Shown here: piece after piece, positions 1 to 64,000 of the stretch
Position numbering within the stretch: position 1 is the first letter of the stretch
Layout of the letters: the number at the start of each line of letters is the position of its first letter
NCBI GenBank assembly: GCA_041228335.1
Contig: CP166130.1
Span: 1,512,638 to 1,576,637 of the forward strand
Direction of reading: 5' to 3'
Origin: Alphaproteobacteria bacterium LSUCC0684
GTDB taxonomy: Bacteria > Pseudomonadota > Alphaproteobacteria > Puniceispirillales > UBA1172
Length of the DNA: 64,000 bases
Notes under the pieces: generated by a model
The model's database searches: none
The model's input: only the letters and a program-made list of their open reading frames with translations
What the model was told of the DNA's origin: nothing
Made by a program: the position numbers and the translations under genes

Positions 1-1158
1 ACCAAACCTTTCCCGTATCCGGCCTGCGGAAATGCCGACCACGCCCTGATTCCACCCCTCTGCATGGGCGAGAAGAAAGATACGTCCCTCGTCCCGCTCC
101 AGCATGGCGGCGGCGGTGGTGGTGACCTCCTCTTCGATCTCCCGGCGGCGTGAATTCAGCGCATCGAGTTCCTCTGCCATGACCAGCGCCTCGGCTTCAT
201 CCGACGAGGTGAGCAGGCTGACCCCGAGGCTTGAATCCCCGATCCGGCCACCGGCATTGATTCGCGGGCCCAGGATGAACCCAAGCGCATACACATCCGG
301 CGGCGCATCCAACCGGGCCGTATCGGCCAGCGCCGCAAGTCCGGGCCGGTCCCGCCGTGCCATTACCTTGAGGCCGGCGCGGACAAATGCCCGATTAAGT
401 CCCTTGAGCGGCACGACATCGGCGATGGTTGCCAGCGCCACCAGATCAAGGCACTCCATGAGGGCGGGTTCCGGGCGATCATGGGTGAAGACGCCATCCT
501 GGCGAAGCCGCCGCACCAGCCCCGCCATCACCATGAAGGCCACGCCGGCGGCGCATAGATACCCAAAGGCGCCGCTGTCTTCGAGCCGGTTCGGATTGAC
601 CACGGCGAGCGCGGCGGGCAGTTCCGGGCCGGCAATATGATGATCTATTATCAGCACATCAAGACCGGCCTGCTGCGCTGCTGCAATCGGCCCATGGGCG
701 GTGATGCCGCAATCGACGGTGATGATGAGCTGACAGCCTTGTTTTTTGAGCTCAAGAAGGGCGGGCAGATTGGGGCCATACCCTTCGGCAAACCTGTCCG
801 GGATATGAATGCCGACCTCAAGGCCGAGGGACCGAAAGACAAGGGCAAGTATCGCCGCCGACGAGGCCCCGTCAACGTCATAATCCCCGAAAATGCCGAT
901 CTTCTCCCTTGCCTTGACTGCTTTCGCGAGCCGGTCAACCATCGCGTCCATGCCCGTGAACACCGAAGGATCAGGCATCAGATCTCTTATTTTCGGATCA
1001 AGCCAGGCAAGGGCATCCTCACGGGTGATCCCGCGCCCGGCCAGCACCAGCGCCAGCGCAAGAGGCATGCCGGTCTCCTCGGCAATGCCCATCGCTATTC
1101 TCGGGTCTGCCGGAACGGTTTCCCACAAGGCTCCTGATGCGGACCGCTCAGCCGTCAT
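1..1158 (-). CDS. recJ: Single-stranded-DNA exonuclease RecJ (3' part beyond window edge)
   Basis: RecJ is a 5'-3' single-strand exonuclease of the DHH phosphoesterase superfamily, acting in recombination and mismatch repair. The frame is open from an ATG at 1158 to base 1, giving the first 386 residues. Visible motifs are IFGDYDVDGASS near residue 90 (metal-binding DxDxDG), a DHH in IIDHHIAGPELP about 80 residues later, and LGPRINAGGRIGDSS, which is typical of RecJ. The DHHA1 and OB domains would lie outside the window. The chosen start overlaps the last 11 bases of hom, which suggests translational coupling; a later ATG 22 codons in (MGIAEE) is an alternative. The identification is firm; the exact start is inferred. 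Confidence 0.9.
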   Translation of the reverse strand, partial: MTAERSASGALWETVPADPRIAMGIAEETGMPLALALVLAGRGITREDALAWLDPKIRDLMPDPSVFTGMDAMVDRLAKAVKAREKIGIFGDYDVDGASSAAILALVFRSLGLEVGIHIPDRFAEGYGPNLPALLELKKQGCQLIITVDCGITAHGPIAAAQQAGLDVLIIDHHIAGPELPAALAVVNPNRLEDSGAFGYLCAAGVAFMVMAGLVRRLRQDGVFTHDRPEPALMECLDLVALATIADVVPLKGLNRAFVRAGLKVMARRDRPGLAALADTARLDAPPDVYALGFILGPRINAGGRIGDSSLGVSLLTSSDEAEALVMAEELDALNSRRREIEEEVTTTAAAMLERDEGRIFLLAHAEGWNQGVVGISAGRIRERFG

Positions 1159-2449
1159 CACTGGTATCGGCGATCACCATCACCGCAGGATCTTCGAGCA
1201 CGCAATCCAGCGTCTTCATGCCCGCAAGCGCAGCTTCCATCGCCTTGAGATCAGTCTCATGGGTGGTGATCACCACCGGCACGGACCCGTTCTCCCCTTC
1301 ATCGGAACGCCCCTGCTGCAGGAGCGATTCCACCGACATGTCATGATCACGCAAGACGGCGGTGACATCCGCCAGCACGCCGGGGCGATCATAGACCGCA
1401 AGACGGATATAAAACCTGTTCTGCCTGCCGCTGTTATTCGGTGCCGGGCAGGGCGCGAGCGATGCCGCATCTATCCCGAAGAAGGGCGATACCCGGCCAC
1501 GGGCGGTATCGATAATATCCGCAAGAACCGCCGAAGCGGTGGCGCCTGCGCCTGCGCCCGGGCCGACCGCGGTGACGTTGCCGATCGGCCTTGCGTCAAT
1601 CGAGACGGCGTTGAGCGGGCCGGTCACCTTGGCAAGCTGGGAAGATTTCGGCACCAGCGTCGGCTGGACGCTCAAGAAAATGCTGCCATCCACCTTCTCG
1701 GCGATGCCAAGCAGACGTATCACGTATCCCAGATTATCCGCGCAAGCGATGTCCAGCGCGTTGACCGACCTTATCCCGGCCACCGCAATAGCCTCAAAAG
1801 CAGGCACCGAGCCGAAGGCCAGCGCCGCAAGAAGCGAGAGTTTATGCGCCGCATCAATCCCGTCGATATCAAAGCCCGGGTCAGCTTCGGCATAGCCGAG
1901 GGCCTGGGCTTCGGCCAGCACATCTTCAAATTCGCGGCCCGTATCCGCCATGGTGGAGAGGATATAGTTGCAGGTTCCGTTGAGGATGCCGGAGACACGG
2001 CTGATCCGGTTCCCCGAAAGCCCTTCGCGTATCATCTTGAGGCAGGGAATCCCGCCGGCAACCGAAGCTTCCGCGCCAACAGACACCCCGCGGGTTTCCG
2101 CCATCATGGCAAGGCGATGCCCATGCCGTGACAACAGCGCCTTATTGGCAGTGACAACGGCCTTGCCATTGGTGATCGACGCCTCAACAAGCGCAAGCGC
2201 CGGGCCATCTTCACCGCCGATCAGCTCAACCACGCAATCCACATCATCCCGGGCGGCGAGCGCCACCGGATCAGGCTCAAACGCAATACCTGCCATGGAA
2301 AACCCGCGATCCCGCGACGCATCCCGGGCCGACACCGCCACAAGTTCAAGCGGCTGGCCGGCGCCTTTTGAAAGATGATCCGAATAAGTGAGCAACTGGC
2401 GGGCCGTTTCCGCCCCAACCGTTCCGAGACCGGCAATGGCAATCTTCAT
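1148..2449 (-). CDS. hom: Homoserine dehydrogenase
   Basis: Reduces aspartate semialdehyde to homoserine with NAD(P)H, the branch point to threonine and methionine. The 433-residue protein starts MKIAIAGLGTVGAET, a Rossmann GxGxxG motif. The central catalytic domain carries GGIPCLKMIREGLSGN and GILNGTCNYILS. A C-terminal ACT domain (about residues 350-425, NRFYIRLAVYDRPGVLADV) suggests allosteric feedback, as in other monofunctional enzymes of about 430 residues. The start at 2449 is preceded by AGGA at a normal distance; an in-frame ATG 11 codons upstream has no family support. recJ follows directly with overlapping ends, so the two are probably cotranscribed. Confidence 0.95.
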   Translation of the reverse strand: MKIAIAGLGTVGAETARQLLTYSDHLSKGAGQPLELVAVSARDASRDRGFSMAGIAFEPDPVALAARDDVDCVVELIGGEDGPALALVEASITNGKAVVTANKALLSRHGHRLAMMAETRGVSVGAEASVAGGIPCLKMIREGLSGNRISRVSGILNGTCNYILSTMADTGREFEDVLAEAQALGYAEADPGFDIDGIDAAHKLSLLAALAFGSVPAFEAIAVAGIRSVNALDIACADNLGYVIRLLGIAEKVDGSIFLSVQPTLVPKSSQLAKVTGPLNAVSIDARPIGNVTAVGPGAGAGATASAVLADIIDTARGRVSPFFGIDAASLAPCPAPNNSGRQNRFYIRLAVYDRPGVLADVTAVLRDHDMSVESLLQQGRSDEGENGSVPVVITTHETDLKAMEAALAGMKTLDCVLEDPAVMVIADTSDDG

Positions 2450-2523
2450 GGTTTTCCTATCCTTCCTCATATCTTCACTCATACCGTAGAACGATGTATC
2501 TGTTCAATGCCGAAGGGGAAATT

Positions 2524-2934
2524 TCAGCCCGGATCAGCACCGGATTTTTCCTTACCTGCATCCGATGGATGATTGACGCCGTCATTGATTGCCGCGCCGT
2601 CATGGGCTTTCATGTCGACATGATCAAAGCAGGTGATGTTGATCCCGTATTCGTTCGGGTCGCTGCGGCGGAGGTGATGGGTATATATCCCGCAGATCCG
2701 GCAGAAATAATGACGGGCAACACCCGTATTCCAGGTATAGCAGCCAAGGTTTTTCTCCCCCGACACCACCTTGAGCTCATCCTTCGGCACCGATGCCATG
2801 ACCGCCCAGCGGCGGCGGCAGAGCGAGCAGTCGCATCGCCGTCCGGCGGAAAAATCGGTATCCCCCGGCACCGTGAACACCACCTGCCCGCAATGGCATG
2901 ACCCGGCAAGACGGGTGTTTTTATCAGATGTCAT
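2524..2934 (-). CDS. GFA/CENP-V family zinc protein
   Basis: A 136-residue protein of the GFA (glutathione-dependent formaldehyde-activating) or CENP-V fold. Cysteine pairs expected to bind zinc are visible: GSCHCG near residue 12, RCDCSLCRRR near 33, and FCRICGIYTHH near 93. Family members include S-hydroxymethylglutathione synthase, but most bacterial copies have no proven substrate, so no reaction is assigned. Its start overlaps the stop of the upstream racemase by four bases (ATGA), implying a two-gene operon. The tail after residue 120 is rich in charged residues and resembles nothing I recognise. Confidence 0.8.
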   Translation of the reverse strand: MTSDKNTRLAGSCHCGQVVFTVPGDTDFSAGRRCDCSLCRRRWAVMASVPKDELKVVSGEKNLGCYTWNTGVARHYFCRICGIYTHHLRRSDPNEYGINITCFDHVDMKAHDGAAINDGVNHPSDAGKEKSGADPG

Positions 2935-3680
2935 GTGGCTGTTCCTTCTGATTCATCATCAAGCGCGTGGGCGACGGCGGCTTCGGCATGAAGCCGTGTT
3001 GTATCAAAAACCGGCAGATCGGTATCCTGCTGGCGGATCAGCATCGTGATTTCGGTGCAGCCGAGGATAACGCTGTCGCATTCCGCAGCGTGCCTTGAAA
3101 TGATCGCCTGCATGGCGGCCCTTGAGGGAGGCATGATCTTCCCCTGGCAGAGTTCATCATAGATGATGCGATGCACGTCGGCCCGGTCTTCAGGTGACGG
3201 GATGACCGGATCAAGACCATGGCGCGTCTTCAGCCTGCCCTTGTAGAATTCCTCTTCCATCGTGAAGGCCGTGGCCAGGAGGAGCGGCCGCCTCACCCCG
3301 CTCGATATCATGGCCGCGGCGGTGGCATCGGCAATATGAACAAGCGGCAGGCCGCTCGCGGCGATGACCGCATCGGCCATCAGATGCATGGTGTTGGTGG
3401 CGATGATGAGCAGTTCCGCCCCGCCATCGCGGAGGCTTGTCGCCGCCCGGACAAGAATTTCGGTGGCGCCATCCCAGTCGCCCTGATGCTGGTGCGCCAC
3501 AATCCGGGCGAAATCCACCGAATAAAGGATGATCTGCGCCGAATGATGGCCGCCAAGCCGGTGCTGGACAGCTTCGTTGATCTGCTGATAGTAGATGACG
3601 GTGCTCTGCCAGCTCATGCCGCCGATGATGCCGATGGTTTTCACTTTCCCCTGTCCCTTTTCCCCTCTTTTGCCTGCCAT
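2931..3680 (-). CDS. YgeA-like aspartate/glutamate racemase family protein
   Basis: A cytosolic PLP-independent amino-acid racemase of the Asp/Glu racemase fold, 249 residues. The N-terminal IGIIGGMSWQSTVIYY, the central LLIIATNTMHLMAD and the late ILGCTEITML match the broad-specificity racemase YgeA of Escherichia coli. Where classical enzymes use two cysteines, this subgroup has Thr at the first position (the T before N in ATNTMH) and keeps the second Cys (GCTEI); that Thr/Cys pair is seen here. The substrate is not predictable from sequence. The first ATG lacks a clear ribosome site; a GTG at 3644 (VKTIGIIGG), preceded by AGGGG, matches the family N-terminus better and may be the true start. 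Translationally coupled to the GFA protein. Confidence 0.8.
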   Translation of the reverse strand: MAGKRGEKGQGKVKTIGIIGGMSWQSTVIYYQQINEAVQHRLGGHHSAQIILYSVDFARIVAHQHQGDWDGATEILVRAATSLRDGGAELLIIATNTMHLMADAVIAASGLPLVHIADATAAAMISSGVRRPLLLATAFTMEEEFYKGRLKTRHGLDPVIPSPEDRADVHRIIYDELCQGKIMPPSRAAMQAIISRHAAECDSVILGCTEITMLIRQQDTDLPVFDTTRLHAEAAVAHALDDESEGTAT

Positions 3681-3758
3681 GGTAAATTATTGCTTGATCA
3701 GGCGCGAGATATATGTGCAGGCTTTTCCGAAGACACTGGTTTCCTGGAGCAGCGTGCC

Positions 3759-4739
3759 ATGTCCAAGAGCCAAAAGACGGCAAAAGCCGAGTGGAACTAT
3801 CACCCTGATCTGCCGATCGACAACAACCCCCTTTTTTCCTGGCCCATCCGCTGGAAGGATGCGGCCATCTATTATCGCGATGGCTGGCTGACGCTCTCGG
3901 AATCCACGATCTTCATTCTCCTGGCTTGCGTGGCCTATCTCTGGTTCAGCCCGTCTCCTGACACCGCCGCCGTGCCGGACTGGCGGTGGATCGGCGGCAT
4001 CTGGCTTCGCAATCTCATGGTCACGGCCCTCGTTGCCGGCGTGCTGCATTATTATTTCTACCATCGCCGGGCGCAGGCAGCCGAGCTCAGATACGTGGCG
4101 CCGTTTCTTTCCCGGGGGGAGAGGTTTCTCTTCGGCAATCAGCTCCATGACAACATGTTCTACACGCTGGTGAGCGGTGTTGCGATCTGGACCGCTTATG
4201 AAGCGATCCTGTTCTGGGCCATGGGGTCAGGACATATCCGCATCGTCCGTTTCAGCGAAGCCCCGGTCTGGACGATTGCCGCCCTGCCCCTGATCTCAAT
4301 CTGGATTTCGCTGCATTTCTATTTCGTGCATCGCCTGCTTCATCTCAAGCCTCTTTCTGAGAAGTTTCACGCCCTGCATCATCGCAATGTCAATGTGGGG
4401 CCGTTTTCGGGTATCTCGATGCATCCGGTCGAGCATCTTTTCTATTTTTCCTCAACCCTGATCCATTTCATCGTCCCGACGCATCCCATGCACGTGATCT
4501 TCCATTTCTACATGCTCGCGCTGTCGGCGATTTTCGGCCATACCGGTTTTGACGCCCTCCTGGTGCGCAACACGCGGCGGCTGGCCATCGGGCATTTCCA
4601 TCACCAGCTGCATCACCGGTATTTCGAATGCAATTACGGCTCGGTGGACATGCCGTGGGACAAATGGTTCGGCTCCTTCAACGACGGCACCGCCGAAGCG
4701 CGGAGACGGGCAAAAAAACGACTGAGGGAGCTTGTCTAG
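3759..4739 (+). CDS. Membrane fatty-acid hydroxylase / sterol desaturase family protein
   Basis: A 326-residue integral membrane protein of the di-iron fatty acid hydroxylase superfamily. The histidine boxes are clear: HFYFVHRLLH near residue 182, HALHHRNVN near 203, HPVEH near 222, and HFHHQLHHRYFE near 280. At least four hydrophobic segments are visible (about residues 45-65, 82-100, 140-158 and 171-190). The family hydroxylates or desaturates lipids such as sterols, carotenoids or fatty acids; no substrate can be inferred. The start at 3759 is supported by GGAG 10 bases upstream; the open frame extends further 5' but lies antisense to the racemase. Its end overlaps the convergent GNAT gene by four bases. 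Confidence 0.85.
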   Translation: MSKSQKTAKAEWNYHPDLPIDNNPLFSWPIRWKDAAIYYRDGWLTLSESTIFILLACVAYLWFSPSPDTAAVPDWRWIGGIWLRNLMVTALVAGVLHYYFYHRRAQAAELRYVAPFLSRGERFLFGNQLHDNMFYTLVSGVAIWTAYEAILFWAMGSGHIRIVRFSEAPVWTIAALPLISIWISLHFYFVHRLLHLKPLSEKFHALHHRNVNVGPFSGISMHPVEHLFYFSSTLIHFIVPTHPMHVIFHFYMLALSAIFGHTGFDALLVRNTRRLAIGHFHHQLHHRYFECNYGSVDMPWDKWFGSFNDGTAEARRRAKKRLRELV

Positions 4740-5206
4740 GTTCGGGCAAGGGATTTTCTGAAAAATACCCGCTCATACCCGTCTTCGGTGCGGCGGTGTG
4801 TTTCCTCAAACCCCATGCGCCGATACCAGCCGATATTCCGCGCCATGAGGCGATTGGTGTAAAGCTGATAATACCCGGCACGCCCGGCAAGACAATCCTC
4901 CAGATGGTCGAGGAGCAACCGGCCGATCCCCTGGCCGGCATGATCGGGAGCAACGGCGATATTCTCCAGCCACCAGCCGGTTTTCTTCGATATCAGGATG
5001 GCATAGCCGAGCACGTCCCCACCCGCTTCGGCGACAAAGACCGTATCACGGGCAAGGTGATGGCCGTAATCCGCCAGCATCGGCGCGGGTTTCCTTCCCA
5101 TCACGGGAATATACTGCCGATAGGCCGCCGCCGCGATGCGTTCAAGATCTGGCTGATCCTGCGCCTGAGCAGGCCTGATGGTGATATGAGGCGGCGGATG
5201 ATCCAT
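4736..5206 (-). CDS. GNAT family N-acetyltransferase
   Basis: A 156-residue single-domain GNAT acyltransferase. It starts ITIRPAQAQDQPDLERI, and the acetyl-CoA binding motif A is ENIAVAPDHAGQGIGRLLLDHLE (Q/RxxGxG/A as QGIG, about residues 84-106). It is followed by YTNRLMARNIGWYRRMGFEE, the usual C-terminal beta-alpha-beta element. The acceptor is unknown. It lies downstream of rpsI on the same strand, separated by about 385 bases that contain five terminator hairpins, so it probably has its own promoter. The stop codon overlaps the end of the convergent hydroxylase-family gene by four bases. Confidence 0.8.
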   Translation of the reverse strand: MDHPPPHITIRPAQAQDQPDLERIAAAAYRQYIPVMGRKPAPMLADYGHHLARDTVFVAEAGGDVLGYAILISKKTGWWLENIAVAPDHAGQGIGRLLLDHLEDCLAGRAGYYQLYTNRLMARNIGWYRRMGFEETHRRTEDGYERVFFRKSLART

Positions 5207-5362
5207 CCCGAAACGCTACATCGGGCGGGCGGTATTTTCAATCAAGATGAGGCTTTTGAGGCGCGGCAGAGAAGGCGCTGCCGGGAAAATGGGTTCGTTT
5301 CGGGAAAAACGCTTTGGCGGGGGTGAATGGGACGCTGAAGCTGCCATACCCGCATGAATAAA

Positions 5363-5567
5363 GGGGCGGCGATGACGCGCAGCCCCCCCTGTCCAAGATA
5401 AAAAAGGGGCGGCGATAGCGCGCAGCCCCCCCTGTCCAGCATCAAAAAAAAGGGGCTTCGATCGCGCGCAGCCCCCCTGTCCAAGATAAAAAAGGGGCGG
5501 CGATAGCGCGCAGCCCCCCCCTGTCCAGCATCAAAAAAAAGGGGCTTCGATCGCGCGCAGCCCCTTT
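5363..5567 (-). repeat. Tandem array of five terminator-like hairpins
   Basis: Five near-identical hairpins stand head to tail, with left GGGGC arms at 5363, 5406, 5452, 5494 and 5541 and matching GCCCC arms at 5382, 5425, 5471, 5513 and 5560. Two variants occur: loop-side TTCGATCGCG (5452, 5541) and GGCGATAGCG (5406, 5494; the 5363 copy is a variant), so the larger period is about 89 bases. On the reverse strand each GC stem is followed by a T run (six to eight, broken in the last copy), the form of an intrinsic terminator reading out of rpsI. Spacers contain CTGTCC plus either AGCATC or AAGATA. Bases 5207-5362, between the array and the GNAT gene, show nothing recognisable. Confidence 0.85.
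5533..5567 (-). terminator. First intrinsic terminator of the rplM-rpsI operon
   Basis: Read on the reverse strand this is AAAGGGGCT, a 12-base loop, AGCCCCTTT, then further T residues: a nine-base-pair stem and a T run starting about 25 bases after the rpsI stop codon. It is the copy of the five-hairpin array closest to rpsI and has the best terminator form. Confidence 0.8.
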
Positions 5568-5590
5568 GGGTAAATGCTTGGCGTTTGAGA

Positions 5591-6112
5591 TTAACGCTTT
5601 GAGAACTGGAAGCTCCGGCGGGCCTTGCGGCGGCCGTATTTCTTCCGCTCGACCACGCGGCTGTCACGCGTCAGGAACCCGCCTGCCTTGAGCACCGGCC
5701 GCAGACCAGGCTCAAACCGGATGAGGGCATGGGAAATGCCATGGCGCACGGCACCTGCCTGGCCTGAAAGCCCGCCACCCTTTACCGTGGCAATGACGTC
5801 AAACTCACCGGTGCGGCCAGCGGTTTCAAACGGCTGGGCCAGCAGCATCTGCAGCACCGGACGGGCGAAATATTCCGCCACGTCACGGCCGTTGACCGAC
5901 ATCTTGCCGGTGCCGCGCTTGACCCATACCCGGGCGGAGGCGTCTTTCCGGCGGCCGGTTGCATAGGAACGGCCGAGGCTGTCAATCCTGGGTTCAACCG
6001 GTGCGGCGGTGTCAGTTTCAACCGCCCCGTCCTTCAGCGCGCCCAGCGCGGCCAAGCCTTCGGCAACGTTTCCTTCGGCAAGGTGTTCTTGAGTTTCTGT
6101 TTCGTTTGCCAT
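5591..6112 (-). CDS. rpsI: Small ribosomal subunit protein uS9
   Basis: Ribosomal protein S9, 173 residues. The conserved domain begins near residue 48 ([19 protein letters not shown]) and ends with the invariant basic tail [17 protein letters not shown], whose C-terminus reaches the P-site tRNA. The first 45 or so residues are acidic and Ala/Glu-rich, an extension seen in several alphaproteobacterial S9 proteins and absent from the roughly 130-residue Escherichia coli protein. It is the second gene of the rplM-rpsI operon, four bases after the rplM stop, and is followed by the five-hairpin terminator array. Confidence 0.97.
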
Positions 6113-6116
6113 GGGA

Positions 6117-6587
6117 CTACCTCGCGGTGTTCTTCGGGTTCATCGCGGCCACGTCAAGCGAGACGGGCTGCTGGGCTTCGTGGGGATGGCTGTCGCCGGC
6201 ATAGACATGCAGCTGCTTCATGCAGCGGCGGCCAAGAGGTCCACGCGGGACCATCCGCTCAACCGCCTTGATGATCACCCGCTCAGGGTGCTGGCCATCA
6301 AGGATCTTGTCCGCGGTGCGAGACTTGATCCCGCCCGGATAGCCGGTATGCCAGTAATAGGTCTTGGTGTTGCGCTTGTTGCCCTTGAGCAGGACTTTTT
6401 CCGCGTTCACCACGATGATGTTGTCGCCGCAATCCATGTGCGGTGTATAGGACGGCTTGTGCTTGCCGCGCAGCCGGTTGGCAATGATCGAAGCCAGACG
6501 GCCCAGAACAAGCCCTTCGGCATCCACAACAAACCAGGCCTTTTCAATATCAGCCGGCGTTGCGGTAAAGGTTTTCTGTTGGGACAT
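6117..6587 (-). CDS. rplM: Large ribosomal subunit protein uL13
   Basis: Ribosomal protein L13, 156 residues, an early 50S assembly protein. Family motifs include [37 protein letters not shown], and [10 protein letters not shown] followed by [19 protein letters not shown]. The start at 6587 (MSQQKTF) is preceded by GGGG nine bases upstream; an upstream ATG ten codons earlier falls in the 5' leader. A strong sigma-70-like promoter lies 40-68 bases upstream. Confidence 0.97.
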
Positions 6588-6626
6588 GAAAGAACCCCAT
6601 CGGTGTTGGTTAATCACTGGAGTGGA

Positions 6627-6655
6627 TATATACGCATCCCGAACCGATGGGTCAA
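6627..6655 (-). promoter_or_regulatory. Predicted sigma-70 promoter of rplM-rpsI
   Basis: On the reverse strand TTGACC is separated by exactly 17 bases from TATATA (boxes at 6650-6655 and 6627-6632), about 40 bases upstream of the rplM start codon. This is the best match to the housekeeping consensus in the window and fits a highly expressed ribosomal operon. Confidence 0.75.
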
Positions 6656-6805
6656 TAGCGTTTTTCCGTTTTCCCCTTAATTATTAAAGCAAAAACAACG
6701 AGATAAATATGTGGTATTATTTTACCGTATGCAAACCGCGGGGGAACGCCTGCTCAAGGCCGGATTTGCGCGGCGATGGCTCAAGGCAGGAGATGGGGCT
6801 TCACC

Positions 6806-7128
6806 CTGAAAGATCATGGTGGGGAGGGATTAAATGATCACGGCAGGGAAGGATTGAACAGTCATGGCTCGGAAAGCGGAAAGCAGATGGAAGGGAAGGA
6901 TTGAACAGTCATGGCGCGGAAAGCGGAAAGCAGATGGCGGGGAGGGATTGAAAGATCATTGCGTGCCCCGGAAAGCAGATGGCCGGGAGGGATTGAACAG
7001 TCATGGCTCGGAAAGCGGAAAGCAGATGGCGGGGAAGGATTGAAAGATCATTGCGTGCCCCGGAAAGCAGATGGCGGGGAAGGATTGAACAATCATGGCA
7101 CGGAAAGCGGAAAGCAGATGGCGGGGAG
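6806..7128 (+). repeat. Minisatellite of 45/47-bp units upstream of trpG
   Basis: Six contiguous units begin with GGATTGAA at 6851, 6898, 6945, 6990, 7037 and 7082 (lengths 47, 47, 45, 47, 45, 47), preceded from about 6806 by two shorter decayed copies. Type A units contain CAGTCATGGCTCGGAAAGCG; type B units contain AGATCATTGCGTGCCCCGG; both share GGAAAGCAGATGGC. Order is A-A-B-A-B-A. There is no unique spacer, so it is not a CRISPR. Unit lengths are not all multiples of three, so no reading frame is preserved. In the gene-free stretch 6588-7201, the rest holds the rplM promoter and an AT-rich segment (about 6655-6730) with nothing further recognised. Confidence 0.9.
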
Positions 7129-7201
7129 AACGCCAGCGGTCTTGTGCCGGGATGGGGATTGGTCTATGTGTGATGGGACAAGATCAACTCGGGCGGGGCG
7201 C

Positions 7202-7858
7202 ATGATCCTTCTGATCGATAATTACGACAGTTTCACCTGGAATCTGTGGCATTTTCTGTCCGATCTCGGGGCAGAGGTCGAGACACGCCGCAATGATGCC
7301 GTCACCGTCGAGGAGGTGCTGGCGCTGAAACCAGATGCCATCGTGATTTCCCCTGGCCCCTGCACGCCGCTTGAGGCCGGTATCTGCCTCGAGCTGATCA
7401 AGGCCGCCGCCGGCCGTATCCCGATCATGGGGGTCTGCCTCGGATTCCAGTCCATCGGCGTGGCTTATGGCGCCACCCTCAGCCGTGTCGATCCACCGGT
7501 GCATGGCAAACTTTCGCTCATCCGCCATGAGGGCAAGGGGCTGATGGCGGGATGCCCTGATCCGGTGGCGGTGACGCGGTATCATTCGCTGGTGATTGAC
7601 CGGGACAGCCTGCCGGATTGCTTTGAGATCACGGCCGAAACCTCCGCCGGGCTGATCATGGGCATGCAGCACCGCGAGCTGCCGCTCCATGGGCTGCTCT
7701 TCCATCCGGAATCGATCGCAACGGTCAATGGCTACCGGATGCTGGCGAATTTCCTTGATCTGAGCGGGCTTGTCCCGCGCGATGAAGATCGTCTGCTGAA
7801 ACTCGAGGCCCAGATCCTCAACCTCCATGAGCGCTACCCCGAACATATCCACGCCTGA
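7202..7858 (+). CDS. trpG: Anthranilate synthase glutamine amidotransferase component
   Basis: Class I glutamine amidotransferase subunit supplying ammonia to TrpE for anthranilate synthesis; it may also serve p-aminobenzoate synthesis as PabA does. The 218-residue protein starts MILLIDNYDSFTWNL, has the nucleophile region GVCLGFQSIG (Cys near residue 80) and the His-Glu pair in FHPESIATVNGYRMLANFL. The frame stays open 97 codons upstream but runs through the minisatellite, so the family start at 7202, preceded by a G-rich site, is chosen. trpE, usually its upstream partner, is absent. A poor promoter candidate (TTGTGC, 17 bases, TATGTG) lies at 7156-7184. Confidence 0.93.
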   Translation: MILLIDNYDSFTWNLWHFLSDLGAEVETRRNDAVTVEEVLALKPDAIVISPGPCTPLEAGICLELIKAAAGRIPIMGVCLGFQSIGVAYGATLSRVDPPVHGKLSLIRHEGKGLMAGCPDPVAVTRYHSLVIDRDSLPDCFEITAETSAGLIMGMQHRELPLHGLLFHPESIATVNGYRMLANFLDLSGLVPRDEDRLLKLEAQILNLHERYPEHIHA

Positions 7859-7920
7859 CGCCTCTGAGGCCCCGGATACAAGACCGGGGAGTTCAAGCCG
7901 CATGATTTTACGGGCAGGGA

Positions 7921-7949
7921 TTGTCAGGCAGGGGCTCGGCTCCTATAGT
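7921..7949 (+). promoter_or_regulatory. Predicted sigma-70 promoter of trpD-trpC-moaC-moeA
   Basis: TTGTCA and TATAGT are separated by 17 bases, each matching five of six consensus positions. The expected transcription start, near 7957, would give a leader of about 25 bases before the trpD ATG. It implies that trpD is not solely dependent on trpG transcription. Confidence 0.65.
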
Positions 7950-7981
7950 TGCGGGTATTCAAGTCGAACAGGATTTTCGTG

Positions 7982-9004
7982 ATGACCGACATTCTGAAAC
8001 CGCTGGTCAAACGTCTTGCCGATGGCGAAACCCTTTCAAGGGATGAGGTTGAGACATGTTTTGACATCATCCTTGAGGGAAATGCCTCACCGGCGCAGAT
8101 GGCCGCTTTCATGACCGCGCTCAAGATGCGGGGCGAAACACCGGATGATATCGCCGCCGGGGCCAGCGTGCTGCGCCGCCGCGCGATCACGATTTCCGCC
8201 CCCGATACCGCCATGGATATCGTCGGCACCGGCGGCGACGGTATCGGTACCTGGAATATTTCCACCGCCGCCGCCTTTGTGCTGGCCGGATGCGGGGTGC
8301 CGGTCGCCAAACATGGCAACCGCGCGGTTTCCTCCAAGAGCGGGGCGGCTGATGTTCTCCTGTCGCTCGGCATCAATCTTGACTGCGACATGGCGCTTGT
8401 CCAGAAAGCGCTGGATACGGCAAAGGTAGCTTTTCTGATGGCGCCGCGCCACCACAGCGCCATGCGGCATGTCGGCCCGATCCGGGCGGAACTCGGCTAC
8501 CGGACGATCTTCAACATGCTCGGGCCGCTTTCCAACCCGGCGCTGGTGCGGCGGATTCTGGTCGGGGTGTTTGACCGCAAATGGATACGTCCCTTTGCCG
8601 AAGCTCTCGCCAATCTCGGCACCACCCATGCGCTGGTGGTCCATGGCTCGGACGGGCTGGATGAAGTCACCACCACCGGCCCCACCCATGCCGCCCTGCT
8701 CAAGGATGGGGCCATTGAGGAGATGACGATCTCCCCCGAGGATATCGGGATTGCCGATGCAGATCCGGCGGCGCTGATCGGCGGCACGCCAGATGAAAAC
8801 GCCGCCGCCCTGCGCCAGGTGCTGGAGAATAAAGGCGGGGCGTATCAGGATATCGTGATCCTCAATGCGGCGGCGGCGCTCATGGGCGGGGGCCATGCCG
8901 CAAGCCTCAGGGAAGGCGCGGAACGCGCCCGGGCTGCGATCAGCGACGGCCATGCCCTTGCCGCGCTGGACGCGCTGGTGGCCATTACCAACGGGGAGGC
9001 GTGA
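7982..9004 (+). CDS. trpD: Anthranilate phosphoribosyltransferase
   Basis: Transfers phosphoribosyl from PRPP to anthranilate, the second step of tryptophan synthesis. The 340-residue protein has the PRPP-binding [17 protein letters not shown] near residue 80, [17 protein letters not shown] near 106, and [20 protein letters not shown] followed by [14 protein letters not shown], all diagnostic. The start at 7982 follows a weak AGGA site. The 123-base gap after trpG contains a good promoter; trpC starts just after the trpD stop. Confidence 0.96.
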
Positions 9005-9006
9005 TC

Positions 9007-9822
9007 ATGGCAGATGTGCTGGCGACGATCATCTCGACCAAGGAAGATGAAGTCGCGTCCCTCAAGGCGAGCGCGGTGGCGGCGGACCTCAACGCCATGG
9101 CGAGGGATCAATCCCCGCCACGCGGGTTCATCACGGCGCTGCGCAACGCCTCGGATCAGGGCTACGGGCTGATTGCCGAAGTCAAGAAAGCCTCACCTTC
9201 CAAAGGCGTGATCCGGGAAGATTTCGACCCGCCGTCACTTGCCCGGGCCTATGAAAACGGCGGCGCAACCTGCCTTTCCGTGCTGACCGACCGAAAATAT
9301 TTTCAAGGTGACATGGACTTTATGGTGGCGGCAAGAACGGCGACGAAACTGCCTGTCCTGCGCAAGGATTTCATGATCGATCCTGTCCAGGTGACCGAAG
9401 CCCGCGCCCATGGGGCCGATGCCATCCTGATCATCATGGCCGCCGTTTCCGATACGCTGGCGCGTGAGCTTGAAGATGCCGCCATGTCGCTCGGCATGGA
9501 TGTGCTGGTTGAAATTCACGACCGCGACGAGCTTGAGCGGGCGCGGGGCCTTGCCTCTCCCCTCCTTGGCGTGAACAACCGCAACCTCAGGACAATGGCA
9601 ACCGACCTTGCCACCGGGGAAGACATGCTGCGGGCTTTCCCTGAGGACCGGATCGCGGTGGCGGAAAGCGGGCTCAATTCACCGGCTGATCTGGCGCGCA
9701 TGGCCGGGGCCGGGGCGCGATGCTTCCTGATCGGCGAGTCGCTGATGCGCGCGGAGGATGTCGAGGCCGCAACCCGCGCCATCCTGGCCAACCCCATCCC
9801 TGCAGAAAGGCCATGCGCATGA
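9007..9822 (+). CDS. trpC: Indole-3-glycerol phosphate synthase
   Basis: A TIM-barrel enzyme that closes the indole ring from carboxyphenylamino-deoxyribulose phosphate; 271 residues. Motifs are [15 protein letters not shown] near residue 58, [12 protein letters not shown] near 92, [13 protein letters not shown] (catalytic Lys), [13 protein letters not shown] and [14 protein letters not shown], then [14 protein letters not shown]. The ATG at 9007 has GGGAGG eight bases before it; a GTG at 9001 is too close to that site. It is monofunctional (no PRAI domain). The stop overlaps the moaC start as ATGA, showing coupling. Confidence 0.96.
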
Positions 9823-10295
9823 CCGGATTGACCCATTTCAACGCCGATGGTGACCCGCATATGGTGGATGTCTCCGAAAAAGACGTCACCAGCCGCCGGG
9901 CCGTTGCCAGCGGCGCCATCACGATGCTGCCCGAAACGCTCACCCTGATCCGGAATCGCGGGCACAAGAAAGGGGACGTGATCCAGATCGCCCAGCTTGC
10001 CGGCATCATGGGGGCGAAGAAAACCCATGACCTGATCCCGCTCTGCCATCCGATCGGACTCACCCATGTATCAGTGGATATCACCCTTGCCGAGGACGGG
10101 CTTGAGATCACCGCCGAATGTCGCGTCAGCGGCCAGACCGGGGTTGAGATGGAAGCGCTCACGGCGGTTTCGGTGGCCGCCCTCACCGTCTATGACATGT
10201 GCAAGGCCGTCGACCGGGGGATGGTGATCCGTGATATCCGGCTCAGGCACAAATCCGGCGGCAAATCCGGGGATTTCAACGTCGATGACCGCTAG
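9819..10295 (+). CDS. moaC: Cyclic pyranopterin monophosphate synthase MoaC
   Basis: Second step of molybdenum cofactor synthesis: converts the cyclo-dihydro-GTP made by MoaA into cyclic pyranopterin monophosphate. The 158-residue protein carries [66 protein letters not shown] (split here between the ME and DMCKA motifs) and the C-terminal [12 protein letters not shown]. The ATG at 9819 has GAAAGG at a normal distance; one at 9813 is too close. moaA is not nearby. It overlaps trpC upstream and moeA downstream. Confidence 0.95.
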
Positions 10296-11514
10296 ACCGC
10301 CGCTGCTCCCGGTAACCGAGGCGATTGCCAGGATTGCGGGCGCCGTTCCCTCCATGCCAGGCGAAACCGTGGCGATTGCCGGGCTCCATGGCCGCTGTCT
10401 TGCCACCCCCCTGCCCGCACGGGTAAGTCACCCCCCGGCGGATGTCTCAGCCATGGATGGATACGCGGCCCGGGCCGATGATCTCGGGGGCCTGCCCGCC
10501 CGGCTGCGCCTGATCGGAGAAAGTGCCGCCGGGCATCCTTTTGCTGGTACGATCGGCGCCGGGGAATGCGTGCGGATTTTCACGGGCGCGCATTGCCCTC
10601 AGGGCAGTGACACGATCATCCTGCAGGAAGACACCGAGGCCGAGGGAGAGACCATCACCATCCGCGAAGCCCCGGCGAAGGGAAGATTTATCCGAAAGAC
10701 CGGAAATGATTTTACAAGCGGGGATATCCTTTTTGAAAAAGGCCAGCTGATCACGGCCCGGAACGTGGCGCTGATCGGTGCGGCGGGATATGGCAGCGCG
10801 GAGGTACGAAAACGCCCCCGTATCGCCATCCTCAGCACCGGGGATGAACTGGTGGAACCCGGGATAATACCGAAAGACAGCCAGATCGTCTCAAGCAACG
10901 GGATATTTCTTGAAAACCTGATCCGCGTGCTGGGGGGCGAGCCGCTGCCGTCCCGGATTGTCCGGGATGACCCTGATGCGCTTGAAGATGCCCTCAAGGA
11001 GGCATCGGCGGCTGACCTGATCGTCACCAGCGGCGGCGCCTCGGTGGGCAAGCATGACGGTATCGCCAACCGGATGCAGACCGATCGTGACCTTGATTTC
11101 TGGCGCATCGCCATGCGCCCGGGAAAGCCGCTTCTGTTCGGCACCATCGGGGACGGCGCGAAAAAGACGCCCCTTATCGGCCTGCCCGGCAACCCCGTTT
11201 CCACCGGCGTCTGCGGCATGATCTTCGTGGCCGCCGCCCTCAACGCCATGCTCGGACGTGATCCCATGCCGAAATACCAGCACGCCGTCCTTGATCACGA
11301 CCTTCCGGCAGGCGATGAGAGGCAGGATTTTCTCCGCGCCCGAATCCGTCACGATGACCATGGCCGGAACCATGCCGAAGCCTTCTTGAAACAGGATTCC
11401 GGCATGCTCGCCGTCTTTGCCCGCGCCGATGCCCTCATCATGCGGCCGATCCATGCCCCCGCCGCGCCGCGGGGCAGCATCGTACCTATCCTGCCGGTAC
11501 CGGCGGGAATCTGA
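10285..11514 (+). CDS. moeA: Molybdopterin molybdenumtransferase MoeA
   Basis: Inserts molybdate into adenylylated molybdopterin, the last step of Mo cofactor synthesis. The 409-residue protein has the [16 protein letters not shown] motif near residue 50, the [23 protein letters not shown] segment (in two recognisable parts) near 150, [12 protein letters not shown] near 195, and the MPT-binding [12 protein letters not shown] and [16 protein letters not shown]. The chosen start ([14 protein letters not shown]) overlaps the moaC stop by 11 bases. It is the last gene of the trpD-trpC-moaC-moeA run; lexA follows after 188 bases with its own promoter. Confidence 0.95.
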
Positions 11515-11551
11515 CGCCCATCACTTTTTCGTGAAACCCTCACCCCGGGTC

Positions 11552-11580
11552 TTGCCTTCTGGCGAGAATAAAGGTAGAAC
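11552..11580 (+). promoter_or_regulatory. Predicted lexA promoter with overlapping LexA operator
   Basis: TTGCCT (11552-11557) and TAGAAC (11575-11580) are 17 bases apart. GAAT-N7-GAAC at 11566-11580, the reverse complement of GTTC-N7-ATTC, differs by one base from the alphaproteobacterial LexA box GTTC-N7-GTTC and covers the -10 region, as expected for autorepression. Confidence 0.6.
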
Positions 11581-11598
11581 AAAACATGATCATGATGT

Positions 11599-11658
11599 GA
11601 AAATCGAGCCGGTTTGAAAATCGAGGGGGTTTTGAAAATCGAAAGGTTTGAAAATCGA
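11599..11658 (+). repeat. Four GAAAATCGA direct repeats in the lexA leader
   Basis: The nine-base word GAAAATCGA occurs at 11599, 11616, 11634 and 11650, a spacing of 17, 18 and 16 bases; two copies extend to GAAAATCGAGGGGGTTTT. They lie between the lexA promoter and its ribosome site. The 11515-11551 segment downstream of moeA shows only a weak possible hairpin. Confidence 0.85.
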
Positions 11659-11702
11659 GGGGGTTTTCCATCAGGCCACCGCAGATATACCGGGAGAGGG
11701 CC

Positions 11703-12368
11703 ATGCTGACCCAGAAGCAGAAGACCATGCTGACCGTGCTGATCGAGCATTTCAGCACCCATGATGTTCCGCCAAGTTTCGAGGAGCTTTGCGAGCTGCT
11801 TGATCTCAAGAGCAAATCCGGGATCCACCGTCTTCTCACCGGGCTGGAGGAACGTGGCTATATCCGCCGCCTGCCCAATCGCGCCCGCGCCATCGAAGTG
11901 CTGAAATACCCCGATGGCTCGGCAATACCTGCCGCGTTGCATGCGTCTTCGCCGGTGCCGCCCGTTACCGAGGAGAGGCCCGATGCGGGCAGGGATATCC
12001 CGCTTCTCGGCAAGATCGCCGCGGGCACCCCGATCGCCGCCATCAGTGATCCGACCGAGCATATCTCCATCCCTTCTTCCATCCACGGAAACGGGGAATA
12101 CTATGCGCTTGAAGTCGAAGGCGATTCCATGATCGAGGCCGGGATTCTCGATGGTGACGTGGTTATTATCGAACGCCGGGACATGGCCCAGAGCGGTGAT
12201 ATCGTCGTCGCGCTGATCGATCAGGAGGAAGCCACGCTCAAGCGCCTCCGCCGCAAAGGTGAAAGCATCGCCCTTGAAGCCGCCAATCCCGCCTATGAAA
12301 CCCGGATCTTCGGGCCTGACCGGGTGCGTATTCAGGGCCGGCTTGCCGGGCTCATCCGCCGGTATTGA
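11703..12368 (+). CDS. lexA: LexA repressor
   Basis: SOS-response transcriptional repressor and self-cleaving protease, 221 residues. The winged-helix N-terminus has [20 protein letters not shown] and [21 protein letters not shown]. The cleavage site Ala-Gly lies in [10 protein letters not shown] near residue 103; the catalytic Ser is in [11 protein letters not shown] near 142 and the Lys in EATLKRLRR near 180. The start is preceded by GGGAGAGGG. Promoter and operator are recognisable upstream. Its 3' end overlaps the convergent comEC gene by 17 bases. Active DNA repair regulation by SOS is therefore likely. Confidence 0.96.
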
Positions 12369-14400
12369 CCTTGCGGACAATCAGCCCGTTCTGTTCAATC
12401 CGGATAAGGATGCCGCCATCGCGCTCAAGCTCCGTCGGGGTGACGATGATCCGGGCATGATCACAGCTGCCCCTTTCTGCCCGCACATGTGAGATAACAA
12501 TATCCGCCGCATCGCAGGCTTCGGCAAAACCCTGCTGACGCCAGATGACCGCTGTTGTCGTGTCATGGCTTGTCGGGATCAGGCAATAGCCGAACTGGCA
12601 GGTCGATTGATCACTTTCCGGTGCATATTGCGCTTCGGCCAGGGGGAAGGGACGCAGCATCACGCTTTGGGCAAAGCGGCCCATGGATTTGCGGCTGGTG
12701 AGCGCCGATCTCGCCTCCGTCATGACGATCGCATGGGGCCGCCCGTAAATGGAGGTAAAGGCGATATCCGGCGCCGGCGTGAAGACCCAGATGACAAAGG
12801 TCAAGACAAGGGCTGGCAACGCCACCAGCCGTTCTGATACGGTTCCGGCAATGAGAGCAACCATCGAAAAAGTGTAGAGAACAAGAACAAGCCCGGTTGC
12901 CGGGGTCACCGACAGACGTGAATACGGCAGGCCTTCGGCGTATTGAGCTGTATGGACGAGCGCGCGGATGCCGAGGCCCATGACCTCGAGCGGAAGAGCA
13001 TCAAGCCCAAGAGGCGCGAGCAGAAGCGCAGCCGCCCCCGCCGGCATGATGATGAACGCCATCAGCGGCATGCCAAGAATATTCCCCAAAAGAGACCAGG
13101 CTGTTGTCACCCCGAAATGATGCAGCACAAACGGCGCTGACGCCAGCGAGGCAAGCAGCGATGCCATCATCACGCCGCCGATATAGAAGAGCGGCTTCGT
13201 TACCACGCGAAGCAGGCCGGGCTCCGGGCGCCCAATCGAATAGCGATGCAGATGCGTCCACCCGCCCACCAGCGCGAACACCGCCGCAAACGACATCTGA
13301 AATGCGGGCTCATAGAGGCTTGCCGGATCCACCGCAAGGATGAGCATGGCCACAAGGGCGACATGATGAAGGGTGACGCTGCGGCGATTGATCAGGAGGG
13401 CGAAGATCATCATCGCCATCATCCCGAAGGCTCGCACGGCGCTGACCGGTGCCCCGGCCATCAGCAGATAGATCGCCCCGAAAGGCAGGGCGGTGACCGC
13501 GGCGATCTTGAGGCTGGGAAAGCGGCTGGACCAGACCGGCATGAGCGCCAGACCTGCCCGCACCGCCACCAGCACCCCGCCACAGAACAGCACCATGTGA
13601 AGACCTGAAATTGCCAGAAGATGCGACAGGCCCGACGCCCGGAAGGTTTCGCGCAGATCGGGGCTGATCCCGCCGCGAAGCCCCACCAGCAATGCCGAGG
13701 CAACCCCTGCTTCGGCCGGGTCCATCACGGCGTTGAGTCGCTCCTGAAAGGCGTGCCGGAGGCGCGGGAAAAGCGCTGACCCTTTTTGTTCGCGGCGGTC
13801 AATTTCCTGAACAAATCCGGTCCCGACATATCCTTGCGCCCGCGCGTGGGCCGTGAAATCAAACCCGCCCGGAAGAAGTTTCGGCAAGAGAGGTTGAAGC
13901 CGCGCCTTGAGCCACAGCCTCGCGCCGGGGGGCAGGCCTGCCAGATCAGCGGGAACGATGAGGCGAAGATCACCCCGGGGCAGATCCGGCGGCATCAGAC
14001 CTGAGGGCCTGAACCGGATGCGTTGCCGGTCACCGCGCAGGACTTCGGCCATGATAACCTCACCTTCAAGGTGATACTCCCCCGGACTGACGGGAGGTAT
14101 TTTCTCCTTCTCTCCATGCAGGCCCGATATCCCGGCACCAAGAAAGACGAAGATCAGGACACGCAGGATGGGCATGAACGCCGCCGCACGAGGCGATATC
14201 GGGCGCAGCATGATCACGAAAATCCCTGCCCCCATCAGAATCAAGGCAAGACTCACGGGGAAAGACAGCCCAGGTTTTGCAAGCAGAATACCCAGGATCA
14301 TGCCCAATGCGCAGGAAATGCTCGCCGGCACAGTTTGTGCGGATGGATTTGCCTTTGATACCATATGCCCGTTCATGCTAAACCAGAAGACATTCAGCAT
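12352..14400 (-). CDS. comEC: ComEC/Rec2-family competence membrane protein
   Basis: Polytopic inner-membrane protein of the ComEC family, the channel moving single-stranded DNA into the cytoplasm during natural transformation. In 682 residues I see an N-terminal hydrophobic pair, an OB-like DUF4131 region (about 85-210, [21 protein letters not shown]), and the multi-span Competence domain from about 235, with [35 protein letters not shown] as its hallmark ([12 protein letters not shown]). The C-terminal 170 residues lack a recognisable HxHxDH metallo-lactamase motif. The start is uncertain: ATGs at 14400 and 14376 are both possible. It diverges from gltX by only 22 bases. No other competence genes are in view. 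Confidence 0.88.
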
Positions 14401-14422
14401 GCCCTAAAAAGGTTAAGATTCC

Positions 14423-15811
14423 ATGAGCGTGATCACGCGTTTTGCCCCATCGCCAACGGGGTATCTGCATATCGGTGGTGCCAGAACGGCACTTTTCAAT
14501 TATCTCTACGCGCGCCATCACGGCGGTGAATACAAACTCAGGATCGAGGATACCGACCGCGAGCGTTCCACCAGCGATGCCGTGGCCGCCATTCATGAGG
14601 GTCTTGCCTGGCTTGGGCTTGAGGGCGATGGCGAGGCGGTCAGCCAGTCCGCGCGCGCTGACCGCCATATCGAGGTTGCCCGGGCTCTTCTTGACGCCGG
14701 CCACGCCTATCGATGTTATCTTACCCAGGATGAACTTGCCGCCATGCGCGAAGAGGCCCGGGCCAGCGGCACCCGTATTATCAGCCCCTGGCGCGACAAA
14801 GACCCGGAAACCGCTCCAGACAGGCCCTTTACGGTGCGCCTGAGGATGCCGCTTGACGGCGCGACCACCATCGCGGATGCCGTGCAGGGCGATGTCACCG
14901 TCAGCAACAACACCCTTGATGATCTGGTGATGCTGCGGGCGGATGGGTCCCCCACCTATATGCTGGCGGTGGTGGTGGATGATCACGATATGGGGGTGAC
15001 CCATGTTATCCGGGGTGATGACCACCTCAACAACGCCTTCCGGCAGCTTAAAATCATCGAGGCCATGGGGTGGGATGTGCCGACCTATGCGCATATTCCG
15101 CTGATCCACGGATCAGACGGGGCGAAGCTTTCCAAGCGGCATGGGGCGCTTTCCGCTACCGCCTACCGGGATATGGGGTTTCTGCCCGAGGCGATGTGCA
15201 ACTACCTCCTGCGGCTTGGCTGGAGCCATGGTGATGAGGAAATCATCTCCCGCGAGCAGGCGATCGCGTGGTTTGATCTCGGAAAAATCGGCCGCGCCGC
15301 CGCCCGCTTCGATATGGACAAACTGACCGCGATCAACGCCCATTATATCAGGGCCCTGCCTCTTTCAAGGCAGATCGAGCTGATCCTCGACGGAAAAGAC
15401 GCGGAACCAGATATCTACCAAAGGCTTTCAGCACTCGCGCCTGCCTTTGCCGAGCGCGCGCAGCTCCTAGGGGATCTGCCTGCCATGGCAGGGTTCGCCA
15501 CCCGCAACGGGGCGCCCGATCTCGAGCCTGAAGCGGCTGCCCTCCTCACCGGGGAGGTCTCTGCCAGACTTCTCGCGCTGGCCGATGCCCTGCCCGATGA
15601 TCTGGGGGATATGGAGGGGTTCAAAACCTGGCTTGGTGACTGGCTGGCCGCCAATGAGATGAAAATGAGGGATATCGGCCCCGGGCTGCGCGCGGCTGTC
15701 ACGGGAATGAAACAAACCCCTGATATCATCCTGATTTCCGTGGTTCTCGGGGCCGAGGAACTCCGCCAGCGTATCCGTGCGATTTGCAAAAGATCGGGAA
15801 ACGAAGTATAG
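14423..15811 (+). CDS. gltX: Glutamate-tRNA ligase
   Basis: Class I aminoacyl-tRNA synthetase charging tRNA-Glu, 462 residues. The HIGH-type signature is FAPSPTGYLHIGGARTALFN at residue 7, and the KMSKS-type loop is GAKLSKRHGALS near residue 235. FNYLYARHHGGEYKLRIEDTD and VIRGDDHLNNAFRQ are also typical. Alphaproteobacteria often have two GltX copies, one being nondiscriminating for Gln; which one this is cannot be told from sequence alone. It is followed 51 bases later by gltA. Confidence 0.95.
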   Translation: MSVITRFAPSPTGYLHIGGARTALFNYLYARHHGGEYKLRIEDTDRERSTSDAVAAIHEGLAWLGLEGDGEAVSQSARADRHIEVARALLDAGHAYRCYLTQDELAAMREEARASGTRIISPWRDKDPETAPDRPFTVRLRMPLDGATTIADAVQGDVTVSNNTLDDLVMLRADGSPTYMLAVVVDDHDMGVTHVIRGDDHLNNAFRQLKIIEAMGWDVPTYAHIPLIHGSDGAKLSKRHGALSATAYRDMGFLPEAMCNYLLRLGWSHGDEEIISREQAIAWFDLGKIGRAAARFDMDKLTAINAHYIRALPLSRQIELILDGKDAEPDIYQRLSALAPAFAERAQLLGDLPAMAGFATRNGAPDLEPEAAALLTGEVSARLLALADALPDDLGDMEGFKTWLGDWLAANEMKMRDIGPGLRAAVTGMKQTPDIILISVVLGAEELRQRIRAICKRSGNEV

Positions 15812-15862
15812 ATTAGGCGCATCTCCAGCTTGCCAAGTAATCTTCAACACCATGGGATTGAC

Positions 15863-17173
15863 ATGACGTCCGACATATCAGCGAAAAACACCGTCACCAT
15901 TACCGATAACCGGACAGGTACATCGGTTGATCTGCCCGTGCTGGATGGTACGATCGGGCCATCGGTGGTGGATATTCGCAGCATCTACGCTGACACCGGG
16001 CTCTTCACCTTTGACCCTGGATTCGGGATGACCGGATCCTGCAAATCCGGGCTGACCTATATCAATGGTGAAGAAGGCCAGCTCATGCATGGGGGATATT
16101 CGATCGACGAGCTGGCGGAGAAGAGCGATTTTCTCGAAGTTGCGTATCTTCTTCTCAGCGGTGAGCTACCGACACGCGAACAGAAGAAAGAATTCGATTA
16201 CGCGATCACGCATCACACCATGGTGCATGAACAGATCATGACCTTCTTCCGCGGATTCCGCCGGGATGCCCATCCCATGGCCATTCTCTGCGGGGTTACA
16301 GGTGCCCTTTCCGCCTTCTATCACGATTCAACCGATATCAACGATCCGTTGCAGCGGATGATTGCTTCCCGCCGGCTGATCGCCAAAATGCCGACACTGG
16401 CGGCAATGGCGTTCAAATATTCCCTTGGCCAGCCGTTCAACTACCCGCGCAACGATCTGAATTACGCCGAAAATTTCCTGCATATGTGCTTTGCCGTCCC
16501 GACCGAGCCATACAAGGTTGATCCGGTGCTGGCTGATGCCATGAACAAGATCCTGATCCTGCACGCGGATCATGAGCAGAACGCTTCAACCTCAACCGTC
16601 CGCCTTGCCGGATCATCCGGGGCCAATCCCTTTGCCTGTATCGCCGCCGGCATTGCCGCGCTCTGGGGACCGGCCCATGGCGGCGCGAATGAGGCGGTGC
16701 TCAACATGCTTGCCGAAATCGGTGACCGCAGCCGCATCCCCGAATATATCAAGAAAGCCCGCGACAAGGATGATCCTTTCCGGCTCTTCGGGTTCGGCCA
16801 CCGGGTCTACAAGAATTTCGACCCCCGCGCCAAGGTGATGCGGGATTCCTGCCATGAGGTTCTGGGCAAGCTCGGTATTACCAATGAGCCGCTGCTCGAC
16901 CTTGCCATGGAGCTGGAGGATATCGCCCTCAAGGATACGTATTTCATCGAGAAGAAACTCTATCCCAATGTTGATTTCTATTCCGGAATCATCCTCAAGG
17001 CGATGGGTTTCCCGACCTCGATGTTCACCGTCCTCTTCGCCGTGGCCCGCACCGTTGGCTGGGTTTCGCAGTGGAAAGAGATGATCGAAGACCCGCTGCA
17101 GCGGATCGGACGCCCTCGCCAGCTTTACACCGGCCCGGCGGAACGCAAATATATCCCCATCGACAAAAGATGA
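15863..17173 (+). CDS. gltA: Citrate synthase (type II)
   Basis: Condenses acetyl-CoA and oxaloacetate at the entry to the TCA cycle, 436 residues. Landmarks are [52 protein letters not shown] (catalytic His near 270), [16 protein letters not shown], and [18 protein letters not shown] (catalytic His) with DVNFY-like [14 protein letters not shown] near 375. Length and motifs fit the hexameric NADH-sensitive class of Gram-negatives. The start at 15863 has GGGAT just upstream; an earlier in-frame ATG at 15830 is less likely. The stop abuts the stop of convergent lpxB with no base between. Confidence 0.96.
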
Positions 17174-18328
17174 TCAGCGGCCGAGCGCCGCGGCAAGCGC
17201 CAATGCGGCGGTAATCCCGAACCCTTCCGGACCTGCCTTGATCTCCGACATCAGGCGGCGGGATAACATTTCGGCATCAGACCTTGTATCTGCCCCGCCC
17301 AGCCCCTTGAGGGCCGCCGCCGCCATCGACGCCGGGTCAAACTCCCTGCCTAGGTAGAGCGGATAGACGTCCTGCCCCAGGATCGCATTGGGAAGGACGA
17401 TCCTGTCGCGCCGGACAAACAGCGGCTGAAGCAGATGGGCGAGCGCATCACCGCGGTAATAGACGGCACCGGGAAGCCCGGCAAGGGCAGCTTCAAGCGT
17501 CACCGTGCCCGAACACATGAGCCCGAAATCCGCGGCGGCAAGCGCGAGGGGCAACTGTTTGCCCGGGATGACCTGAACACCCGGATGCCCCCGGGCCATC
17601 TCCTCAATCCGCGGAAGGACCGATGCCGCCGCCGGCACAAGGACCTGGCACCGGGGCAGATCGGCATGCAAGCGTTCACCTGCCGCGAGCATATCAGGAA
17701 GAAGCGCCTCAATCTCCTTCTGCCGGCTCCCGGGCAGGAGAAGCAGAAGCGGGGTTTGAGATTCAATCCCGAGTTCGGCCCGCGCCGAATTGCGATCCGG
17801 CAGGACCCGATCAGCCGCCGGATGCCCGACGCAAGTGACGCGGAGGCCATGATCGGCAAAATACGGCATCTCAAACGGAAAGAGACATAAAAGCTGATCA
17901 ACCGATCTTGCGACCGTGGCCGCACGCCACCCCCCCCAGGCCCAGACCGTCGGCGCCACCAGATGAACAACCGGCGCAGACCAACCCAAGGCCGCCATTC
18001 TTTTGCGGAGCCGGCGGGCAAAGCGAAGAGAAAAGCCCTTATTGTCGATGGTGAGGACAAGATCAGGACGTTCAGCAAGGATCAGATCAATAAGACGGTC
18101 GGCAAGCCGCGACAGGCGCGGCAGGGATTTCACCGCCTCCCCAAGCCCCATGACGGTCAGCTCATCCATGGGATAGAGGCTGTCAAAGCCTTTCGCCATC
18201 ATGGCCGCGCCGCCAATCCCCCAGGCACGCACCGGAAGATCAATCGCATCAACCCCGTCGAGGATCGCCGCCCCCAGCTGGTCGCCGGAGCTTTCCCCCG
18301 CCAGTATGAAAACCGATACATCCTTCAT
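17174..18328 (-). CDS. lpxB: Lipid-A-disaccharide synthase
   Basis: Peripheral inner-membrane GT19 glycosyltransferase joining UDP-2,3-diacylglucosamine and lipid X into the lipid A disaccharide. The 384-residue protein shows ILAGESSGDQLGA at residue 8, the GIGGAAMMAKGFDSLYPMDELTVMG region near 38, and VWAWGGWRAATVARSVDQLLCLFPFE (in parts) near 130, then LLLPGSRQKEIEALLP and SGTVTLEAALAGLPGAVYYR. Its start overlaps the lpxI stop by four bases. It closes the lipid A cluster that begins upstream with skp-lpxD. Confidence 0.96.
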   Translation of the reverse strand: MKDVSVFILAGESSGDQLGAAILDGVDAIDLPVRAWGIGGAAMMAKGFDSLYPMDELTVMGLGEAVKSLPRLSRLADRLIDLILAERPDLVLTIDNKGFSLRFARRLRKRMAALGWSAPVVHLVAPTVWAWGGWRAATVARSVDQLLCLFPFEMPYFADHGLRVTCVGHPAADRVLPDRNSARAELGIESQTPLLLLLPGSRQKEIEALLPDMLAAGERLHADLPRCQVLVPAAASVLPRIEEMARGHPGVQVIPGKQLPLALAAADFGLMCSGTVTLEAALAGLPGAVYYRGDALAHLLQPLFVRRDRIVLPNAILGQDVYPLYLGREFDPASMAAAALKGLGGADTRSDAEMLSRRLMSEIKAGPEGFGITAALALAAALGR

Positions 18329-19146
18329 GTCGGCGCGATGCCCGCAATCGTCATCCCTCTTGCGGCGGCAATGGTGCGGACCTCATCTTCTTCGGCGATG
18401 AGCACCCCGCCTCTTTCAACGGCGATGATCGATATCCCAGCATCGGCCGCACGCATGAGGGTTGTTGCACCTATCACGGGCGGGTCCAGCCGGCCATCCT
18501 GATCGGGCTTGCGCATCTTGACGAGAACAGCAGGGCCAAGATCGGGATCAACCAGCGCCGCGCATCGATCGAGCATGGCATCCGTGCCTTCGGCGGCCTC
18601 AATGGCAAGAACGCGGCTGCCCTGAACCACCACCGCCTGCCCGACATCAAACGGCCCCAGCGCGGCAAGGACTTGCTGCCCTGTCCGGATGCTGTTTAAC
18701 GCCGCATCATCGGGCTCGGCGCCCGCGATCAACCCTTCGCCTGCCATGACATCGGAAAGAATGGTTTTTATATCAATGACTTCCATGCCTTCTTTGGCAA
18801 ATTCATCCCTGATCATTTCAAGCGCAGCGTTATCCCCTGATGCAAGAAGTTTCATCACCAGCCGGGAAGACCGCAGATCAGGGATCACCGACGCGAGCCC
18901 GGGGCGGACAAATTTGCCCGTCATGATCACCTGCCGGCAGCCTTCTTTCTTCAGGGCCTTGAGGATGGTATCAAACGCGCCGACGCGTATTTCCTCGTGG
19001 CGAAAAGCGCTATAATCGGCATCCGCCACACCGCGGAGGGCTATCACAAACACCTCCTGCCCCCGGGCCAGAGCCGCTTCCGCCACCAGTTTCGGCAAGG
19101 TCCCGGCCGCTGCAATTATCCCCAGAGTTGGCGCTGCAACGGTCAT
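18325..19146 (-). CDS. lpxI: UDP-2,3-diacylglucosamine diphosphatase LpxI
   Basis: Hydrolyses UDP-2,3-diacylglucosamine to lipid X; LpxI is the non-orthologous replacement for LpxH in alphaproteobacteria and others. The 273-residue protein starts with LGIIAAAGTLPKLVAEAALARG, has IMTGKFVRPGL near residue 95, the GEGLIAGAEPDD region near 155, and the C-terminal domain GQAVVVQGSRVLAIEAAEGTDAML, PVIGATTLMRAADAGIS and AVERGGVLIAEEDEV. The location between lpxA and lpxB fits its role. It overlaps lpxB by four bases. Confidence 0.93.
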   Translation of the reverse strand: MTVAAPTLGIIAAAGTLPKLVAEAALARGQEVFVIALRGVADADYSAFRHEEIRVGAFDTILKALKKEGCRQVIMTGKFVRPGLASVIPDLRSSRLVMKLLASGDNAALEMIRDEFAKEGMEVIDIKTILSDVMAGEGLIAGAEPDDAALNSIRTGQQVLAALGPFDVGQAVVVQGSRVLAIEAAEGTDAMLDRCAALVDPDLGPAVLVKMRKPDQDGRLDPPVIGATTLMRAADAGISIIAVERGGVLIAEEDEVRTIAAARGMTIAGIAPT

Positions 19147-19151
19147 TCCGT

Positions 19152-19940
19152 CTACCGTTCCGGATGGCAGAGCGGTTTATCGCCGCCTTCCCTGATGAAC
19201 GTGAGGATCGCGTTGACTTCCGCATCATCGCCGTAAAGACGATCGACTTCGTCGATCCGCTCGTTGAACGTGCCTTCCTGGGCGAAAAGAAGCCGGTAGG
19301 CACGGCGGATCAGCGTAACCTGATCCTTGCTGTATCCACGACGTTTCAGGCCGATCAGATTAAGCCCGGTCAGTACCGCCCGGGGGCCGAAAACCGAACC
19401 GTAGGGGATCACATCGGCGGTGACGCCGGTCATCCCGGAAATCATGGCATGCTTGCCGATGCGGACATATTGCTTGATCGCGCTGTTGCCCCCTATATAG
19501 GCGTAGTCATCGATATGCACATGGCCGCCGAGCATCGCATCATTGGTGATGATGATATTGTTGCCGAGCACGCAATCATGGGCAATGTGGCAGCCGACAA
19601 AGAAGAGATTGTTATCGCCGATCCGGGTCACCATGTTGTCGAGCGCCGTCCCCGGATGCATGGTGACATTCTCCCGGATCACGTTGTTGTTGCCGATCTC
19701 AAGCACGCTCGGCTCACCTTTATAGAGGGTATGCTGGGGCGCCTTGCCAAGAACGGCAAATGGATAGATCTCATTGCCTTTGCCGATGCTGGTATGGCCG
19801 TCAAGGACGACATGGCTGTGCAGATGGCACCCGGCGCCGATGGTAACATGCTCGCCGACCAGACAATATGGGCCGATGACGACATCATCGGCGATATCAG
19901 CGCCCTCGGCAATGAGCGCGGTGGGGTGAATCCGGCTCAT
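19152..19940 (-). CDS. lpxA: Acyl-ACP-UDP-GlcNAc O-acyltransferase LpxA
   Basis: First committed step of lipid A synthesis: transfers a 3-hydroxyacyl chain from ACP to UDP-GlcNAc. The 262-residue protein begins MSRIHPTALIAEGADIADDV and runs through hexapeptide repeats of the left-handed beta helix; the catalytic His lies in VGCHIAHDCVLGNN near residue 122. The C-terminal helical part begins near GLNLIGLKRRGYSKDQV. The start at 19940 is one base after the fabZ stop; an ATG seven codons upstream is inside fabZ. It belongs to the lpxD-fabZ-lpxA-lpxI-lpxB run. Confidence 0.96.
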   Translation of the reverse strand: MSRIHPTALIAEGADIADDVVIGPYCLVGEHVTIGAGCHLHSHVVLDGHTSIGKGNEIYPFAVLGKAPQHTLYKGEPSVLEIGNNNVIRENVTMHPGTALDNMVTRIGDNNLFFVGCHIAHDCVLGNNIIITNDAMLGGHVHIDDYAYIGGNSAIKQYVRIGKHAMISGMTGVTADVIPYGSVFGPRAVLTGLNLIGLKRRGYSKDQVTLIRRAYRLLFAQEGTFNERIDEVDRLYGDDAEVNAILTFIREGGDKPLCHPER

Positions 19941-19941
19941 C

Positions 19942-20400
19942 TCAGCGCCCCGGCTCAACAATCATGGCGGAAAACTCGGCGCTGGCCACGGCACGCCCGT
20001 CGATGGTAGCCTTGCCTTCGAACTTGAAGAGCATCCCCTTGCTGGCGGTATTCGTCACCTCGAGATAAAGGGTGTCGCCCGGGCGGGCCGGTGACCTGAA
20101 CTTGACCTTGTCGAGGGTGGTGAAATAGACATGCTTGCCCTGGGTGTCGTCTTTGTTGCTATAGGCGATGAGCACCCCGGCTGTCTGGGCCATGGCCTCG
20201 ACAATCAGCACCCCCGGCATGATGGGATGGCCCGGGAAATGCCCGGCCAGATGCGGCTCTGTACTGGTGATGGCCTTGATCCCCCTTGCCTTTTCATGGG
20301 GGACGATTTCATCCACCCGGTCGATCAAAAGAAAGGGGTGACGATGCGGGATCAACTCCAGTATGTCGGGGTGATCAAGTACGATTGATGTGTCAGCCAT
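19942..20400 (-). CDS. fabZ: 3-hydroxyacyl-ACP dehydratase FabZ
   Basis: Hot-dog fold dehydratase of fatty acid elongation, competing with LpxA and LpxD for hydroxyacyl-ACP. The 152-residue protein has LIPHRHPFLLIDRV (catalytic His) near residue 16, HFPGHPIMPGVLIVEAMAQ (catalytic Glu) near 54, and KVKFRSPARPGDTLYLEV near 98. It lies between lpxD and lpxA with gaps of three and one bases, the classical order balancing phospholipid and lipid A supply. Confidence 0.96.
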   Translation of the reverse strand: MADTSIVLDHPDILELIPHRHPFLLIDRVDEIVPHEKARGIKAITSTEPHLAGHFPGHPIMPGVLIVEAMAQTAGVLIAYSNKDDTQGKHVYFTTLDKVKFRSPARPGDTLYLEVTNTASKGMLFKFEGKATIDGRAVASAEFSAMIVEPGR

Positions 20401-20403
20401 GCC

Positions 20404-21459
20404 CTAATCTCCTTTGCTTGAATCATTGCCTGTCTTGCTGCCATCACGGGGGCCGGCCTTGCCCCGGGCCAGCCGCCGCAGCGCCGCCACCTGACGGCGA
20501 AATTCAGCCGCCGGAACAGCCGGAAACCCGCCCAGCACCTGCCCGCTGCCAAAATCCCTTGTGATGCCGGTGCGTCCGGCCAGCATATTGCCGTCGCCGA
20601 TACGGACATGATCCGCCATGCCGGCCTGGGCGCCGATCACGTTGTTGCGCCCGATCCGGACTCCGCCGGCAAGACCTGTCTGCCCGCAGATGATCGTGCC
20701 GTCGCCGATTTCAACGTTATGCGCGATATGTGTCTGGTTATCCACCATGACATTATCCCCGAGCACCGTATCTTCGATGAAGCCCCGGTCAATCGTCACC
20801 GAGGCGCCGATATGGCAGCGATCGCCGATCATGACCCGGCCGATATGGGGAATGACAACATTTCCTTCCTGCCTGGTGATCCCGAACCCGGTAAAGCCGA
20901 TGACCGTATTGGGGCCGATATGGCAATGCGCGCCAATCCTGGCATCCATGATGGTGGTGTTTGAATCGATGGCGGTATGCGCACCGATCACGCAACCCCG
21001 GCCGATATGCACCCCGGCCCCGATCACCGTGCCTTCGCCGAGGGTGACGCCAGCGTCGATCACCGCATGGGCACTGATGCAGGCCCCCTCGCCTATATGC
21101 GCGGTATCTGCCACGACGGCCGAAGGATGAATACCGGGGGCAAGGGCTTCTTCGGGGATCATCGCACGCATGACCAGCCCAAGGGATGATTTCGGGTCCG
21201 GCACGGCAATGGTGATGACCCGGGGCGGCAGTCGATGCGCAAGATCAGGCAGGGTAAGGCAGATCAGCTGTGTATCGGAGATATGTTCAATCAGGCTTTC
21301 ACGGGCAAGGAAGCAGATATCGCCTGCCCCGGCTTCTGCTGCCGCGGCGATGCCGTCAATCATCGCCTCCGCCGAGCCGTGGATCAGCTCACCCCGGACA
21401 AGATCGACGGCGGCGGCAACGCTGATGGGATCGAGTTGCGGTGATGTGCTCCCGGTCAT
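20404..21459 (-). CDS. lpxD: UDP-3-O-acylglucosamine N-acyltransferase LpxD
   Basis: Adds the N-linked hydroxyacyl chain in lipid A synthesis, 351 residues. An N-terminal UDP-binding domain (about 1-110) is followed by a long hexapeptide beta helix. HIAHNVEIGDGTIICGQTG near residue 250 contains the catalytic His. The helix ends near GRTGITRDFGSG, after which a C-terminal segment carries VPAAEFRRQVAALRRLARG, the expected ACP-contacting helix. The start overlaps the end of the Skp-like gene by four bases. Confidence 0.95.
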   Translation of the reverse strand: MTGSTSPQLDPISVAAAVDLVRGELIHGSAEAMIDGIAAAAEAGAGDICFLARESLIEHISDTQLICLTLPDLAHRLPPRVITIAVPDPKSSLGLVMRAMIPEEALAPGIHPSAVVADTAHIGEGACISAHAVIDAGVTLGEGTVIGAGVHIGRGCVIGAHTAIDSNTTIMDARIGAHCHIGPNTVIGFTGFGITRQEGNVVIPHIGRVMIGDRCHIGASVTIDRGFIEDTVLGDNVMVDNQTHIAHNVEIGDGTIICGQTGLAGGVRIGRNNVIGAQAGMADHVRIGDGNMLAGRTGITRDFGSGQVLGGFPAVPAAEFRRQVAALRRLARGKAGPRDGSKTGNDSSKGD

Positions 21460-22034
21460 TGCGGTACCTTGGGGGTTGTGCGGGTGATGACGAGGTTTTT
21501 TGTCCGCTCATTGAGCCGGGCCAGCGCTGAATCGGAAATATCAAGACTGGTATCGTAGATCACCGCAACCTGCCGCTGGAGGACAACGGCAAGCCCGCGC
21601 TCCTGGGCGATTTCGGAAATGATCTTGATCAGTTCCTGTTCCAGTTTTTCCTGGGCTTCGACGATGGATCTTTCAAAACTGTCCTTCTGGATCTGGATGG
21701 ATTGCTGTATCCGGACCACCCGTTGTTCAAATTCGGAAAGTCGTGTGTTGAATTCCGCTTCACTCAAATTCTCGCGATCTTCGTTGAGCTTCTTTTCCGC
21801 TTCACGTAATTCGAGCTCTTCTTTCGAGACCTGTGCCTGAAAGAGCGCATTCTGCTCATCCAGCACGGCCCTGATCCTGACCATGGCATCGGACTGCTGC
21901 AATACCTGCTTCATGTCGACAACGGCGATGCCGGACGGGGCCTGCTGCGGGTCAACCTGGGCGGATGCCGCCGAAGACAGGGCAACGCACAGCATCCCCA
22001 GAACAAGTGCCAGACCTCGATATGCCTTGATCAC
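21456..22034 (-). CDS. skp: OmpH/Skp-family periplasmic chaperone
   Basis: Periplasmic holdase of outer-membrane proteins, placed as usual between bamA and lpxD. The protein of about 192 residues has an N-terminal signal peptide (AYRGLALVLGMLCVALSSAASA, cleavage before QVDPQQ), an IAVVDMKQVLQQSDAMVRI strand, a charged coiled-coil hairpin (about residues 75-140, rich in Glu, Gln, Arg) and a C-terminal LAVVLQRQVAVIYDTSLDIS. The start is taken as the GTG at 22034, eight bases after the bamA stop and preceded by AGGG; GTG 22040 is possible. An ATG further upstream would lie inside bamA. Confidence 0.88.
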   Translation of the reverse strand: MIKAYRGLALVLGMLCVALSSAASAQVDPQQAPSGIAVVDMKQVLQQSDAMVRIRAVLDEQNALFQAQVSKEELELREAEKKLNEDRENLSEAEFNTRLSEFEQRVVRIQQSIQIQKDSFERSIVEAQEKLEQELIKIISEIAQERGLAVVLQRQVAVIYDTSLDISDSALARLNERTKNLVITRTTPKVPQ

Positions 22035-22041
22035 CTTCACC

Positions 22042-24312
22042 CTAGAACCGTCCACCGAAGCTGAACTGGAAGACCTTGGTCTTGTCGTAGCTTTTCTTTT
22101 CAAGCGGGAAGGCCCAGATAAACGACATCGGGCCGATGGCGGTATCCCAGAGGAGGCCGTAGCCCAGCGAGCTGCGCATGCTGCTGTCATTCGCCCCGCG
22201 GACATTTGCCGGATAATCCGTCCCCCAGAGGCTGCCGATATCCGTAAAGACCGTCCAGCGGAGGCCAAGATCCTTGTCAAACCCGGCATCGGAGGTCAGG
22301 TTCAGGCTGGCGATGTAATAGTTGTTGCCGCCCACCGCCGTATCATCGCCGGTGTCACGAGGCCCGATCCCGGAGCCGCCGAAACCGCGAAGCTTGCGGC
22401 CACCGATCTGGAAGCGGTTGGACCGCGTAACTTTCTCGCCAAGCCCGTCAATAAAGCCGGTTTCCCCATCCACGCCGATCACATAGGTGCCGAAAAGAAG
22501 AGGCTTGAGATACTGGCCGCGGAGAACGGTGCTGGCATAGGTCACATCACCGCCAAGACCGGCGAGACTCTGCGTTGCCCTGAGAAGATATCCTTTCCGG
22601 GGGTCGATGCGGTTGTCCCGGGTATCCTTGGAGATGGTGTAGGAGACTTCGGAGACAAGTAGCGTGCCTTCATCCCCACTGGTCGAAGCGCTGGTGGTTG
22701 ATGATGTTCGTGTTTTTGTTTCAGCCAGAAGATAGCCAACGCGATGGCGATAATTGCCTGCCGCCGAAAAGCCGAAGCCGAAATCAAACCCGCCTTTTTC
22801 GGTGGTGACGTCGGAAACCTCGCTTTCATCCTTGAAAATGTCAAAACTGCCGAGGAGATTGCGATCAAACAGATGCGGCTCGGTTATGCCGGCGCGAAAG
22901 TTTGTTTTCTTCCCGGAGACGCTGAGGCTGGCGCGTGCGCCCTTGCCTGTGCCGAGGAAATTGTTCTCGTTGATGCCGAGAGAGAGAGATCCCTGATCAA
23001 AGGTCGAATATCCAAAGCCGATGGCAAAGGTTCCGGTCGCGGTTTCTTCCACATTCATCTCAACGATCGACTGCTCTTCGCTGCTTCCCGGCTGGACGTT
23101 GACGCTCACTTTCGAGAAATATCCAAGGTTGCGGACGTTCCTCTCCGATTGCGTCAGTTTCAGCTGATTGAAACTGTCGCCTTCAACCAGTTCGAACTCA
23201 CGCCGGATGACGCTGTCTAGCGTGCGGTCATTCCCCTTGATGCTGATCTCTTCGACGTAATTGCGCTGACTGGAGGCGATATTGATCATCACGTCCAGCG
23301 TTTTTGCCTCATTGTCGAGATCGAATTGCGGCGCCACGTTGACAAAAGCGTAACCCAGAGTTCCCAGCGCATTGGTAATCTCGCCCAATGTCTCTTCCAT
23401 GACGCGGGTATCGTAGATCTCCCCACGTTCAAGAGTGATGTATTCTTCAAGGGCCGAGCCCTCAAGCCCTTCAATCTCCGAGTTGATCGCTACCTCAGCC
23501 ACGGCATATTGATCGCCCTCACTGATCTGGAAGGTCAGCACAAAGCCGCTCCGGTCGGGCAGCAATTCCCCTGTCGCCCGGACAATGTCAATTTCGGCAT
23601 ACCCGTTTTCCAGGTAGAACTGGCGGAGATTCTGGGTGTCGAGCCGGAGACGCCCGGGATCATATTTGTCGTTGGCGGTGAAAAAGATATACCATTTGGT
23701 CTCACGCGACTGGATCACGCTTTTGAGTGCCCGGTCGCTGAAACGTTCATTGCCGATGAACTTGATCGCCTTGATCTTGATGAGCGGCCCTTCGTCAATC
23801 TCAAAGACCAGATCGACGCGTTTATCCGGCAACTCGATGATCTTGGGGTTGATGATCGCGGCATAGCGGCCGGACTGCCTATATACCTCCATCAGCGTGT
23901 TCTTGGTATCGAGTGCGAGTTTATCGGTGTAGACGCGGCGGGGCTTGATATTGATGATCTCAAGCAATTGTTCGTCCTTGAGCACGTCATTGCCCTCAAG
24001 GGAGATGCGATTGATGATCGGGTTTTCATCCACCGTGATGGTCAGGATACCTTCTGAAAAATCAATCATGACATCATTGAAAAGTTCGGTGTCGTAAAGC
24101 CGGCTGAGAATGGAATTCAGCTCTCTGTCTGAAAGGCTTTCCCCGACGCGGACAGCAGCGTAGGCGAGCACGGTTTCAGGATCAATCCGCTGGGCCCCCT
24201 CAACATTGATCTTTGCTACAGGCGCCGGATTGTTCTGGGCATACGTCTCCGAAGAAAGACCGGTCCATCCGATAACAGCCATGATGACAAAAAGAAAAGC
24301 CAGTTTCTTCAT
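22042..24312 (-). CDS. bamA: Outer membrane protein assembly factor BamA
   Basis: Omp85 core of the BAM complex that folds beta-barrel proteins into the outer membrane, 756 residues. A signal peptide (KLAFLFVIMAVIGW, cleavage after TYA) precedes five POTRA domains (about residues 25-420), for example KINVEGAQRIDPETVLAYA and the fifth-domain EISIKGNDRTLDSVIRREFEL. The barrel follows, with the RGFGGSGIGPRD loop-6 motif (the RGF part of VRGF/Y) near residue 645, and it ends FQFSFGGRF with the terminal Phe of outer-membrane barrels. It lies between rseP and skp. Confidence 0.96.
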   Translation of the reverse strand: MKKLAFLFVIMAVIGWTGLSSETYAQNNPAPVAKINVEGAQRIDPETVLAYAAVRVGESLSDRELNSILSRLYDTELFNDVMIDFSEGILTITVDENPIINRISLEGNDVLKDEQLLEIINIKPRRVYTDKLALDTKNTLMEVYRQSGRYAAIINPKIIELPDKRVDLVFEIDEGPLIKIKAIKFIGNERFSDRALKSVIQSRETKWYIFFTANDKYDPGRLRLDTQNLRQFYLENGYAEIDIVRATGELLPDRSGFVLTFQISEGDQYAVAEVAINSEIEGLEGSALEEYITLERGEIYDTRVMEETLGEITNALGTLGYAFVNVAPQFDLDNEAKTLDVMINIASSQRNYVEEISIKGNDRTLDSVIRREFELVEGDSFNQLKLTQSERNVRNLGYFSKVSVNVQPGSSEEQSIVEMNVEETATGTFAIGFGYSTFDQGSLSLGINENNFLGTGKGARASLSVSGKKTNFRAGITEPHLFDRNLLGSFDIFKDESEVSDVTTEKGGFDFGFGFSAAGNYRHRVGYLLAETKTRTSSTTSASTSGDEGTLLVSEVSYTISKDTRDNRIDPRKGYLLRATQSLAGLGGDVTYASTVLRGQYLKPLLFGTYVIGVDGETGFIDGLGEKVTRSNRFQIGGRKLRGFGGSGIGPRDTGDDTAVGGNNYYIASLNLTSDAGFDKDLGLRWTVFTDIGSLWGTDYPANVRGANDSSMRSSLGYGLLWDTAIGPMSFIWAFPLEKKSYDKTKVFQFSFGGRF

Positions 24313-24373
24313 AACAGATCCCCATCCGCGTTCGGGAACACTATACCGATGTTCAAGGGTGCATTAAAGGCCT

Positions 24374-25453
24374 TTAACATTCCGAGCCGATATTCCCAAG
24401 AATATCGAAAAATGTCACCACGATGATCATGGTGATGAGAAACGCCATTCCGGCGCGCATGATCATCTCCTGCATGCGCTGATCCATCGGCCTGCCCATG
24501 AGTTTCTGGATACCGAAGAACATGAGATGGCCACCATCCAGCGCCGGTACCGGCAAGAGATTGACCAGACCGAGATTGATCGAAATCACCGCCGTGAACA
24601 GGGCAAGACTGGCAAAGCCCCTGCTCGCCGCGTGACCTGAAATCTCCGCAATCTTGACCGGCCCGCCCAATTCCCCCTTGTTGGCGTTGCCGCTGACAAG
24701 CCGGCCTATACCCCGAAGCATGGTAAAGGCCATATTGAAACTGTCATATGTCGCCAGAACCAGCGCTTCGCCCGGCCCGTATATCTTGAGCTCACCCCCC
24801 GAGGATACAACGCCGAGCCGGCCGTAATCGGTCATCAGGCAGCGATCTTCCACAATCTCAGGAATAACCGTGAGGAGCATTTTCGTGCCCCGGCGTTCCA
24901 CCAGCATCTCTATCGGCTTGCCGGGACTTTCAAAGACAAAAGCTCTCAATTCCTTGAAATCCCTGACCCTGTAGCCGTTGACTTCGGTAACCACATCACC
25001 GGTCATCAGGCCAGCCTGTTCGGCGGCCCCGCCGGGCTGAATTTCACCGATCACATTGGGGATGGTCACCTTGCCGATACTGATATACATCATCGCAATG
25101 ATCACTATCCCGAGGATGAAATTGGCAATCGGCCCCATGGCGACAATGAAGGCTTTTGCCCCGAGGCTGGCAGACTGGAAACTGCCTTCGATATTGTCGG
25201 CATCCGGCGACGGCGTGCTCGAGGCATCCATATCCCCTGCCATGCGGACATATCCACCAAGGGGAAGGGCTGCAAATTTCCACCTTGTGCCGTGCCGGTC
25301 CGTGAAGCCAAAAATTTCGGGCCCGAAGCCCACAGAAAATACCTCGACAACCACGCCGGATCGCCGTGCCGCCCAGAAATGACCCAGTTCATGAAAAAAT
25401 ACTACCGGCGTCAGAACGATGAGGAAGGTCAGGAAACTGTAGCCTATACCCAT
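24374..25453 (-). CDS. rseP: RseP-type site-2 zinc metalloprotease
   Basis: Intramembrane protease of the S2P family, cleaving membrane anchors such as anti-sigma factors or signal-peptide remnants. The 359-residue protein has HELGHF (metal-binding HExxH) in the first membrane segment near residue 21, a single PDZ domain (about 120-205, GGAAEQAGLMTGDVVTEVNG), and the LLPVPALDGGHLMFF segment (the LDG motif) near 315. At least four membrane spans are visible. Alphaproteobacterial versions often have one PDZ rather than two. A perfect 14-base palindrome, TTAAAGG-CCTTTAA, at 24364-24377 includes the stop codon. Confidence 0.94.
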   Translation of the reverse strand: MGIGYSFLTFLIVLTPVVFFHELGHFWAARRSGVVVEVFSVGFGPEIFGFTDRHGTRWKFAALPLGGYVRMAGDMDASSTPSPDADNIEGSFQSASLGAKAFIVAMGPIANFILGIVIIAMMYISIGKVTIPNVIGEIQPGGAAEQAGLMTGDVVTEVNGYRVRDFKELRAFVFESPGKPIEMLVERRGTKMLLTVIPEIVEDRCLMTDYGRLGVVSSGGELKIYGPGEALVLATYDSFNMAFTMLRGIGRLVSGNANKGELGGPVKIAEISGHAASRGFASLALFTAVISINLGLVNLLPVPALDGGHLMFFGIQKLMGRPMDQRMQEMIMRAGMAFLITMIIVVTFFDILGNIGSEC

Positions 25454-25470
25454 TTTTCGTTTTTCCGATC

Positions 25471-26643
25471 CTAGTTGTGTCCGTGGCGTTCCAGCCAATC
25501 CCTAGAAGCCTGACGTGTTAGCCGGTCAATTTCAAGGATTGATTGCATGGTAGGCTCGCCCCTGGCGTTTACTGTGTCCATCATGTGACCATTCAGCTCG
25601 GCGATATCAAGAAAACCGATCTGCCCGTTGAGAAAAAAAGACACCGCCTCTTCATTGGCGGCATTCAGTACGGCCGGAGAAAGACCGCCCCGGCGGGACG
25701 CCTCCCGCGCCATTTCAAGACAGGGAAAACGATCATTATCGGGATGTTCAAATTCAAGCGGGGGCAGGCCTGCAAGATCAAATGGCGTGCTGTTCCAGTC
25801 AAGACGTTCCGGCCAGGCCAGGGCATAGGAAATCGGCACCCGCATATCCGCCGGGCCAAACTGGGCGAGATGCGAGCCGTCGCGATAGGTCACCATGCCG
25901 TGGATGATCGAATGTCGGTGGATATAGACCCGAACGCGGTCTTCGGGCAGGCCGAAAAGCACGGCGGCTTCCAGCACCTCAAGCCCCTTGTTCATCATGG
26001 TTGCCGAATCGACCGAAATCTTCGCCCCCATCGACCAGTTGGGATGGGCCACGGCCTCAAACGGGGTGGCGGAGCGCATGGTATCAAGGTCACTTTCCCA
26101 GAACGGCCCGCCGGAGGCCGTCAGGGTGATGCTTTCCACATGGGCGGCCGAAGGATCAACCCAGGCCTGATAGACGGCGTTATGTTCGGAATCGACAGGC
26201 AGGATCGTGGCGCCGGAACGCGCTGCCTCGGCCAAAAGGAGAGACCCTGCCGTTACCAGCGATTCCTTGTTGGCGATAGCAACAATGCCAGAACGCCGGA
26301 CCGCTGCCAGCGTCGGCGCAAGACCGGCCAGCCCCATAATGGCGGAAACCGTCACATCCGCAGGACGTGCGGCAAGATCAGCCACCGCATCCGGGCCGGC
26401 ATGAACCTCAATGCCTGTGCCGGCAAGCGCTTCGGCAAGAGGTGCATAGCCCTCTTGATCGGCTATCGCCACATGTTGCGGTAAATATCGCCGGGCAAGG
26501 CCGCAGAGTTTCGCCACATCGCTGCCAGCGGTGAGCACGGTAATCCGGAAGCGTTCAGGAAACTGATCAACAAGTTTCAGGGTGCTTGTGCCAATTGATC
26601 CGGTGGCGCCCAAAAGGGCCAGAGTTCGCCTTTCTTCAGCCAT
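25471..26643 (-). CDS. dxr: 1-deoxy-D-xylulose-5-phosphate reductoisomerase
   Basis: Makes methylerythritol phosphate from DXP with NADPH, committing carbon to isoprenoids. The 390-residue protein starts with the Rossmann LALLGATGSIGTSTL, and has IANKESLVTAG near residue 120, LPVDSEHNAVYQ near 145, SGGPFWESD near 180, HPNWSMGAKISVDSATMMNKGLEVLEA (split around DSATMMNKG) and VYIHRHSIIHGMV. The start at 26643 overlaps the cdsA stop by eight bases. Its product pathway feeds uppS, two genes upstream. Confidence 0.96.
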   Translation of the reverse strand: MAEERRTLALLGATGSIGTSTLKLVDQFPERFRITVLTAGSDVAKLCGLARRYLPQHVAIADQEGYAPLAEALAGTGIEVHAGPDAVADLAARPADVTVSAIMGLAGLAPTLAAVRRSGIVAIANKESLVTAGSLLLAEAARSGATILPVDSEHNAVYQAWVDPSAAHVESITLTASGGPFWESDLDTMRSATPFEAVAHPNWSMGAKISVDSATMMNKGLEVLEAAVLFGLPEDRVRVYIHRHSIIHGMVTYRDGSHLAQFGPADMRVPISYALAWPERLDWNSTPFDLAGLPPLEFEHPDNDRFPCLEMAREASRRGGLSPAVLNAANEEAVSFFLNGQIGFLDIAELNGHMMDTVNARGEPTMQSILEIDRLTRQASRDWLERHGHN

Positions 26644-27433
26644 TGAGGCCTCCTGCGGCCAGGACAATATAGAGAAACGGTGCCGCCAGAAGGTAGCCGT
26701 CAAAACGGTCGAGCAGCCCGCCATGGCCGGGAAGGATACGGCCTGAATCCTTGACCTTGTAGCGACGCTTGAACCAGGATTCGAGCAGATCTCCGCCTAT
26801 TGAAAGATCTGCCATCACAAGCCCCATCAACCCTGCGCTCAACGGCGGAAACCCCAGCAGCATCCCCATCCCGACGCCTGCCAATCCCCCCCCCGCAAGA
26901 CCGGCGATCGCCCCGCTCCAGGTTTTGGACGGACTGATAACCGGGGCAAGTTTCGGCCCGCCAACTGCCCGGCCGATGAAATAGGCAGCGCTGTCGGCCG
27001 CAACGACCACGGCAATCATCAGCAAAAGCCAGTCACCCCCGAGAGGATGACGGATAATACCCGTCAGCGCGAAGATAGACGCCGCGATCCCGCCTGCAAC
27101 CAGCATGAACGGAAGAGACCGGCTGGTGGCGAGACTGAAAAGGCCCGCCCCGGCAAGAAACAGAAGCGCGGAGGCGTGACTGCCCGACCAGATGAAGGCA
27201 GCGGCAGGCGCAAGGCAGAGGATAATCTGAACAAGGCCAGATAGTGTCGCCAGCCCTCTTCCTGTTACCTGCACGGCTTCGGCGGCCATGATCAGGCCAA
27301 ATCCGATGACAAGCGCAAGGGCAATCGCGCCGCCATGATAGATGACGGCAATGACGGGAAGCAGAAAAACCGCGGTTACAAATCGACGTCCAAGATCGGA
27401 TTTTGCCGCACGCCCGGGGCTTTCATCTGCCAT
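26636..27433 (-). CDS. cdsA: Phosphatidate cytidylyltransferase
   Basis: Makes CDP-diacylglycerol for phospholipid synthesis in the inner membrane. The 265-residue protein has about seven hydrophobic spans and the C-terminal CdsA signature around PSKTWSGAIAGLAGGG, SIGGDLLESWFKRRYKVKDSG and LPGHGGLLDRFDGYLLAAP (conserved Asp residues for metal). The start at 27433 follows the uppS stop by four bases; the frame continues upstream only as antisense-like sequence. Part of the frr-uppS-cdsA-dxr-rseP-bamA run. Confidence 0.95.
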   Translation of the reverse strand: MADESPGRAAKSDLGRRFVTAVFLLPVIAVIYHGGAIALALVIGFGLIMAAEAVQVTGRGLATLSGLVQIILCLAPAAAFIWSGSHASALLFLAGAGLFSLATSRSLPFMLVAGGIAASIFALTGIIRHPLGGDWLLLMIAVVVAADSAAYFIGRAVGGPKLAPVISPSKTWSGAIAGLAGGGLAGVGMGMLLGFPPLSAGLMGLVMADLSIGGDLLESWFKRRYKVKDSGRILPGHGGLLDRFDGYLLAAPFLYIVLAAGGLNG

Positions 27434-27437
27434 CAGT

Positions 27438-28205
27438 CTAACTCGACATGGCCTTTGCCGGCGGCGGCGTCTCATCGGCATCATCACCACCGAATCGGCG
27501 GCAGCGGCGGGCATAATCCGCAAGGATCGCGGAAAGATGATCCGGGGTGAAATCAGGCCATAGCGTATCGGTGAAGGCAAATTCCGCGTAAGCGAGATCC
27601 CAGAGCAGGAAATTGGACACCCGCTGTTCATGCCCCGTCCGGATAAGGAGATCCACCGGCGGCAGATCCTTTGTATCGAGATGCCCCTTCAGCATATCCG
27701 CGTCGATCATCGCGGGATCAATCTTACCATCCCGGGCCAGTTCAGCCAGCCGCCGGGCCGCCATGGTGATATCGGCATGACCGCCATATCCAAGGGCCAC
27801 GGTGAGATTAAGTCCGTCATTGCCGCCGGTCTCAAGAACCGCATTTTCAAGCATTTGCGTGATGCTCACCGGAAACAGGCTCAAATCGCCGATAACCCGA
27901 AGGCGGATATTGTTCTGCATCAGGGTGTGAATTTTTGTTTTAAGATACCTTTCCAGAACCGACATGATGCCCCGGACCTCAATGGGTGAGCGGCGCCAGT
28001 TTTCCGTTGAAAAGGCAAAAAGGGTAAGCCATTCAACGCCTGCATCGTAGGCATGGCGGGCAATGCCCTCAATCACCGAGGAGCCATTGTCATGTCCAAA
28101 CGCCGCCGGCATGGAGCGCATCCGCGCCCAGCGGCGGTTTCCGTCCATGATAACAGCGATATGCTGCGGGATGCCTGAACCTTCGTGCAATACCCTAATC
28201 CTCAC
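27438..28205 (-). CDS. uppS: Isoprenyl (undecaprenyl) diphosphate synthase
   Basis: Cis-prenyltransferase building the C55 carrier for peptidoglycan and O-antigen, 255 residues. Signatures are IAVIMDGNRRWARMR (catalytic Asp) near residue 17, LTLFAFSTENWRRSPIEV near 61, and DLLIRTGHEQRVSNFLLWDLAYAEFAFTDTLWPDF (in parts) near 185. The start overlaps the frr stop by four bases. The C-terminus (GDDADETPPPAKAMSS) is unconserved. Confidence 0.95.
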   Translation of the reverse strand: MRIRVLHEGSGIPQHIAVIMDGNRRWARMRSMPAAFGHDNGSSVIEGIARHAYDAGVEWLTLFAFSTENWRRSPIEVRGIMSVLERYLKTKIHTLMQNNIRLRVIGDLSLFPVSITQMLENAVLETGGNDGLNLTVALGYGGHADITMAARRLAELARDGKIDPAMIDADMLKGHLDTKDLPPVDLLIRTGHEQRVSNFLLWDLAYAEFAFTDTLWPDFTPDHLSAILADYARRCRRFGGDDADETPPPAKAMSS

Positions 28206-28756
28206 ACAGTCTTGATGTCTTTTTCCTTGCTGGCAAGCATGTTGTCAACCCGGGCGACGGCATCATCGGTCAGTTTCTGGATCTTGCCTTCAAGCCCGTG
28301 GCGCTCATCTTCGCCGAACTCGCCATCCTTTTCGAGTTTGCGCACATCCTCAATCGCATCGCGGCGAACATTTCGGATGGCGATCCGTGCCTGTTCGGCG
28401 TATTTGCCCGCAACTTTGGCAAGTTCCACCCGGCGTTCGGCCGAAAGGTCGGGAATAGGCAGGCGAATAAGGTTGCCTTCGGTCTGCGGGTTAAGCCCGA
28501 GATCACTTTCCCGGATGGCTTTTTCCACCGCCGAAACCATGCCCTGATCCCATACCTGCACGGTGAGCATCCGGGGCTCGGGGGCAGAGATGTTCCCCAA
28601 CTGGTTGATCGGCATTTTCGAGCCATAGGCATCGACATTGACCGGATCAAGCATCGCAATCGAGGCACGACCGGTGCGCAGGCCCTGAAAATCATGTTCC
28701 AATGCCGCAACAGCACCATCCATGCGCCGGCCTGTATCAGAAAGATCAAAGGTCAT
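28202..28756 (-). CDS. frr: Ribosome recycling factor
   Basis: Releases post-termination ribosomes together with EF-G, 184 residues. Conserved stretches are LEHDFQGLRTGRAS near residue 19, VDAYGSKMPINQLGNIS near 41, NLIRLPIPDLSAERRVEL near 95 and ARIAIRNVRRDA near 125, followed by a charged helix. It lies 18 bases after pyrH and is coupled to uppS. Confidence 0.97.
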   Translation of the reverse strand: MTFDLSDTGRRMDGAVAALEHDFQGLRTGRASIAMLDPVNVDAYGSKMPINQLGNISAPEPRMLTVQVWDQGMVSAVEKAIRESDLGLNPQTEGNLIRLPIPDLSAERRVELAKVAGKYAEQARIAIRNVRRDAIEDVRKLEKDGEFGEDERHGLEGKIQKLTDDAVARVDNMLASKEKDIKTV

Positions 28757-28774
28757 GTGGGTCTCCTTTATGCT

Positions 28775-29545
28775 TTATGCGGTCTCATTCGTAATCACCG
28801 TGAACCTGCCCTGGTGCTTCAACACGTTTTCAAACCCGCCATGGGTTTCGATGGAAAAAACGAGGATAGGGATATCGTTTTCCCGGGCCAGCGAAATCGC
28901 CGACGCATCCATCACCGCAAGGTCGCGCGACAAGACGTCAAGAAAAGTCAGGCGATCGTAGCGTTCGGCCGCAGGATCCTTTTCCGGATCAGCGGAATAT
29001 ACCCCGTCAACACGGGTTCCCTTCAGGATTGCGTCGCAATTCATTTCCGTTGCCCTGAGCGCCGCGGCGGTGTCGGTGGTGAAGAAGGGATTGCCTGTCC
29101 CGGCGGCAAAAATCACCACCCGCCCCTTTTCCATATGGCGCTTTGCCCGGCGGCGGATATAGGGCTCGCATACAGCCGAGATCGGCAGGGCCGAGAGAAC
29201 ACGAGTATAGACATCGATATCTTCAAGGGCATTCTGCATGGCCAGCGCGTTCATCACCGTTGCCAGCATGCCCATGTAATCGCCGGTGGCACGTTCCATG
29301 CCGGAAGCGGCACCGGAAATACCACGGAAAATATTCCCGCCGCCAATCACCAGGCAGACTTCGATCCCCTGCTCGGTCACGCTTTTGACTTCACCTGCGA
29401 TGCGGGCAACCATTTCCGGATCAATCCCGTAGGGCAGTTTTCCCATCAGGGATTCACCGGAAATCTTGAGCAAGACACGTTGATAATGGAAATCACTGGA
29501 AGCAGATTTACGCGATGCTACGGTTTCAGATCCTTCTGTTCCCAT
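28775..29545 (-). CDS. pyrH: Uridylate kinase
   Basis: Hexameric bacterial UMP kinase of the amino-acid-kinase fold, 256 residues. Motifs are [13 protein letters not shown] near residue 22, [27 protein letters not shown], RVFILSAxG-equivalent [24 protein letters not shown] (in parts), and [14 protein letters not shown] non-conserved N-terminal stretch of about 18 residues ([19 protein letters not shown]) precedes the domain. The ATG at 29545 has GGAG eight bases before it; an ATG 12 codons upstream is the alternative. The gap to tsf contains a perfect 11-bp stem. Confidence 0.95.
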
Positions 29546-29575
29546 GATCGGCACTCCAGCTTGTTCAATTGCTGC

Positions 29576-29605
29576 CAGCATACACGAAGATTCCCGTGTA
29601 TGCTG
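29576..29605 (-). promoter_or_regulatory. Perfect inverted repeat between tsf and pyrH
   Basis: CAGCATACACG, an eight-base loop and CGTGTATGCTG form an 11-base-pair perfect stem about 20 bases after the tsf stop. No T run follows on the transcribed strand, so it does not look like a standard terminator; an RNA-processing or mRNA-stability element is an inference. Confidence 0.7.
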
Positions 29606-29626
29606 AAAAATTTTCAGTGATCGAGG

Positions 29627-30547
29627 CTAGTTGCCAAGCTGCGCGGCAACTTCAGCGGCAAAATCACTTTCTTCCTTTTCGATCCCCTCACCGAGGTTGA
29701 AGCGGGCAAAACCGGTCATGGTAATCGGTGCGCCAGCTTCCTTTGCGGCATTTTCGATCACCTTGCTGACTTCGGTTTCCCCGTCGATGACGAAGGTCTG
29801 TTCCAGCAGCACTACCTCTTTCATGAATTTCTTCATGCGGCCTTCGACCATCTTCTCGGCGATATCGGCAGGCTTGCCGGACTGGATCGCCTGGTCAACG
29901 AGGATCTGGCGTTCACGCGCCACCATTTCCGGATCAAGATCATCGGCGCTGAGGCTGGCGGGAGCGGCGGCGGCAACATGCATGGCCAGCTGCTTGCCAA
30001 GGGCGCTCAGCGCATCAGCAGAAGCCGAGGATTCAAGCGCAACAAGAACCCCGATCTTGCCAAGACCATCGGTGACGGCGTTATGCACATAGGTCACGAC
30101 CGCACCTTCACCCACGCTAAGCTTGACCATCCGTCGGAGGGCCATATTCTCCCCGATCGTCGCGATCTTGTCGGTGAGCTCGTCGCCGACATTGCGCCCC
30201 GTCGAGGGGTAATCCATGGCCGCAAGTTCATCAATATCATTGGCCGAGGCGGCAAGCCCGGCAAGGGTTTTCACAAAACCCTGGAAATCCTCGTTGCGGG
30301 CAACGAAGTCGGTTTCGGAATTGACCTCGATCAAGGTGCCGACCGTGCCGGTGCTCGATACCCCGACCAGGCCTTCGCTGGCAACACGGCTGGCTTTCTT
30401 GGCCGCGGCCGAAAGACCCTTCTTGCGCAGCCAGTCAATGGCGGCATCCAGATCGCCATTTGTCTCCGTCAGGGCCTTCTTGCAATCCATCATCCCCGCG
30501 CCTGTCGCAGTTCTCAGGTCTTTCACCAGTGATGCGGTAATTGTCAT
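29627..30547 (-). CDS. tsf: Elongation factor Ts
   Basis: Nucleotide exchange factor for EF-Tu, 306 residues. The N-terminal UBA-like module reads [19 protein letters not shown] and contains [13 protein letters not shown]; the core has [15 protein letters not shown] near residue 75 (the TDFVA motif contacting EF-Tu). The late [14 protein letters not shown] belongs to the C-terminal domain. It follows rpsB after 79 bases that contain a strong hairpin and lack a terminator T run, so partial read-through from rpsB is expected. Confidence 0.97.
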
Positions 30548-30596
30548 AACTCTATCCTTAAGGGTTGGTAGTTTTCTTCTTTTTCAGTCAGGAAAC

Positions 30597-30622
30597 CAAT
30601 TCCCGGCCGGGGCCGGGAATTG
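30597..30622 (-). promoter_or_regulatory. Perfect hairpin between rpsB and tsf
   Basis: CAATTCCCGGCC, two bases and GGCCGGGAATTG give a 12-base perfect inverted repeat five bases after the rpsB stop. It is very GC-rich but followed by GTTTCC rather than a T run. It may protect the 3' end of rpsB mRNA or set the rpsB:tsf ratio; this is inference. Confidence 0.75.
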
Positions 30623-30626
30623 AAGA

Positions 30627-31481
30627 TCAGGCCTGCGGCTGGGCGTCTTCGGCCGGGGCTTCCGCGGCAGGTGCTTCGGCGGCTGGCGCTGCTTCCACCG
30701 GCTCTTCGGCAGGTGCTTCGGCGGAATCAGCGGCAACAGCGTCTTCGACTGGTGCTTCCTCGGCGCCGATGTCCACGCCTTCGCGGATCATTTCTGCCTT
30801 GAGGCCGTCAAGAACGGCGCCGGCAACAAGATCGCAATAGAGCGAGATGGCCCGCAAGGCATCGTCATTGCCCGGCACCAGGAAATCAACGCCGTCGGGA
30901 TTGGCGTTGCTGTCAACGATGGCGACGACCGGAATGCCAAGGGTGTTGGCTTCGGCAACGGCAATCGCTTCCTTGTTGGTATCGATGATGAAGAGCAGAT
31001 CGGGAAGACCACCCATTTCCTTGATCCCGCCAAGAGTCTTTTCCAGTTTTTCCTGTTCACGGGACAGCTGGAGAGCTTCTTTCTTGGTCAGGGCATGGAC
31101 TTCATCGCTGCCAAGGCGGTGTTCGAGATCACGCAGGCGGCGAATGGACTGGGACACCGTGTTCCAGTTCGTCATCATCCCGCCAAGCCAGCGGTGATTA
31201 ACGAAATACTGACCGCAGGAACGCGCCGCCTGGGCGATTGTTTCCGACGCCGCAGGCTTGGTGCCGACAAAAAGAATCCGGCCACCGCGCGCGGCGGTCT
31301 GGCTGACAATATCCAGCGCCTGATAGAGCATCGGGACGGTCTGCTGAAGATCGAGAATGTGAATGTTGTTCCTTGTGCCGAAAATATACGGCTCCATTTT
31401 CGGATTCCAGCGACGGGTATGGTGACCGAAATGAACACCTGCTTCAAGCAGCTGGCGCATGGTAAAACTTGGAAGAGGCAT
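30627..31481 (-). CDS. rpsB: Small ribosomal subunit protein uS2
   Basis: Ribosomal protein S2, 284 residues. The core has [24 protein letters not shown] near the start, [34 protein letters not shown] near residue 110 and [19 protein letters not shown] near 215. The last 45 residues are an Ala/Glu/Pro-rich acidic tail (such as [18 protein letters not shown]), outside the conserved fold. The start at 31481 has AGGAG seven bases upstream; an ATG 11 codons earlier is in the leader. The 236-base region up to dnaE holds a promoter and two hairpins. Confidence 0.97.
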
Positions 31482-31523
31482 GAGGATACTCCTTTTCTCC
31501 GGTTGAGCCTCCATGAAGGGATG

Positions 31524-31538
31524 GGAGCGTTTCGCTCC
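31524..31538 (-). promoter_or_regulatory. Small hairpin in the rpsB leader
   Basis: GGAGCG-TTT-CGCTCC (forward strand) forms a six-base-pair stem about 45 bases before the rpsB start, in the expected 5' leader. Ribosomal protein leaders often bind their own product, but no known motif is recognised here. Confidence 0.5.
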
Positions 31539-31604
31539 ACCGGAAGGTGCCTTGCTACTCGCCTATCGGAATTTGCCGACAGCACCGTCCTTCATGTGTG
31601 AATT

Positions 31605-31621
31605 CCCGGGAACCTCCCGGG
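31605..31621 (-). promoter_or_regulatory. Hairpin near the 5' end of the rpsB leader
   Basis: CCCGGGA, three bases and TCCCGGG form a perfect seven-base-pair stem. It would lie at the very 5' end of the rpsB transcript if the predicted promoter just upstream is used, where it could protect the RNA. Confidence 0.55.
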
Positions 31622-31629
31622 TATGCGGT

Positions 31630-31658
31630 CTTTTACCTGCCGCATCTCCGGAAAGCAA
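31630..31658 (-). promoter_or_regulatory. Predicted promoter of rpsB-tsf
   Basis: On the reverse strand TTGCTT (31653-31658) and TAAAAG (31630-31635) are 17 bases apart, each matching four of six sigma-70 positions. Transcription would start near 31623, about 140 bases before the rpsB start codon. Confidence 0.5.
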
Positions 31659-31681
31659 GCCCTTATCTTGAGTTTTCCGGG

Positions 31682-31720
31682 AAAAAAGACGGCCTAGACG
31701 GCACCTGCCCCGGCCGGTCA
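31682..31720 (-). terminator. Possible intrinsic terminator after dnaE
   Basis: On the reverse strand GACCGGCC overlapping the dnaE stop can pair with GGCCGTC (one bulged base), enclosing a small GGCA/TGCC stem, followed by six T residues at 31682-31687. The loop is longer than usual, so confidence is moderate. Confidence 0.45.
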
Positions 31721-34700
31721 GGACAATTCCCGAACCGACGTGATACCGGGCAAGATCTTCAGCATCTGCCTGAACTCGCTGGAGAGGCGAAATCTTCCGG
31801 GAAGATTAATCACGACATCGCTTTGATCTGCAAGGATGGCCAGTTTGAGCTGTGCCGTCCCGGTGCCGTCGCGTTTCAACCCATCCCTGATCCCTTCCAG
31901 CGCGGCGGCGTTGGCGACGCGGACCTCAAGACCTGCGCTCTCAATGAAGGCGATATCATCAAGCGGCGTGATCTGCTGGCCGATGAGGCGGACGCCGCCT
32001 TCCTCAAGACGGGCATCCGCCTTGACCAGCATCGGCACCTCGCTGTCCAGATGATCACGGATCAGGGCCAGAAGATCGGAAAAAACCGTGACCTCGAAGA
32101 CACCGGACTGATCGGTGAGCTGCAGGAAGGCAAATCGATTGCCACGGGAGGAGGTGCGTATCTGCTTGCCGGTGATCACCCCGGCCAGCCGCACCCGGCA
32201 ACCGCTGCCGCGTTGCTGCACCACCTCCTCAAGCAGGGCGGACGGGGTGATATCCATGGCGGCGAGACGCTCAGCGTAATCATCAAGGGGATGGGCCGAG
32301 ATATAAAGCCCAAGGGCGGCAAATTCATTTTCAAGCCTGATCTTGCTGCCTGCCTCCGGCACCTTCGGCAGGGCGATGCTGAGCCGGGCATCGACGGTGC
32401 CACCAAAAAGGTTTTCCTGCGCCGATTCCCTTTCCCGCCGGATCGCCGAGCCATGGGCGAGGATCGCCGGCAACCCGGCCAGGAGCTGCGCCCTGTTGCC
32501 GGCCAGGCGGTCAAGCGCTCCCGCCTTGATGAGATTTTCAAGCGCCCGGCTGCCCATGATACCGGCAAGACGGGCGGCGAAATCATCGAGACTGGTAAAG
32601 GGGCCGTCTTCATGGCGGAGCGCAACCAGCTGCCTCATCGCTTCCATGCCGACGTTTCTTATGGCGCCAAGCGCGTAGCGGATGCCAAGCCCGCCCTCAT
32701 GCTCCTCAACGAGGAACCGGGCTTCGGAGGCATTGACATCCGGCGGCAGGATCGTGATTCCCCTTGTCTGGCAATCCTGCCGGAAAACCGAAAGCTTGTC
32801 GGTATTGCCCGCATCCAGCGTCATTGACGCGGCCAGAAACTCGGCCGGGTAATGCGCCTTGAACCAGGCCGTCTGCCAGGCAATCAGCGCATAGGCGGCG
32901 GCATGGGATTTGTTGAACCCGTAGCCGGCAAAGGCGCTGATCTGGTCAAAAATCTCACCGGAAAGCCGGGCGTCGATGTCGTTTTTCGCCGCACCGGCGA
33001 CAAATGTGTCGCGCTGGGCATCCATTTCCGCCTTGATTTTCTTCCCCATGGCGCGGCGGAGAATATCGGCGCCGCCAAGCGTATAGCCGGCAAGGTGCTG
33101 GGCCGCCTGCTGCACCTGTTCCTGATAGATCATGATACCGTAGGTTTCGCCGAGAATGGGCTCAAGCCCCGGATGCATGTACTGCACCTCCTCACGGCCG
33201 TGTTTGCGCGCCACGTATTTGGGGATATTTTCCATCGGCCCCGGGCGATAGAGCGCCACCACGGCGATGATATCTTCAAAACGGTCCGGCTTGAGCCCGC
33301 GCAAGACATCCCGCATACCGCTTGATTCCAGCTGGAACACGCCGACGGTATCCCCTCTTGAAAGCATCTCAAACGTCGCCTGATCCTCAAGCGGAATATC
33401 ATCAAGGGTCATGGCAATTCCGCGCCGGGCCAGCAGGTTCAGCGTCTGCTGCAGGACGGTCAGCGTCTTCAGGCCGAGGAAGTCAAATTTCACCAGCCCG
33501 GCCTTTTCCACCCATTTCATGTTGAACTGGGTCACCGGCATATCCGATCGCGGATCACGATAAAGCGGCACCAGTTCCGAGAGCGGGCGATCCCCGATCA
33601 CCAGCCCGGCGGCATGGGTCGAGGCATGGCGATAAAGACCTTCAAGCTGGCAGGAAACCCGGATCAGTTCGGCCACCTGCTCATCATTGTCACGTTCACG
33701 GCGCAGATCTTCCTCGGTTTCGAGCGCCTTGTCGAGGGTCACCGGATCAGCCGGATTGCTGGGGACGAGTTTGGCGATCCGGTCCACCTGGCCATAGGGC
33801 ATGCCCATTGTCCGCCCCACATCCCGCAAGGCGGCGCGGGCCTGAAGAGATCCGAAGGTGATGATCTGCGCCACCCGGTCGGTGCCGTATTTCTGCTGCA
33901 CATAGTTGATGACTTCATCGCGGCGATCCTGGCAGAAATCAACGTCGAAATCCGGCATGGAAACACGCTCGGGGTTGAGAAACCGCTCAAAGAGCAATCC
34001 CCATCGTATCGGGTCGAGATCGGTGATCAGGAGAGCATAGGCCACCAGCGAGCCGGCGCCGGAACCCCGCCCCGGGCCGACGGGAATCCCCTGCTCCTTG
34101 GCCCAGCCGATAAAATCGGCAACGATGAGAAAATATCCGGCAAAACCCATCTGGATGATGATATCAAGCTCCATTTCCAGCCGGTCGGCGTAGATCTTTT
34201 TCTGCCCGGCGTCATCCCGGATATCGGCAAAGGCAGGCAGGTCAAACCGCTGCTCCAGCCCCGAACGGGCCTGCTCCCGCAGGAAATCTTCTTCACTCAT
34301 GCCTTCGGGCACCGGAAAGGCCGGCAGGATCGGCGCCATCTTCGGGACCCGAAACGCACATCGCCTTGCAATCACCGCCGTATTGGCAATGGCCTCGGGC
34401 AGATCCGCAAAAGCCAGCGCCATTTCACCTGCGCTCTTGAGATAATGCATGTCGGTTTCGCGGCGGCGGCTGTCATCGGCAAGCGTCGTGCTCTGGGAGA
34501 TGCAGAGGAGCACTTCATGGGCGGCGGCAGCACCGGCGGTGGCGAAATAACAGTCATTGGTGGCCACAAGCGGCAGATCAAGCTCATAGGCAAGATCGAG
34601 AAGACGAGGCTCGGCCGCGGTTTCACGCGACGTGCCGTGGCGCTGAAGCTCAATATAGAGACGGTTCGGGAAAAGACGGGCAAGCGCATCGAGACGTGCC

Positions 34701-35146
34701 CGGGCGAGCGGCAGCTGGCCATCGGCGAGCGCGCCCGCAACAAAACCACGCTGGGCCCCGCCGGTGAGCAGGATCAGCCCGTCGCTTCGCCCCGTCAACG
34801 TGCCGAGATCAATTCGGGGCTCGTTCGGGTCCTCCATCAGGGCCCGGGAGACAAGATAGCTGAGATTGGCCCAGCCGGTGTCATGCTGAACCAGCACCAC
34901 CACCTCCCCCTCGCCGGTGTCATCGGCGAGATTGACCTGGGCGCCTATAATCGGCTGGATCCCGGCATCGGCGGCGAGATCCGAAAACTCCAGCGCCCCG
35001 AAAGTGTTGAACGTATCGGTGATGGCAACGGCAGGCTGACCCAGGTTGCGGACAGCCTTGACCAGATCACCGACCTGAAACATGCCTTCGGCCAGCGAAT
35101 AGGCGGAATGGGTGCGAAGATGGATAAAGAGTGGTGACTCGGACAT
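31718..35146 (-). CDS. dnaE: DNA polymerase III alpha subunit
   Basis: Replicative polymerase catalytic subunit, 1142 residues. Domains in order: PHP (about 5-270, FIHLRTHSAYSLAEG at the start), C-family polymerase palm with GPGRGSGAGSLVAYAL near 355 and the metal-binding MPDFDVDFCQDRRDEV near 395, fingers including SSGMRDVLRGLKPDRFEDI and YGFNKSHAAAYALIAWQTAW, helix-hairpin-helix around 820, and an OB fold about 980-1060 (RVRLAGVITGKQIRTSSRGN). The PHP domain appears well kept, but whether it is active as a nuclease cannot be said. rpsB lies downstream after 236 bases. Confidence 0.97.
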   Translation of the reverse strand: MSESPLFIHLRTHSAYSLAEGMFQVGDLVKAVRNLGQPAVAITDTFNTFGALEFSDLAADAGIQPIIGAQVNLADDTGEGEVVVLVQHDTGWANLSYLVSRALMEDPNEPRIDLGTLTGRSDGLILLTGGAQRGFVAGALADGQLPLARARLDALARLFPNRLYIELQRHGTSRETAAEPRLLDLAYELDLPLVATNDCYFATAGAAAAHEVLLCISQSTTLADDSRRRETDMHYLKSAGEMALAFADLPEAIANTAVIARRCAFRVPKMAPILPAFPVPEGMSEEDFLREQARSGLEQRFDLPAFADIRDDAGQKKIYADRLEMELDIIIQMGFAGYFLIVADFIGWAKEQGIPVGPGRGSGAGSLVAYALLITDLDPIRWGLLFERFLNPERVSMPDFDVDFCQDRRDEVINYVQQKYGTDRVAQIITFGSLQARAALRDVGRTMGMPYGQVDRIAKLVPSNPADPVTLDKALETEEDLRRERDNDEQVAELIRVSCQLEGLYRHASTHAAGLVIGDRPLSELVPLYRDPRSDMPVTQFNMKWVEKAGLVKFDFLGLKTLTVLQQTLNLLARRGIAMTLDDIPLEDQATFEMLSRGDTVGVFQLESSGMRDVLRGLKPDRFEDIIAVVALYRPGPMENIPKYVARKHGREEVQYMHPGLEPILGETYGIMIYQEQVQQAAQHLAGYTLGGADILRRAMGKKIKAEMDAQRDTFVAGAAKNDIDARLSGEIFDQISAFAGYGFNKSHAAAYALIAWQTAWFKAHYPAEFLAASMTLDAGNTDKLSVFRQDCQTRGITILPPDVNASEARFLVEEHEGGLGIRYALGAIRNVGMEAMRQLVALRHEDGPFTSLDDFAARLAGIMGSRALENLIKAGALDRLAGNRAQLLAGLPAILAHGSAIRRERESAQENLFGGTVDARLSIALPKVPEAGSKIRLENEFAALGLYISAHPLDDYAERLAAMDITPSALLEEVVQQRGSGCRVRLAGVITGKQIRTSSRGNRFAFLQLTDQSGVFEVTVFSDLLALIRDHLDSEVPMLVKADARLEEGGVRLIGQQITPLDDIAFIESAGLEVRVANAAALEGIRDGLKRDGTGTAQLKLAILADQSDVVINLPGRFRLSSEFRQMLKILPGITSVRELS

Positions 35147-35248
35147 GCCCCATAATGGCCATCACCGGTGCATGCTGGCAAGACCGCGTTGCCTGACGCT
35201 TGAAATCCTGTTGATTATGCTGGCCTTGCGCCGGAAATCCTGTCCCGA

Positions 35249-35977
35249 TCAGCGATGCTCGGAAAGGGCGCCGCCACGAATCATCAGCACCCTGTCCATG
35301 CTGGCGGCAAGTTCGGTATTATGGGTGACGATGAGTGCCGCGGTTTTCGTCTGCCGGATGATGGCGGCCAGATGCCGGAACACTTCCCGGGCGGTTTCCG
35401 GGTCAAGATTGCCGGTGGGCTCATCAGCAAGCAGAACGCTCGGCGCATTCGACACCGCTCTTGCGATGGCGACACGCTGCTGCTCCCCGCCGGAAAGCTG
35501 GCCCGGGCGATGGTCACGCCGCTCCGCAAGCCCGACCAGCGCGAGAAGCTGCTCTGCCCTCATCGAGGCCTCCCGTCGCGACAACCCGGCCAGCATCTGC
35601 GGGATGAGGATGTTTTCAAAGGCCGAGAATTCCGGCAGAAGGCGGTGAAACTGAAAGACGAAACCGATCTTCTGTCGCCTCAGGGCGGCGCGCTCCCTTT
35701 CCCTGAGGCGCGCGGTGGCCTTGCCGTCCACCATCACCGTGCCGCTGTCGGGATTTTCAAGAAGGCCGGCAATATTGAGAAGCGTCGATTTGCCGGAACC
35801 GCTGGGGCCGACCAGAGCAACCATCTCACCCGGCTGAATCGCCAGACTGGCCCCATTGAGCACATGCAGCCGGTTTTTCCCCATAGACCCGCCTTGCGCA
35901 CCCTGGGCAAAGGATTTTTCGATCCCGTTCAGCACCAGCGCGCTGCTGCGCGCATTGTCGGTCACGGCTTTATTCAT
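35249..35977 (-). CDS. lolD: Lipoprotein-releasing ABC transporter ATPase LolD
   Basis: ATPase that powers release of outer-membrane lipoproteins from the inner membrane to LolA, 242 residues. Walker A is [18 protein letters not shown] near residue 55, the Q loop is [13 protein letters not shown], the signature is [15 protein letters not shown], and Walker B is [12 protein letters not shown], with the H loop at IVTHN. It overlaps the partner permease gene by eight bases. The 102 bases between dnaE and lolD show only a weak repeated CAGGATTTC. Confidence 0.92.
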
Positions 35978-37226
35978 ATCTCAAGGCCTCCGCCGGGGCG
36001 ATCCGCGACGCCCGCCAGGCCGGATAGACGCTGGCAAGAAAGGAAAGACCAAGCGCCATCAGCACGATCATCAGCACCTCATTCGGGTCCACCTTGGCGG
36101 GCAGGGTTGAGAGAAAATAAATCTCGGCGGCGAAAAGCTCGGTGCCGGTCAGGCTTTCAAGAAGGGCGCGAATCCGCTCTATATTCCAGCAGAAACCAAG
36201 CCCGAGCACGGTTCCTGCCGTGGTGCCGACAACCCCGATACTCGCCCCGGTCATGAAAAACACCCGCATGATCCCGCCTCCGGTTGCCCCCATTGCCCGC
36301 AGAACCGCAATATCGCTGTTCTTGGAACGGACCAGCATGATCATGGACGAGATGATATTGAACGCCGCCACCAGAATGATCAGCGTCAGGATCAGGAACA
36401 TCACGTTGCGTTCCACCACCAGCGCATTGATGAAACTCCGGTTGCGATCCCGCCAGTCGTTCACCTGAAGCTCCTTGGGCGTGGTCTGTTCAAGATTTAT
36501 TCTTATGCCATCGGTGCGGGCCAGATCGGCGGCGTAGATCTCAAGCCCCGTGACCCGCTGGTCACTGCCGAAAAACGCCTGGGCGGAGGCCAGCGGCATG
36601 AAGACAAACCCCTTGTCGTATTCAAACATCCCGACATCGAACACCCCGGCGATCTTGAAGGTGCGGCGCTGCGGCAGGGTGCCAAACGGCGTCGACCTGC
36701 CCCGGGCGCCCACCAGCGTGATGCTGTCCCCCTGCTTGACGCCAAGGCTGCGCGCAAGACGATGACCGAGAAGAAGCTGCTCACCTTCGCGGAACCGCTC
36801 GATTGTCTTCTCATCAAGGGAATCCCATAACGGCCTGCGGGCGGCAAGATCCGCCCACCTGACCCCGCGCACCACCGCACCGGACGTCTGCCCCTGGCTT
36901 GCCACCATGACCTGACCCTCGATCTGCGGGGTCACGGCGATGATACCGGGGATGCCGGCGATGCGGACCGAAAGCGCATCATAATCCCTGATCCCGCGGC
37001 CATCGGTCGAGTAGACCGCAAGATGCCCGTTGAGCCCGAGAATCCGGCCGATCAGCTCAGCCCTGAACCCGTTCATCACGGACATGACGATGATCAGCGT
37101 AGCAACCCCGAGGGCGATGCCGAGAAGCGAGAACCAGGCAATGACGGAAATGAACCCTTCCGACCGGCGCGAGCGCATGTAGCGCATTGCCAGAAGCCGC
37201 TCAACTTGGGTGAATAATCCGAACAC
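35970..37226 (-). CDS. lolC: Lipoprotein-releasing ABC transporter permease LolC/LolE
   Basis: Inner-membrane permease of the Lol system, 418 residues. The N-terminal [46 protein letters not shown] (in segments) matches the LolC/E signature; a large periplasmic domain (about 50-270) and three C-terminal spans follow (near 272-297, 315-345 and 380-400). Alphaproteobacteria commonly have one permease forming a homodimer (LolF type) in place of LolC plus LolE; only one is present here. Confidence 0.92.
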
Positions 37227-37254
37227 GCCGTCTACCTCAGCATAAGGGCATTAA

Positions 37255-38571
37255 TTACATGGCCAGAAGAGCATTTAGCGCCTCTTCCGGGGTGACCTTC
37301 CGGGTCTCACCGGAACGGCGCTGCTTCCATTCCACCTGACCTTCGGCTGCAATTCGCGGGCCAATTATCACCTGATGGGGAATACCGATGAGATCCATGC
37401 TGGCCATTTTGGCGCCGGGACGATCGGCGGTATCATCAAGAAGCACATCCCGGCCCGCGGCCATCAGTTTGTCGTAGAGATCACCGGCCATGGCATCGCA
37501 GCTCGCATCGCCGGGCTTCAGGTTGACGATGGCAATATCGAACGGGGCCACGCTCTCAGGCCAGATGATGCCGGCGTCGTCATGGCAGGCTTCGATGATC
37601 GCGCCAACGAGACGCGAGACGCCAATCCCGTAAGATCCCATATGAACATCACGCATGGCACCGGTTTCATCGGCCACCGAGGCCCCCATCGGCGCGGAAT
37701 ATTTGGTGCCGAAATAAAAGATATGGCCGACTTCGATCCCGCGGGTGGTGATGAGATCTTCGGCGGCAACACCTGACGTGGCGGCATCGTGCTTTTCATC
37801 GGTCGCGGCATAGAGATTGGTAAACCCGTCGACAAGGGGCTGGAGATCCGCCTCGTAATCGACATCACCGGCATCAAGGCTGCGGCCGATCCAGTCCCGA
37901 TGGCAGAAGACCTCGCTTTCCCCTGTTTCGGCAAGGATGATGAATTCATGGCTCATGTCGCCGCCGATCGGCCCGGTATCGGCTTCCATGGGGATGGCCG
38001 TCAGCCCGAGACGCTGGAAGGTCAACAGATAGGAGATGAACATCTTGTTGTATTCTGCCCGGGCGGTTTCGGCATCAAGGGCAAAGGAATAGGCGTCCTT
38101 CATGAGGAATTCACGCCCTCGCATGATCCCGAAACGGGGCCGGACCTCATCACGGAATTTCCACTGGATATGATAGAGGTTCATCGGCAGCGCACGATAG
38201 CTTTTGACATGGGTCCGGAAGATATCCGTGACCTGCTCTTCGTTGGTGGGACCGTAGAGCATGTCGCGCTCATGGCGGTCCTGGATCCGCAGCATCTCAA
38301 GCCCGTAATCCTCATAGCGGCCGGATTCCTGCCAGAGTTCCGCCGGCTGAATCGTCGGCATCAGGATTTCATTGGCGCCGGCGCGATTCTGTTCTTCGCG
38401 GACAATCTGCTCGATCTTGCGCATGACCTTGAGCCCCATCGGCAACCAGGAATAGATCCCGGCGCTGGATTGCTGGATCATCCCTGCCCGCAGCATCAGG
38501 CGATGCGACACGATCTGGGCTTCCTTCGGCGTTTCTTTCAGTACGGGGATGAAATATCTGCTCAGGCGCAT
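37255..38571 (-). CDS. proS: Proline-tRNA ligase (short form)
   Basis: Class II synthetase charging tRNA-Pro, 438 residues. It starts [18 protein letters not shown]; motif 1 includes [21 protein letters not shown]; motif 2 is [31 protein letters not shown] (in parts) near residue 140; motif 3 includes [20 protein letters not shown] near 315. The editing insertion of the 570-residue Escherichia coli enzyme is absent, as in other alphaproteobacterial ProRS, which often rely on a free-standing ProXp/YbaK-type editor. The start at 38571 has GAGG six bases before it. Confidence 0.95.
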
Positions 38572-38579
38572 GGGTTTCC

Positions 38580-39671
38580 TCAAAGAGTGATGGGCCCAAC
38601 CCGTTCGGGAAGGGGAAGTTGGGGGCTGTCTTCAGGCGATACTATAGCGTCAACCATCGCGTTGGTCACGCCATCGAGTGTGGAAGGCTGCCATAAAGGC
38701 TGATTATGCTTGTCGATCAGCACGGCGCGAACACCGCTGATGAAATCCGGGTGCCGCAGCATCCGGCAGGCAAGCCGGTAATCAAGGCGAATGGCATCAA
38801 CGATATCGCGCGCACAGAGCGCAGGATCGGTCAGCAACCGATGGGTCAGTGCAATCGAGAGCGGGCAACGGGTATCAAGCGCCTGGCGCGCCCGTTCCGC
38901 GAAAGGGTGATCATCGCCTTCAAGGCTCGCGCGAATCACCACCGGATCCGCCTTGCTGAAATGCTGATCGATCCACCCCGCCGCATCCGCGACCGGCGTT
39001 TGCCCTGGCGCAAGCTCAACCCCGGTGAGGGTTTCGGTGATGGCATCGGCGGGGCAGGACAGAACCGCCGCCAGCACTGCCTCCAGATCAGCGGCGGAAA
39101 CAGCCTGGGGCACAATCCCGAGCGCGATCATGTCGCCGGCGCCAATCCGCCATCCGGTCATGCCCAGAAAAAGACCGGCAGCGCCAGGCGGGCGGCGATA
39201 GAACAGGGATGCACCGACATCAGGGAAAAGACCGATCGCCGTCTCCGGCATGGAAAAATCCATGGCATCGGTGATGACCGGATGCGACGCATTGACCAGC
39301 AGACCTGCCCCTCCCCCCATGGTGAGCCCGTCTGCGATGGTGATCACGGGTTTGGGAAAGGCGGCGATGAGAACATCGAGGGTGTATTCGGTGGCGAAAT
39401 AGGCATCACCGAGTTCCGGGTTCTTCTCAATCAGCGGGATGATCGAGCGAACATCCCCGCCTGCGCAGAACGCCCGGCCGGGGGCCGCCGTGATCACGAC
39501 GCGGTCAATGGCCTCATCATCCGCCCAGGCAAGCAAAGCCGCGATGATGAGATCGCACATTTCCCTCGAAACGGCATTGAGCGCTTCGGGCCGTGAAAGG
39601 ATGATCCGCCCGGCTGTTTCCTGCTGATCGATGATCACATGGGGTGCTGGCATGGTCTCGTCTCTACGCAT
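38580..39671 (-). CDS. Enoyl-CoA hydratase/isomerase family protein, 3-hydroxyisobutyryl-CoA hydrolase-like
   Basis: Crotonase-fold enzyme of about 363 residues, the length of the HIBCH (ECH_2) subgroup rather than simple hydratases. Motifs are [14 protein letters not shown] near residue 61 and [14 protein letters not shown] near 110 (oxyanion hole), followed by the HIBCH-like [20 protein letters not shown] and a C-terminal domain (residues 230-363, [25 protein letters not shown]). The likely role is hydrolysis of 3-hydroxyisobutyryl-CoA in valine breakdown. ATG 39671 has AGGAGG three bases upstream; ATG 39653 (MPAPHVII) is the alternative. It precedes proS by eight bases. Confidence 0.82.
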
Positions 39672-39791
39672 AGCCCTCCTATACTGTATTTGGGCACAAG
39701 TGCAAAGGGTGGAGCCACGCGTCAACTTGCCCCCTGGCGGCTGATATTTTCCTGTTTGCAACATCTCAAGAGGATATGCCAAAATAATGGC

Positions 39792-40802
39792 ATGAACAGG
39801 ACCATTATTTCACCCGGACATTTCCCGTCCATCCGCCTTCGGCGCGCGCGCCTCAACCCCTGGTCACGCCAGATGGTGCAGGAGCATGTGCTGACCCCGG
39901 CCAATCTGATCTGGCCTCTTTTCGTGCGTGAGGGAGATGGCCCGCCTGAAGCGGTGAAAACCCTTCCCGGCGTGTTCAGGTACAGTATCGAAGATCTGGC
40001 GAAAGAGGCAAGAGAGGCCCATGATCTGGGGATTCCCGCCATCGCGATCTTCCCGCGTATCGATGCCGCCGACAAGGACGAGGACGGCAGCAACGCCCGC
40101 AACCGCGATAATCTTGTTTGCCGCGCCGTGCGGGCCGTGCGTGAGGCGGTGCCGGAACTGGGTATCATCACCGATGTGGCGCTTGATCCCTTTACCACCC
40201 ACGGCCATGACGGCGTGATCCGGGACGGCATGGTCACCAATGATGAAACCGTCGCCATTCTGGTCGAACAGGCGCTGGTGCAGGCTGAAGCCGGGGCCAG
40301 TATCATCGCACCTTCCGACATGATGGATGGCCGGGTCGGCGCCATCCGCAAGATGCTCGATTCCCACGGGTATGAGAATGTGCTGATCATGTCCTATGCC
40401 GCGAAATATGCCTCGGCGTTCTACGGGCCTTTCCGTGATGCCGTCGGCGCCGGCAAGATCGCCGGCAATGTCGGCAAGGACACCTATCAGATGGACCCGG
40501 CCAACAGCGATGAAGCCATGCGCGAGATCGAGCTTGATATTCAGGAAGGGGCGGATTTTGTCATGGTCAAACCGGGCATGCCGTATCTCGATATCATTCA
40601 GCGGGCGAGTTCCATGTTCAATATCCCGGTATTCGCCTATCAGGTCAGCGGGGAATACGCCATGATCGAAGCTGCCGCCGCTGCCGGAGGACTTGATCGT
40701 GACCGTATCATCGCCGAGGCGCTCATGTCCTTCCGCCGGGCGGGATGCCGCGGCGTGCTGACCTATCATGCCAAAGAAATGGCCCGGCGCCTGAACACCT
40801 AG
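39792..40802 (+). CDS. hemB: Delta-aminolevulinic acid dehydratase (porphobilinogen synthase)
   Basis: Condenses two 5-aminolevulinate molecules to porphobilinogen in tetrapyrrole synthesis; 336 residues. Signatures are RLRRARLNPWSRQMVQEHVL, the metal region DVALDPFTTHGHDGV near residue 130 (Asp/Ala replacing the Zn-binding cysteines of other HemB types), the Schiff-base region IMSYAAKYASAFYGPFRDA near 205 and DFVMVKPGMPYLDI near 260. The Asp-rich motif predicts a Mg-dependent enzyme. The start at 39792 is inferred from the family N-terminus. The 120-base divergent gap to the hydrolase gene has no clear promoter. Confidence 0.96.
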   Translation: MNRTIISPGHFPSIRLRRARLNPWSRQMVQEHVLTPANLIWPLFVREGDGPPEAVKTLPGVFRYSIEDLAKEAREAHDLGIPAIAIFPRIDAADKDEDGSNARNRDNLVCRAVRAVREAVPELGIITDVALDPFTTHGHDGVIRDGMVTNDETVAILVEQALVQAEAGASIIAPSDMMDGRVGAIRKMLDSHGYENVLIMSYAAKYASAFYGPFRDAVGAGKIAGNVGKDTYQMDPANSDEAMREIELDIQEGADFVMVKPGMPYLDIIQRASSMFNIPVFAYQVSGEYAMIEAAAAAGGLDRDRIIAEALMSFRRAGCRGVLTYHAKEMARRLNT

Positions 40803-40819
40803 CGAAGAAACACCTATCC

Positions 40820-42043
40820 ATGACCATCACGCCTGAGAATATCTGCAAAGCCCATGCCGCCATGGACGGGCACATCATCCGCACGCCTCTTGTGCCGGCG
40901 CCGGGCCTGTCGCTCCTGACCGGGATTGATCTCTGGCTCAAACTGGAAGACCTCCAGCATACATCCTCATTCAAGGCGCGGGGCGCGTTTACCAAGATGC
41001 AGACGCTGAGCGATGACGAGAAGCGCCGCGGCGTCATCACCATGTCGGCGGGAAACCATGCCCAGGCGGTGGCCTATCACGCCAGCCGGATGGGCATACC
41101 GGCGGTGATCGTGATGCCGGCGCAGACGCCATTTGCCAAGATCAACCGCACCCGCGCCTGGGGAGCGGAGGTGGTGCTTGAGGGCCGGAACCTCAATGAA
41201 TGCGAAGGCAAGGTCGAGGAGATCATCCGCGAGCGCGGCATGACCCTTGTCCATCCGTATAATGATGAAGACGTGGCCACCGGCCAGGGATCGGTCGGGC
41301 TCGAGATGCTCGAAGATGCCCCTGATCTGGACACGATCATCGTGCCCATCGGCGGCGGCGGGCTGATGGCAGGCATTGCCACCATCGCCAAGGATATCAA
41401 GCCTGATATCAGGCTTGTCGGGGTCGAGGCGGCGTTGTGGCCCACCATGTCGCAGATGATTTCACGCACAAGTTCCACCGCCGGTGGCGAGACCATCGCC
41501 GAGGGGATTGCCGTCAAGCATCCGGGCGATCTGACCAGACCGGTGGTCGAAAACCTGGTGGATGAAATCCTGCTGGTGGATGAAGACCATATCGAGCGCG
41601 CCATCAGTGCCCTTGTCGAGCAGCAGCGTATCATTGCCGAAGGCGCCGGCGCGGCAGGAATTGCCGCCCTCCTCCAGCACAGGGAGGTGTTTACAGGCCA
41701 GAAATGCGGCGTTGTGATCTGCGGCGGGAATATCGACCCGCGCCTCTTGGCTGGCGTGCTGACCCGTTCCATGGCCAAGGACGGAAGAATCGCCCGCCTC
41801 CGGATCGATATCAGCGACGAGCCAGGCATGCTGGCATCGATTGCCACGGCGATCGGCGAGTGCAAGGGGAATATCGTCGAAATCTTCCACCAGCGCATGT
41901 TTCATGATGTGCCGGCTAAACTTGCCAAGATCGATGCCGTTGTAGAGACAAGAGGCCGCGAGCATGTCAATGAAATCATTTCCGCCCTTGAAAAGCGTGG
42001 TTTCCGGGTTACTGTTCTTTCCGATACCGAACAGCAGATCTGA
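40820..42043 (+). CDS. Threonine ammonia-lyase with ACT domain
   Basis: PLP enzyme deaminating threonine to 2-oxobutyrate, 407 residues. The Schiff-base Lys is in HTSSFKARGAFTKM near residue 49; the PLP phosphate loop is PIGGGGLMAGI near 175. SAGNHAQAVAYHASRMGIP is conserved. The single C-terminal ACT domain (about 330-407, RIDISDEPGMLASIATAI) fits the approximately 400-residue TdcB/short-IlvA class, either biosynthetic to isoleucine or catabolic. It follows hemB after 17 bases. Confidence 0.9.
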   Translation: MTITPENICKAHAAMDGHIIRTPLVPAPGLSLLTGIDLWLKLEDLQHTSSFKARGAFTKMQTLSDDEKRRGVITMSAGNHAQAVAYHASRMGIPAVIVMPAQTPFAKINRTRAWGAEVVLEGRNLNECEGKVEEIIRERGMTLVHPYNDEDVATGQGSVGLEMLEDAPDLDTIIVPIGGGGLMAGIATIAKDIKPDIRLVGVEAALWPTMSQMISRTSSTAGGETIAEGIAVKHPGDLTRPVVENLVDEILLVDEDHIERAISALVEQQRIIAEGAGAAGIAALLQHREVFTGQKCGVVICGGNIDPRLLAGVLTRSMAKDGRIARLRIDISDEPGMLASIATAIGECKGNIVEIFHQRMFHDVPAKLAKIDAVVETRGREHVNEIISALEKRGFRVTVLSDTEQQI

Positions 42044-42079
42044 TCTTCAGGGACAAACGGGGAAACGGGAACGCACAGG

Positions 42080-42817
42080 ATGAACCAATTTCGCAATCTC
42101 ATCTTCAGTGACCCGACCGAGTTTCAGATCACCCGGCCATCTTCCTGCCCCTATCTTGATGGCCGGACCGAGCAACGGCTGGCAACCGATCTCAGCCGCC
42201 ATCCAGAGAAACATGATGTTCTTGCACGAGCCGGATTCCGGCGGGTGGAAAACTGGGTCTATAAGCCGGTATGCCAGGGATGCCGGGAATGCCTGCCCAT
42301 TCGCATCCCTGCCGGAAATGGCGTGGATGGCGACTTGAGGCTCAGCCGTAACCAGAAACGCGTCATGGCCCGGAACAGTGATCTGGGCCGCCGCATTCTG
42401 CCGAATTTCAGCCGGGACGATCATTATGAGCTCTTCCGTCAGTACCTGGCATCGCGCCATGCCGATGGCCAGATGGCGGAGATGGATGAAGACAGTTACA
42501 CCGCCATGATCGCCTCAAGCCCGATCGAGACGGTTCTGGTCGAATACCGGGCCGAAGACCGGCTGATCGGCGTCATCCTGATCGATATTCAGGACGACGG
42601 GCTGAGCGCTGTCTACAGTTTCTTTGATCCCGGCGAGGACCATCGTTCCCCCGGCACGTTCATGGTGCTTGACGCCGCCGCGCTGGCCTGGGAGATGGGG
42701 CTTGATCATCTCTATCTCGGCTATTATATCGCGGCGTCGCAGAAGATGACCTACAAGGCCAGATTCGCCCCGGCGGAAGTGCTGGTTGCCGGAAGATGGA
42801 CACCGCTCGGGAACTGA
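42080..42817 (+). CDS. bpt: Aspartate/glutamate leucyltransferase Bpt
   Basis: N-end-rule aminoacyl-tRNA-protein transferase, moving Leu from tRNA to N-terminal Asp or Glu so that ClpS/ClpAP can degrade the protein; 245 residues. Conserved features are TRPSSCPYLDGRTEQRLATDL near residue 14, GFRRVENWVYKPVCQGCRECLPIRI (in parts) near 52 with the Cys cluster, and SFFDPGEDHRSPGTFMVLDAA and YLGYYIAASQKMTYKARFAP near 205. It stops two bases before the convergent parC stop. Confidence 0.93.
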   Translation: MNQFRNLIFSDPTEFQITRPSSCPYLDGRTEQRLATDLSRHPEKHDVLARAGFRRVENWVYKPVCQGCRECLPIRIPAGNGVDGDLRLSRNQKRVMARNSDLGRRILPNFSRDDHYELFRQYLASRHADGQMAEMDEDSYTAMIASSPIETVLVEYRAEDRLIGVILIDIQDDGLSAVYSFFDPGEDHRSPGTFMVLDAAALAWEMGLDHLYLGYYIAASQKMTYKARFAPAEVLVAGRWTPLGN

Positions 42818-42819
42818 GA

Positions 42820-45027
42820 TCAGGTAAATCTCGCGGGGCGGGGGAAACCGGTCGGGGCAAGGCGGCCTGCCGACCCGCGCTTGCCCATCCAGGGGGATGT
42901 ATCCTTTTCGGACCGGATGCGGCCGCCGGACTGCACCCATGAGAGACCTTCATCGCGCAGGAACGTCTTTGCATCGGCCAGTGAACCTTCACGGAACCGC
43001 TGCAGGATAACGCCGCGGCCGCGGCCCATTTCAGGAAGTTCGGCCAGCGGGAAGACAAGCATCTTGCGGTTCGTGCCCACCGTCGCCACCATATCCCCCT
43101 CAACGAGGCGCGCCACCAATGTGCGGGTGCCATCGCCGAGGGTCATGACCTGTTTGCCGTTGCGGGTCTGGGCGGTGACGCTTTCAAGATCCGCGACAAA
43201 GCCATGGCCCTCATCCGACGCCACAAGAATGCGGCCGGCCCGGGCGGGAAAGATATTGATGATGCTTGTATCCGGGCCAAGTTCAACCATGAGGGAGACC
43301 GGCTCACCAAAGCCGCGGCCACCGGGAAGCCGATCGACGTTGAGCGTATAGAAACGCCCGTTATCCGCGGCCAGGACGATGCGGTCGGTGGTCTCGGCAT
43401 GGACCATGAACGCAGGGCCGTCCCCTTCCTTGAACTTGACCTCGGCATCGGCGGCAAGATGCCCCTTGATCGCCCGTATCCACCCCTTGGCGGAACAGAC
43501 GATGGTGACCGGCTCCTTTTCTACCAGAATCTCCAGCGGATCGCCCGTAATCTCCGGCAGGGTATCGAGGCGGGTCTTGCGCGCGTCGGTACGGGCAAAA
43601 GAGGTCCTGAGCGCCTTGATATCATCGGAAATGGCGTTGCGCTGGGCGGCCTCATCGCCAAGAAGAGCGTTGAGATTTTCCTGTTCAGCGGTGAGGCGGT
43701 CACGTTCCTCGCGGATTTCCATTTCTTCGAGACGCCGCAATGAACGAAGACGCATATCAAGGATGGCGTTGGCCTGATTTTCATTGAGCCCGAAACGCTC
43801 CATCAGTCGCGGCTTCGGCTGATCCTCCTCGCGGATGATGGCAATAACCTCATCAAGATTGAGGTAGACAACAAGATATCCGCCCAGCACATCAAGGCGA
43901 TGCCCAATCCGCTCCAGCCGATGACGGGACCGCCGCCGAAGCACCACCAGCCGGTGATCAATCCACTCAAGAAGCGCATCCTTCAGCGACAAAACCCCCG
44001 GCGTGCCGGAGGAATCCAGCACATTGAGGTTGAGCGGCACCCGGGTTTCAAGATCGGTCATCCGGAACAGGCTTTCCATGACCATGGCCGGTTCAAGCCG
44101 GCGGGATTTCGGCTCCAGCACAAGACGCAGGTCTTCGGCCGATTCATCCCGGATATCCGCCAGAACAGGAAGTTTCTTTGACTGCAGCAGATCCGCCATT
44201 TTTTCAATCAGCCGGGATTTCTGCACCTGATAGGGAATAGCGGTGATGACAATCCGCCAGCCGCCGCCCTTTTCCTTTTCCACCATCCATTCGGCACGAA
44301 CGCGGAAGGCGCCGCGGCCGGTCTGATAGGCTTCAGCAATCGAGGCCGGGTCTTCAACCAGCACGCCGCCGGTGGGGAAATCGGGGCCCTTGACGTAAGC
44401 TGCGATCTTCTCATGGGTGGCGCCAGGCGTCTTGACGAGATGCAAAAGCGCATCGCAAAGCTCAAGGATATTATGGGGCGGGATCGACGTTGCCATCCCC
44501 ACCGCGATTCCCTGGGCGCCGTTGGCAAGAAGATTGGGGAAAGCCGCCGGCAGGATAACCGGCTCATCGCTTTCACCATCATAGGTGGGGCGGAAATCCA
44601 CCGCGTCTTCATCAATGCCGTCAAGAAGAAGACGGGCAACATCGGACATCCGCGCTTCGGTGTAGCGCATGGCGGCGGCATTATCGCCGTCGATATTGCC
44701 GAAATTCCCCTGCCCGTCGACAAGCGGATAGCGCATCGCGAAATCCTGCGCCAGCCTGACCATGGCATCATAGATGGCGGCGTCACCATGGGGATGAAAC
44801 TTACCCATCACATCCCCCACCACCCGGGCTGATTTCTTGTAGCCCTGATCGGGATCGAGTTTCAGCTGCCGCATGGCATAAAGAAGGCGGCGATGCACGG
44901 GCTTGAGCCCGTCCCGCACATCGGGAAGGGACCGGGAGGTGATCGTGGAAAGCGCATATGCCAGATATCGCTGGCTCAGCGCCTCGGCGAATTCCGCCTT
45001 GATAAAGCCTGTGGACGTATCACTCAT
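42820..45027 (-). CDS. parC: DNA topoisomerase IV subunit A
   Basis: Breakage-reunion subunit that decatenates daughter chromosomes with ParE, 735 residues. The N-terminal winged-helix domain has [32 protein letters not shown] (in parts, from residue 18), then [23 protein letters not shown] and the catalytic Tyr in [14 protein letters not shown] near 119. A coiled-coil tower spans about 360-470, and beta-pinwheel repeats follow from about 500. The length and lack of a GyrA-type acidic tail favour ParC over GyrA. It lies 53 bases after recO in the rpoZ-to-parC series. Confidence 0.93.
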
Positions 45028-45080
45028 GATTGCTCATCTTTATTCCAGTTTGACCGCCGATGCCAGCCACCGATTGCCCG

Positions 45081-45851
45081 TCAGGTGGTGTCCGATGACG
45101 GGGCAAAGCGGCGCTGAACAAGATCATCCAGACGCTGCCTCGGCGCCGGCAAGGGCAGATGGTGCAGGCCGAAAACCTTGCGTTCCAGAAAATGCCGCGT
45201 CAGGCGCATTCCGTCAAGCAGGTCCTGCGCAAGCGCGTGGTCGTCGCCATCCCCGGGCATACCGCCAAGAAACCGGGGCAGGGCCAGAAGCTTCGGTTTA
45301 TGCAGCCCGGCCGCATGGCTGGTGACGGCGACGCCGGTGCGCGGGCTGACATAGGCAAGACCCTCCCTTTCCCCCGTCACCCCGCAACGGCCCAGATCAA
45401 GCGCGTAACCGGCGACGTCAAGCATGGCGATTTCCCAGCGAATATAGGCCGCAAGCCAGATTTCGGCATCGGCTTCGCTTGTCACCAGACCAAAGAGCGC
45501 GGTGGTGGCATCGAAAACCCCCGGATGCGGCTCACGCTCCGGCAGGCATCCTTCAAGGACCGCGCAGGCTGAAGCGAGGCCGGCAAGACAGATCGGCTGA
45601 TCGAGAACAGCGGAAGCATTGGGGCGGCTGATCTCAACCGTGACGCTGCCGAGATGTTCCGCCAGGCGGGCGCGCCAGGAAGCCTCAACCTCGTTCCCGG
45701 GCTGAAGCACGCCGCGCTGGCTGCGCGACTGCCCGCCACGGACAAGCCCGGCATGACGGCCGTGATGACGGGTCATGAGATTGACGATGCTGGACGATTC
45801 CCCATGTGGGCGCACCGAAAGGATCAGCGCTGTGTCATCCCATTCCGGCAT
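45081..45851 (-). CDS. recO: DNA repair protein RecO
   Basis: Helps RecR load RecA onto SSB-coated gaps; 256 residues. The N-terminal OB fold starts MPEWDDTALILSVRPHGESSSIVNLMTRHHGRHAGLVRGG (in segments), followed by a helical domain. The family is weakly conserved; placement directly after era (three-base gap) and before parC supports the call. The often present zinc cysteines are not all visible (GRCGVTGER contains one). Confidence 0.88.
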   Translation of the reverse strand: MPEWDDTALILSVRPHGESSSIVNLMTRHHGRHAGLVRGGQSRSQRGVLQPGNEVEASWRARLAEHLGSVTVEISRPNASAVLDQPICLAGLASACAVLEGCLPEREPHPGVFDATTALFGLVTSEADAEIWLAAYIRWEIAMLDVAGYALDLGRCGVTGEREGLAYVSPRTGVAVTSHAAGLHKPKLLALPRFLGGMPGDGDDHALAQDLLDGMRLTRHFLERKVFGLHHLPLPAPRQRLDDLVQRRFAPSSDTT

Positions 45852-45854
45852 CGG

Positions 45855-46748
45855 TCAGGCGTTGAAATCCAGATCCCAGTCGCGATAGCGGGCGGGATCG
45901 TTCATCCAGTCTTTGCGATATTTGACATGGGTGAAGAGATGCACGCGCCGGTCAAGCACCTCTTCGAGTTCCTCCCGCGCCTGGCGCCCGATCCGCCCGA
46001 TGGTCTTGCCGCCGCGGCCAAGGATGATTCCCCGGTGGCCTTCGCGGCTGACATAGATCGAACACCGCACTTCGGCGCTGCCATCGTCACGTTCAACCCA
46101 GCTTTCCGGCTCAACGGTGAGCTGATAGGGAAGTTCTTCATGCAGGTTGAGAAAGAGTTTCTCGCGCAGGATTTCAGCCGCCAGCAACCTGAGCGGCAGA
46201 TCAGAAAGATCTTCGGGATCATAGAGATACGGACCTTCGGGCATCTGCCCGGCCAGCCAGTCAAGAAAATCACCGGTGCCGCGACCCTTTTCCGCCGAGA
46301 CCATGAACACCTTGACAAAATCCATGCGGCCCGAGATTTCCGCTGCCCGCTCAAGCAGACGTTCAGGGCTGACCAGATCGATCTTGTTCAGCACCAGCAC
46401 GGCTTCGGTTTCGGTTGCCGCCAGCCCGTCCAGGATGCGGATCGTATCCTCATCAAGGCGGGACCGGGCGCAGTCATGGACCAGCACCACCACATCGCTG
46501 TCGCCGGCCCCCTGCCAGGCGGCGCTCACCATGGCCCGGTCCAGCCGCCGTTTCGGCTTGAAGATGCCCGGCGTGTCGATGAAGATGATCTGTGCCTCAT
46601 CATGCATGGCAATCCCGCGGATACGGGCCCGGGTTGTCTGCACCTTGGGCGTGACGATGGAAACCTTGTGCCCGACCAGCTGGTTCATCAGGGTGGACTT
46701 GCCGGCATTCGGCGGGCCAATAAGTGAAACAAAACCGGCACGGCTCAT
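45855..46748 (-). CDS. era: GTPase Era
   Basis: Essential GTPase that matures the 3' end of 16S rRNA and checks 30S assembly; 297 residues. G1 is LIGPPNAGKSTLMNQLVG, G2 region TRARIRGI, G3 FIDTPGI, G4 LNKID, G5 VSAEKGRG. The C-terminal KH domain contains RCSIYVSREGHRGIILGRGGKTIGRIG (VIGKxG-like loop, in parts). It overlaps rnc by four bases, the usual bacterial pairing. Confidence 0.96.
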   Translation of the reverse strand: MSRAGFVSLIGPPNAGKSTLMNQLVGHKVSIVTPKVQTTRARIRGIAMHDEAQIIFIDTPGIFKPKRRLDRAMVSAAWQGAGDSDVVVLVHDCARSRLDEDTIRILDGLAATETEAVLVLNKIDLVSPERLLERAAEISGRMDFVKVFMVSAEKGRGTGDFLDWLAGQMPEGPYLYDPEDLSDLPLRLLAAEILREKLFLNLHEELPYQLTVEPESWVERDDGSAEVRCSIYVSREGHRGIILGRGGKTIGRIGRQAREELEEVLDRRVHLFTHVKYRKDWMNDPARYRDWDLDFNA

Positions 46749-47467
46749 CTGATTTTCTCCAGCATCAAGGCAGCGGCCTGCTGTTCGGCGCTGCGTTTCG
46801 ACATTCCGGTGGCGGTGAGTGATGCTTCACCCAGCGTGACCGAAACCGTGAATATCGGTTCATGATCGGGCCCCGTGCGGTCAATGATCGCGTATTTTGG
46901 CAGCCCCATTTTACGATCAAGCGCATATTCCTGAAGCCGTGTCTTATTGTCTTTTGCAACCGTGGCTTCGCCCGTGATCATATCACCCCAGATCGACGCA
47001 ATCACCCCGGATGCGGCCTCCATCCCGCCATCACGCCAGATCGCGCCGATCACCGCCTCAAGCGCGTCGGCCAGCACCTTGTCGGTTTCCGCAAGATTTG
47101 TATTGGGCTGAACTTTCAGAAAACGCCCGATTTCAAGATCACGGGCGATGCGCGCAAGGCGGCTGTTTTCCACGCAATCCGCGTAGCGCCGGGTCAGCTG
47201 CCCTTCACGTTCCGCTGCCATGGCGGTGAAAAGCGCATCGGCAATCACCAGACCGATCACCCGATCCCCGAGGAATTCAAGCCGCTGGTTGTTGGGGATG
47301 CGGCCACTGCCGTCCGTGTAACTGGGATGGGTGAGCGCTTCGATCAGAAGAGCTCTGTTCCCGAAGCGGTAGCCCAGCCGCTCCATCAGCAGGTCGAGAG
47401 CCAACTGGTCGGGGGCCAACTGGTCGGGGGCGGCTCTATCCACCGAAGAGCTGCCCTGATCAGTCAA
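46745..47467 (-). CDS. rnc: Ribonuclease III
   Basis: Double-strand RNA endonuclease for rRNA and mRNA processing, 240 residues. The signature NQRLEFLGDRVIGLVIADAL near residue 61 contains the catalytic acids; DALEAVIGAIWRDGG follows near 130; the dsRNA-binding domain is the last 70 residues (TRLQEYALDRKMGLPKYAI and GMSKRSAEQQAAAL). Near the N-terminus a 15-base duplication gives APDQL twice (DRAAPDQLAPDQLALDL), outside the fold. It overlaps lepB by eight bases. Confidence 0.95.
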   Translation of the reverse strand: MTDQGSSSVDRAAPDQLAPDQLALDLLMERLGYRFGNRALLIEALTHPSYTDGSGRIPNNQRLEFLGDRVIGLVIADALFTAMAAEREGQLTRRYADCVENSRLARIARDLEIGRFLKVQPNTNLAETDKVLADALEAVIGAIWRDGGMEAASGVIASIWGDMITGEATVAKDNKTRLQEYALDRKMGLPKYAIIDRTGPDHEPIFTVSVTLGEASLTATGMSKRSAEQQAAALMLEKIR

Positions 47468-48212
47468 TGCTCATCCCTATCCGGCCAAAGCGGATGGCGG
47501 ATGGCCATTTCCAGATTTCAAAAATACTGGCCCTGCCATTATGCGAGAAGAAGAGAAATTCGGCGCGGCCAACGAGATTTTCCGCCGGCACAAAACCGAC
47601 CTCGGCACGGCTGTCGCGGGAATTGTCGCGATTGTCGCCCATGAAGAAGTAATGCCCGTCCGGCACAACCCGCGGCGGGGTATTATCCATCCGGTCGTTA
47701 TCGCTGTATTCCTGGATCAGATGCGCCCGTCCTTCGGGAAGCGTTTCGGTATAGATGATGGCCGGGCGGCCGAAGGGTATATGTTCGCCTTGCATATCCG
47801 GCTCAAGCCGACGTGTCACCGGAGCGCCGTTGATATGAAGAATGCCTTCCCGGACGTAGATTTCATCACCCGGCAGGCCGACAAGCCTCTTGATATAATC
47901 AATGCTTTCATCACCTGGCTTGCGGAAGACGATCACGTCGCCGCGTTCGGGCTCGCGGCCAAAGAGGCGGTCGGAAAACGGAATAATGCCAAAGGGAAAG
48001 GAATAACGCGAATAGCCGTAGGAATATTTTGACACGAAAAGATAATCACCAACCTTGAGGGTCGGGATCATCGAGCCGGAAGGGATGCTGAATGGCTCAA
48101 AAAGAAAGGAACGGAAAACAAGGGCGATGACGATTGCCCAGAAAACCGTCTTGAAAAATTCAAGGAAGGAATTTTCTTTTTTGCTGTCAGGATTCATGTT
48201 CAACTCGGTCAT
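47460..48212 (-). CDS. lepB: Signal peptidase I
   Basis: Membrane serine protease that removes signal peptides from exported proteins, 250 residues. One N-terminal span (about 20-40, FFKTVFWAIVIALVFRSFLF), the catalytic Ser in FSIPSGSMIPTLKVGDYLFVSKY near residue 47, the catalytic Lys in RGDVIVFRKPGDESIDYIKRLVGLPGD (in parts) and YFFMGDNRDNSRDSR near 200. Start 48212 is uncertain; 48197 (MNPDSKK) is also possible. It lies in the acpS-lepB-rnc-era operon. Confidence 0.95.
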   Translation of the reverse strand: MTELNMNPDSKKENSFLEFFKTVFWAIVIALVFRSFLFEPFSIPSGSMIPTLKVGDYLFVSKYSYGYSRYSFPFGIIPFSDRLFGREPERGDVIVFRKPGDESIDYIKRLVGLPGDEIYVREGILHINGAPVTRRLEPDMQGEHIPFGRPAIIYTETLPEGRAHLIQEYSDNDRMDNTPPRVVPDGHYFFMGDNRDNSRDSRAEVGFVPAENLVGRAEFLFFSHNGRASIFEIWKWPSAIRFGRIGMSID

Positions 48213-48223
48213 GGAAAGGGTTG

Positions 48224-48610
48224 TTATGGCTTAGAAAGCACCACAAAAGCAAGTGCCATTCCGCCATCGTCGCTGAGGGAGAGATGGATCTGCCCGTCCC
48301 GGCCAGCTTTCTGCCGGAAGACCGCCGCCGCGGCGCCATGAAAAACGAGCGATGGCTGCCCATCCGGTGCGGAACGAATTTCGAGATCAAGCCAGCCGAT
48401 GCCGCTGGTCCGGCCGGGCGAAAGTGCTTTCCACGCCGCTTCCTTGGCGGCAAACCGCATCGCGTAGAACCTTGCCTTGCCGGCCCGCCTGCCGGCTTCC
48501 TCCCTCTCGGCTTCGGTATAGATGCGGCGGATGAAACGGTCGCCGAATTTGTCGAGAGACCGGTCAACCCGGTCAATGGCCACGATATCCGTGCCGATGC
48601 CGCAGATCAT
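48224..48610 (-). CDS. acpS: Holo-[acyl-carrier-protein] synthase
   Basis: Attaches phosphopantetheine to apo-ACP, 128 residues. It begins [35 protein letters not shown] (in parts) and has [17 protein letters not shown] near residue 48, the Mg-binding Asp and Glu positions of the family. The rest carries the beta strands GIGWLDLEI and [18 protein letters not shown]. It overlaps pdxJ by four bases and precedes lepB by 11. Confidence 0.94.
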
Positions 48611-49395
48611 GAGGAGGCCTGCCCGGGATATCTGGCCTCATCCATATGGGCACGCATGGCCCGTACCGCTTCGGCAAGGCCGGTCATGACCGCTTCACCG
48701 ATGAGGAAATGACCGATATTCAGCTCCACCAGTGCAGGTATGGCGGCAATCGGCCCGACGGTCTGGTAGCCGAGGCCGTGGCCGGCATGGCATTCAAGCC
48801 CCAGCGCTTCTGCATGGCTGACACCCCTGATGATGCGGGCAAGTTCGGCCTGGCGTGATGCGCCGGTTTCATCGCAGTACCGCCCGGTATGGATCTCAAC
48901 GATATCGGCGCCAAGCTCGGCGGCGGTGTCGAGTTGATGCGGATCCGCCTCGATGAAAAGAGACACCCGGATCCCAGCCTCACGCAGCGTTGCGATCATG
49001 CCGCGAAGCCGGTCTTTCTGCCCCACGACGTCAAGCCCGCCTTCGGTGGTGATCTCCTCCCGCTTTTCGGGCACGATACAGGCGGCATTGGGGCGGTGGC
49101 GAAGCGCGATTTCCAGCATTTCCGGCGTCGCCGCCATTTCAAAATTAAGAGGCTTGTCGGTGGCGTCCATGATGCGGCGGATATCATCATCGCGGATGTG
49201 CCGCCGGTCTTCGCGCAAATGCGCCGTGATACCGTCCGCCCCGGCCCGGGCGGCGATGATGGCCGCGGATACCGGATCCGGATGGGCTCCGCCCCTTGCG
49301 TTGCGTATCGTTGCAACGTGATCGATATTCACTCCAAGGCGCAGATAGCCGGGGGATTTCGTGTCATGCCCGCCGCCGGGGTTACTGGTTGTCAT
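48607..49395 (-). CDS. pdxJ: Pyridoxine 5'-phosphate synthase PdxJ
   Basis: TIM-barrel enzyme forming pyridoxine phosphate from aminoacetone phosphate and DXP, 262 residues. [19 protein letters not shown] near residue 19, [30 protein letters not shown] (in parts), [31 protein letters not shown] and [10 protein letters not shown] match the family. The N-terminus [16 protein letters not shown] is variable. The start at 49395 has GGAG eight bases before it and overlaps the DUF2062 gene by 14 bases. Confidence 0.95.
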
Positions 49396-49948
49396 TTTCT
49401 TCTCTCCCGCGCTGTTTATCCCGCAGTCTCTGCCATTTGAGCTTGATAAGCCAGGCCCTGATCTTGCCGGCGAATATATAGCCAAGCATAAAGAAGATCA
49501 GCGCCGCAATAAAGCCGGTGACCACGCCGCCCACCATCATCGAGAAAAAGACGGTGCCCGGCGCATCCATGAACACCTGATAGCTGAGATTGGAAAGATC
49601 ATGCGAGCCGGGTTCAACACCCATGATCATCGATCCGACAAGATAGATCAATGTCCAGATCAGGGGAAATGTCCACGGGTTGCCGATGGCGGTGCCGATC
49701 ATCGACATGATGATATTGCCCCGGATCAGCCAGGCCAGCGCCGCGCCGATGAAGAAATGAGCCCCGATCAGGGGGGTGAAGGACACGAACACCCCGCAGG
49801 CAAACCCCGCGGCCAGCGAATAATCCGATGAGCGCAGCCGCAAGACCCGAAACATGAGATACATCCAGCCGCGCCAGAATCCCTTTTCGGGCCAGAAAAA
49901 GGCCTGCAGTTTGGCCATTTTGCTCGAAGACCGGCGGCGGAACAGCAT
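49382..49948 (-). CDS. DUF2062 membrane protein
   Basis: A 188-residue protein of the DUF2062 family. [21 protein letters not shown] near residue 47 and [13 protein letters not shown] near 87 are the family motifs. Three or four hydrophobic spans are visible (about 44-64, 67-87, 94-112, 138-165), and the C-terminus is strongly basic. The function is unknown. It sits between rsh and pdxJ, overlapping the first by one base (TGATG) and the second by 14, so it is surely cotranscribed with them. Confidence 0.85.
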
Positions 49949-52071
49949 CAGGCTTTGGCTCTTTCAACGGATTCAATAAAGGGATTGGCCCGCATCGCGG
50001 CGATGATCGCGGTCATGTGCCTGAAATCGCTGACCTCGATATCGGTGACGAAGGTGAAGAAATCCATGTTCCGGGATACAAGCTGGATATTGGTGATGTT
50101 GCCGCCATGCTCGCTGATCAGCGTGCAGACCGCCGCAAGGCTCCCGGGTTCATTCGAGATCACGGCCTCAACCCGGGCGGCCACCACATTGGGGGTATCG
50201 CTCTGCCATTCGATATCCACCCATAATTCCGGCATGTTGTGGAAATTTTCAAGATGCTGGCAATCCATCCGGTGTACCGTGATGCCTTTGCCGGTGGTGA
50301 CGATGCCGACAATTCTTTCCCCCGGCAACGGATGACAGCACCGGCCATGATGCACGGCCATGCCGGGAATAAGCCCCTTGATGTTGAGGGTCGGCTTGCC
50401 GTTTGCCGTACCGCCCTTCTTTTTTTCGGCAATCTTGAGGCGGGGATGAAAATAGCGGAGCACGTCTTCAGGCTTGATCAGCCCCTCACCCACGCGGGCA
50501 TAAAGTTCATCATCGCTGCGCAGATTGAAATAGGCCAGACACGGCACCAGCTGATCTTTGCTGAGTTTTCTCTTCGCCTGGCGAAAGACTTTCGTGACCA
50601 GCGCCTTGCCGAGCTGGGCAAATTCCTTCTGCCGCTCAACACGCATGAAACGGCGAACGGCTGACTTGGCCCGCCCGGTCAGAACGAAATTCTCCCATTC
50701 CGGTTTGGGGGTGGCGTTGGCCGAGGTGAGAATCTCAACCTGATCGCCATTGTCGAGCACGGTGGCAAGCTGGCGGATCTTGCCGTTGATCTTCACCCCG
50801 ACGCAGGTATTGCCGATATCGGAATGCACGGCATAGGCAAAATCCACCGCCGTTGCGCCTTTGGGCAGGCCGATCAGCGCCCCTTTGGGGGAGAAGCAGA
50901 AAACCTGATCGGCGTACATTTCCATCTGGGTGTGTTCAAGAAACTCATCGGGTGAGACGGTGTTTTCCAGCACCTGGATGAGATCGCTGAGCCATTTCAG
51001 CTGATCGACTTCATTCCGGCGGATGGACTGGCCATCGGATTTATAGCTCCAGTGTGCGGCCACGCCCCGTTCGGCGACTTCGTGCATTTCCGGGGTCCTG
51101 ATCTGCAATTCGATCTTTTTCTTGAGCGGCCCGATAATGCCCGTATGAAGCGACCGGTAGCGGTTGCGTTTCGGGGTTGAGATGTAATCCTTGAACCGGC
51201 CCATCACCATCGGATAGCGGCGATGCAGGATGCCAAGGGCAAGATAGCAATCAGCTTCATCGGGAACGATGATGCGAAACGCCATGATATCGGAAAGCTC
51301 CTCCATCTCGACCTTTTTGCGCTGCATTTTCCGCCAGATAGAATAGGCGGTCTTGTGGCGGCCGGAAATCGTGCTCTCAAGCCCTTCGTCGGAGAGGGTT
51401 GTGTTGAGCTCATCGCAGATGCGGCTGATCAAATCCTCGGATTTGGACGTCAGGTAATCGAGGCGGGAGATGATCGAGGTCCGCATCTGCGGGTTGAGCA
51501 CCGCAAAGGCCCGGTCTTCGAGTTCATGCTGGAAATGAGTCATCCCGATCCGTTCAGCGAGCGGCGCAAAAATGGAAAGGGTTTCCTGGGCGATACGTTC
51601 GCGCTTTTCGGCCTTGGGGATATAGTCGATGGTGCGCATGTTATGCGTCCGGTCCGCCAGTTTGACGAGCAGAACGCGGATATCCTCACTCATCGCCAGC
51701 ACCAGTTTGCGGAAGTTTTCCGCCTGCCGGTTGTCGGACTGCATTTCAATCCGGGTCAGTTTGGTGACGCCATCCACCAGCTGGGCGATTTCATCGGTAA
51801 ACTGATCCCTGATCTCGGTCAGGGATACGCCCGTATCCTCCACCACATCATGCAGCAATGCCGTGACTATCGTCGCCTGATCAAGGTGCATATCGGCAAG
51901 GATATGGGCAACTTCAAGCGGATGGGTGAAATACGGCTCACCCGAAGCCCGCACCTGGCCGCGATGGGCCTTTTCGGCAAAGTCATAGGCGTGGGAGACC
52001 AGCGTTTCATCAACGCCGGGATTATAGGCCCGGATGCGGTCGGTCAGATGTTTTGCGGTTTCAACAAGCAT
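49948..52071 (-). CDS. rsh: Bifunctional (p)ppGpp synthetase/hydrolase (Rsh)
   Basis: Makes and degrades the stringent alarmone (p)ppGpp; 707 residues. The HD hydrolase domain (about 20-190) keeps THPLEVAHILADMHLD and LLHDVVEDTG; the synthetase domain (about 235-345) has RHKTAYSIWRKMQRKKVEMEEL and RYRSLHTGIIGP with IELQIRT. A TGS domain (about 385-445, KGATAVDFAYAVHSDIGNTCVG in parts), a zinc-finger-like GRCCHPLPGERIVGIVTTGKG (in parts) and a C-terminal ACT domain follow. Both active sites look intact, as expected for the sole long Rsh of most alphaproteobacteria. It is transcribed with rpoZ, 69 bases upstream. Confidence 0.95.
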   Translation of the reverse strand: MLVETAKHLTDRIRAYNPGVDETLVSHAYDFAEKAHRGQVRASGEPYFTHPLEVAHILADMHLDQATIVTALLHDVVEDTGVSLTEIRDQFTDEIAQLVDGVTKLTRIEMQSDNRQAENFRKLVLAMSEDIRVLLVKLADRTHNMRTIDYIPKAEKRERIAQETLSIFAPLAERIGMTHFQHELEDRAFAVLNPQMRTSIISRLDYLTSKSEDLISRICDELNTTLSDEGLESTISGRHKTAYSIWRKMQRKKVEMEELSDIMAFRIIVPDEADCYLALGILHRRYPMVMGRFKDYISTPKRNRYRSLHTGIIGPLKKKIELQIRTPEMHEVAERGVAAHWSYKSDGQSIRRNEVDQLKWLSDLIQVLENTVSPDEFLEHTQMEMYADQVFCFSPKGALIGLPKGATAVDFAYAVHSDIGNTCVGVKINGKIRQLATVLDNGDQVEILTSANATPKPEWENFVLTGRAKSAVRRFMRVERQKEFAQLGKALVTKVFRQAKRKLSKDQLVPCLAYFNLRSDDELYARVGEGLIKPEDVLRYFHPRLKIAEKKKGGTANGKPTLNIKGLIPGMAVHHGRCCHPLPGERIVGIVTTGKGITVHRMDCQHLENFHNMPELWVDIEWQSDTPNVVAARVEAVISNEPGSLAAVCTLISEHGGNITNIQLVSRNMDFFTFVTDIEVSDFRHMTAIIAAMRANPFIESVERAKA

Positions 52072-52140
52072 GATACACCCAGAACAGCAGAAAATGATCC
52101 GATCTGGAAGAAGATTTCACGCCGTTGAAGTTTCGGCAGA

Positions 52141-52587
52141 TCAGAGATCGTCGCTGTTGTCGCCGGCGTCACCTTCATCGGCAAAAGATCCTTCATCGGC
52201 GAAAGAGCCGTCATCTTCAACCGGGGAAGCCAGCGTATCAGCCGGGACCTGCATGCCTTCAGCGTCCATGGCGTCGGCGCCGAAATCACTGTTGAAGGCG
52301 GCCATGTCATCCTGCGCGAGGCTCGCGGCCTCATCGAGGGCGGATTGCTCTTCCTCGCGGATTCTCTGACGCTGGAGGCTGCTGATCAGATCGTTGTTCA
52401 CGTCGCCGATGGAGATCGTCTCATCGGCAATCTCACGCAAGGCAACGACGGGATTCTTGTCGTTGTCGCGATCGATTGTCAGCGGGTCACCCGAAGAGAT
52501 GCCACGCGCACGCTGGGCCGCCGTCAATACAAGGTCAAACCGGTTGGGAATTTTCTCAATACAGTCTTCAACCGTTACACGGGCCAT
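52141..52587 (-). CDS. rpoZ: RNA polymerase omega subunit
   Basis: Assembly subunit of RNA polymerase, 148 residues. The start [31 protein letters not shown] (in parts) is the conserved core with PNRFDLVL and [21 protein letters not shown] near residue 50 matches the ALREI motif. The remainder is an acidic extension ending in a repeated SFADEG (two copies), longer than the 91-residue Escherichia coli protein. It lies next to rsh as in many bacteria; omega is part of a ppGpp site on polymerase in Proteobacteria. Confidence 0.94.
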
Positions 52588-52618
52588 GGTCGCTCTCCAG
52601 CATTGGTGAAATTTCGGC

Positions 52619-52634
52619 TGTGGCAAAGGCCACA
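52619..52634 (-). promoter_or_regulatory. Hairpin in the rpoZ leader
   Basis: TGTGGC, four bases and GCCACA form a six-base-pair stem just downstream of the predicted rpoZ promoter, about 32 bases before the start codon. Its role is unknown. Confidence 0.5.
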
Positions 52635-52643
52635 ATCCCTTGG

Positions 52644-52672
52644 GATATACTCCCGATGGCACGGAAAAACAA
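52644..52672 (-). promoter_or_regulatory. Predicted promoter of rpoZ-rsh operon
   Basis: On the reverse strand TTGTTT (52667-52672) is 17 bases from TATATC (52644-52649), matching four and five of six sigma-70 positions. It is 57 bases upstream of the rpoZ start codon and could drive the operon running to parC. Confidence 0.6.
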
Positions 52673-52755
52673 GAGGTTTCATCATTCTATGCGGCAACTT
52701 GCCTGCCCGCCGCCGGATGGATGAGCATAAAAGAGCGGCGCCATCATCTATGGCT

Positions 52756-53274
52756 TCAGGCCAGGACAGCCACCTGTTCCGGGTCAAGATTATCGATCAG
52801 CCCGGCAATTTCCTCCCCCGTGACCGGATGCCGCCAGCCTGGCGCAAGATCCGCCAGCGGGTACAGCACAAAGGCGCGCTGGTGCAGGCGCGGATGCGGC
52901 AGAACAAGATTGCCATCCCGCACTTCCCCCCTGAAATCGAGGATGTCGATATCGAGCACCCGGGCTTCATTGCGGGTCATCCGGACACGCCCGAAACGGG
53001 CCTCCCGATCATGCAGCACCGCAAGCAGGGTTTCCGGTGCCATGTCGGTGTCGATTTCAACCACCGCATTCTGATACCATGGCTGGCTTGAAACAGGCAC
53101 GGGCGCGGTCTTGTACCAGGGGGAAAGCGCCACCACGCGGATCCCGTCTTCGGCCAGGCTTTCGATGGCAGCAAGGCAACCTTCCCGCGGGCCGGAAAAT
53201 CCATCCGGGGTGAGATTGGCACCGATGCCGAGGAAGATCCGGGAGGTATCTTTATTTTTATCTTTATTTTTCAT
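52756..53274 (-). CDS. folK: 2-amino-4-hydroxy-6-hydroxymethyldihydropteridine diphosphokinase
   Basis: Pyrophosphorylates the pterin before its joining to p-aminobenzoate in folate synthesis, 172 residues. FLGIGANLTPDGF replaces the usual GSN/GANL loop near residue 16, followed by VVALSPWYKTAPVPVSSQPWYQNAVVEI (in parts) and RVLDIDILDFRGEV with LPHPRLHQRAFVLYPLADLAP near 125. The first codons repeat AAAAATAAAGAT, giving Lys-Asn-Lys-Asp twice. It lies upstream of rpoZ on the same strand with 168 bases between, where rpoZ has its own promoter. Confidence 0.94.
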   Translation of the reverse strand: MKNKDKNKDTSRIFLGIGANLTPDGFSGPREGCLAAIESLAEDGIRVVALSPWYKTAPVPVSSQPWYQNAVVEIDTDMAPETLLAVLHDREARFGRVRMTRNEARVLDIDILDFRGEVRDGNLVLPHPRLHQRAFVLYPLADLAPGWRHPVTGEEIAGLIDNLDPEQVAVLA

Positions 53275-53321
53275 GATTCTAGTGTTATCAAAAGATCACA
53301 GCGGCTTATACAGAAGGCTGC

Positions 53322-53350
53322 TTGTATACTGTATTTATATTCATAATCAA
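53322..53350. promoter_or_regulatory. Overlapping divergent promoters between folK and the NYN gene
   Basis: In an AT-rich 167-base gap, the reverse strand has TTGATT (53345-53350) 16 bases from TATACA (53323-53328) towards folK, while the forward strand has TTGTAT (53322-53327) 16 bases from TAATCA (53344-53349) towards the NYN gene. The two would occupy the same DNA and might exclude each other. The spacing is one base below optimum, so the assignment is tentative. Confidence 0.4.
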
Positions 53351-53441
53351 CCATTCAAAAGTCATTCAGCAAATTCAACCCGGATACAAGCACCCTCCCC
53401 TTAGCCATAGATATCAACTTAAATAAAGAAATAGACATTCC

Positions 53442-54059
53442 ATGTTTTCCATTCAGAAGAACGATCGCTTCGCCGCCTTCATTGACGGCTCGAACTTTCA
53501 CGCCACCACCAAACAGCTTGGTTTCGAGGTAGATTATGAAAAACTGCTGACGCTGCTCAGGAATACCGGGCGCATGGTCCGGACCTATTATTATACCGCC
53601 CTGCCTGATGGAGATGATTACGCGCCGATCCGCAAACTTTCCGACTGGCTCGACTATAATGGCTACACGCTGGTAACCAAGCAGACACGCGAATTCACCG
53701 ATAACGAAACCGGCCGCAAACGCATCAAGGGCAATATGGATATGGAACTTGCCCTCGACATGCTGAAACTTGCGCCGCATATCGACCACGCCATCCTGTT
53801 TTCAGGCGATGGGGATTTCTGCCGCCTGCTCAAGGAAGTGCAGAATCTCGGCATCCGGGTTACGGTGGTCTCGACGGTCAAGACACGGCCGCCGCTCATG
53901 GCCGATACCCTGCGCCGCCAGTCCGATGATTTCATCGATGCCAATGAGCTTCGTGACCTGATCTCTCGCCCGCCCCGGGATCATGACTATTCCGGGATTG
54001 ATGACGACGGCGACGACTATGATGAAGCCGAGGTACTGGACGACCGGCGACGGTTCTGA
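53442..54059 (+). CDS. NYN-domain (LabA/DUF88-like) putative ribonuclease
   Basis: A 205-residue protein of the NYN/PIN-like nuclease fold. The acidic residues expected to bind metal are FIDGSNFHA near residue 14, GNMDMELALDML near 98 and LFSGDGDFCRLLKEV near 120, in the order of LabA-like proteins. After the domain a tail of very acidic residues (DDDGDDYDEAEVLDD) follows. RNA cleavage is inferred from the fold; no substrate is known. The stop overlaps the start of the glycosylase gene by one base (TGATG), so the two are coupled. Confidence 0.85.
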   Translation: MFSIQKNDRFAAFIDGSNFHATTKQLGFEVDYEKLLTLLRNTGRMVRTYYYTALPDGDDYAPIRKLSDWLDYNGYTLVTKQTREFTDNETGRKRIKGNMDMELALDMLKLAPHIDHAILFSGDGDFCRLLKEVQNLGIRVTVVSTVKTRPPLMADTLRRQSDDFIDANELRDLISRPPRDHDYSGIDDDGDDYDEAEVLDDRRRF

Positions 54060-54721
54060 TGGCTGTGCCTCCACCCCGCCGTGATCAAACCTGCCGGCTC
54101 TGCCCGCGGCTTGCCGAATATCTGGATGCGGCGCGCGCCGCCCATCCGGACTGGCATAACGGCCCGGTCAATGGCTATGGGCCAACGGACGCGCCGATCA
54201 TGCTGATCGGCCTTGCCCCGGGAATGCGCGGGGCCAACCGGACAGGACGTCCCTTTACCGGCGATTTTGCCGGTGATCTGCTCTATCAGATGCTGGATGA
54301 GTTTGCCCTCAGTTCCGGCAGGTATGATGCGCGTGCCGATGACGGGGTTCGGCTCAACGCCATCCGTATTGTCAATGCGGTTCGCTGTGTGCCGCCGCAG
54401 AACAAGCCCACCGGGGCTGAAATCAATACCTGCCGGCAGTTTCTCATCAAAGATATCGCCGCCATGACGCAGATCAGGGTCATCATCACCCTTGGGCGGA
54501 TCGGCCATGCCTCGGCACTCAAGGCGCTCGGGCTGCGGGAGGCTGACTATCCTTTCGGTCATGCACGGGAACATGATCTTCCGGGCGGGATCAGGCTTGT
54601 CGCGTCATATCATTGCTCACGCTACAACACCCAGACCGGGCGGTTGACCACGGAGATGTTCCGTGACGTGTTCCGAAAGGCAACGCAGGCCGCCGGCCTT
54701 CCCGGGCTAGCCGATCAGTAG
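54059..54721 (+). CDS. Uracil-DNA glycosylase, family 5-like (UDGb)
   Basis: Base-excision repair glycosylase, 220 residues. [11 protein letters not shown] near residue 12 is the start of the iron-sulfur type (families 4 and 5); [23 protein letters not shown] near residue 50 (in parts) and [15 protein letters not shown] near 180 match the family 5 motifs better than family 4. Four cysteines suitable for a [4Fe-4S] cluster (two near 12-15, one in VRCVPPQN and one in INTCRQF) are present. It is translationally coupled to the NYN gene and overlaps convergent smpB by seven bases. Confidence 0.85.
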
Positions 54722-55176
54722 TTTTTGAGTATCCGCGCTTTCTGGCGGTCCCAGTCACGTTTCTTGATGGCTTCGCGCTTGTCCTGTTTCTTGCGCCCCC
54801 TGGCGATGCCGAGGCTCAGTTTGGCGATGCCCCGGTCGTTGAAATAGATGGTCAGCGGCACGAGTGTCATGCCATCCTTGTTGATCAGGCCGAGCAAGCG
54901 GTCATTTTCCTTGCGTTTCAGCAGAAGCGGGCGCTTGCGCTTGGGCTCATGATTGTCGCGTGAAGCTTCATAGACAGGGATATTGGCATTGATCAGGACG
55001 ATCCGGCCGTTATCTTCGCCGGCATAGGCTTCGGCGATGCTGGCACGGCCACGGCGCAGGGATTTCACCTCACTGCCGAGAAGGACCATCCCCGCCTCGA
55101 TCGTCTCCGTGATGTCGTATTCGTGCCGGGCCTTGCGATTTTCAGCCACCCGGCCTGTTGAGATTATCCCCGCCAT
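54715..55176 (-). CDS. smpB: SsrA-binding protein SmpB
   Basis: tmRNA partner in trans-translation rescue of stalled ribosomes, 153 residues. [41 protein letters not shown] (in parts) and the C-terminal [27 protein letters not shown] with its basic helix are diagnostic. It lies 23 bases after dapA on the same strand. No tmRNA gene was recognised in the window. Confidence 0.96.
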
Positions 55177-55199
55177 GGCCGAAGGCCCTCCTGTTCATT

Positions 55200-56096
55200 T
55201 CAGGACAGGATGCCGACATGCCTGAGGGCAGTTTCCACCCGCGCCTTCGATGCATCGGCAATATCCACCAGCGGTGCCCGAAGCCCGGCGCCGCAGATTC
55301 CCATCAGGCTGGCGGCGTATTTCACCGGCCCCGGGCTGGATTCGCAGAACATGGCTTCGTGAAGCGGCATCAGCAGCGCGTTCAGCTCCTGCGCCCGGGC
55401 GATATTTCCCTGATCCCAGGCCGCATGCATTTCCGCAAGCAGGCCAGGGGCGATGTTTGCCGTCACCGAAATACAGCCATGGCCGCCCGCGGCCCGGTGG
55501 GCCAGCGCCGTGCCGTCTTCACCGGAAAGCTGGGAGAAACCCGGCCCGATCCGGTTGAGGAGATGGGTGGGGCGCGACAGATCCTGCGAGGAATCCTTGA
55601 CGCCAGCGATATTCGGATGCTGTGCCAGTTCCACCATCGTATCATTGCTCATGGCAACGACGGAACGGCCGGGAATATCGTAGATGATCACCGGCACGGA
55701 GACGGCATCGGCAATCGTTGCGTAATGATGCTTCAGCCCTGCCTGGGTCGGCTTGTTGTAATAGGGGGTCACCACCAGCACCGCATCGGCACCGGCGTCG
55801 GCGGCGTGGGTGGCGAAATCAACCGCTTCATGGGTGGAGTTTGAACCTGCTCCTGCGATCACCTGCACCCGGCCGGCGGCCTCCTCAATGCAGATTTCGA
55901 CCACTTTCTTGTGCTCATCATGGCTGAGCGTCGGGGACTCCCCGGTGGTGCCCACCGGAATAAGGCCGCGCGTGCCTTCGGCGATCTGCCAGTTGACCAG
56001 TTTTCGGAACCCGGCCTCATCCAGGCTGCCATCCGCGAGGAACGGCGTAATCAGGGCTACGCAAGAGCCGCCAAATCGGGCATCACCAGTCATCAT
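55200..56096 (-). CDS. dapA: 4-hydroxy-tetrahydrodipicolinate synthase
   Basis: Condenses pyruvate with aspartate semialdehyde for lysine and diaminopimelate, 298 residues. TIM-barrel motifs are GSCVALITPFLADGSLD, IPVGTTGESPTLSHDEH near residue 45, VIAGAGSNSTHEAVDFATHA, VVTPYYNKPTQAGLKHHY (catalytic Tyr) and IIYDIPGRSVV, with the Schiff-base Lys in IAGVKDSSQD near 165. The ATG at 56096 has GGAG seven bases before it; the next codon is also ATG. The open frame further upstream runs into a divergent regulatory gap. Confidence 0.96.
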   Translation of the reverse strand: MMTGDARFGGSCVALITPFLADGSLDEAGFRKLVNWQIAEGTRGLIPVGTTGESPTLSHDEHKKVVEICIEEAAGRVQVIAGAGSNSTHEAVDFATHAADAGADAVLVVTPYYNKPTQAGLKHHYATIADAVSVPVIIYDIPGRSVVAMSNDTMVELAQHPNIAGVKDSSQDLSRPTHLLNRIGPGFSQLSGEDGTALAHRAAGGHGCISVTANIAPGLLAEMHAAWDQGNIARAQELNALLMPLHEAMFCESSPGPVKYAASLMGICGAGLRAPLVDIADASKARVETALRHVGILS

Positions 56097-56241
56097 GATC
56101 CTTCTCCAGTCCAGAGATACGAGATGTGCCGGAGCATAGGCCCAGATGCGCTCATCTTCAAGCCATTCTTGGCCATGGATCCATATCTCCATTCCAGTAT
56201 AAAGCGAGTTGCCAGCAAAGACCAGCATGCCTAGACTTGGC

Positions 56242-56255
56242 CACGATATATCGTG
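56242..56255. promoter_or_regulatory. Perfect 14-base palindrome, candidate operator
   Basis: CACGATA-TATCGTG lies between divergent dapA and the PLP-enzyme gene, 48 bases before the latter's start codon. A perfect palindrome of this length in a divergent gap is a common form of repressor site; the binding protein is unknown. Other parts of the 207-base gap show no convincing promoter. Confidence 0.5.
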
Positions 56256-56259
56256 CCCT

Positions 56260-56293
56260 GAACGTATCTTTGAGGGGAACGTATCTTTGAGGG
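56260..56293 (+). repeat. 17-bp tandem duplication before the PLP-enzyme gene
   Basis: GAACGTATCTTTGAGGG occurs twice with no gap (56260-56276 and 56277-56293). The second copy, followed by AG, provides the GAGGGAG ribosome site for the start at 56304. Confidence 0.85.
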
Positions 56294-56303
56294 AGTCTTC
56301 GAG

Positions 56304-57302
56304 ATGATGGATCTGCCGAGTTATAAAGATGTCGCCGCGGCGCGGGACCGCATCAAAGGGGACGCCGTGGTCACGCCGCTCATCTCCTCACCCCGGGCCG
56401 ATGCCCGTCTGGGGGGCATGCTGCTGATCAAGGCCGAACCCCTGCAACGCACCGGATCCTTCAAGTTCCGCGGCGCCGCCAATTCGGTTGCCATGCTGGA
56501 TGCGTCAACCCGCACGGTCGTGGCCTGGTCATCGGGAAACCACGCCCAGGCAGTGGCGGCGGCGGCAACGGCACGCGGGCTCAGATCCATCATCGTCATG
56601 CCGGAAGATGCCCCGGAAACCAAAAAGGCCGGAACGGCCGAACTTGGCGGTGACGTCGTGACCTATGACCGTTACACCGAAAGCCGTGAAGATATCGGCC
56701 AGGCGCTGGCGCGTGAGCATGACGCGGCCATCATTCCACCTTATGATTTTGCGCCCGTCATCGCAGGTCAGGGAACAATCGGTATCGAGATCGCCGAACA
56801 GATTGATGCCCGCGGCATTTCCGCGGACCAGCTCATCTGCTGCACCGGCGGCGGCGGGCTGCTTTCAGGGCTTTCGCTCGGCCTTCATGAGCATCTCCCT
56901 GATCTTGAGATCATCGCCGCCGAACCGGAAGGGTTCGACGACTTCAGAAGATCCATCGAGGCCGGTGAACGCCTTGCCAATATCCCCGGGCCGAAAACGA
57001 TCTGCGATGCCATTGTCACGCCAACCCCGGGCGAGTTGACCTTCGCCATCAACCGCCAGCATGTCAGCCATGGCGTTGCCGTCAGCGACGATGAAGTGCT
57101 GGCCGCGATGGCTTTTGCCTGGTCGGAATACAAACTGGTGATCGAGCCCGGCGGCGCGGTTGCTCTTGCGGCGGCGCTTTCCGGCAAGGTCGAGATCAGG
57201 GGCAAGACAACGGTTATCGTTGCCTCCGGCGGCAATGTCGACAGGGATATTTTCAAGCGCGCGCTGGAAATGCCCGAGGGCCGTGCCTTCAAGCCCCGGT
57301 GA
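56304..57302 (+). CDS. Threonine/serine dehydratase-fold PLP enzyme without ACT domain
   Basis: A 332-residue fold-type II PLP enzyme. The Schiff-base Lys is in RTGSFKFRGAANS near residue 53, SSGNHAQAVAAAATARGLRS follows near 76, and the phosphate loop is CCTGGGGLLSG near 183. The 330-residue length without an ACT domain matches serine racemase, threo-3-hydroxyaspartate ammonia-lyase and related dehydratases; I cannot choose between them. It is a paralogue of the ACT-containing enzyme at 40820. Its 5' region has a palindrome and a duplicated ribosome site; its stop directly abuts the convergent queF stop. Confidence 0.82.
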   Translation: MMDLPSYKDVAAARDRIKGDAVVTPLISSPRADARLGGMLLIKAEPLQRTGSFKFRGAANSVAMLDASTRTVVAWSSGNHAQAVAAAATARGLRSIIVMPEDAPETKKAGTAELGGDVVTYDRYTESREDIGQALAREHDAAIIPPYDFAPVIAGQGTIGIEIAEQIDARGISADQLICCTGGGGLLSGLSLGLHEHLPDLEIIAAEPEGFDDFRRSIEAGERLANIPGPKTICDAIVTPTPGELTFAINRQHVSHGVAVSDDEVLAAMAFAWSEYKLVIEPGGAVALAAALSGKVEIRGKTTVIVASGGNVDRDIFKRALEMPEGRAFKPR

Positions 57303-57755
57303 CTAGCCGCGCCCGCGATAGGTCGCAACACCCGGGTCCGGCACCCATACGCCTTCAGGCAAATTTCCATATTGCCAGAAAACATCTATCGGCATGCCGC
57401 CGCGGGGGTACCAGTATCCGCCGATCCTCAACCAATGGGGCTTGAGCAGATCAGCCAATGTCTTGCCGATATCGACGGTGCAGGCTTCGTGGAAGGCCTG
57501 ATGATTGCGGAAGGAATTGAAATAGAGTTTGAGCGATTTGCTTTCCACCATCCATTCGTCGGGCACATAGTCAATCACCAGATGGGCGAAATCCGGCTGC
57601 GCCGTCACCGGACAGAGGGAGGTGAATTCAGGCTGGGTAAACCGCGCCACGAAGAACGTATCGGGATGCGGATTAGGCACCCGATCAAGTTCGGCTTCCT
57701 CCGGGCTTTGCGGCATGACGCTGGGTTTGCCAAGATGCTTCAGGCTGTCGGTCAT
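57303..57755 (-). CDS. queF: NADPH-dependent 7-cyano-7-deazaguanine reductase QueF
   Basis: Reduces preQ0 to preQ1 in queuosine synthesis, 150 residues (the short, unimodular type). The active-site Cys is in [15 protein letters not shown] near residue 47, and the QueF motif [20 protein letters not shown] near 70 binds NADPH. No preQ1 riboswitch is seen upstream, and no other que gene is nearby. It lies 66 bases after the glycerate kinase gene on the same strand. Confidence 0.94.
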
Positions 57756-57821
57756 GAGGTGATCCTTTCCATCAATGAGGTGGATATAAACCAAACGTCC
57801 GCAGGCTTCCAGGGGAAAATA

Positions 57822-59081
57822 CTAGACCGGGCCACCACAAGGCGAGGCCAGCACCACCACCAGATCCGCAAGGTTGGTGCCGGTGGGCGGACAGCGGACC
57901 AGCCCGCCCATCGCTTCAAGACAGGGGTGGGAATCATGGGCTTCAAGCGCGGCACGGGCGGCATCGGCATGGCCCAGCATCTCGCTGGTCACGCAACCGC
58001 CGGCGGCATCGGTGGGCCCGTCCCGGCCATCGGTTCCTGCGGCAAGAAGCACCCATTCGCCGCCAGAATTGGCCTCCGCCATGGCCGCAAGAAAGGCAAG
58101 GGCAAGCTCCTGCGAGCGCCCGCCAAGGCCATGTCTGGCGGGCAGGCGAACAACCGTCTCTCCCCCGGCAACTCCCGCCAGCGGCTGCGTTGCCTCCCTG
58201 ATGAGTTCGGCCAGCTGCCTGCCCATGGCTGAAGCCTCACCTTCAAGCGGCGGCAGCGTCACCGCGGCCGGGCCAAGCGAGGCCAGGGCCGCCTCAACGC
58301 AGATGCTGTTGCTGGCCAGGATGGAGGTTTCGATCTTATCAAGCCGCTTGTCTCCTTGCATGAGCGGCATTTCCGCATCCCCGGCCCGGAGACGCGCCAG
58401 CGCCTCCCCTACCCAGCTTTCGTTGAGGAGGCCGGATGCCTCAAGATACCCCAGGGTGACGTCGAATGGCGTTGTTTCGGCGGCAAATGGCCCGCTTGCG
58501 ATCGAGATCAGGGCATCACCCGGCACATCGGAAAGCGCCCATTGCGTGATACGCGCCGGTGCCGCAAGCGCCGCCAGACGCCCACCCTTGACGCGTGAGA
58601 ACAGGCGGCGGACGGCGTTCATCGCATGGATATCAAGACCGCTTCCGAGCAGGGCCTGGTTGAGCCTGATCTTGTGATCCAGGGTCAGGCCAGGCATGGG
58701 CAGGGCCATCAGCGCCGAGCCGCCACCGCTCAACAATACGAGAAGATGATCATCCTCCCCAAGTCCGGAAAGCCGCGCCGAGATCGCCGCCGCCGCATCG
58801 AGGCTGCCCTGATCAGGCACGGGATGGCCGCCTCTATAGAGCTCAAACCCGGTGACCTGCCGCGCGTTTTCCCTGTTGGTGACCAGCATTCCCGGCGCGT
58901 TGATGCCTTGGTTCCGGCACGCCTCGGCCATGGCAACCGCGGCCTTTCCAATCCCGAGAACAAAGGTGGGGGCAGATTCAAGATCCCTGATGGCCGTGGC
59001 TATGGCGCGGGCAGGTGAGGCAGCAGCAAGGGCGGCGGCAAATGCAGTTTCGGCCCGGTGCTTCAATTCTGCTATGGTCAT
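57822..59081 (-). CDS. Glycerate kinase, GckA/MOFRL family
   Basis: Phosphorylates glycerate, usually to 2-phosphoglycerate in this family; 419 residues. The N-terminal DUF4147 domain has FVLGIGKAAVAMAEAC near residue 36, GGHPVPDQGSLDAAA near 83, VLLSGGGSALMALP near 114 and GDALISIASGPFAAETTPF; the C-terminal MOFRL domain has GGETVVRLPARHGLGGRSQELALAFL and AGTDGRDGPTDAAGG. Its start overlaps the stop of the reductase gene by four bases, so product of one feeds the other. Confidence 0.88.
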   Translation of the reverse strand: MTIAELKHRAETAFAAALAAASPARAIATAIRDLESAPTFVLGIGKAAVAMAEACRNQGINAPGMLVTNRENARQVTGFELYRGGHPVPDQGSLDAAAAISARLSGLGEDDHLLVLLSGGGSALMALPMPGLTLDHKIRLNQALLGSGLDIHAMNAVRRLFSRVKGGRLAALAAPARITQWALSDVPGDALISIASGPFAAETTPFDVTLGYLEASGLLNESWVGEALARLRAGDAEMPLMQGDKRLDKIETSILASNSICVEAALASLGPAAVTLPPLEGEASAMGRQLAELIREATQPLAGVAGGETVVRLPARHGLGGRSQELALAFLAAMAEANSGGEWVLLAAGTDGRDGPTDAAGGCVTSEMLGHADAARAALEAHDSHPCLEAMGGLVRCPPTGTNLADLVVVLASPCGGPV

Positions 59082-60043
59082 GTGACGGGATCAGGCACGT
59101 CCCGGCCAGCAAAAAAAGCTTCAAGATTGCGGACAACCTTCATCCCCATGGCGTTTCGTGTCTCCAGCGTCGCCGAACCCAGATGCGGCAGCAGAACGGT
59201 ATTCGGGGCCGCCAGCAGGCGCGGATTGATCACCGGTTCACCCTGAAAGACATCCAGTCCGGCGCCGCCGATGCGGCCAGACAAGAGCGCCTCAGCCAGC
59301 GCCTCCTCATCCACGACATCACCCCGGGCGGTGTTGATGACCACGGCATCGGGTTTCATCGCTGACATGGCCTCAGCATTCAGGATATGACGTGTTTCCT
59401 CCCCGCCGGGGCAATGCAGGCTGATGATATCGGCGCGGGCAGCGACATCGCTGACCGTGGCCAGTTGTTCGGCCTCAAACGGGCCGACATCATCGAGGCG
59501 GGAACGGTTGTAGAACACCACCTTCATGCCGAAGCCGAGGGCCGCGCGGCGGGCGGTGGCCCGGCCTATCCGCCCCATGCCGATAATGCCGAGCGTCTTG
59601 CCGGTCATCTCCCGGCCAAGCAGATGCGTCGGCCGCCAGCCTGCCCATTCACCGCTTCGGAGTTCACGCTCCCCTTCACCGGCGCGGCGGCAGGTCATGA
59701 GCATGAGCGTGAGGGCGATATCGGCGGTGGCATCGGTCAGCACCCCGGGGGTGTTCGTCACCACGATGCCGTGGCGTGCTGCCGCTGCTGTATCAATGTG
59801 GTTTACGCCAACGCCGAAATTGGCAATGATCCGGCAGTTGCCGGCGGCGGCGTCAAGGACGCTGGCATCGAGCCGGTCCGTCACCGTGCAGGCGATCCCG
59901 TCATGCGCCTTCATGGCGGTGATCAGGGCTTCTGGTGCGAGTGGTCTGTCTTCTGGATCAACGGTCACGTCAAAAGCCGCACGGAGCGCATTTTCGGATT
60001 CTTCGGGCCAGTGGCGGGTGAGCAGAATGCGTGGCTTGGACAT
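59078..60043 (-). CDS. D-isomer 2-hydroxyacid dehydrogenase (glyoxylate/hydroxypyruvate reductase-like)
   Basis: NAD(P)H-dependent reductase of the D-2-hydroxyacid family, 321 residues. The Rossmann loop GIIGMGRIGRATARRAALGFG is near residue 150 (in parts), the catalytic Arg in INTARGDVVDE near 237, and the His in LLPHLGSATLETRNAMG near 284. Linkage to glycerate kinase, with overlapping ends, points to hydroxypyruvate or glyoxylate as substrate, but the family is broad. The ribosome site AGGAG is well placed. It follows the lyase-like gene by 30 bases. Confidence 0.85.
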   Translation of the reverse strand: MSKPRILLTRHWPEESENALRAAFDVTVDPEDRPLAPEALITAMKAHDGIACTVTDRLDASVLDAAAGNCRIIANFGVGVNHIDTAAAARHGIVVTNTPGVLTDATADIALTLMLMTCRRAGEGERELRSGEWAGWRPTHLLGREMTGKTLGIIGMGRIGRATARRAALGFGMKVVFYNRSRLDDVGPFEAEQLATVSDVAARADIISLHCPGGEETRHILNAEAMSAMKPDAVVINTARGDVVDEEALAEALLSGRIGGAGLDVFQGEPVINPRLLAAPNTVLLPHLGSATLETRNAMGMKVVRNLEAFFAGRDVPDPVT

Positions 60044-60073
60044 GGGCGGTCTCCTTTTTTTGCGGCGACGCGA

Positions 60074-61024
60074 TCAGCGCGTCTTGATCCGGTCATGGAT
60101 GGCGAGCACGGACCGGGCCATCCTCTCATTGGCGGCGTCGATCATCCGGCCTTCATAGGCGGCAGCCCCCTTGCCTTCGGCGGCGGCCAGATCAAGTGCC
60201 GCAAGAATACCTCTGGCGCGGGTAACTTCATCTTCGCTCGGGGAAAACACGGCATTGGCCAGCGGTATCTGCGCCGGATGAATGGCCCATTTGCCCGCCA
60301 TCCCGAGGCTCGATGCCCGGCGGGCGGCGGCGTCATACCCGGCCGGATCACCGAAATCACCAAAGGCGCTGTCCATGGGAACAAGCCCGTTGGCCCGGCA
60401 AGCCGCCACAATACGCGACAGGATGGCATGGAACTGATCCCCCGGATAATCGGGGTTGAGTCCGCCGATATCGACGGTTCGTGCCTGAATGCTGGCGGCA
60501 AAATCACCGGCGCCGAAATGCAGGGCTTCGAGCCTTGGCTTGCCGATATCACGGTTATATCTTGCGATCGCTTCAAGATTGGCGGCGCCGGCGGCTGTTT
60601 CGATCAGCCCTTCGAGGGCGGGCGGGGCAAACCCCTTCGCGGTCGCGATCTGGGTGATGAGGCAATCGGCGGCATAAAGATCCTCCGGCCCGCCGACCTT
60701 GGGCAGGATGACGGTATCGATCCTGTCTCCGGCGGCTTCCAGCACATCGACAAGATCACGATACGTCCAGGAAGTATCAAGGCCGTTCACCCGAAGCGAG
60801 ATTGTCTTGCCGGTGCCGGACCAGTCAATTTCCCTGAGGGCCGTGACCACCAAGAGGCGCGCGGCCGCCTTCTCGCCTGCTGAAACGGCATCTTCAAGAT
60901 CGAGGAAAACAGCATCGGCATCGGTGGTCGCGGCCTTGGTCATCATCTTCATGGATGAGGCCGGAACCGCCAGCAGACAGCGACGCAGACGAGGTGATGG
61001 ATCGGGGGTCAGACGATGGCTCAT
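60074..61024 (-). CDS. HpcH/HpaI-CitE family lyase, malyl-CoA lyase-like
   Basis: A 316-residue TIM-barrel enzyme of the citrate-lyase beta/malyl-CoA lyase family. RRCLLAVPASSMKMMTKAA near residue 14, DAVFLDLEDAVSAGEKAAAR near 37 (metal-binding Glu/Asp), ILPKVGGPEDLYAAD near 100, LIETAAGAANLEAIA near 140 and LHFGAGDFAASI near 170 are typical; WAIHPAQIPLANAVFSPSEDE near 250 matches the malyl/beta-methylmalyl-CoA lyases. The expected reaction is cleavage to glyoxylate and an acyl-CoA; the exact thioester is unproven. It leads the lyase-reductase-kinase operon. Confidence 0.82.
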   Translation of the reverse strand: MSHRLTPDPSPRLRRCLLAVPASSMKMMTKAATTDADAVFLDLEDAVSAGEKAAARLLVVTALREIDWSGTGKTISLRVNGLDTSWTYRDLVDVLEAAGDRIDTVILPKVGGPEDLYAADCLITQIATAKGFAPPALEGLIETAAGAANLEAIARYNRDIGKPRLEALHFGAGDFAASIQARTVDIGGLNPDYPGDQFHAILSRIVAACRANGLVPMDSAFGDFGDPAGYDAAARRASSLGMAGKWAIHPAQIPLANAVFSPSEDEVTRARGILAALDLAAAEGKGAAAYEGRMIDAANERMARSVLAIHDRIKTR

Positions 61025-61045
61025 GGGATTGAATTTTCGCTTTGT

Positions 61046-61074
61046 TTTATCGGTTTCTCTAACCATAATATCAA
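61046..61074 (-). promoter_or_regulatory. Predicted promoter of the lyase-reductase-kinase operon
   Basis: On the reverse strand TTGATA (61069-61074) is 17 bases from GATAAA (61046-61051). The leader would be about 15 bases long. The sites lie in a 93-base divergent gap shared with the PhyH gene. Confidence 0.42.
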
Positions 61075-61117
61075 TTGACGCAATGTCCAGCCAGCATCAA
61101 GACCGCTTTGCAAGAAT

Positions 61118-61918
61118 ATGACCATGATTACAACAGAACAGATTACAAACTATCAGCACGACGGGGCGGTCCACCTGCCCGGCCTTTTCAAGGACTGGGT
61201 GGATGTCATCCGCGACGGGATTGAGATGAATATGGCCGAACCGGGGGAATATGCCGCGGAAAACACCAAGGCAGGCGACAGCGGCAGATTTTTCGATGAT
61301 TACTGCAACTGGCAGCGAATCCCCGCCCTTGAAGAGATCATGCTCCGGTCTCCGGCAGCAAAGGCGGCGGCCGAACTCATGCGTTCAGAGACGGCGCAGA
61401 TCTTCCATGATCATGTGCTTGTCAAGGAGCCGGGCACCTCAAAGCCGACGCCATGGCACCAGGATGCGCCCTATTATTTCGTCGAAGGTGAGCAGAATCT
61501 GAGTTTCTGGATCCCGGTTGATCCGGTGAAAGAGGCCACGTTGCGGATGATCGCCGGCTCCCACCGCTGGGAGAAGATGGTCCTGCCCGTACGCTGGCTG
61601 AACGAGGATGCCTTCTACCCCGATGACGACGAATACCTGCCGGTGCCGGACCCGGACCGCGAGCCGGAAGCCTATCGCGTGCTGGAATGGGAGCTTGAGC
61701 CGGGGGATGCGGTGGCGTTTCATTTCAAATGTGTCCATGGCGCGCGGGGCAACATGAACGCCTCCCGGCGGCGGGCCTTGTCGCTCAGGTTTCTGGGGGA
61801 TGATGCCCGTTACGTCACCCGCCCCGGACGCACCTCCCCGCCTTTCCCCGGCCATGGCATGACCGATGGCGAGAAACTCCGCGAAGACTGGTTCCCCATC
61901 GCTTACCGGGCGGCCTGA
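61118..61918 (+). CDS. Phytanoyl-CoA dioxygenase (PhyH) family protein
   Basis: Fe(II)/2-oxoglutarate oxygenase of the PhyH family, 266 residues. The iron ligands are PWHQDAPYYF near residue 112 (His and Asp) and CVHGARGNMN near 208 (His); the 2-oxoglutarate-binding Arg is in SRRRALSLRF a few residues later. GSHRWEKM is a family landmark. Substrates range from phytanoyl-CoA to small osmolytes and natural products; none is predicted. It diverges from the malyl-CoA lyase-like gene and may share regulation with it, but this is inference. Confidence 0.85.
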   Translation: MTMITTEQITNYQHDGAVHLPGLFKDWVDVIRDGIEMNMAEPGEYAAENTKAGDSGRFFDDYCNWQRIPALEEIMLRSPAAKAAAELMRSETAQIFHDHVLVKEPGTSKPTPWHQDAPYYFVEGEQNLSFWIPVDPVKEATLRMIAGSHRWEKMVLPVRWLNEDAFYPDDDEYLPVPDPDREPEAYRVLEWELEPGDAVAFHFKCVHGARGNMNASRRRALSLRFLGDDARYVTRPGRTSPPFPGHGMTDGEKLREDWFPIAYRAA

Positions 61919-61960
61919 GACTCAAGGACGGGGCGCGGCGCCTTTATCGCGAATGGCGGA

Positions 61961-62890
61961 TCAGGCTGAAACTGGCTGATCTTCTTCGGATCTGGGTGTC
62001 ACCAGCGCAAGCCCGATCATCATCAGCCCCAGCGCAAGCCAGACCCACCAGGAATGGGTTTCACCGAAAATATACATCCCCCAGAACACCCCCGAAAGAG
62101 TGACAAGATACCCGGTCTGGCTGGCAAAAACCGGCCCGAACATGCTGACGGACATCACGAACATGGTATAGGCGACGACGGATATCAGGGACAGACCTAT
62201 CACCGCATATTCCATGCTGCCGAAAGGAAAGCTGAAGACAAGAAGGCTGTCGTTCCAGCTGGCCAGCGGGAAAAGCATCAGGGCCGCCATCACGTTCATG
62301 CCAAGCGACATGCGGATGGGGCCGATGCGCGAGACTGCCCGTGCCGCCAGCACCAGATTCTCGCCTGAATAGCTGAGCGAACTGATGCAGGCGAGAAGGA
62401 TCCAGGGTATCGCCGCACGATCCGGCAGGCTGTTCTGCGGCAGGGCTATGAGCGCGATGGCCGCAATACCGCAAAGCAGGCCGGCAAATCTCTTGACCGA
62501 GAACCGCTCCATGCCAAGCGGCACCGACGCGCCGTAAGTCATCAGCGGGATCAGCGCAATGGTGATGGAAAGCACGCCTGCCTGAACATGGGGAGCCGAA
62601 TAATAGAAAAGCGAGCCGGGCAGGACGGCGCCAAGTATTCCGATGATCGTGATCAGCCGGAGATGGTTGCGCAGCTCAAGGACAGATTTGCGCCGGACCA
62701 GCGAGACCACCAAGAGAACGGTCGCCGAAAACATCGCCTGAAAAAGCGCAATCCCCAAGGGCGCTCCGCCGCTTTCAACGGCGATCTTGCCAAGCGAGAA
62801 AGACAACCCCCAGCTTACCCCCATGATGGTCAGAAATACCCAAGGGAGCAACTGCTTCCAGCGTATCCTTGAACGTGCCGTCAAAATCAT
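61961..62890 (-). CDS. EamA/DMT family transporter
   Basis: Drug/metabolite-transporter superfamily protein, about 309 residues, with two EamA halves and roughly ten hydrophobic spans, for example FLTIMGVSWGLSFSLGKIAVESGG near residue 18 and FGPVFASQTGYLVTLSGVFWGMYIFGET near 255 (a typical EamA end, in parts). The start at 62890 is chosen because the first span follows closely; further upstream the frame overlaps the iron-binding-protein region. The exported compound is unknown. It lies 86 bases downstream of the fbpA-like gene on the same strand. Confidence 0.82.
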   Translation of the reverse strand: MILTARSRIRWKQLLPWVFLTIMGVSWGLSFSLGKIAVESGGAPLGIALFQAMFSATVLLVVSLVRRKSVLELRNHLRLITIIGILGAVLPGSLFYYSAPHVQAGVLSITIALIPLMTYGASVPLGMERFSVKRFAGLLCGIAAIALIALPQNSLPDRAAIPWILLACISSLSYSGENLVLAARAVSRIGPIRMSLGMNVMAALMLFPLASWNDSLLVFSFPFGSMEYAVIGLSLISVVAYTMFVMSVSMFGPVFASQTGYLVTLSGVFWGMYIFGETHSWWVWLALGLMMIGLALVTPRSEEDQPVSA

Positions 62891-62976
62891 CGCCGATACA
62901 CCAGAAAATTTCCTGCATGAGGTTGATGATCTGAATATGGCACAAGATGGAATAAATTCCAGCCCGGAAAGATTTT

Positions 62977-63993
62977 TTACCAGCCCGTCCGGTTGATGAT
63001 CATCTGGGCGGCGCGGGAATATTCCGCCAGCGACTCGATCGGCAAGGTGTCGACCCTGAAACTGCCCCATGACGCCACTTCACTATCTGCCGAAACCGCC
63101 GGATTGACGGGATATTCAAAATTCACGCTGGCATAGATCGACTGGGCCTCTTTTTCGGTCAGCCATTCAAGAAAGGCCCGGGCCTCTTCTGCCCGGGGGG
63201 ACGTCCGGACGATCCCGCCGCCGGAAATGTTGATATGCTGGCCACGATCTTCCTGATTGAGAAAGACAAGACGGATGCTTTCAGCCCAGAGTTTCTGTTC
63301 CGGGTTGTCGGTGTTGAATTTCATGTTACCGTAGTAATAGGTATTCATGAGCGCAACATCACATTCACCGGAAAAGATGGCCTTTGCCTGGGCCCGATCA
63401 TTCCCTTGCGGCTTGCGGGCAAGATTGGCCACCAGCCCCCGCGCCCATGCTTCGGCTTCGGCTTCGCCATGATGGGCAATGAGCGAGGCCAGCAAGGCCC
63501 GGTTATAGACATGGCTGCCTTTGCGTGAACATACCCGGCCTTTCCATTTCGGATCAGCAAGATCCTCGATGCGGGAGATGCTGCCTTCGGCAACACGATC
63601 CTTCGAGACGGCGAGTATCCGGGCCCGGGTCGAGAGTGCAATCCAGCGGCCCTCCTTTTCACGCAAGTACTGTGGGACATTGCGCTCAATCACCGGGGAG
63701 CTGACCGGAGCAAGCAGATCAAGCTCCGCCAGTTCCACAATGCGCGACACATCACTGGTCAGCACGATATCCGCCGGTGACGACGCGCCTTCGGCCTGAA
63801 GCCGCTGGGCCAGCCCCTGCGGCGCGTGAACGACGTTGAATTCCGTTCCTGTCTTTTTGCCATATGCCTCAAGCAGCGGCGCAAGCAACTGGGGGGCGCG
63901 GTAGGAATAGATATTCAGCGTCCCGGCAAAGGCCGGTGCGACAACGCCCAAGGCCAGAAGAACTGCCAGAACCAATCGACGATACAGGTGCAT
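62977..63993 (-). CDS. Fe(III) ABC transporter periplasmic binding protein (FbpA/FutA-like)
   Basis: Periplasmic iron-binding protein of 338 residues. A signal peptide (RRLVLAVLLALGVVAPAFA, cleavage before GTLNIYS) is followed by LNIYSYRAPQLLAPLLEAY, and the late MNTYYYGNMKFN contains the adjacent tyrosines that bind ferric iron in this family; GQHINISGGGIVRTSPRAEEARAFLEWL is a further landmark. The permease and ATPase genes are not in the window, at least downstream; they could lie beyond the right edge. The gene starts seven bases inside the window. Confidence 0.9.
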   Translation of the reverse strand: MHLYRRLVLAVLLALGVVAPAFAGTLNIYSYRAPQLLAPLLEAYGKKTGTEFNVVHAPQGLAQRLQAEGASSPADIVLTSDVSRIVELAELDLLAPVSSPVIERNVPQYLREKEGRWIALSTRARILAVSKDRVAEGSISRIEDLADPKWKGRVCSRKGSHVYNRALLASLIAHHGEAEAEAWARGLVANLARKPQGNDRAQAKAIFSGECDVALMNTYYYGNMKFNTDNPEQKLWAESIRLVFLNQEDRGQHINISGGGIVRTSPRAEEARAFLEWLTEKEAQSIYASVNFEYPVNPAVSADSEVASWGSFRVDTLPIESLAEYSRAAQMIINRTGW

Positions 63994-64000
63994 GATGCCC

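What the first reader, a model, noticed from the sequence alone, without database searches (positions are those of the whole stretch)
5363..5567. Five tandem intrinsic terminators after the rplM-rpsI operon
A terminator hairpin with T run has been duplicated head to tail into five copies of two alternating variants (period about 89 bases per pair). All face the same way, out of rpsI and towards the GNAT gene. Most other junctions in this window have no terminator, so this redundancy is striking. It may insulate a weak gene from a very strong operon, or be a product of slippage.
Basis: partly seen in the sequence, partly recalled or inferred. Interest (0 to 1): 0.6.

Follow-up and report, generated by a model that had tools for sequence, protein, structure and literature searches.

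The report
Duplicated transcription stop signal after rpsI
In this marine SAR116-group bacterium, the ordinary stop signal after a ribosomal-protein operon has been copied head to tail into about five near-identical signals by DNA duplication, probably giving a redundant transcription block that relatives manage with a single copy.

Summary
On the minus strand, starting 23 nt after the rpsI (S9) stop codon, five head-to-tail hairpins (T1-T5) point toward a co-directional GNAT gene. T1-T4 each have 6-8 T; T5 has only TTTATT and fails a strict terminator test. T1=T3 and T2=T4 are identical over 40-42 nt. The two 88/89-bp dimers differ only by one G in a G-run, so the last step was a recent, or homogenised, dimer duplication. 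The unit occurs nowhere else in the genome. Among 73 compact strong terminators in 1.26 Mb of this genome, only these have a near-copy nearby. Of 103 other alphaproteobacterial rpsI genes, 84 have 1-2 terminators within 300 nt and none has a duplicated hairpin. Relatives with rpsI followed by GNAT have one adjacent terminator. T1 sits where the relatives' single terminator sits, so copies 2-5 are a lineage-specific expansion. The genome carries other intergenic minisatellites, including a larger one upstream of the same operon. Best explanation: a terminator-derived minisatellite formed by slippage or recombination at G-runs. Its passive effect is serial redundant termination; selection for insulation is neither shown nor required. 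Unusual in detail, ordinary in kind.

The parts
5533..5567 (-). T1: terminator hairpin (AAAGGGGCTGCGCGCGATCGAAGCCCCTTT) plus T8 tract; the likely orthologue of the single rpsI terminator of relatives
   Evidence: Starts 23 nt after the rpsI stop; 103 other rpsI loci have a median first-terminator start of 24 nt, quartiles 22-26.5; -15.1 to -15.7 kcal/mol
5488..5522 (-). T2: terminator hairpin, variant A, plus T6 tract
   Evidence: identical to T4 over 42 nt
5444..5476 (-). T3: terminator hairpin, variant B, plus T8 tract; copy of T1
   Evidence: identical to T1 over 40 nt
5400..5432 (-). T4: terminator hairpin, variant A, plus T6 tract; copy of T2
5357..5389 (-). T5: hairpin, variant A', with interrupted T tract (TTTATT); the weakest terminator candidate
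   Evidence: Folds at -17.3 kcal/mol but fails the T-tract test
5591..6112 (-). rpsI (ribosomal protein S9), the upstream gene
   Evidence: Pfam PF00380, E 1.9e-47
6117..6617 (-). rplM (ribosomal protein L13), first gene of the operon; ATG start likely near 6588
   Evidence: Pfam PF00572, E 8.1e-46
4736..5206 (-). GNAT acetyltransferase, the co-directional downstream gene
   Evidence: Pfam PF13508, E 1.4e-17; orthologues follow rpsI in several members of the order

Best explanation
A lineage-specific minisatellite seeded by the ordinary rpsI intrinsic terminator. Step 1 (inferred): misalignment at the G-runs that end one unit and begin the next (GGACAGGGG / GGGGCTG) duplicated the terminator, and the copies diverged into variants B, A and A'. 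Step 2 (near-identity of the copies shown, mechanism inferred): the B-A dimer of 88/89 bp was duplicated again, recently. Consequence (inferred): RNA polymerase leaving rplM-rpsI meets T1 first, and most transcripts end there; T2-T4 catch residual readthrough in series, with T5 adding little. The extra copies are redundant and probably near-neutral.
For: Tandem array far above chance. T1=T3 and T2=T4 over 40-42 nt, the two dimers differing by one G. Unit unique in its genome. T1 is in the orthologous position. 103 other alphaproteobacterial rpsI loci: 76 with one, 8 with two and 19 with no terminator within 300 nt, none with a near-copy of its hairpin. G001, G011, G016, G027 and G033, in which GNAT follows rpsI, have one terminator adjacent to rpsI. 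Other apparently noncoding minisatellites in the same genome at window 6842-7128, L235:12899-13319 and L235:13536-13659 show that tandem duplication of noncoding DNA happens here.
Against: No second strain of this species was available, so copy-number variability (the hallmark of a slippage locus) is untested. The outer stems (GGGGC / GCCCC) are invariant in all copies while the inner 3' arm, loop and spacer vary, which could reflect selection for terminator function; with only three distinct variants this is weak. Termination itself is predicted, not measured.
Confidence: 0.8

Rival explanations
1. Selected insulator: the copies were retained because the very strong rplM-rpsI transcription must be kept out of the GNAT gene, and serial terminators multiply the block.
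For: All copies point the same way and outer stems are intact in every copy. Four of five have good T tracts. The GNAT leader has no clear sigma-70 promoter (best match 6 of 12), so its expression may depend on what passes the array.
Against: Relatives with rpsI followed by GNAT use one adjacent terminator. No other compact strong terminator found in 1.26 Mb of this genome is duplicated. Near-identity of the dimers means little time for selection to have acted.
Confidence: 0.12
2. Copy-number tuner: unit gain and loss by slippage changes readthrough into GNAT, giving heritable variation in its expression.
For: Recent dimer duplication suggests a mutable array; a repeat tract acting through a terminator is known in Streptococcus gallolyticus pil1 (PMC3894217), by a different mechanism.
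Against: If T1 is efficient, later copies would hardly change readthrough; no population data; GNAT is not an obvious phase-variable gene.
Confidence: 0.05
3. A dispersed repeat family (REP- or MITE-like) or an assembly artefact.
For: Palindromic units in tandem look superficially like repeat-element clusters.
Against: No other copies in the genome. The assembly is one 2.70-Mb contig, 100% complete, and the copies alternate in type (B-A-B-A-A'), which argues against a simple single-unit assembly stutter. Raw reads were not available.
Confidence: 0.03

Closest known systems
Tandem intrinsic terminators at strong operons (E. coli rrnB T1-T2, from own knowledge) and the galM Rho-independent plus Rho-dependent pair (PMC9927376)
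   Same: More than one terminator in series after an operon, the later ones catching readthrough
   Different: There the members are different sequences and two in number; here the members are near-identical duplicates, four or five in number, and restricted to one lineage
Bacterial minisatellites / VNTR loci (such as the minisatellite-like regions of Mycobacterium tuberculosis, cited in PMC2267715)
   Same: Head-to-tail intergenic units of 40-100 bp with near-identical neighbours and higher-order periodicity
   Different: Here the repeated unit is itself a complete intrinsic terminator; variability between strains is not shown
Streptococcus gallolyticus pil1 repeat-terminator switch (PMC3894217)
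   Same: A tandem repeat next to a terminator, copy number of the repeat being mutable
   Different: There a pentanucleotide repeat alters a leader peptide whose translation opens a single terminator; here the terminator itself is repeated and no switch is shown

Membership tests
Intrinsic (Rho-independent) terminator | GC-rich hairpin immediately followed by a T-rich tract | tested here: met
   T1-T4: -13.3 to -15.3 kcal/mol by the strict scan, with 6-8 T. T5 fails on the T tract.
Intrinsic (Rho-independent) terminator | Transcripts end at the site | not testable with these tools
   Needs Term-seq or Rend-seq
Bacterial minisatellite | Tandem head-to-tail units of about 10-100 bp, well above chance | tested here: met
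   TRF score 366 against a maximum of 67 in 60 shuffles
Bacterial minisatellite / VNTR | Copy number differs between strains or close relatives | tested here: inconclusive
   No duplicated rpsI terminator in 103 other loci, so it differs between species; no second genome of this species or genus was held
Dispersed palindromic repeat (REP/MITE-like) | Many copies scattered in the genome | tested here: not met
   Only the array matches
CRISPR-like array | Identical repeats separated by unique spacers | tested here: not met
   The whole period repeats, with no unique spacers

The most novel reading that the evidence does not exclude
A natural terminator array whose copy number mutates by slippage and sets the level of readthrough from a ribosomal-protein operon into a GNAT acetyltransferase gene, a tunable transcriptional valve.
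Probability: 0.05. Interest if true: 0.6.

Novelty: new variant of a known kind. Interest (0 to 1): 0.3.

Why it matters
It is a clean natural case of a terminator multiplied in place, usable for asking how much serial terminators add and whether strong hairpin/G-run terminators are seeds for tandem duplication. If neutral, it is a caution against reading redundancy as design.

Tried and rejected
Repeat-family reading rejected by own-genome searches. CRISPR-like reading rejected (no unique spacers). Known RNA family: Rfam gave only two sub-threshold matches outside the array. Coding minisatellite: spacings of 43/46/42/47 break frame, so the overlapping 141-aa ORF is not a plausible gene. Promoter inside the repeat (TGGACA): no -10 partner (best 6 of 12). 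Direct evidence on strain variation: no second genome in the genus. Literature searches for natural arrays of near-identical terminators found no direct precedent in the held library, which lacks most subscription journals. Searches were failed calls (argument errors) and gave no data.

Full report
What is there. On the minus strand the gene order is rplM, rpsI, array, GNAT (Pfam assignments), with a fatty-acid-hydroxylase-family gene convergent beyond GNAT. The array begins 23 nt after the rpsI stop codon. Read 5'->3' it is B-A-B-A-A': B = GGGGCTGCGCGCGATCGAAGCCCC + T8, A = GGGGCTGCGCGCTATCGCCGCCCC + T6, A' = GGGGCTGCGCGTCATCGCCGCCCC + TTTATT. Both forms keep the outer stem and an inner 2-3 bp stem with one mismatch, whose position differs. 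T1-T4 pass a strict hairpin-plus-T-tract test and T5 does not. Only T1 is preceded by AAA, so only T1 could also work to some degree in the opposite direction.

More than chance. TRF score 366, against a maximum of 67 in 60 dinucleotide shuffles of the whole window.

Where it comes from. The unit occurs nowhere else in the 2.70-Mb genome. Two of the order-mates can be named from their sizes: G016 has the 2,753,527 bp of Candidatus Puniceispirillum marinum IMCC1322 (PMC3368413) and G022 the 2,592,803 bp of LSUCC0396 (PMC12262181). The host is therefore most likely a member of Puniceispirillales (SAR116), in a genus with no other held genome. Of 103 other rpsI genes (nearly all alphaproteobacterial) with at least 300 nt of downstream sequence, 76 have one, 8 have two and 19 have no predicted terminator within 300 nt; none has a near-copy of its hairpin; the first terminator starts at a median of 24 nt. 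T1 is therefore the ancestral terminator by position, and the rest is added. GNAT orthologues follow rpsI in G001, G011, G016, G027 and G033, each with one terminator adjacent to rpsI; G001 has a second, unrelated hairpin 188 nt after the stop.

How it grew. The T1-T2 and T3-T4 dimers are identical except for one G in a G-run. Each junction lies in a run of 6-8 G, where the end of one unit (GGACAGGG) meets the start of the next (GGGGCTG), a plausible site of misalignment (inference). Other apparently noncoding minisatellites are present: window 6842-7128 (period 47/92, upstream of the same operon) and a cluster at L235:12700-13659. In a sample of 1.257 Mb (46% of the genome), 73 compact strong terminators were found and only those of this array have a near-copy within 250 nt. 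So terminators are not generally duplicated in this genome, while noncoding DNA is occasionally expanded in tandem.

What it does. Termination is predicted only. With T1 intact and in the position used by relatives, most transcripts should end there; later copies would act on the remainder. No clear sigma-70 promoter was seen between the array and GNAT (the consensus may not suit this group), so the supply of GNAT RNA is unresolved. Selection for insulation or tuning is possible but has no positive evidence beyond intact stems.

Limits. One genome of the species, no reads, no RNA data. The terminator scan uses my own thresholds, and about half of the genome was not scanned for duplicated terminators. 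The comparison set is limited to sequences found by rpsI similarity, and a few of its loci may be the same organism held in two collections.

Noticed in passing
window 6842-7128: A larger minisatellite (TRF score 448; period 47 with a 92-bp dimer period) between the divergent rplM-rpsI operon and a trpG-like gene. The two strongest arrays of the 64-kb window thus flank the same ribosomal-protein operon.
   Followed up: partly
L235:12700-13659 (G000:C1 about 1992700-1993660): An apparently noncoding stretch of about 1 kb made largely of tandem duplications (periods 16, 102 and 44), another cluster of minisatellites in this genome.
   Followed up: partly
window 11598-11667: Small tandem array, period 17/34 (TGAAAATCGAGGGGGTT).
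   Followed up: no
window 4736-4739: The GNAT gene and the convergent fatty-acid-hydroxylase-family gene overlap by 4 bp at their stop codons.
   Followed up: no

What the first reader, a model, noticed from the sequence alone, without database searches (positions are those of the whole stretch)
57822..61024. Operon of malyl-CoA lyase-like, hydroxypyruvate/glyoxylate reductase and glycerate kinase
Three adjacent coupled genes encode activities that together occur in the serine cycle: thioester cleavage to glyoxylate, reduction of hydroxypyruvate to glycerate, and phosphorylation to 2-phosphoglycerate. This suggests C1 or C2 (glyoxylate) assimilation in this organism. Malate thiokinase, serine-glyoxylate aminotransferase and PEP carboxylase are not in the window.
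Basis: partly seen in the sequence, partly recalled or inferred. Interest (0 to 1): 0.5.

Follow-up and report, generated by a model that had tools for sequence, protein, structure and literature searches.

The report
Cut-down serine-pathway operon, remodelled lyase
A marine bacterium carries a three-gene operon that resembles part of the serine cycle, but its genome appears to lack the enzymes that would close the cycle, and the lead enzyme has a changed active site, so it probably runs as an open route for small carbon compounds.

Summary
Three coupled minus-strand genes encode a malyl-CoA-lyase-type lyase, a glyoxylate/hydroxypyruvate-reductase-type dehydrogenase and a MOFRL glycerate 2-kinase. 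The genome is a single-contig, 2.70-Mb SAR116 alphaproteobacterium, and no complete serine cycle was found in it. PEP carboxylase was found in 0 of 12 family genomes. The only malate-thiokinase-type protein over cut-off is succinyl-CoA ligase. Ccr, glyoxylate carboligase and XoxF-type dehydrogenases have no member over cut-off. Malate synthase G, isocitrate lyase, two serine-glyoxylate-aminotransferase-like proteins, formate-THF ligase in an oxalate cluster and formate dehydrogenase are present. Best reading: an open serine-type route, hydroxypyruvate to glycerate to 2-phosphoglycerate, with a lyase not fed by malate thiokinase. In two sister genera a glycine-betaine-type (MTTB) methyltransferase lies upstream, which supports a C1/C2 role. 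The lyase keeps the catalytic residues, but three pocket residues are changed (Ala167Gly, Gly222Ser, Pro223Ala) in all nine family genomes that carry it, so its true substrate is open. This is a new variant of a known kind.

The parts
60074..61024 (-). HpcH/HpaI (CitE-like) acyl-CoA lyase, malyl-CoA-lyase clade, with Gly173/Ser219/Ala220 in place of the usual Ala/Gly/Pro (numbered from Met at 61024)
   Evidence: start at 61024 by alignment with relatives; longer ORF to 61066
59078..60043 (-). D-2-hydroxyacid dehydrogenase of the glyoxylate/hydroxypyruvate reductase type
57822..59081 (-). DUF4147/MOFRL glycerate 2-kinase; start overlaps the dehydrogenase stop by 4 nt
60051..60055 (-). AGGAG, Shine-Dalgarno-like, before the dehydrogenase start in the 30-nt gap
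   Evidence: sequence read; position counted by hand

Best explanation
The operon is a cut-down, open serine-type module for C2 (glyoxylate) and C1 units. Serine made from glycine plus a methylene-THF unit is transaminated with glyoxylate to hydroxypyruvate. The middle gene reduces hydroxypyruvate to D-glycerate, and the last gene phosphorylates it to 2-phosphoglycerate, which enters gluconeogenesis. The lyase interconverts acetyl-CoA (or another short acyl-CoA) and glyoxylate (or a slightly larger 2-oxoacid) with a malyl-CoA-type ester. It is not fed by malate thiokinase and does not close a cycle. Likely inputs are glycine betaine or other methylated compounds and oxalate-derived C1/C2 units. 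Shown: gene identities by homology, operon structure, which pathway genes were found or not found over cut-off in the single-contig genome, conservation in the family, conserved catalytic residues, changed pocket residues. Inferred: reaction directions, substrates, inputs and expression.
For: In the single-contig genome no PEP carboxylase was found, no malate thiokinase over cut-off (the model passes two methylotroph MtkA controls at 735 and 719 bits, while a third, from Methylolobus, reaches 593 of 604), and no Ccr and no Gcl over cut-off. It has malate synthase G (1162 bits, cut-off 989), an isocitrate-lyase-family protein (PF00463), two proteins whose best solved relative is a serine-glyoxylate aminotransferase (E 2.9e-103 and 6.7e-126), formate-THF ligase next to oxc and frc, formate dehydrogenase and PEP carboxykinase. 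The lyase branch lies beside a short-loop malyl-CoA lyase clade in which 4 of 7 members adjoin mtkAB. Lyase and glycerate kinase also lie close together in serine-cycle loci of Methylocystis/Methylosinus and of a Rhodobacteraceae MAG (L059, L062, L063, L074). An MTTB-family methyltransferase (best solved relative of the G128 one: glycine betaine methyltransferase, 2.3e-52) ends 92 nt upstream of the lyase in G128, and one lies near the operon in G125.
Against: Six of nine lyase-bearing family genomes lack the reductase in the operon. In the window's own genome a PhyH-type oxygenase stands where sister genera have the MTTB gene, and whether the genome has MTTB elsewhere was not searched. Neither aminotransferase reaches the cut-off of the closest NCBIfam model (BhcA 451 and 590 of 650). 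I found no enzyme that makes or uses a malyl-CoA-type ester (malate thiokinase was the only one sought), so the lyase's place in the scheme is weak. Pocket changes suggest that its substrate may not be malyl-CoA.
Confidence: 0.5

Rival explanations
1. The lyase has shifted to another acid: it cleaves citramalyl-CoA or a similar ester to acetyl-CoA and a 2-oxoacid larger than glyoxylate, and the operon serves organic-acid catabolism.
For: Position 167 is Gly instead of Ala, and 222-223 is Ser-Ala instead of Gly-Pro, in all family rows (14 of 101 aligned lyases carry this set, 70 of 101 the usual Ala-Gly-Pro). Passages of PMC3832036 name Ala167 as 100% conserved in both malyl-CoA lyase clusters, and say that a conserved proline and tryptophan crowd the methyl of pyruvate. 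It is the only PF03328 protein in the genome. The family branch is long (0.68 changes per column).
Against: The tryptophan and the catalytic residues are kept. No itaconate or mesaconate genes are among the window neighbours scanned. Overall similarity is to malyl-CoA lyases of the same type (46-47% identity) and not to citramalyl-CoA lyases (27-32%).
Confidence: 0.27
2. A complete serine cycle operates, with SucCD acting as malate-CoA ligase and PEP carboxykinase replacing PEP carboxylase.
For: SucCD and ATP-type PEP carboxykinase are present; lyase, reductase, kinase, aminotransferase-like proteins and formate-THF ligase are present.
Against: SucC fits the succinate model better and fails the malate-CoA ligase cut-off. 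PEP carboxylase in 0 of 12 genomes. The carboxykinase normally runs the other way (general knowledge). Other members of the order keep mtkAB directly beside their own lyase (L011, L012, L014).
Confidence: 0.07
3. The lyase belongs to an ethylmalonyl-CoA pathway and cleaves beta-methylmalyl-CoA; reductase and kinase dispose of glyoxylate.
For: R. sphaeroides malyl-CoA lyase works in that pathway (PMC3832036, passages read).
Against: Ccr over cut-off in 0 of 12 family genomes, best own hit 78 of 379 bits; isocitrate lyase and malate synthase G provide the glyoxylate shunt.
Confidence: 0.03
4. The genes are neighbours by history only: glycerate kinase and reductase serve glycerate catabolism, and the lyase is a promiscuous left-over of a lost serine cycle.
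For: The region is syntenic through housekeeping genes in the family; three of twelve family genomes have no lyase match, among them a single-contig one.
Against: Tight coupling (2-nt gap lyase to kinase in G132 and G134; 4-nt overlap here) and conserved catalytic residues in nine genomes (the row of G125 is cut short).
Confidence: 0.13

Closest known systems
Serine cycle of methylotrophs (Methylorubrum, Methylocystis)
   Same: Malyl-CoA lyase homologue, hydroxypyruvate-reductase type enzyme, MOFRL glycerate 2-kinase, serine-glyoxylate-aminotransferase-like proteins, formate-THF ligase; lyase close to the kinase in L059, L062, L063
   Different: No malate thiokinase over cut-off, no PEP carboxylase, no methanol dehydrogenase over cut-off; the reductase is only 34% identical (251 aligned residues) to the Methylocystis enzyme
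Malyl-CoA/beta-methylmalyl-CoA lyase, R. sphaeroides type (4L9Y) and Methylorubrum type (5UGR)
   Same: Fold, length, catalytic and Mg-binding residues, lid Asp
   Different: Ala167Gly, Gly222Ser, Pro223Ala and a 10-residue loop where 4L9Y has 19 and 5UGR 25 residues
MOFRL/DUF4147 glycerate 2-kinase (2b8n, Methylocystis gck)
   Same: Both Pfam domains over threshold
   Different: 36% identical to the Methylocystis kinase; below NCBIfam equivalog cut-offs, as is the Methylocystis enzyme
Glycine betaine demethylation with C1-THF and serine-cycle proteins in marine roseobacters (PMC12478193, passages)
   Same: MTTB-type methyltransferase beside the operon in sister genera; the paper names SAR116 among clades with mtgC homologues
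   Different: MTTB not searched in the window's own genome; no expression data
Glycerate pathway (Gcl - tartronate semialdehyde reductase - glycerate kinase), as proposed for Oxalobacter formigenes (PMC8092247, passages)
   Same: Oxalate cluster and glycerate kinase present
   Different: Gcl over cut-off in 0 of 12 family genomes

Membership tests
Serine cycle | malate thiokinase mtkAB | tested here: not met
   one PF08442 protein over cut-off; SucC model 551 bits, malate-CoA ligase model 476 of 604; a second match in the genome is below cut-off (24 of 29.5 bits, in a 701-aa frame, not studied)
Serine cycle | PEP carboxylase | tested here: not met
   PF00311 in 0 of 12 genomes; rings in 7 of 14 controls
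Serine cycle | malyl-CoA lyase homologue | tested here: met
   as a homologue only
Serine cycle | serine-glyoxylate aminotransferase | tested here: inconclusive
   two candidates with best solved relative a serine-glyoxylate aminotransferase; BhcA model 451 and 590 of 650 bits
Serine cycle | hydroxypyruvate reductase and glycerate 2-kinase | tested here: met
   as homologues; substrates not tested
Serine cycle | formate-THF ligase | tested here: met
   own genome 881 bits, 11 of 12 family genomes; equivalog cut-off passed
Serine cycle | methanol dehydrogenase (XoxF/MxaF type) | tested here: inconclusive
   0 of 12 over cut-off, best own 36 of 480 bits, but 0 of 14 controls pass the cut-off
Serine cycle | serine hydroxymethyltransferase glyA; methylamine dehydrogenase | not tested
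Malyl-CoA lyase | Asp42, Glu44, Asp45, Arg76, Glu141, Asp168, Asp299 (4L9Y numbering) | tested here: met
   all kept in the window protein; roles from PMC3832036 passages
Malyl-CoA lyase | Ala167, said to be 100% conserved in both malyl-CoA lyase clusters | tested here: not met
   Gly in all family rows; Gly also in 13 other rows without Ser-Ala
Malyl-CoA lyase | proline and tryptophan at the 2-oxoacid site | tested here: inconclusive
   Trp kept, Pro replaced by Ala; that these are the paper's residues is my alignment, the passages read give no R. sphaeroides number for them
Malyl-CoA lyase | activity on malyl-CoA | not testable with these tools
   needs enzyme assay
Ethylmalonyl-CoA pathway | crotonyl-CoA carboxylase/reductase | tested here: not met
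   0 of 12 over cut-off; 1 of 14 controls passes
Glycerate pathway | glyoxylate carboligase | tested here: not met
   0 of 12 over cut-off; best own 358 of 711 bits; 1 of 14 controls passes
MOFRL glycerate 2-kinase | DUF4147 and MOFRL domains | tested here: met
   209 and 92 bits, cut-offs 23 and 28
Citramalyl-CoA lyase (CLYBL/RipC/8khl) | closest sequence relationship to these | tested here: not met
   27-32% identity against 46-47% to malyl-CoA lyases 4l9y, 4l9z, 5ugr

The most novel reading that the evidence does not exclude
The lyase is not a glyoxylate enzyme. Its opened pocket (Gly, Ser-Ala) takes a larger 2-oxoacid such as hydroxypyruvate. It then cleaves a hydroxymethyl-malyl-CoA-type ester (itatartaryl-CoA, the CoA ester of an oxidised itaconate) to acetyl-CoA and hydroxypyruvate, and the next two genes carry hydroxypyruvate straight to glycerate and 2-phosphoglycerate. 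The operon would then be a complete three-step catabolic line for an undescribed substrate.
Probability: 0.06. Interest if true: 0.7.

Novelty: new variant of a known kind. Interest (0 to 1): 0.35.

Why it matters
SAR116 bacteria are abundant in the surface ocean (general knowledge). An open serine-type route would show how a small genome can use C1 and C2 units from osmolytes or oxalate without the full methylotrophic cycle. It is also a warning: lyase, reductase and kinase side by side do not prove a serine cycle. The changed pocket, seen in each of the nine family genomes that have the lyase, gives a concrete enzyme to assay.

Tried and rejected
Serine cycle, ethylmalonyl-CoA pathway and Gcl-type glycerate pathway were rejected on gene content.

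Two independent origins of the Gly/Ser-Ala set: the same three residues occur in two Rhizobiaceae-group MAG lyases (L060, L068) with a long loop, placed elsewhere in the tree. A tree that holds them with the SAR116 rows is not rejected (AU p 0.085; p 0.43 when the three columns and the loop are left out and L004 is dropped). I therefore claim no convergence. In the genomes of both MAGs the one match to an MtkA query is SucC-type. But three Oceanospirillaceae/gamma MAGs with the usual Ala-Gly-Pro set also have one match each, at 50% identity; two of them (L150, L151) are SucC-type by model, the third (L152) was not scanned. The residue set is thus not tied to loss of malate thiokinase.

Oxalyl-CoA reductase: an ORF at L044:2245-3318 was considered because a PanE-type enzyme does this in Methylobacterium (recalled). 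It scores only 28 bits to ketopantoate reductase models and misses the Pfam cut-off, so it is not claimed.

Beta-hydroxyaspartate cycle: the neighbouring PALP gene scores 254 of 550 for BhcB and 328 of 452 for hydroxyaspartate ammonia-lyase. Not established.

G135, a single-contig family genome without a lyase match: 80 kb guessed to hold the syntenic region gave no hit to any of 12 window proteins. The kinase there remains unlocated.

Literature searches (open-access library): 'SAR116' with 'malyl-CoA lyase' 0 papers; with 'oxalate' 3, listing only; with 'serine cycle' 4, one read in passages; 'citramalyl-CoA lyase' with 'hydroxypyruvate' 6, listing only. In the passages read of PMC9875883, a mixture of 2-hydroxyparaconate and itatartarate was not used as a carbon source, and the word hydroxypyruvate does not occur in its main text. 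PMC3832036, PMC12478193 and PMC8092247 were also seen in passages only.

Promoter and terminator scans gave counts near those of shuffles (3 and 3 found, 1.4 and 3.4 expected) and were not used.
Full report
What is there. On the minus strand, 57822-61024 holds three coupled genes: an HpcH/HpaI (CitE-like) lyase, a D-2-hydroxyacid dehydrogenase and a DUF4147/MOFRL kinase. Lyase stop and dehydrogenase start are 30 nt apart with an AGGAG between them; dehydrogenase and kinase overlap by 4 nt. Best solved relatives are malyl-CoA lyases 5ugr and 4l9y, glyoxylate reductases and a putative glycerate kinase, 2b8n. A predicted model of the lyase (mean pLDDT 94.2) matches 4l9y at TM 0.92 and 46% identity; human CLYBL and CitE-type enzymes come lower.

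Organism. The window lies in a single-contig genome of 2,704,644 bases, rated 100% complete. Two genomes of the same order carry contigs whose lengths equal those of named records: G129:C9 and L045 (71,032 bases, SAR116 cluster bacterium MED595), G076:C87 and L080 (3,377 bases, SAR116 cluster). NCBI gives the order as Puniceispirillales. The family of the window's genome has 12 genomes in the collection, own included.

Spread. In the order, 101 of 136 genomes have some match, most of them distant (about 28-36% identity). A close lyase (57-75% identity, E below 1e-110) is in 9 of the 12 family genomes, own included. It is not found in G126, G127 and G135; G135 is a single contig. Lyase is followed by the dehydrogenase in own, G125 and G128, and directly by the kinase in the six genomes of genus g4 that have it. 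In G132 and G134 the gap between lyase and kinase is 2 nt. The kinase is seen in 8 of 9; the contig of G125 ends inside the dehydrogenase. The surrounding genes (iron-type binding protein, QueF, PALP, DapA, SmpB) keep much of their order in the family genomes whose contigs reach that far, so the operon is inherited with the chromosome.

Serine cycle test. PF03328: one protein only. PF08442: one protein over cut-off, SucC (551 bits to the SucC model, 476 of 604 to the malate-CoA ligase model), followed by SucD; a second match of 24 bits misses the cut-off of 29.5. The malate-CoA ligase model passes MtkA of Methylocystis (735) and of a Hyphomicrobium MAG (719), but the MtkA beside the lyase of Methylolobus narrowly misses it (593 of 604), though that protein ranks malate-CoA ligase first. 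PF00311 (PEP carboxylase): 0 of 12. TIGR01751 (Ccr): 0 of 12 over cut-off. TIGR01504 (Gcl): 0 of 12 over cut-off. TIGR03075 (PQQ methanol/ethanol dehydrogenase): 0 of 12 over cut-off, but no control passes either. Present: malate synthase G, an isocitrate-lyase-family protein, formate-THF ligase, PEP carboxykinase and formate dehydrogenase alpha, and two aminotransferases whose best solved relative is a serine-glyoxylate aminotransferase. So five kinds of serine-cycle part are there, as homologues, and two that close the cycle were not found. GlyA and methylamine dehydrogenase were not searched.

Sources of C1 and C2. Formate-THF ligase lies in a minus-strand cluster with oxalyl-CoA decarboxylase (1013 bits, cut-off 739), formyl-CoA transferase (693 bits, cut-off 504), an Fmt-like formyltransferase, a tripartite transporter and a GntR/FCD regulator; SucCD, formate dehydrogenase and PEP carboxykinase follow. 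In G128 an MTTB-family methyltransferase ends 92 nt before the lyase, and in G125 one lies between the transporter gene and the operon, with a helicase-like ORF in between. Both miss the cut-off of the pyrrolysine-type trimethylamine model (298 and 284 of 525); the best solved relative of the G128 protein is glycine betaine methyltransferase 9yce. Passages of PMC12478193 report mtgC homologues in SAR116 and raised serine-cycle proteins during growth on glycine betaine in Ruegeria pomeroyi. In the window's own genome the place is taken by a PhyH-type oxygenase at 61118-61918 that resembles MysH; whether the genome has MTTB elsewhere is unknown.

The lyase. The residues that the passages of PMC3832036 assign to catalysis and metal binding are kept: Asp42, Glu44, Asp45, Arg76, Glu141, Asp168, Asp299 in 4L9Y numbering (the L004 row, broken by a run of N, begins after the first three). 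The same paper calls Ala167 100% conserved in both malyl-CoA lyase clusters, and says a proline and a tryptophan limit pyruvate. Here 167 is Gly, the proline position (223 by my alignment) is Ala, and 222 is Ser; Trp249 is kept. Of 101 aligned lyases, left after dropping the CLYBL-like rows, 70 have Ala-Gly-Pro, 14 Gly-Ser-Ala, 12 Gly-Gly-Pro and 5 other sets. The 14 are 12 rows of the family (nine genomes, three counted again through their named contigs) and two Rhizobiaceae-group MAG lyases. In the tree the family forms one group (100) on a branch of 0.68, next to a short-loop clade of seven (support for the two together 87, 96 and 91 in three builds), four of which adjoin mtkAB. These are quick trees with many open forks. 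The single-origin test of the Gly-Ser-Ala set is not decisive. An effect on substrate choice is inferred from published contacts, not measured; I had no coordinates to measure pocket volumes.

How it most likely works. Hydroxypyruvate, made from serine and glyoxylate by a serine-glyoxylate aminotransferase, is reduced to glycerate and phosphorylated to 2-phosphoglycerate. The lyase handles acetyl-CoA and glyoxylate, or a near relative, at the same node. Without malate thiokinase and PEP carboxylase this is an open line, not a cycle. The part of the lyase is the weak point: I found no enzyme that makes or consumes a malyl-CoA ester, and sought only malate thiokinase.

Comparison and novelty. 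The parts are known; the combination is an incomplete, conserved version with a changed lyase, in a group for which the open-access library gave no paper holding both 'SAR116' and 'malyl-CoA lyase'. I rate it a new variant of a known kind and of moderate interest.

Noticed in passing
L043:13147-18847 (genome 2325146-2330846): Oxalate cluster: oxalyl-CoA decarboxylase, formyl-CoA transferase, an Fmt-like formyltransferase (131 bits, fmt cut-off 202) and formate-THF ligase in a row. A TPP enzyme of like score lies about 2.5-2.6 kb from the ligase (or a piece of it) in 8 of 12 family genomes, own included (those of the relatives not scanned by family). The formyltransferase may move formyl units to or from THF.
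   Followed up: partly
L163:16202-17758, L165:3044-4546: MTTB-family (glycine-betaine-type) methyltransferase upstream of the lyase operon in sister genera g3 and g2; in the window a PhyH gene stands there.
   Followed up: partly
L061, L066, L086, L088: In several other alphaproteobacteria the usual-type lyase stands before accA (PF03255 tested in L066; the others by look of the sequence), in three of them after a XerD-like ORF (by look of the sequence), without mtkAB in the fetched flanks.
   Followed up: no
L048, L049, L083: Lyase preceded by a tartronate-semialdehyde/3-hydroxyisobutyrate-type reductase (218 of 341 bits for L049; Pfam domains for L048 and L083), and in L083 also by a hydroxypyruvate-reductase-like gene; another link of this lyase to glycerate-forming reductases.
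   Followed up: no
window 61118-61918 +: Divergent PhyH-family Fe/2-oxoglutarate oxygenase beside the operon; best solved relative MysH (1e-26); not found next to the lyase in the other loci searched.
   Followed up: partly
window 56304-57302 +: PALP enzyme below the cut-offs of hydroxyaspartate ammonia-lyase and BhcB (328 of 452, 254 of 550), next to QueF or the kinase gene in several family genomes.
   Followed up: no
window 31485-31600 -: Rfam rpsB sRNA family (RF01815, 49 bits), the only Rfam match in the window at gathering threshold.
   Followed up: no
L079, L083: Record titles name Bifidobacterium breve and Bordetella parapertussis, but these are MAG contigs whose lyases group with proteobacterial serine-cycle lyases; the Bifidobacterium label at least looks wrong.
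   Followed up: no
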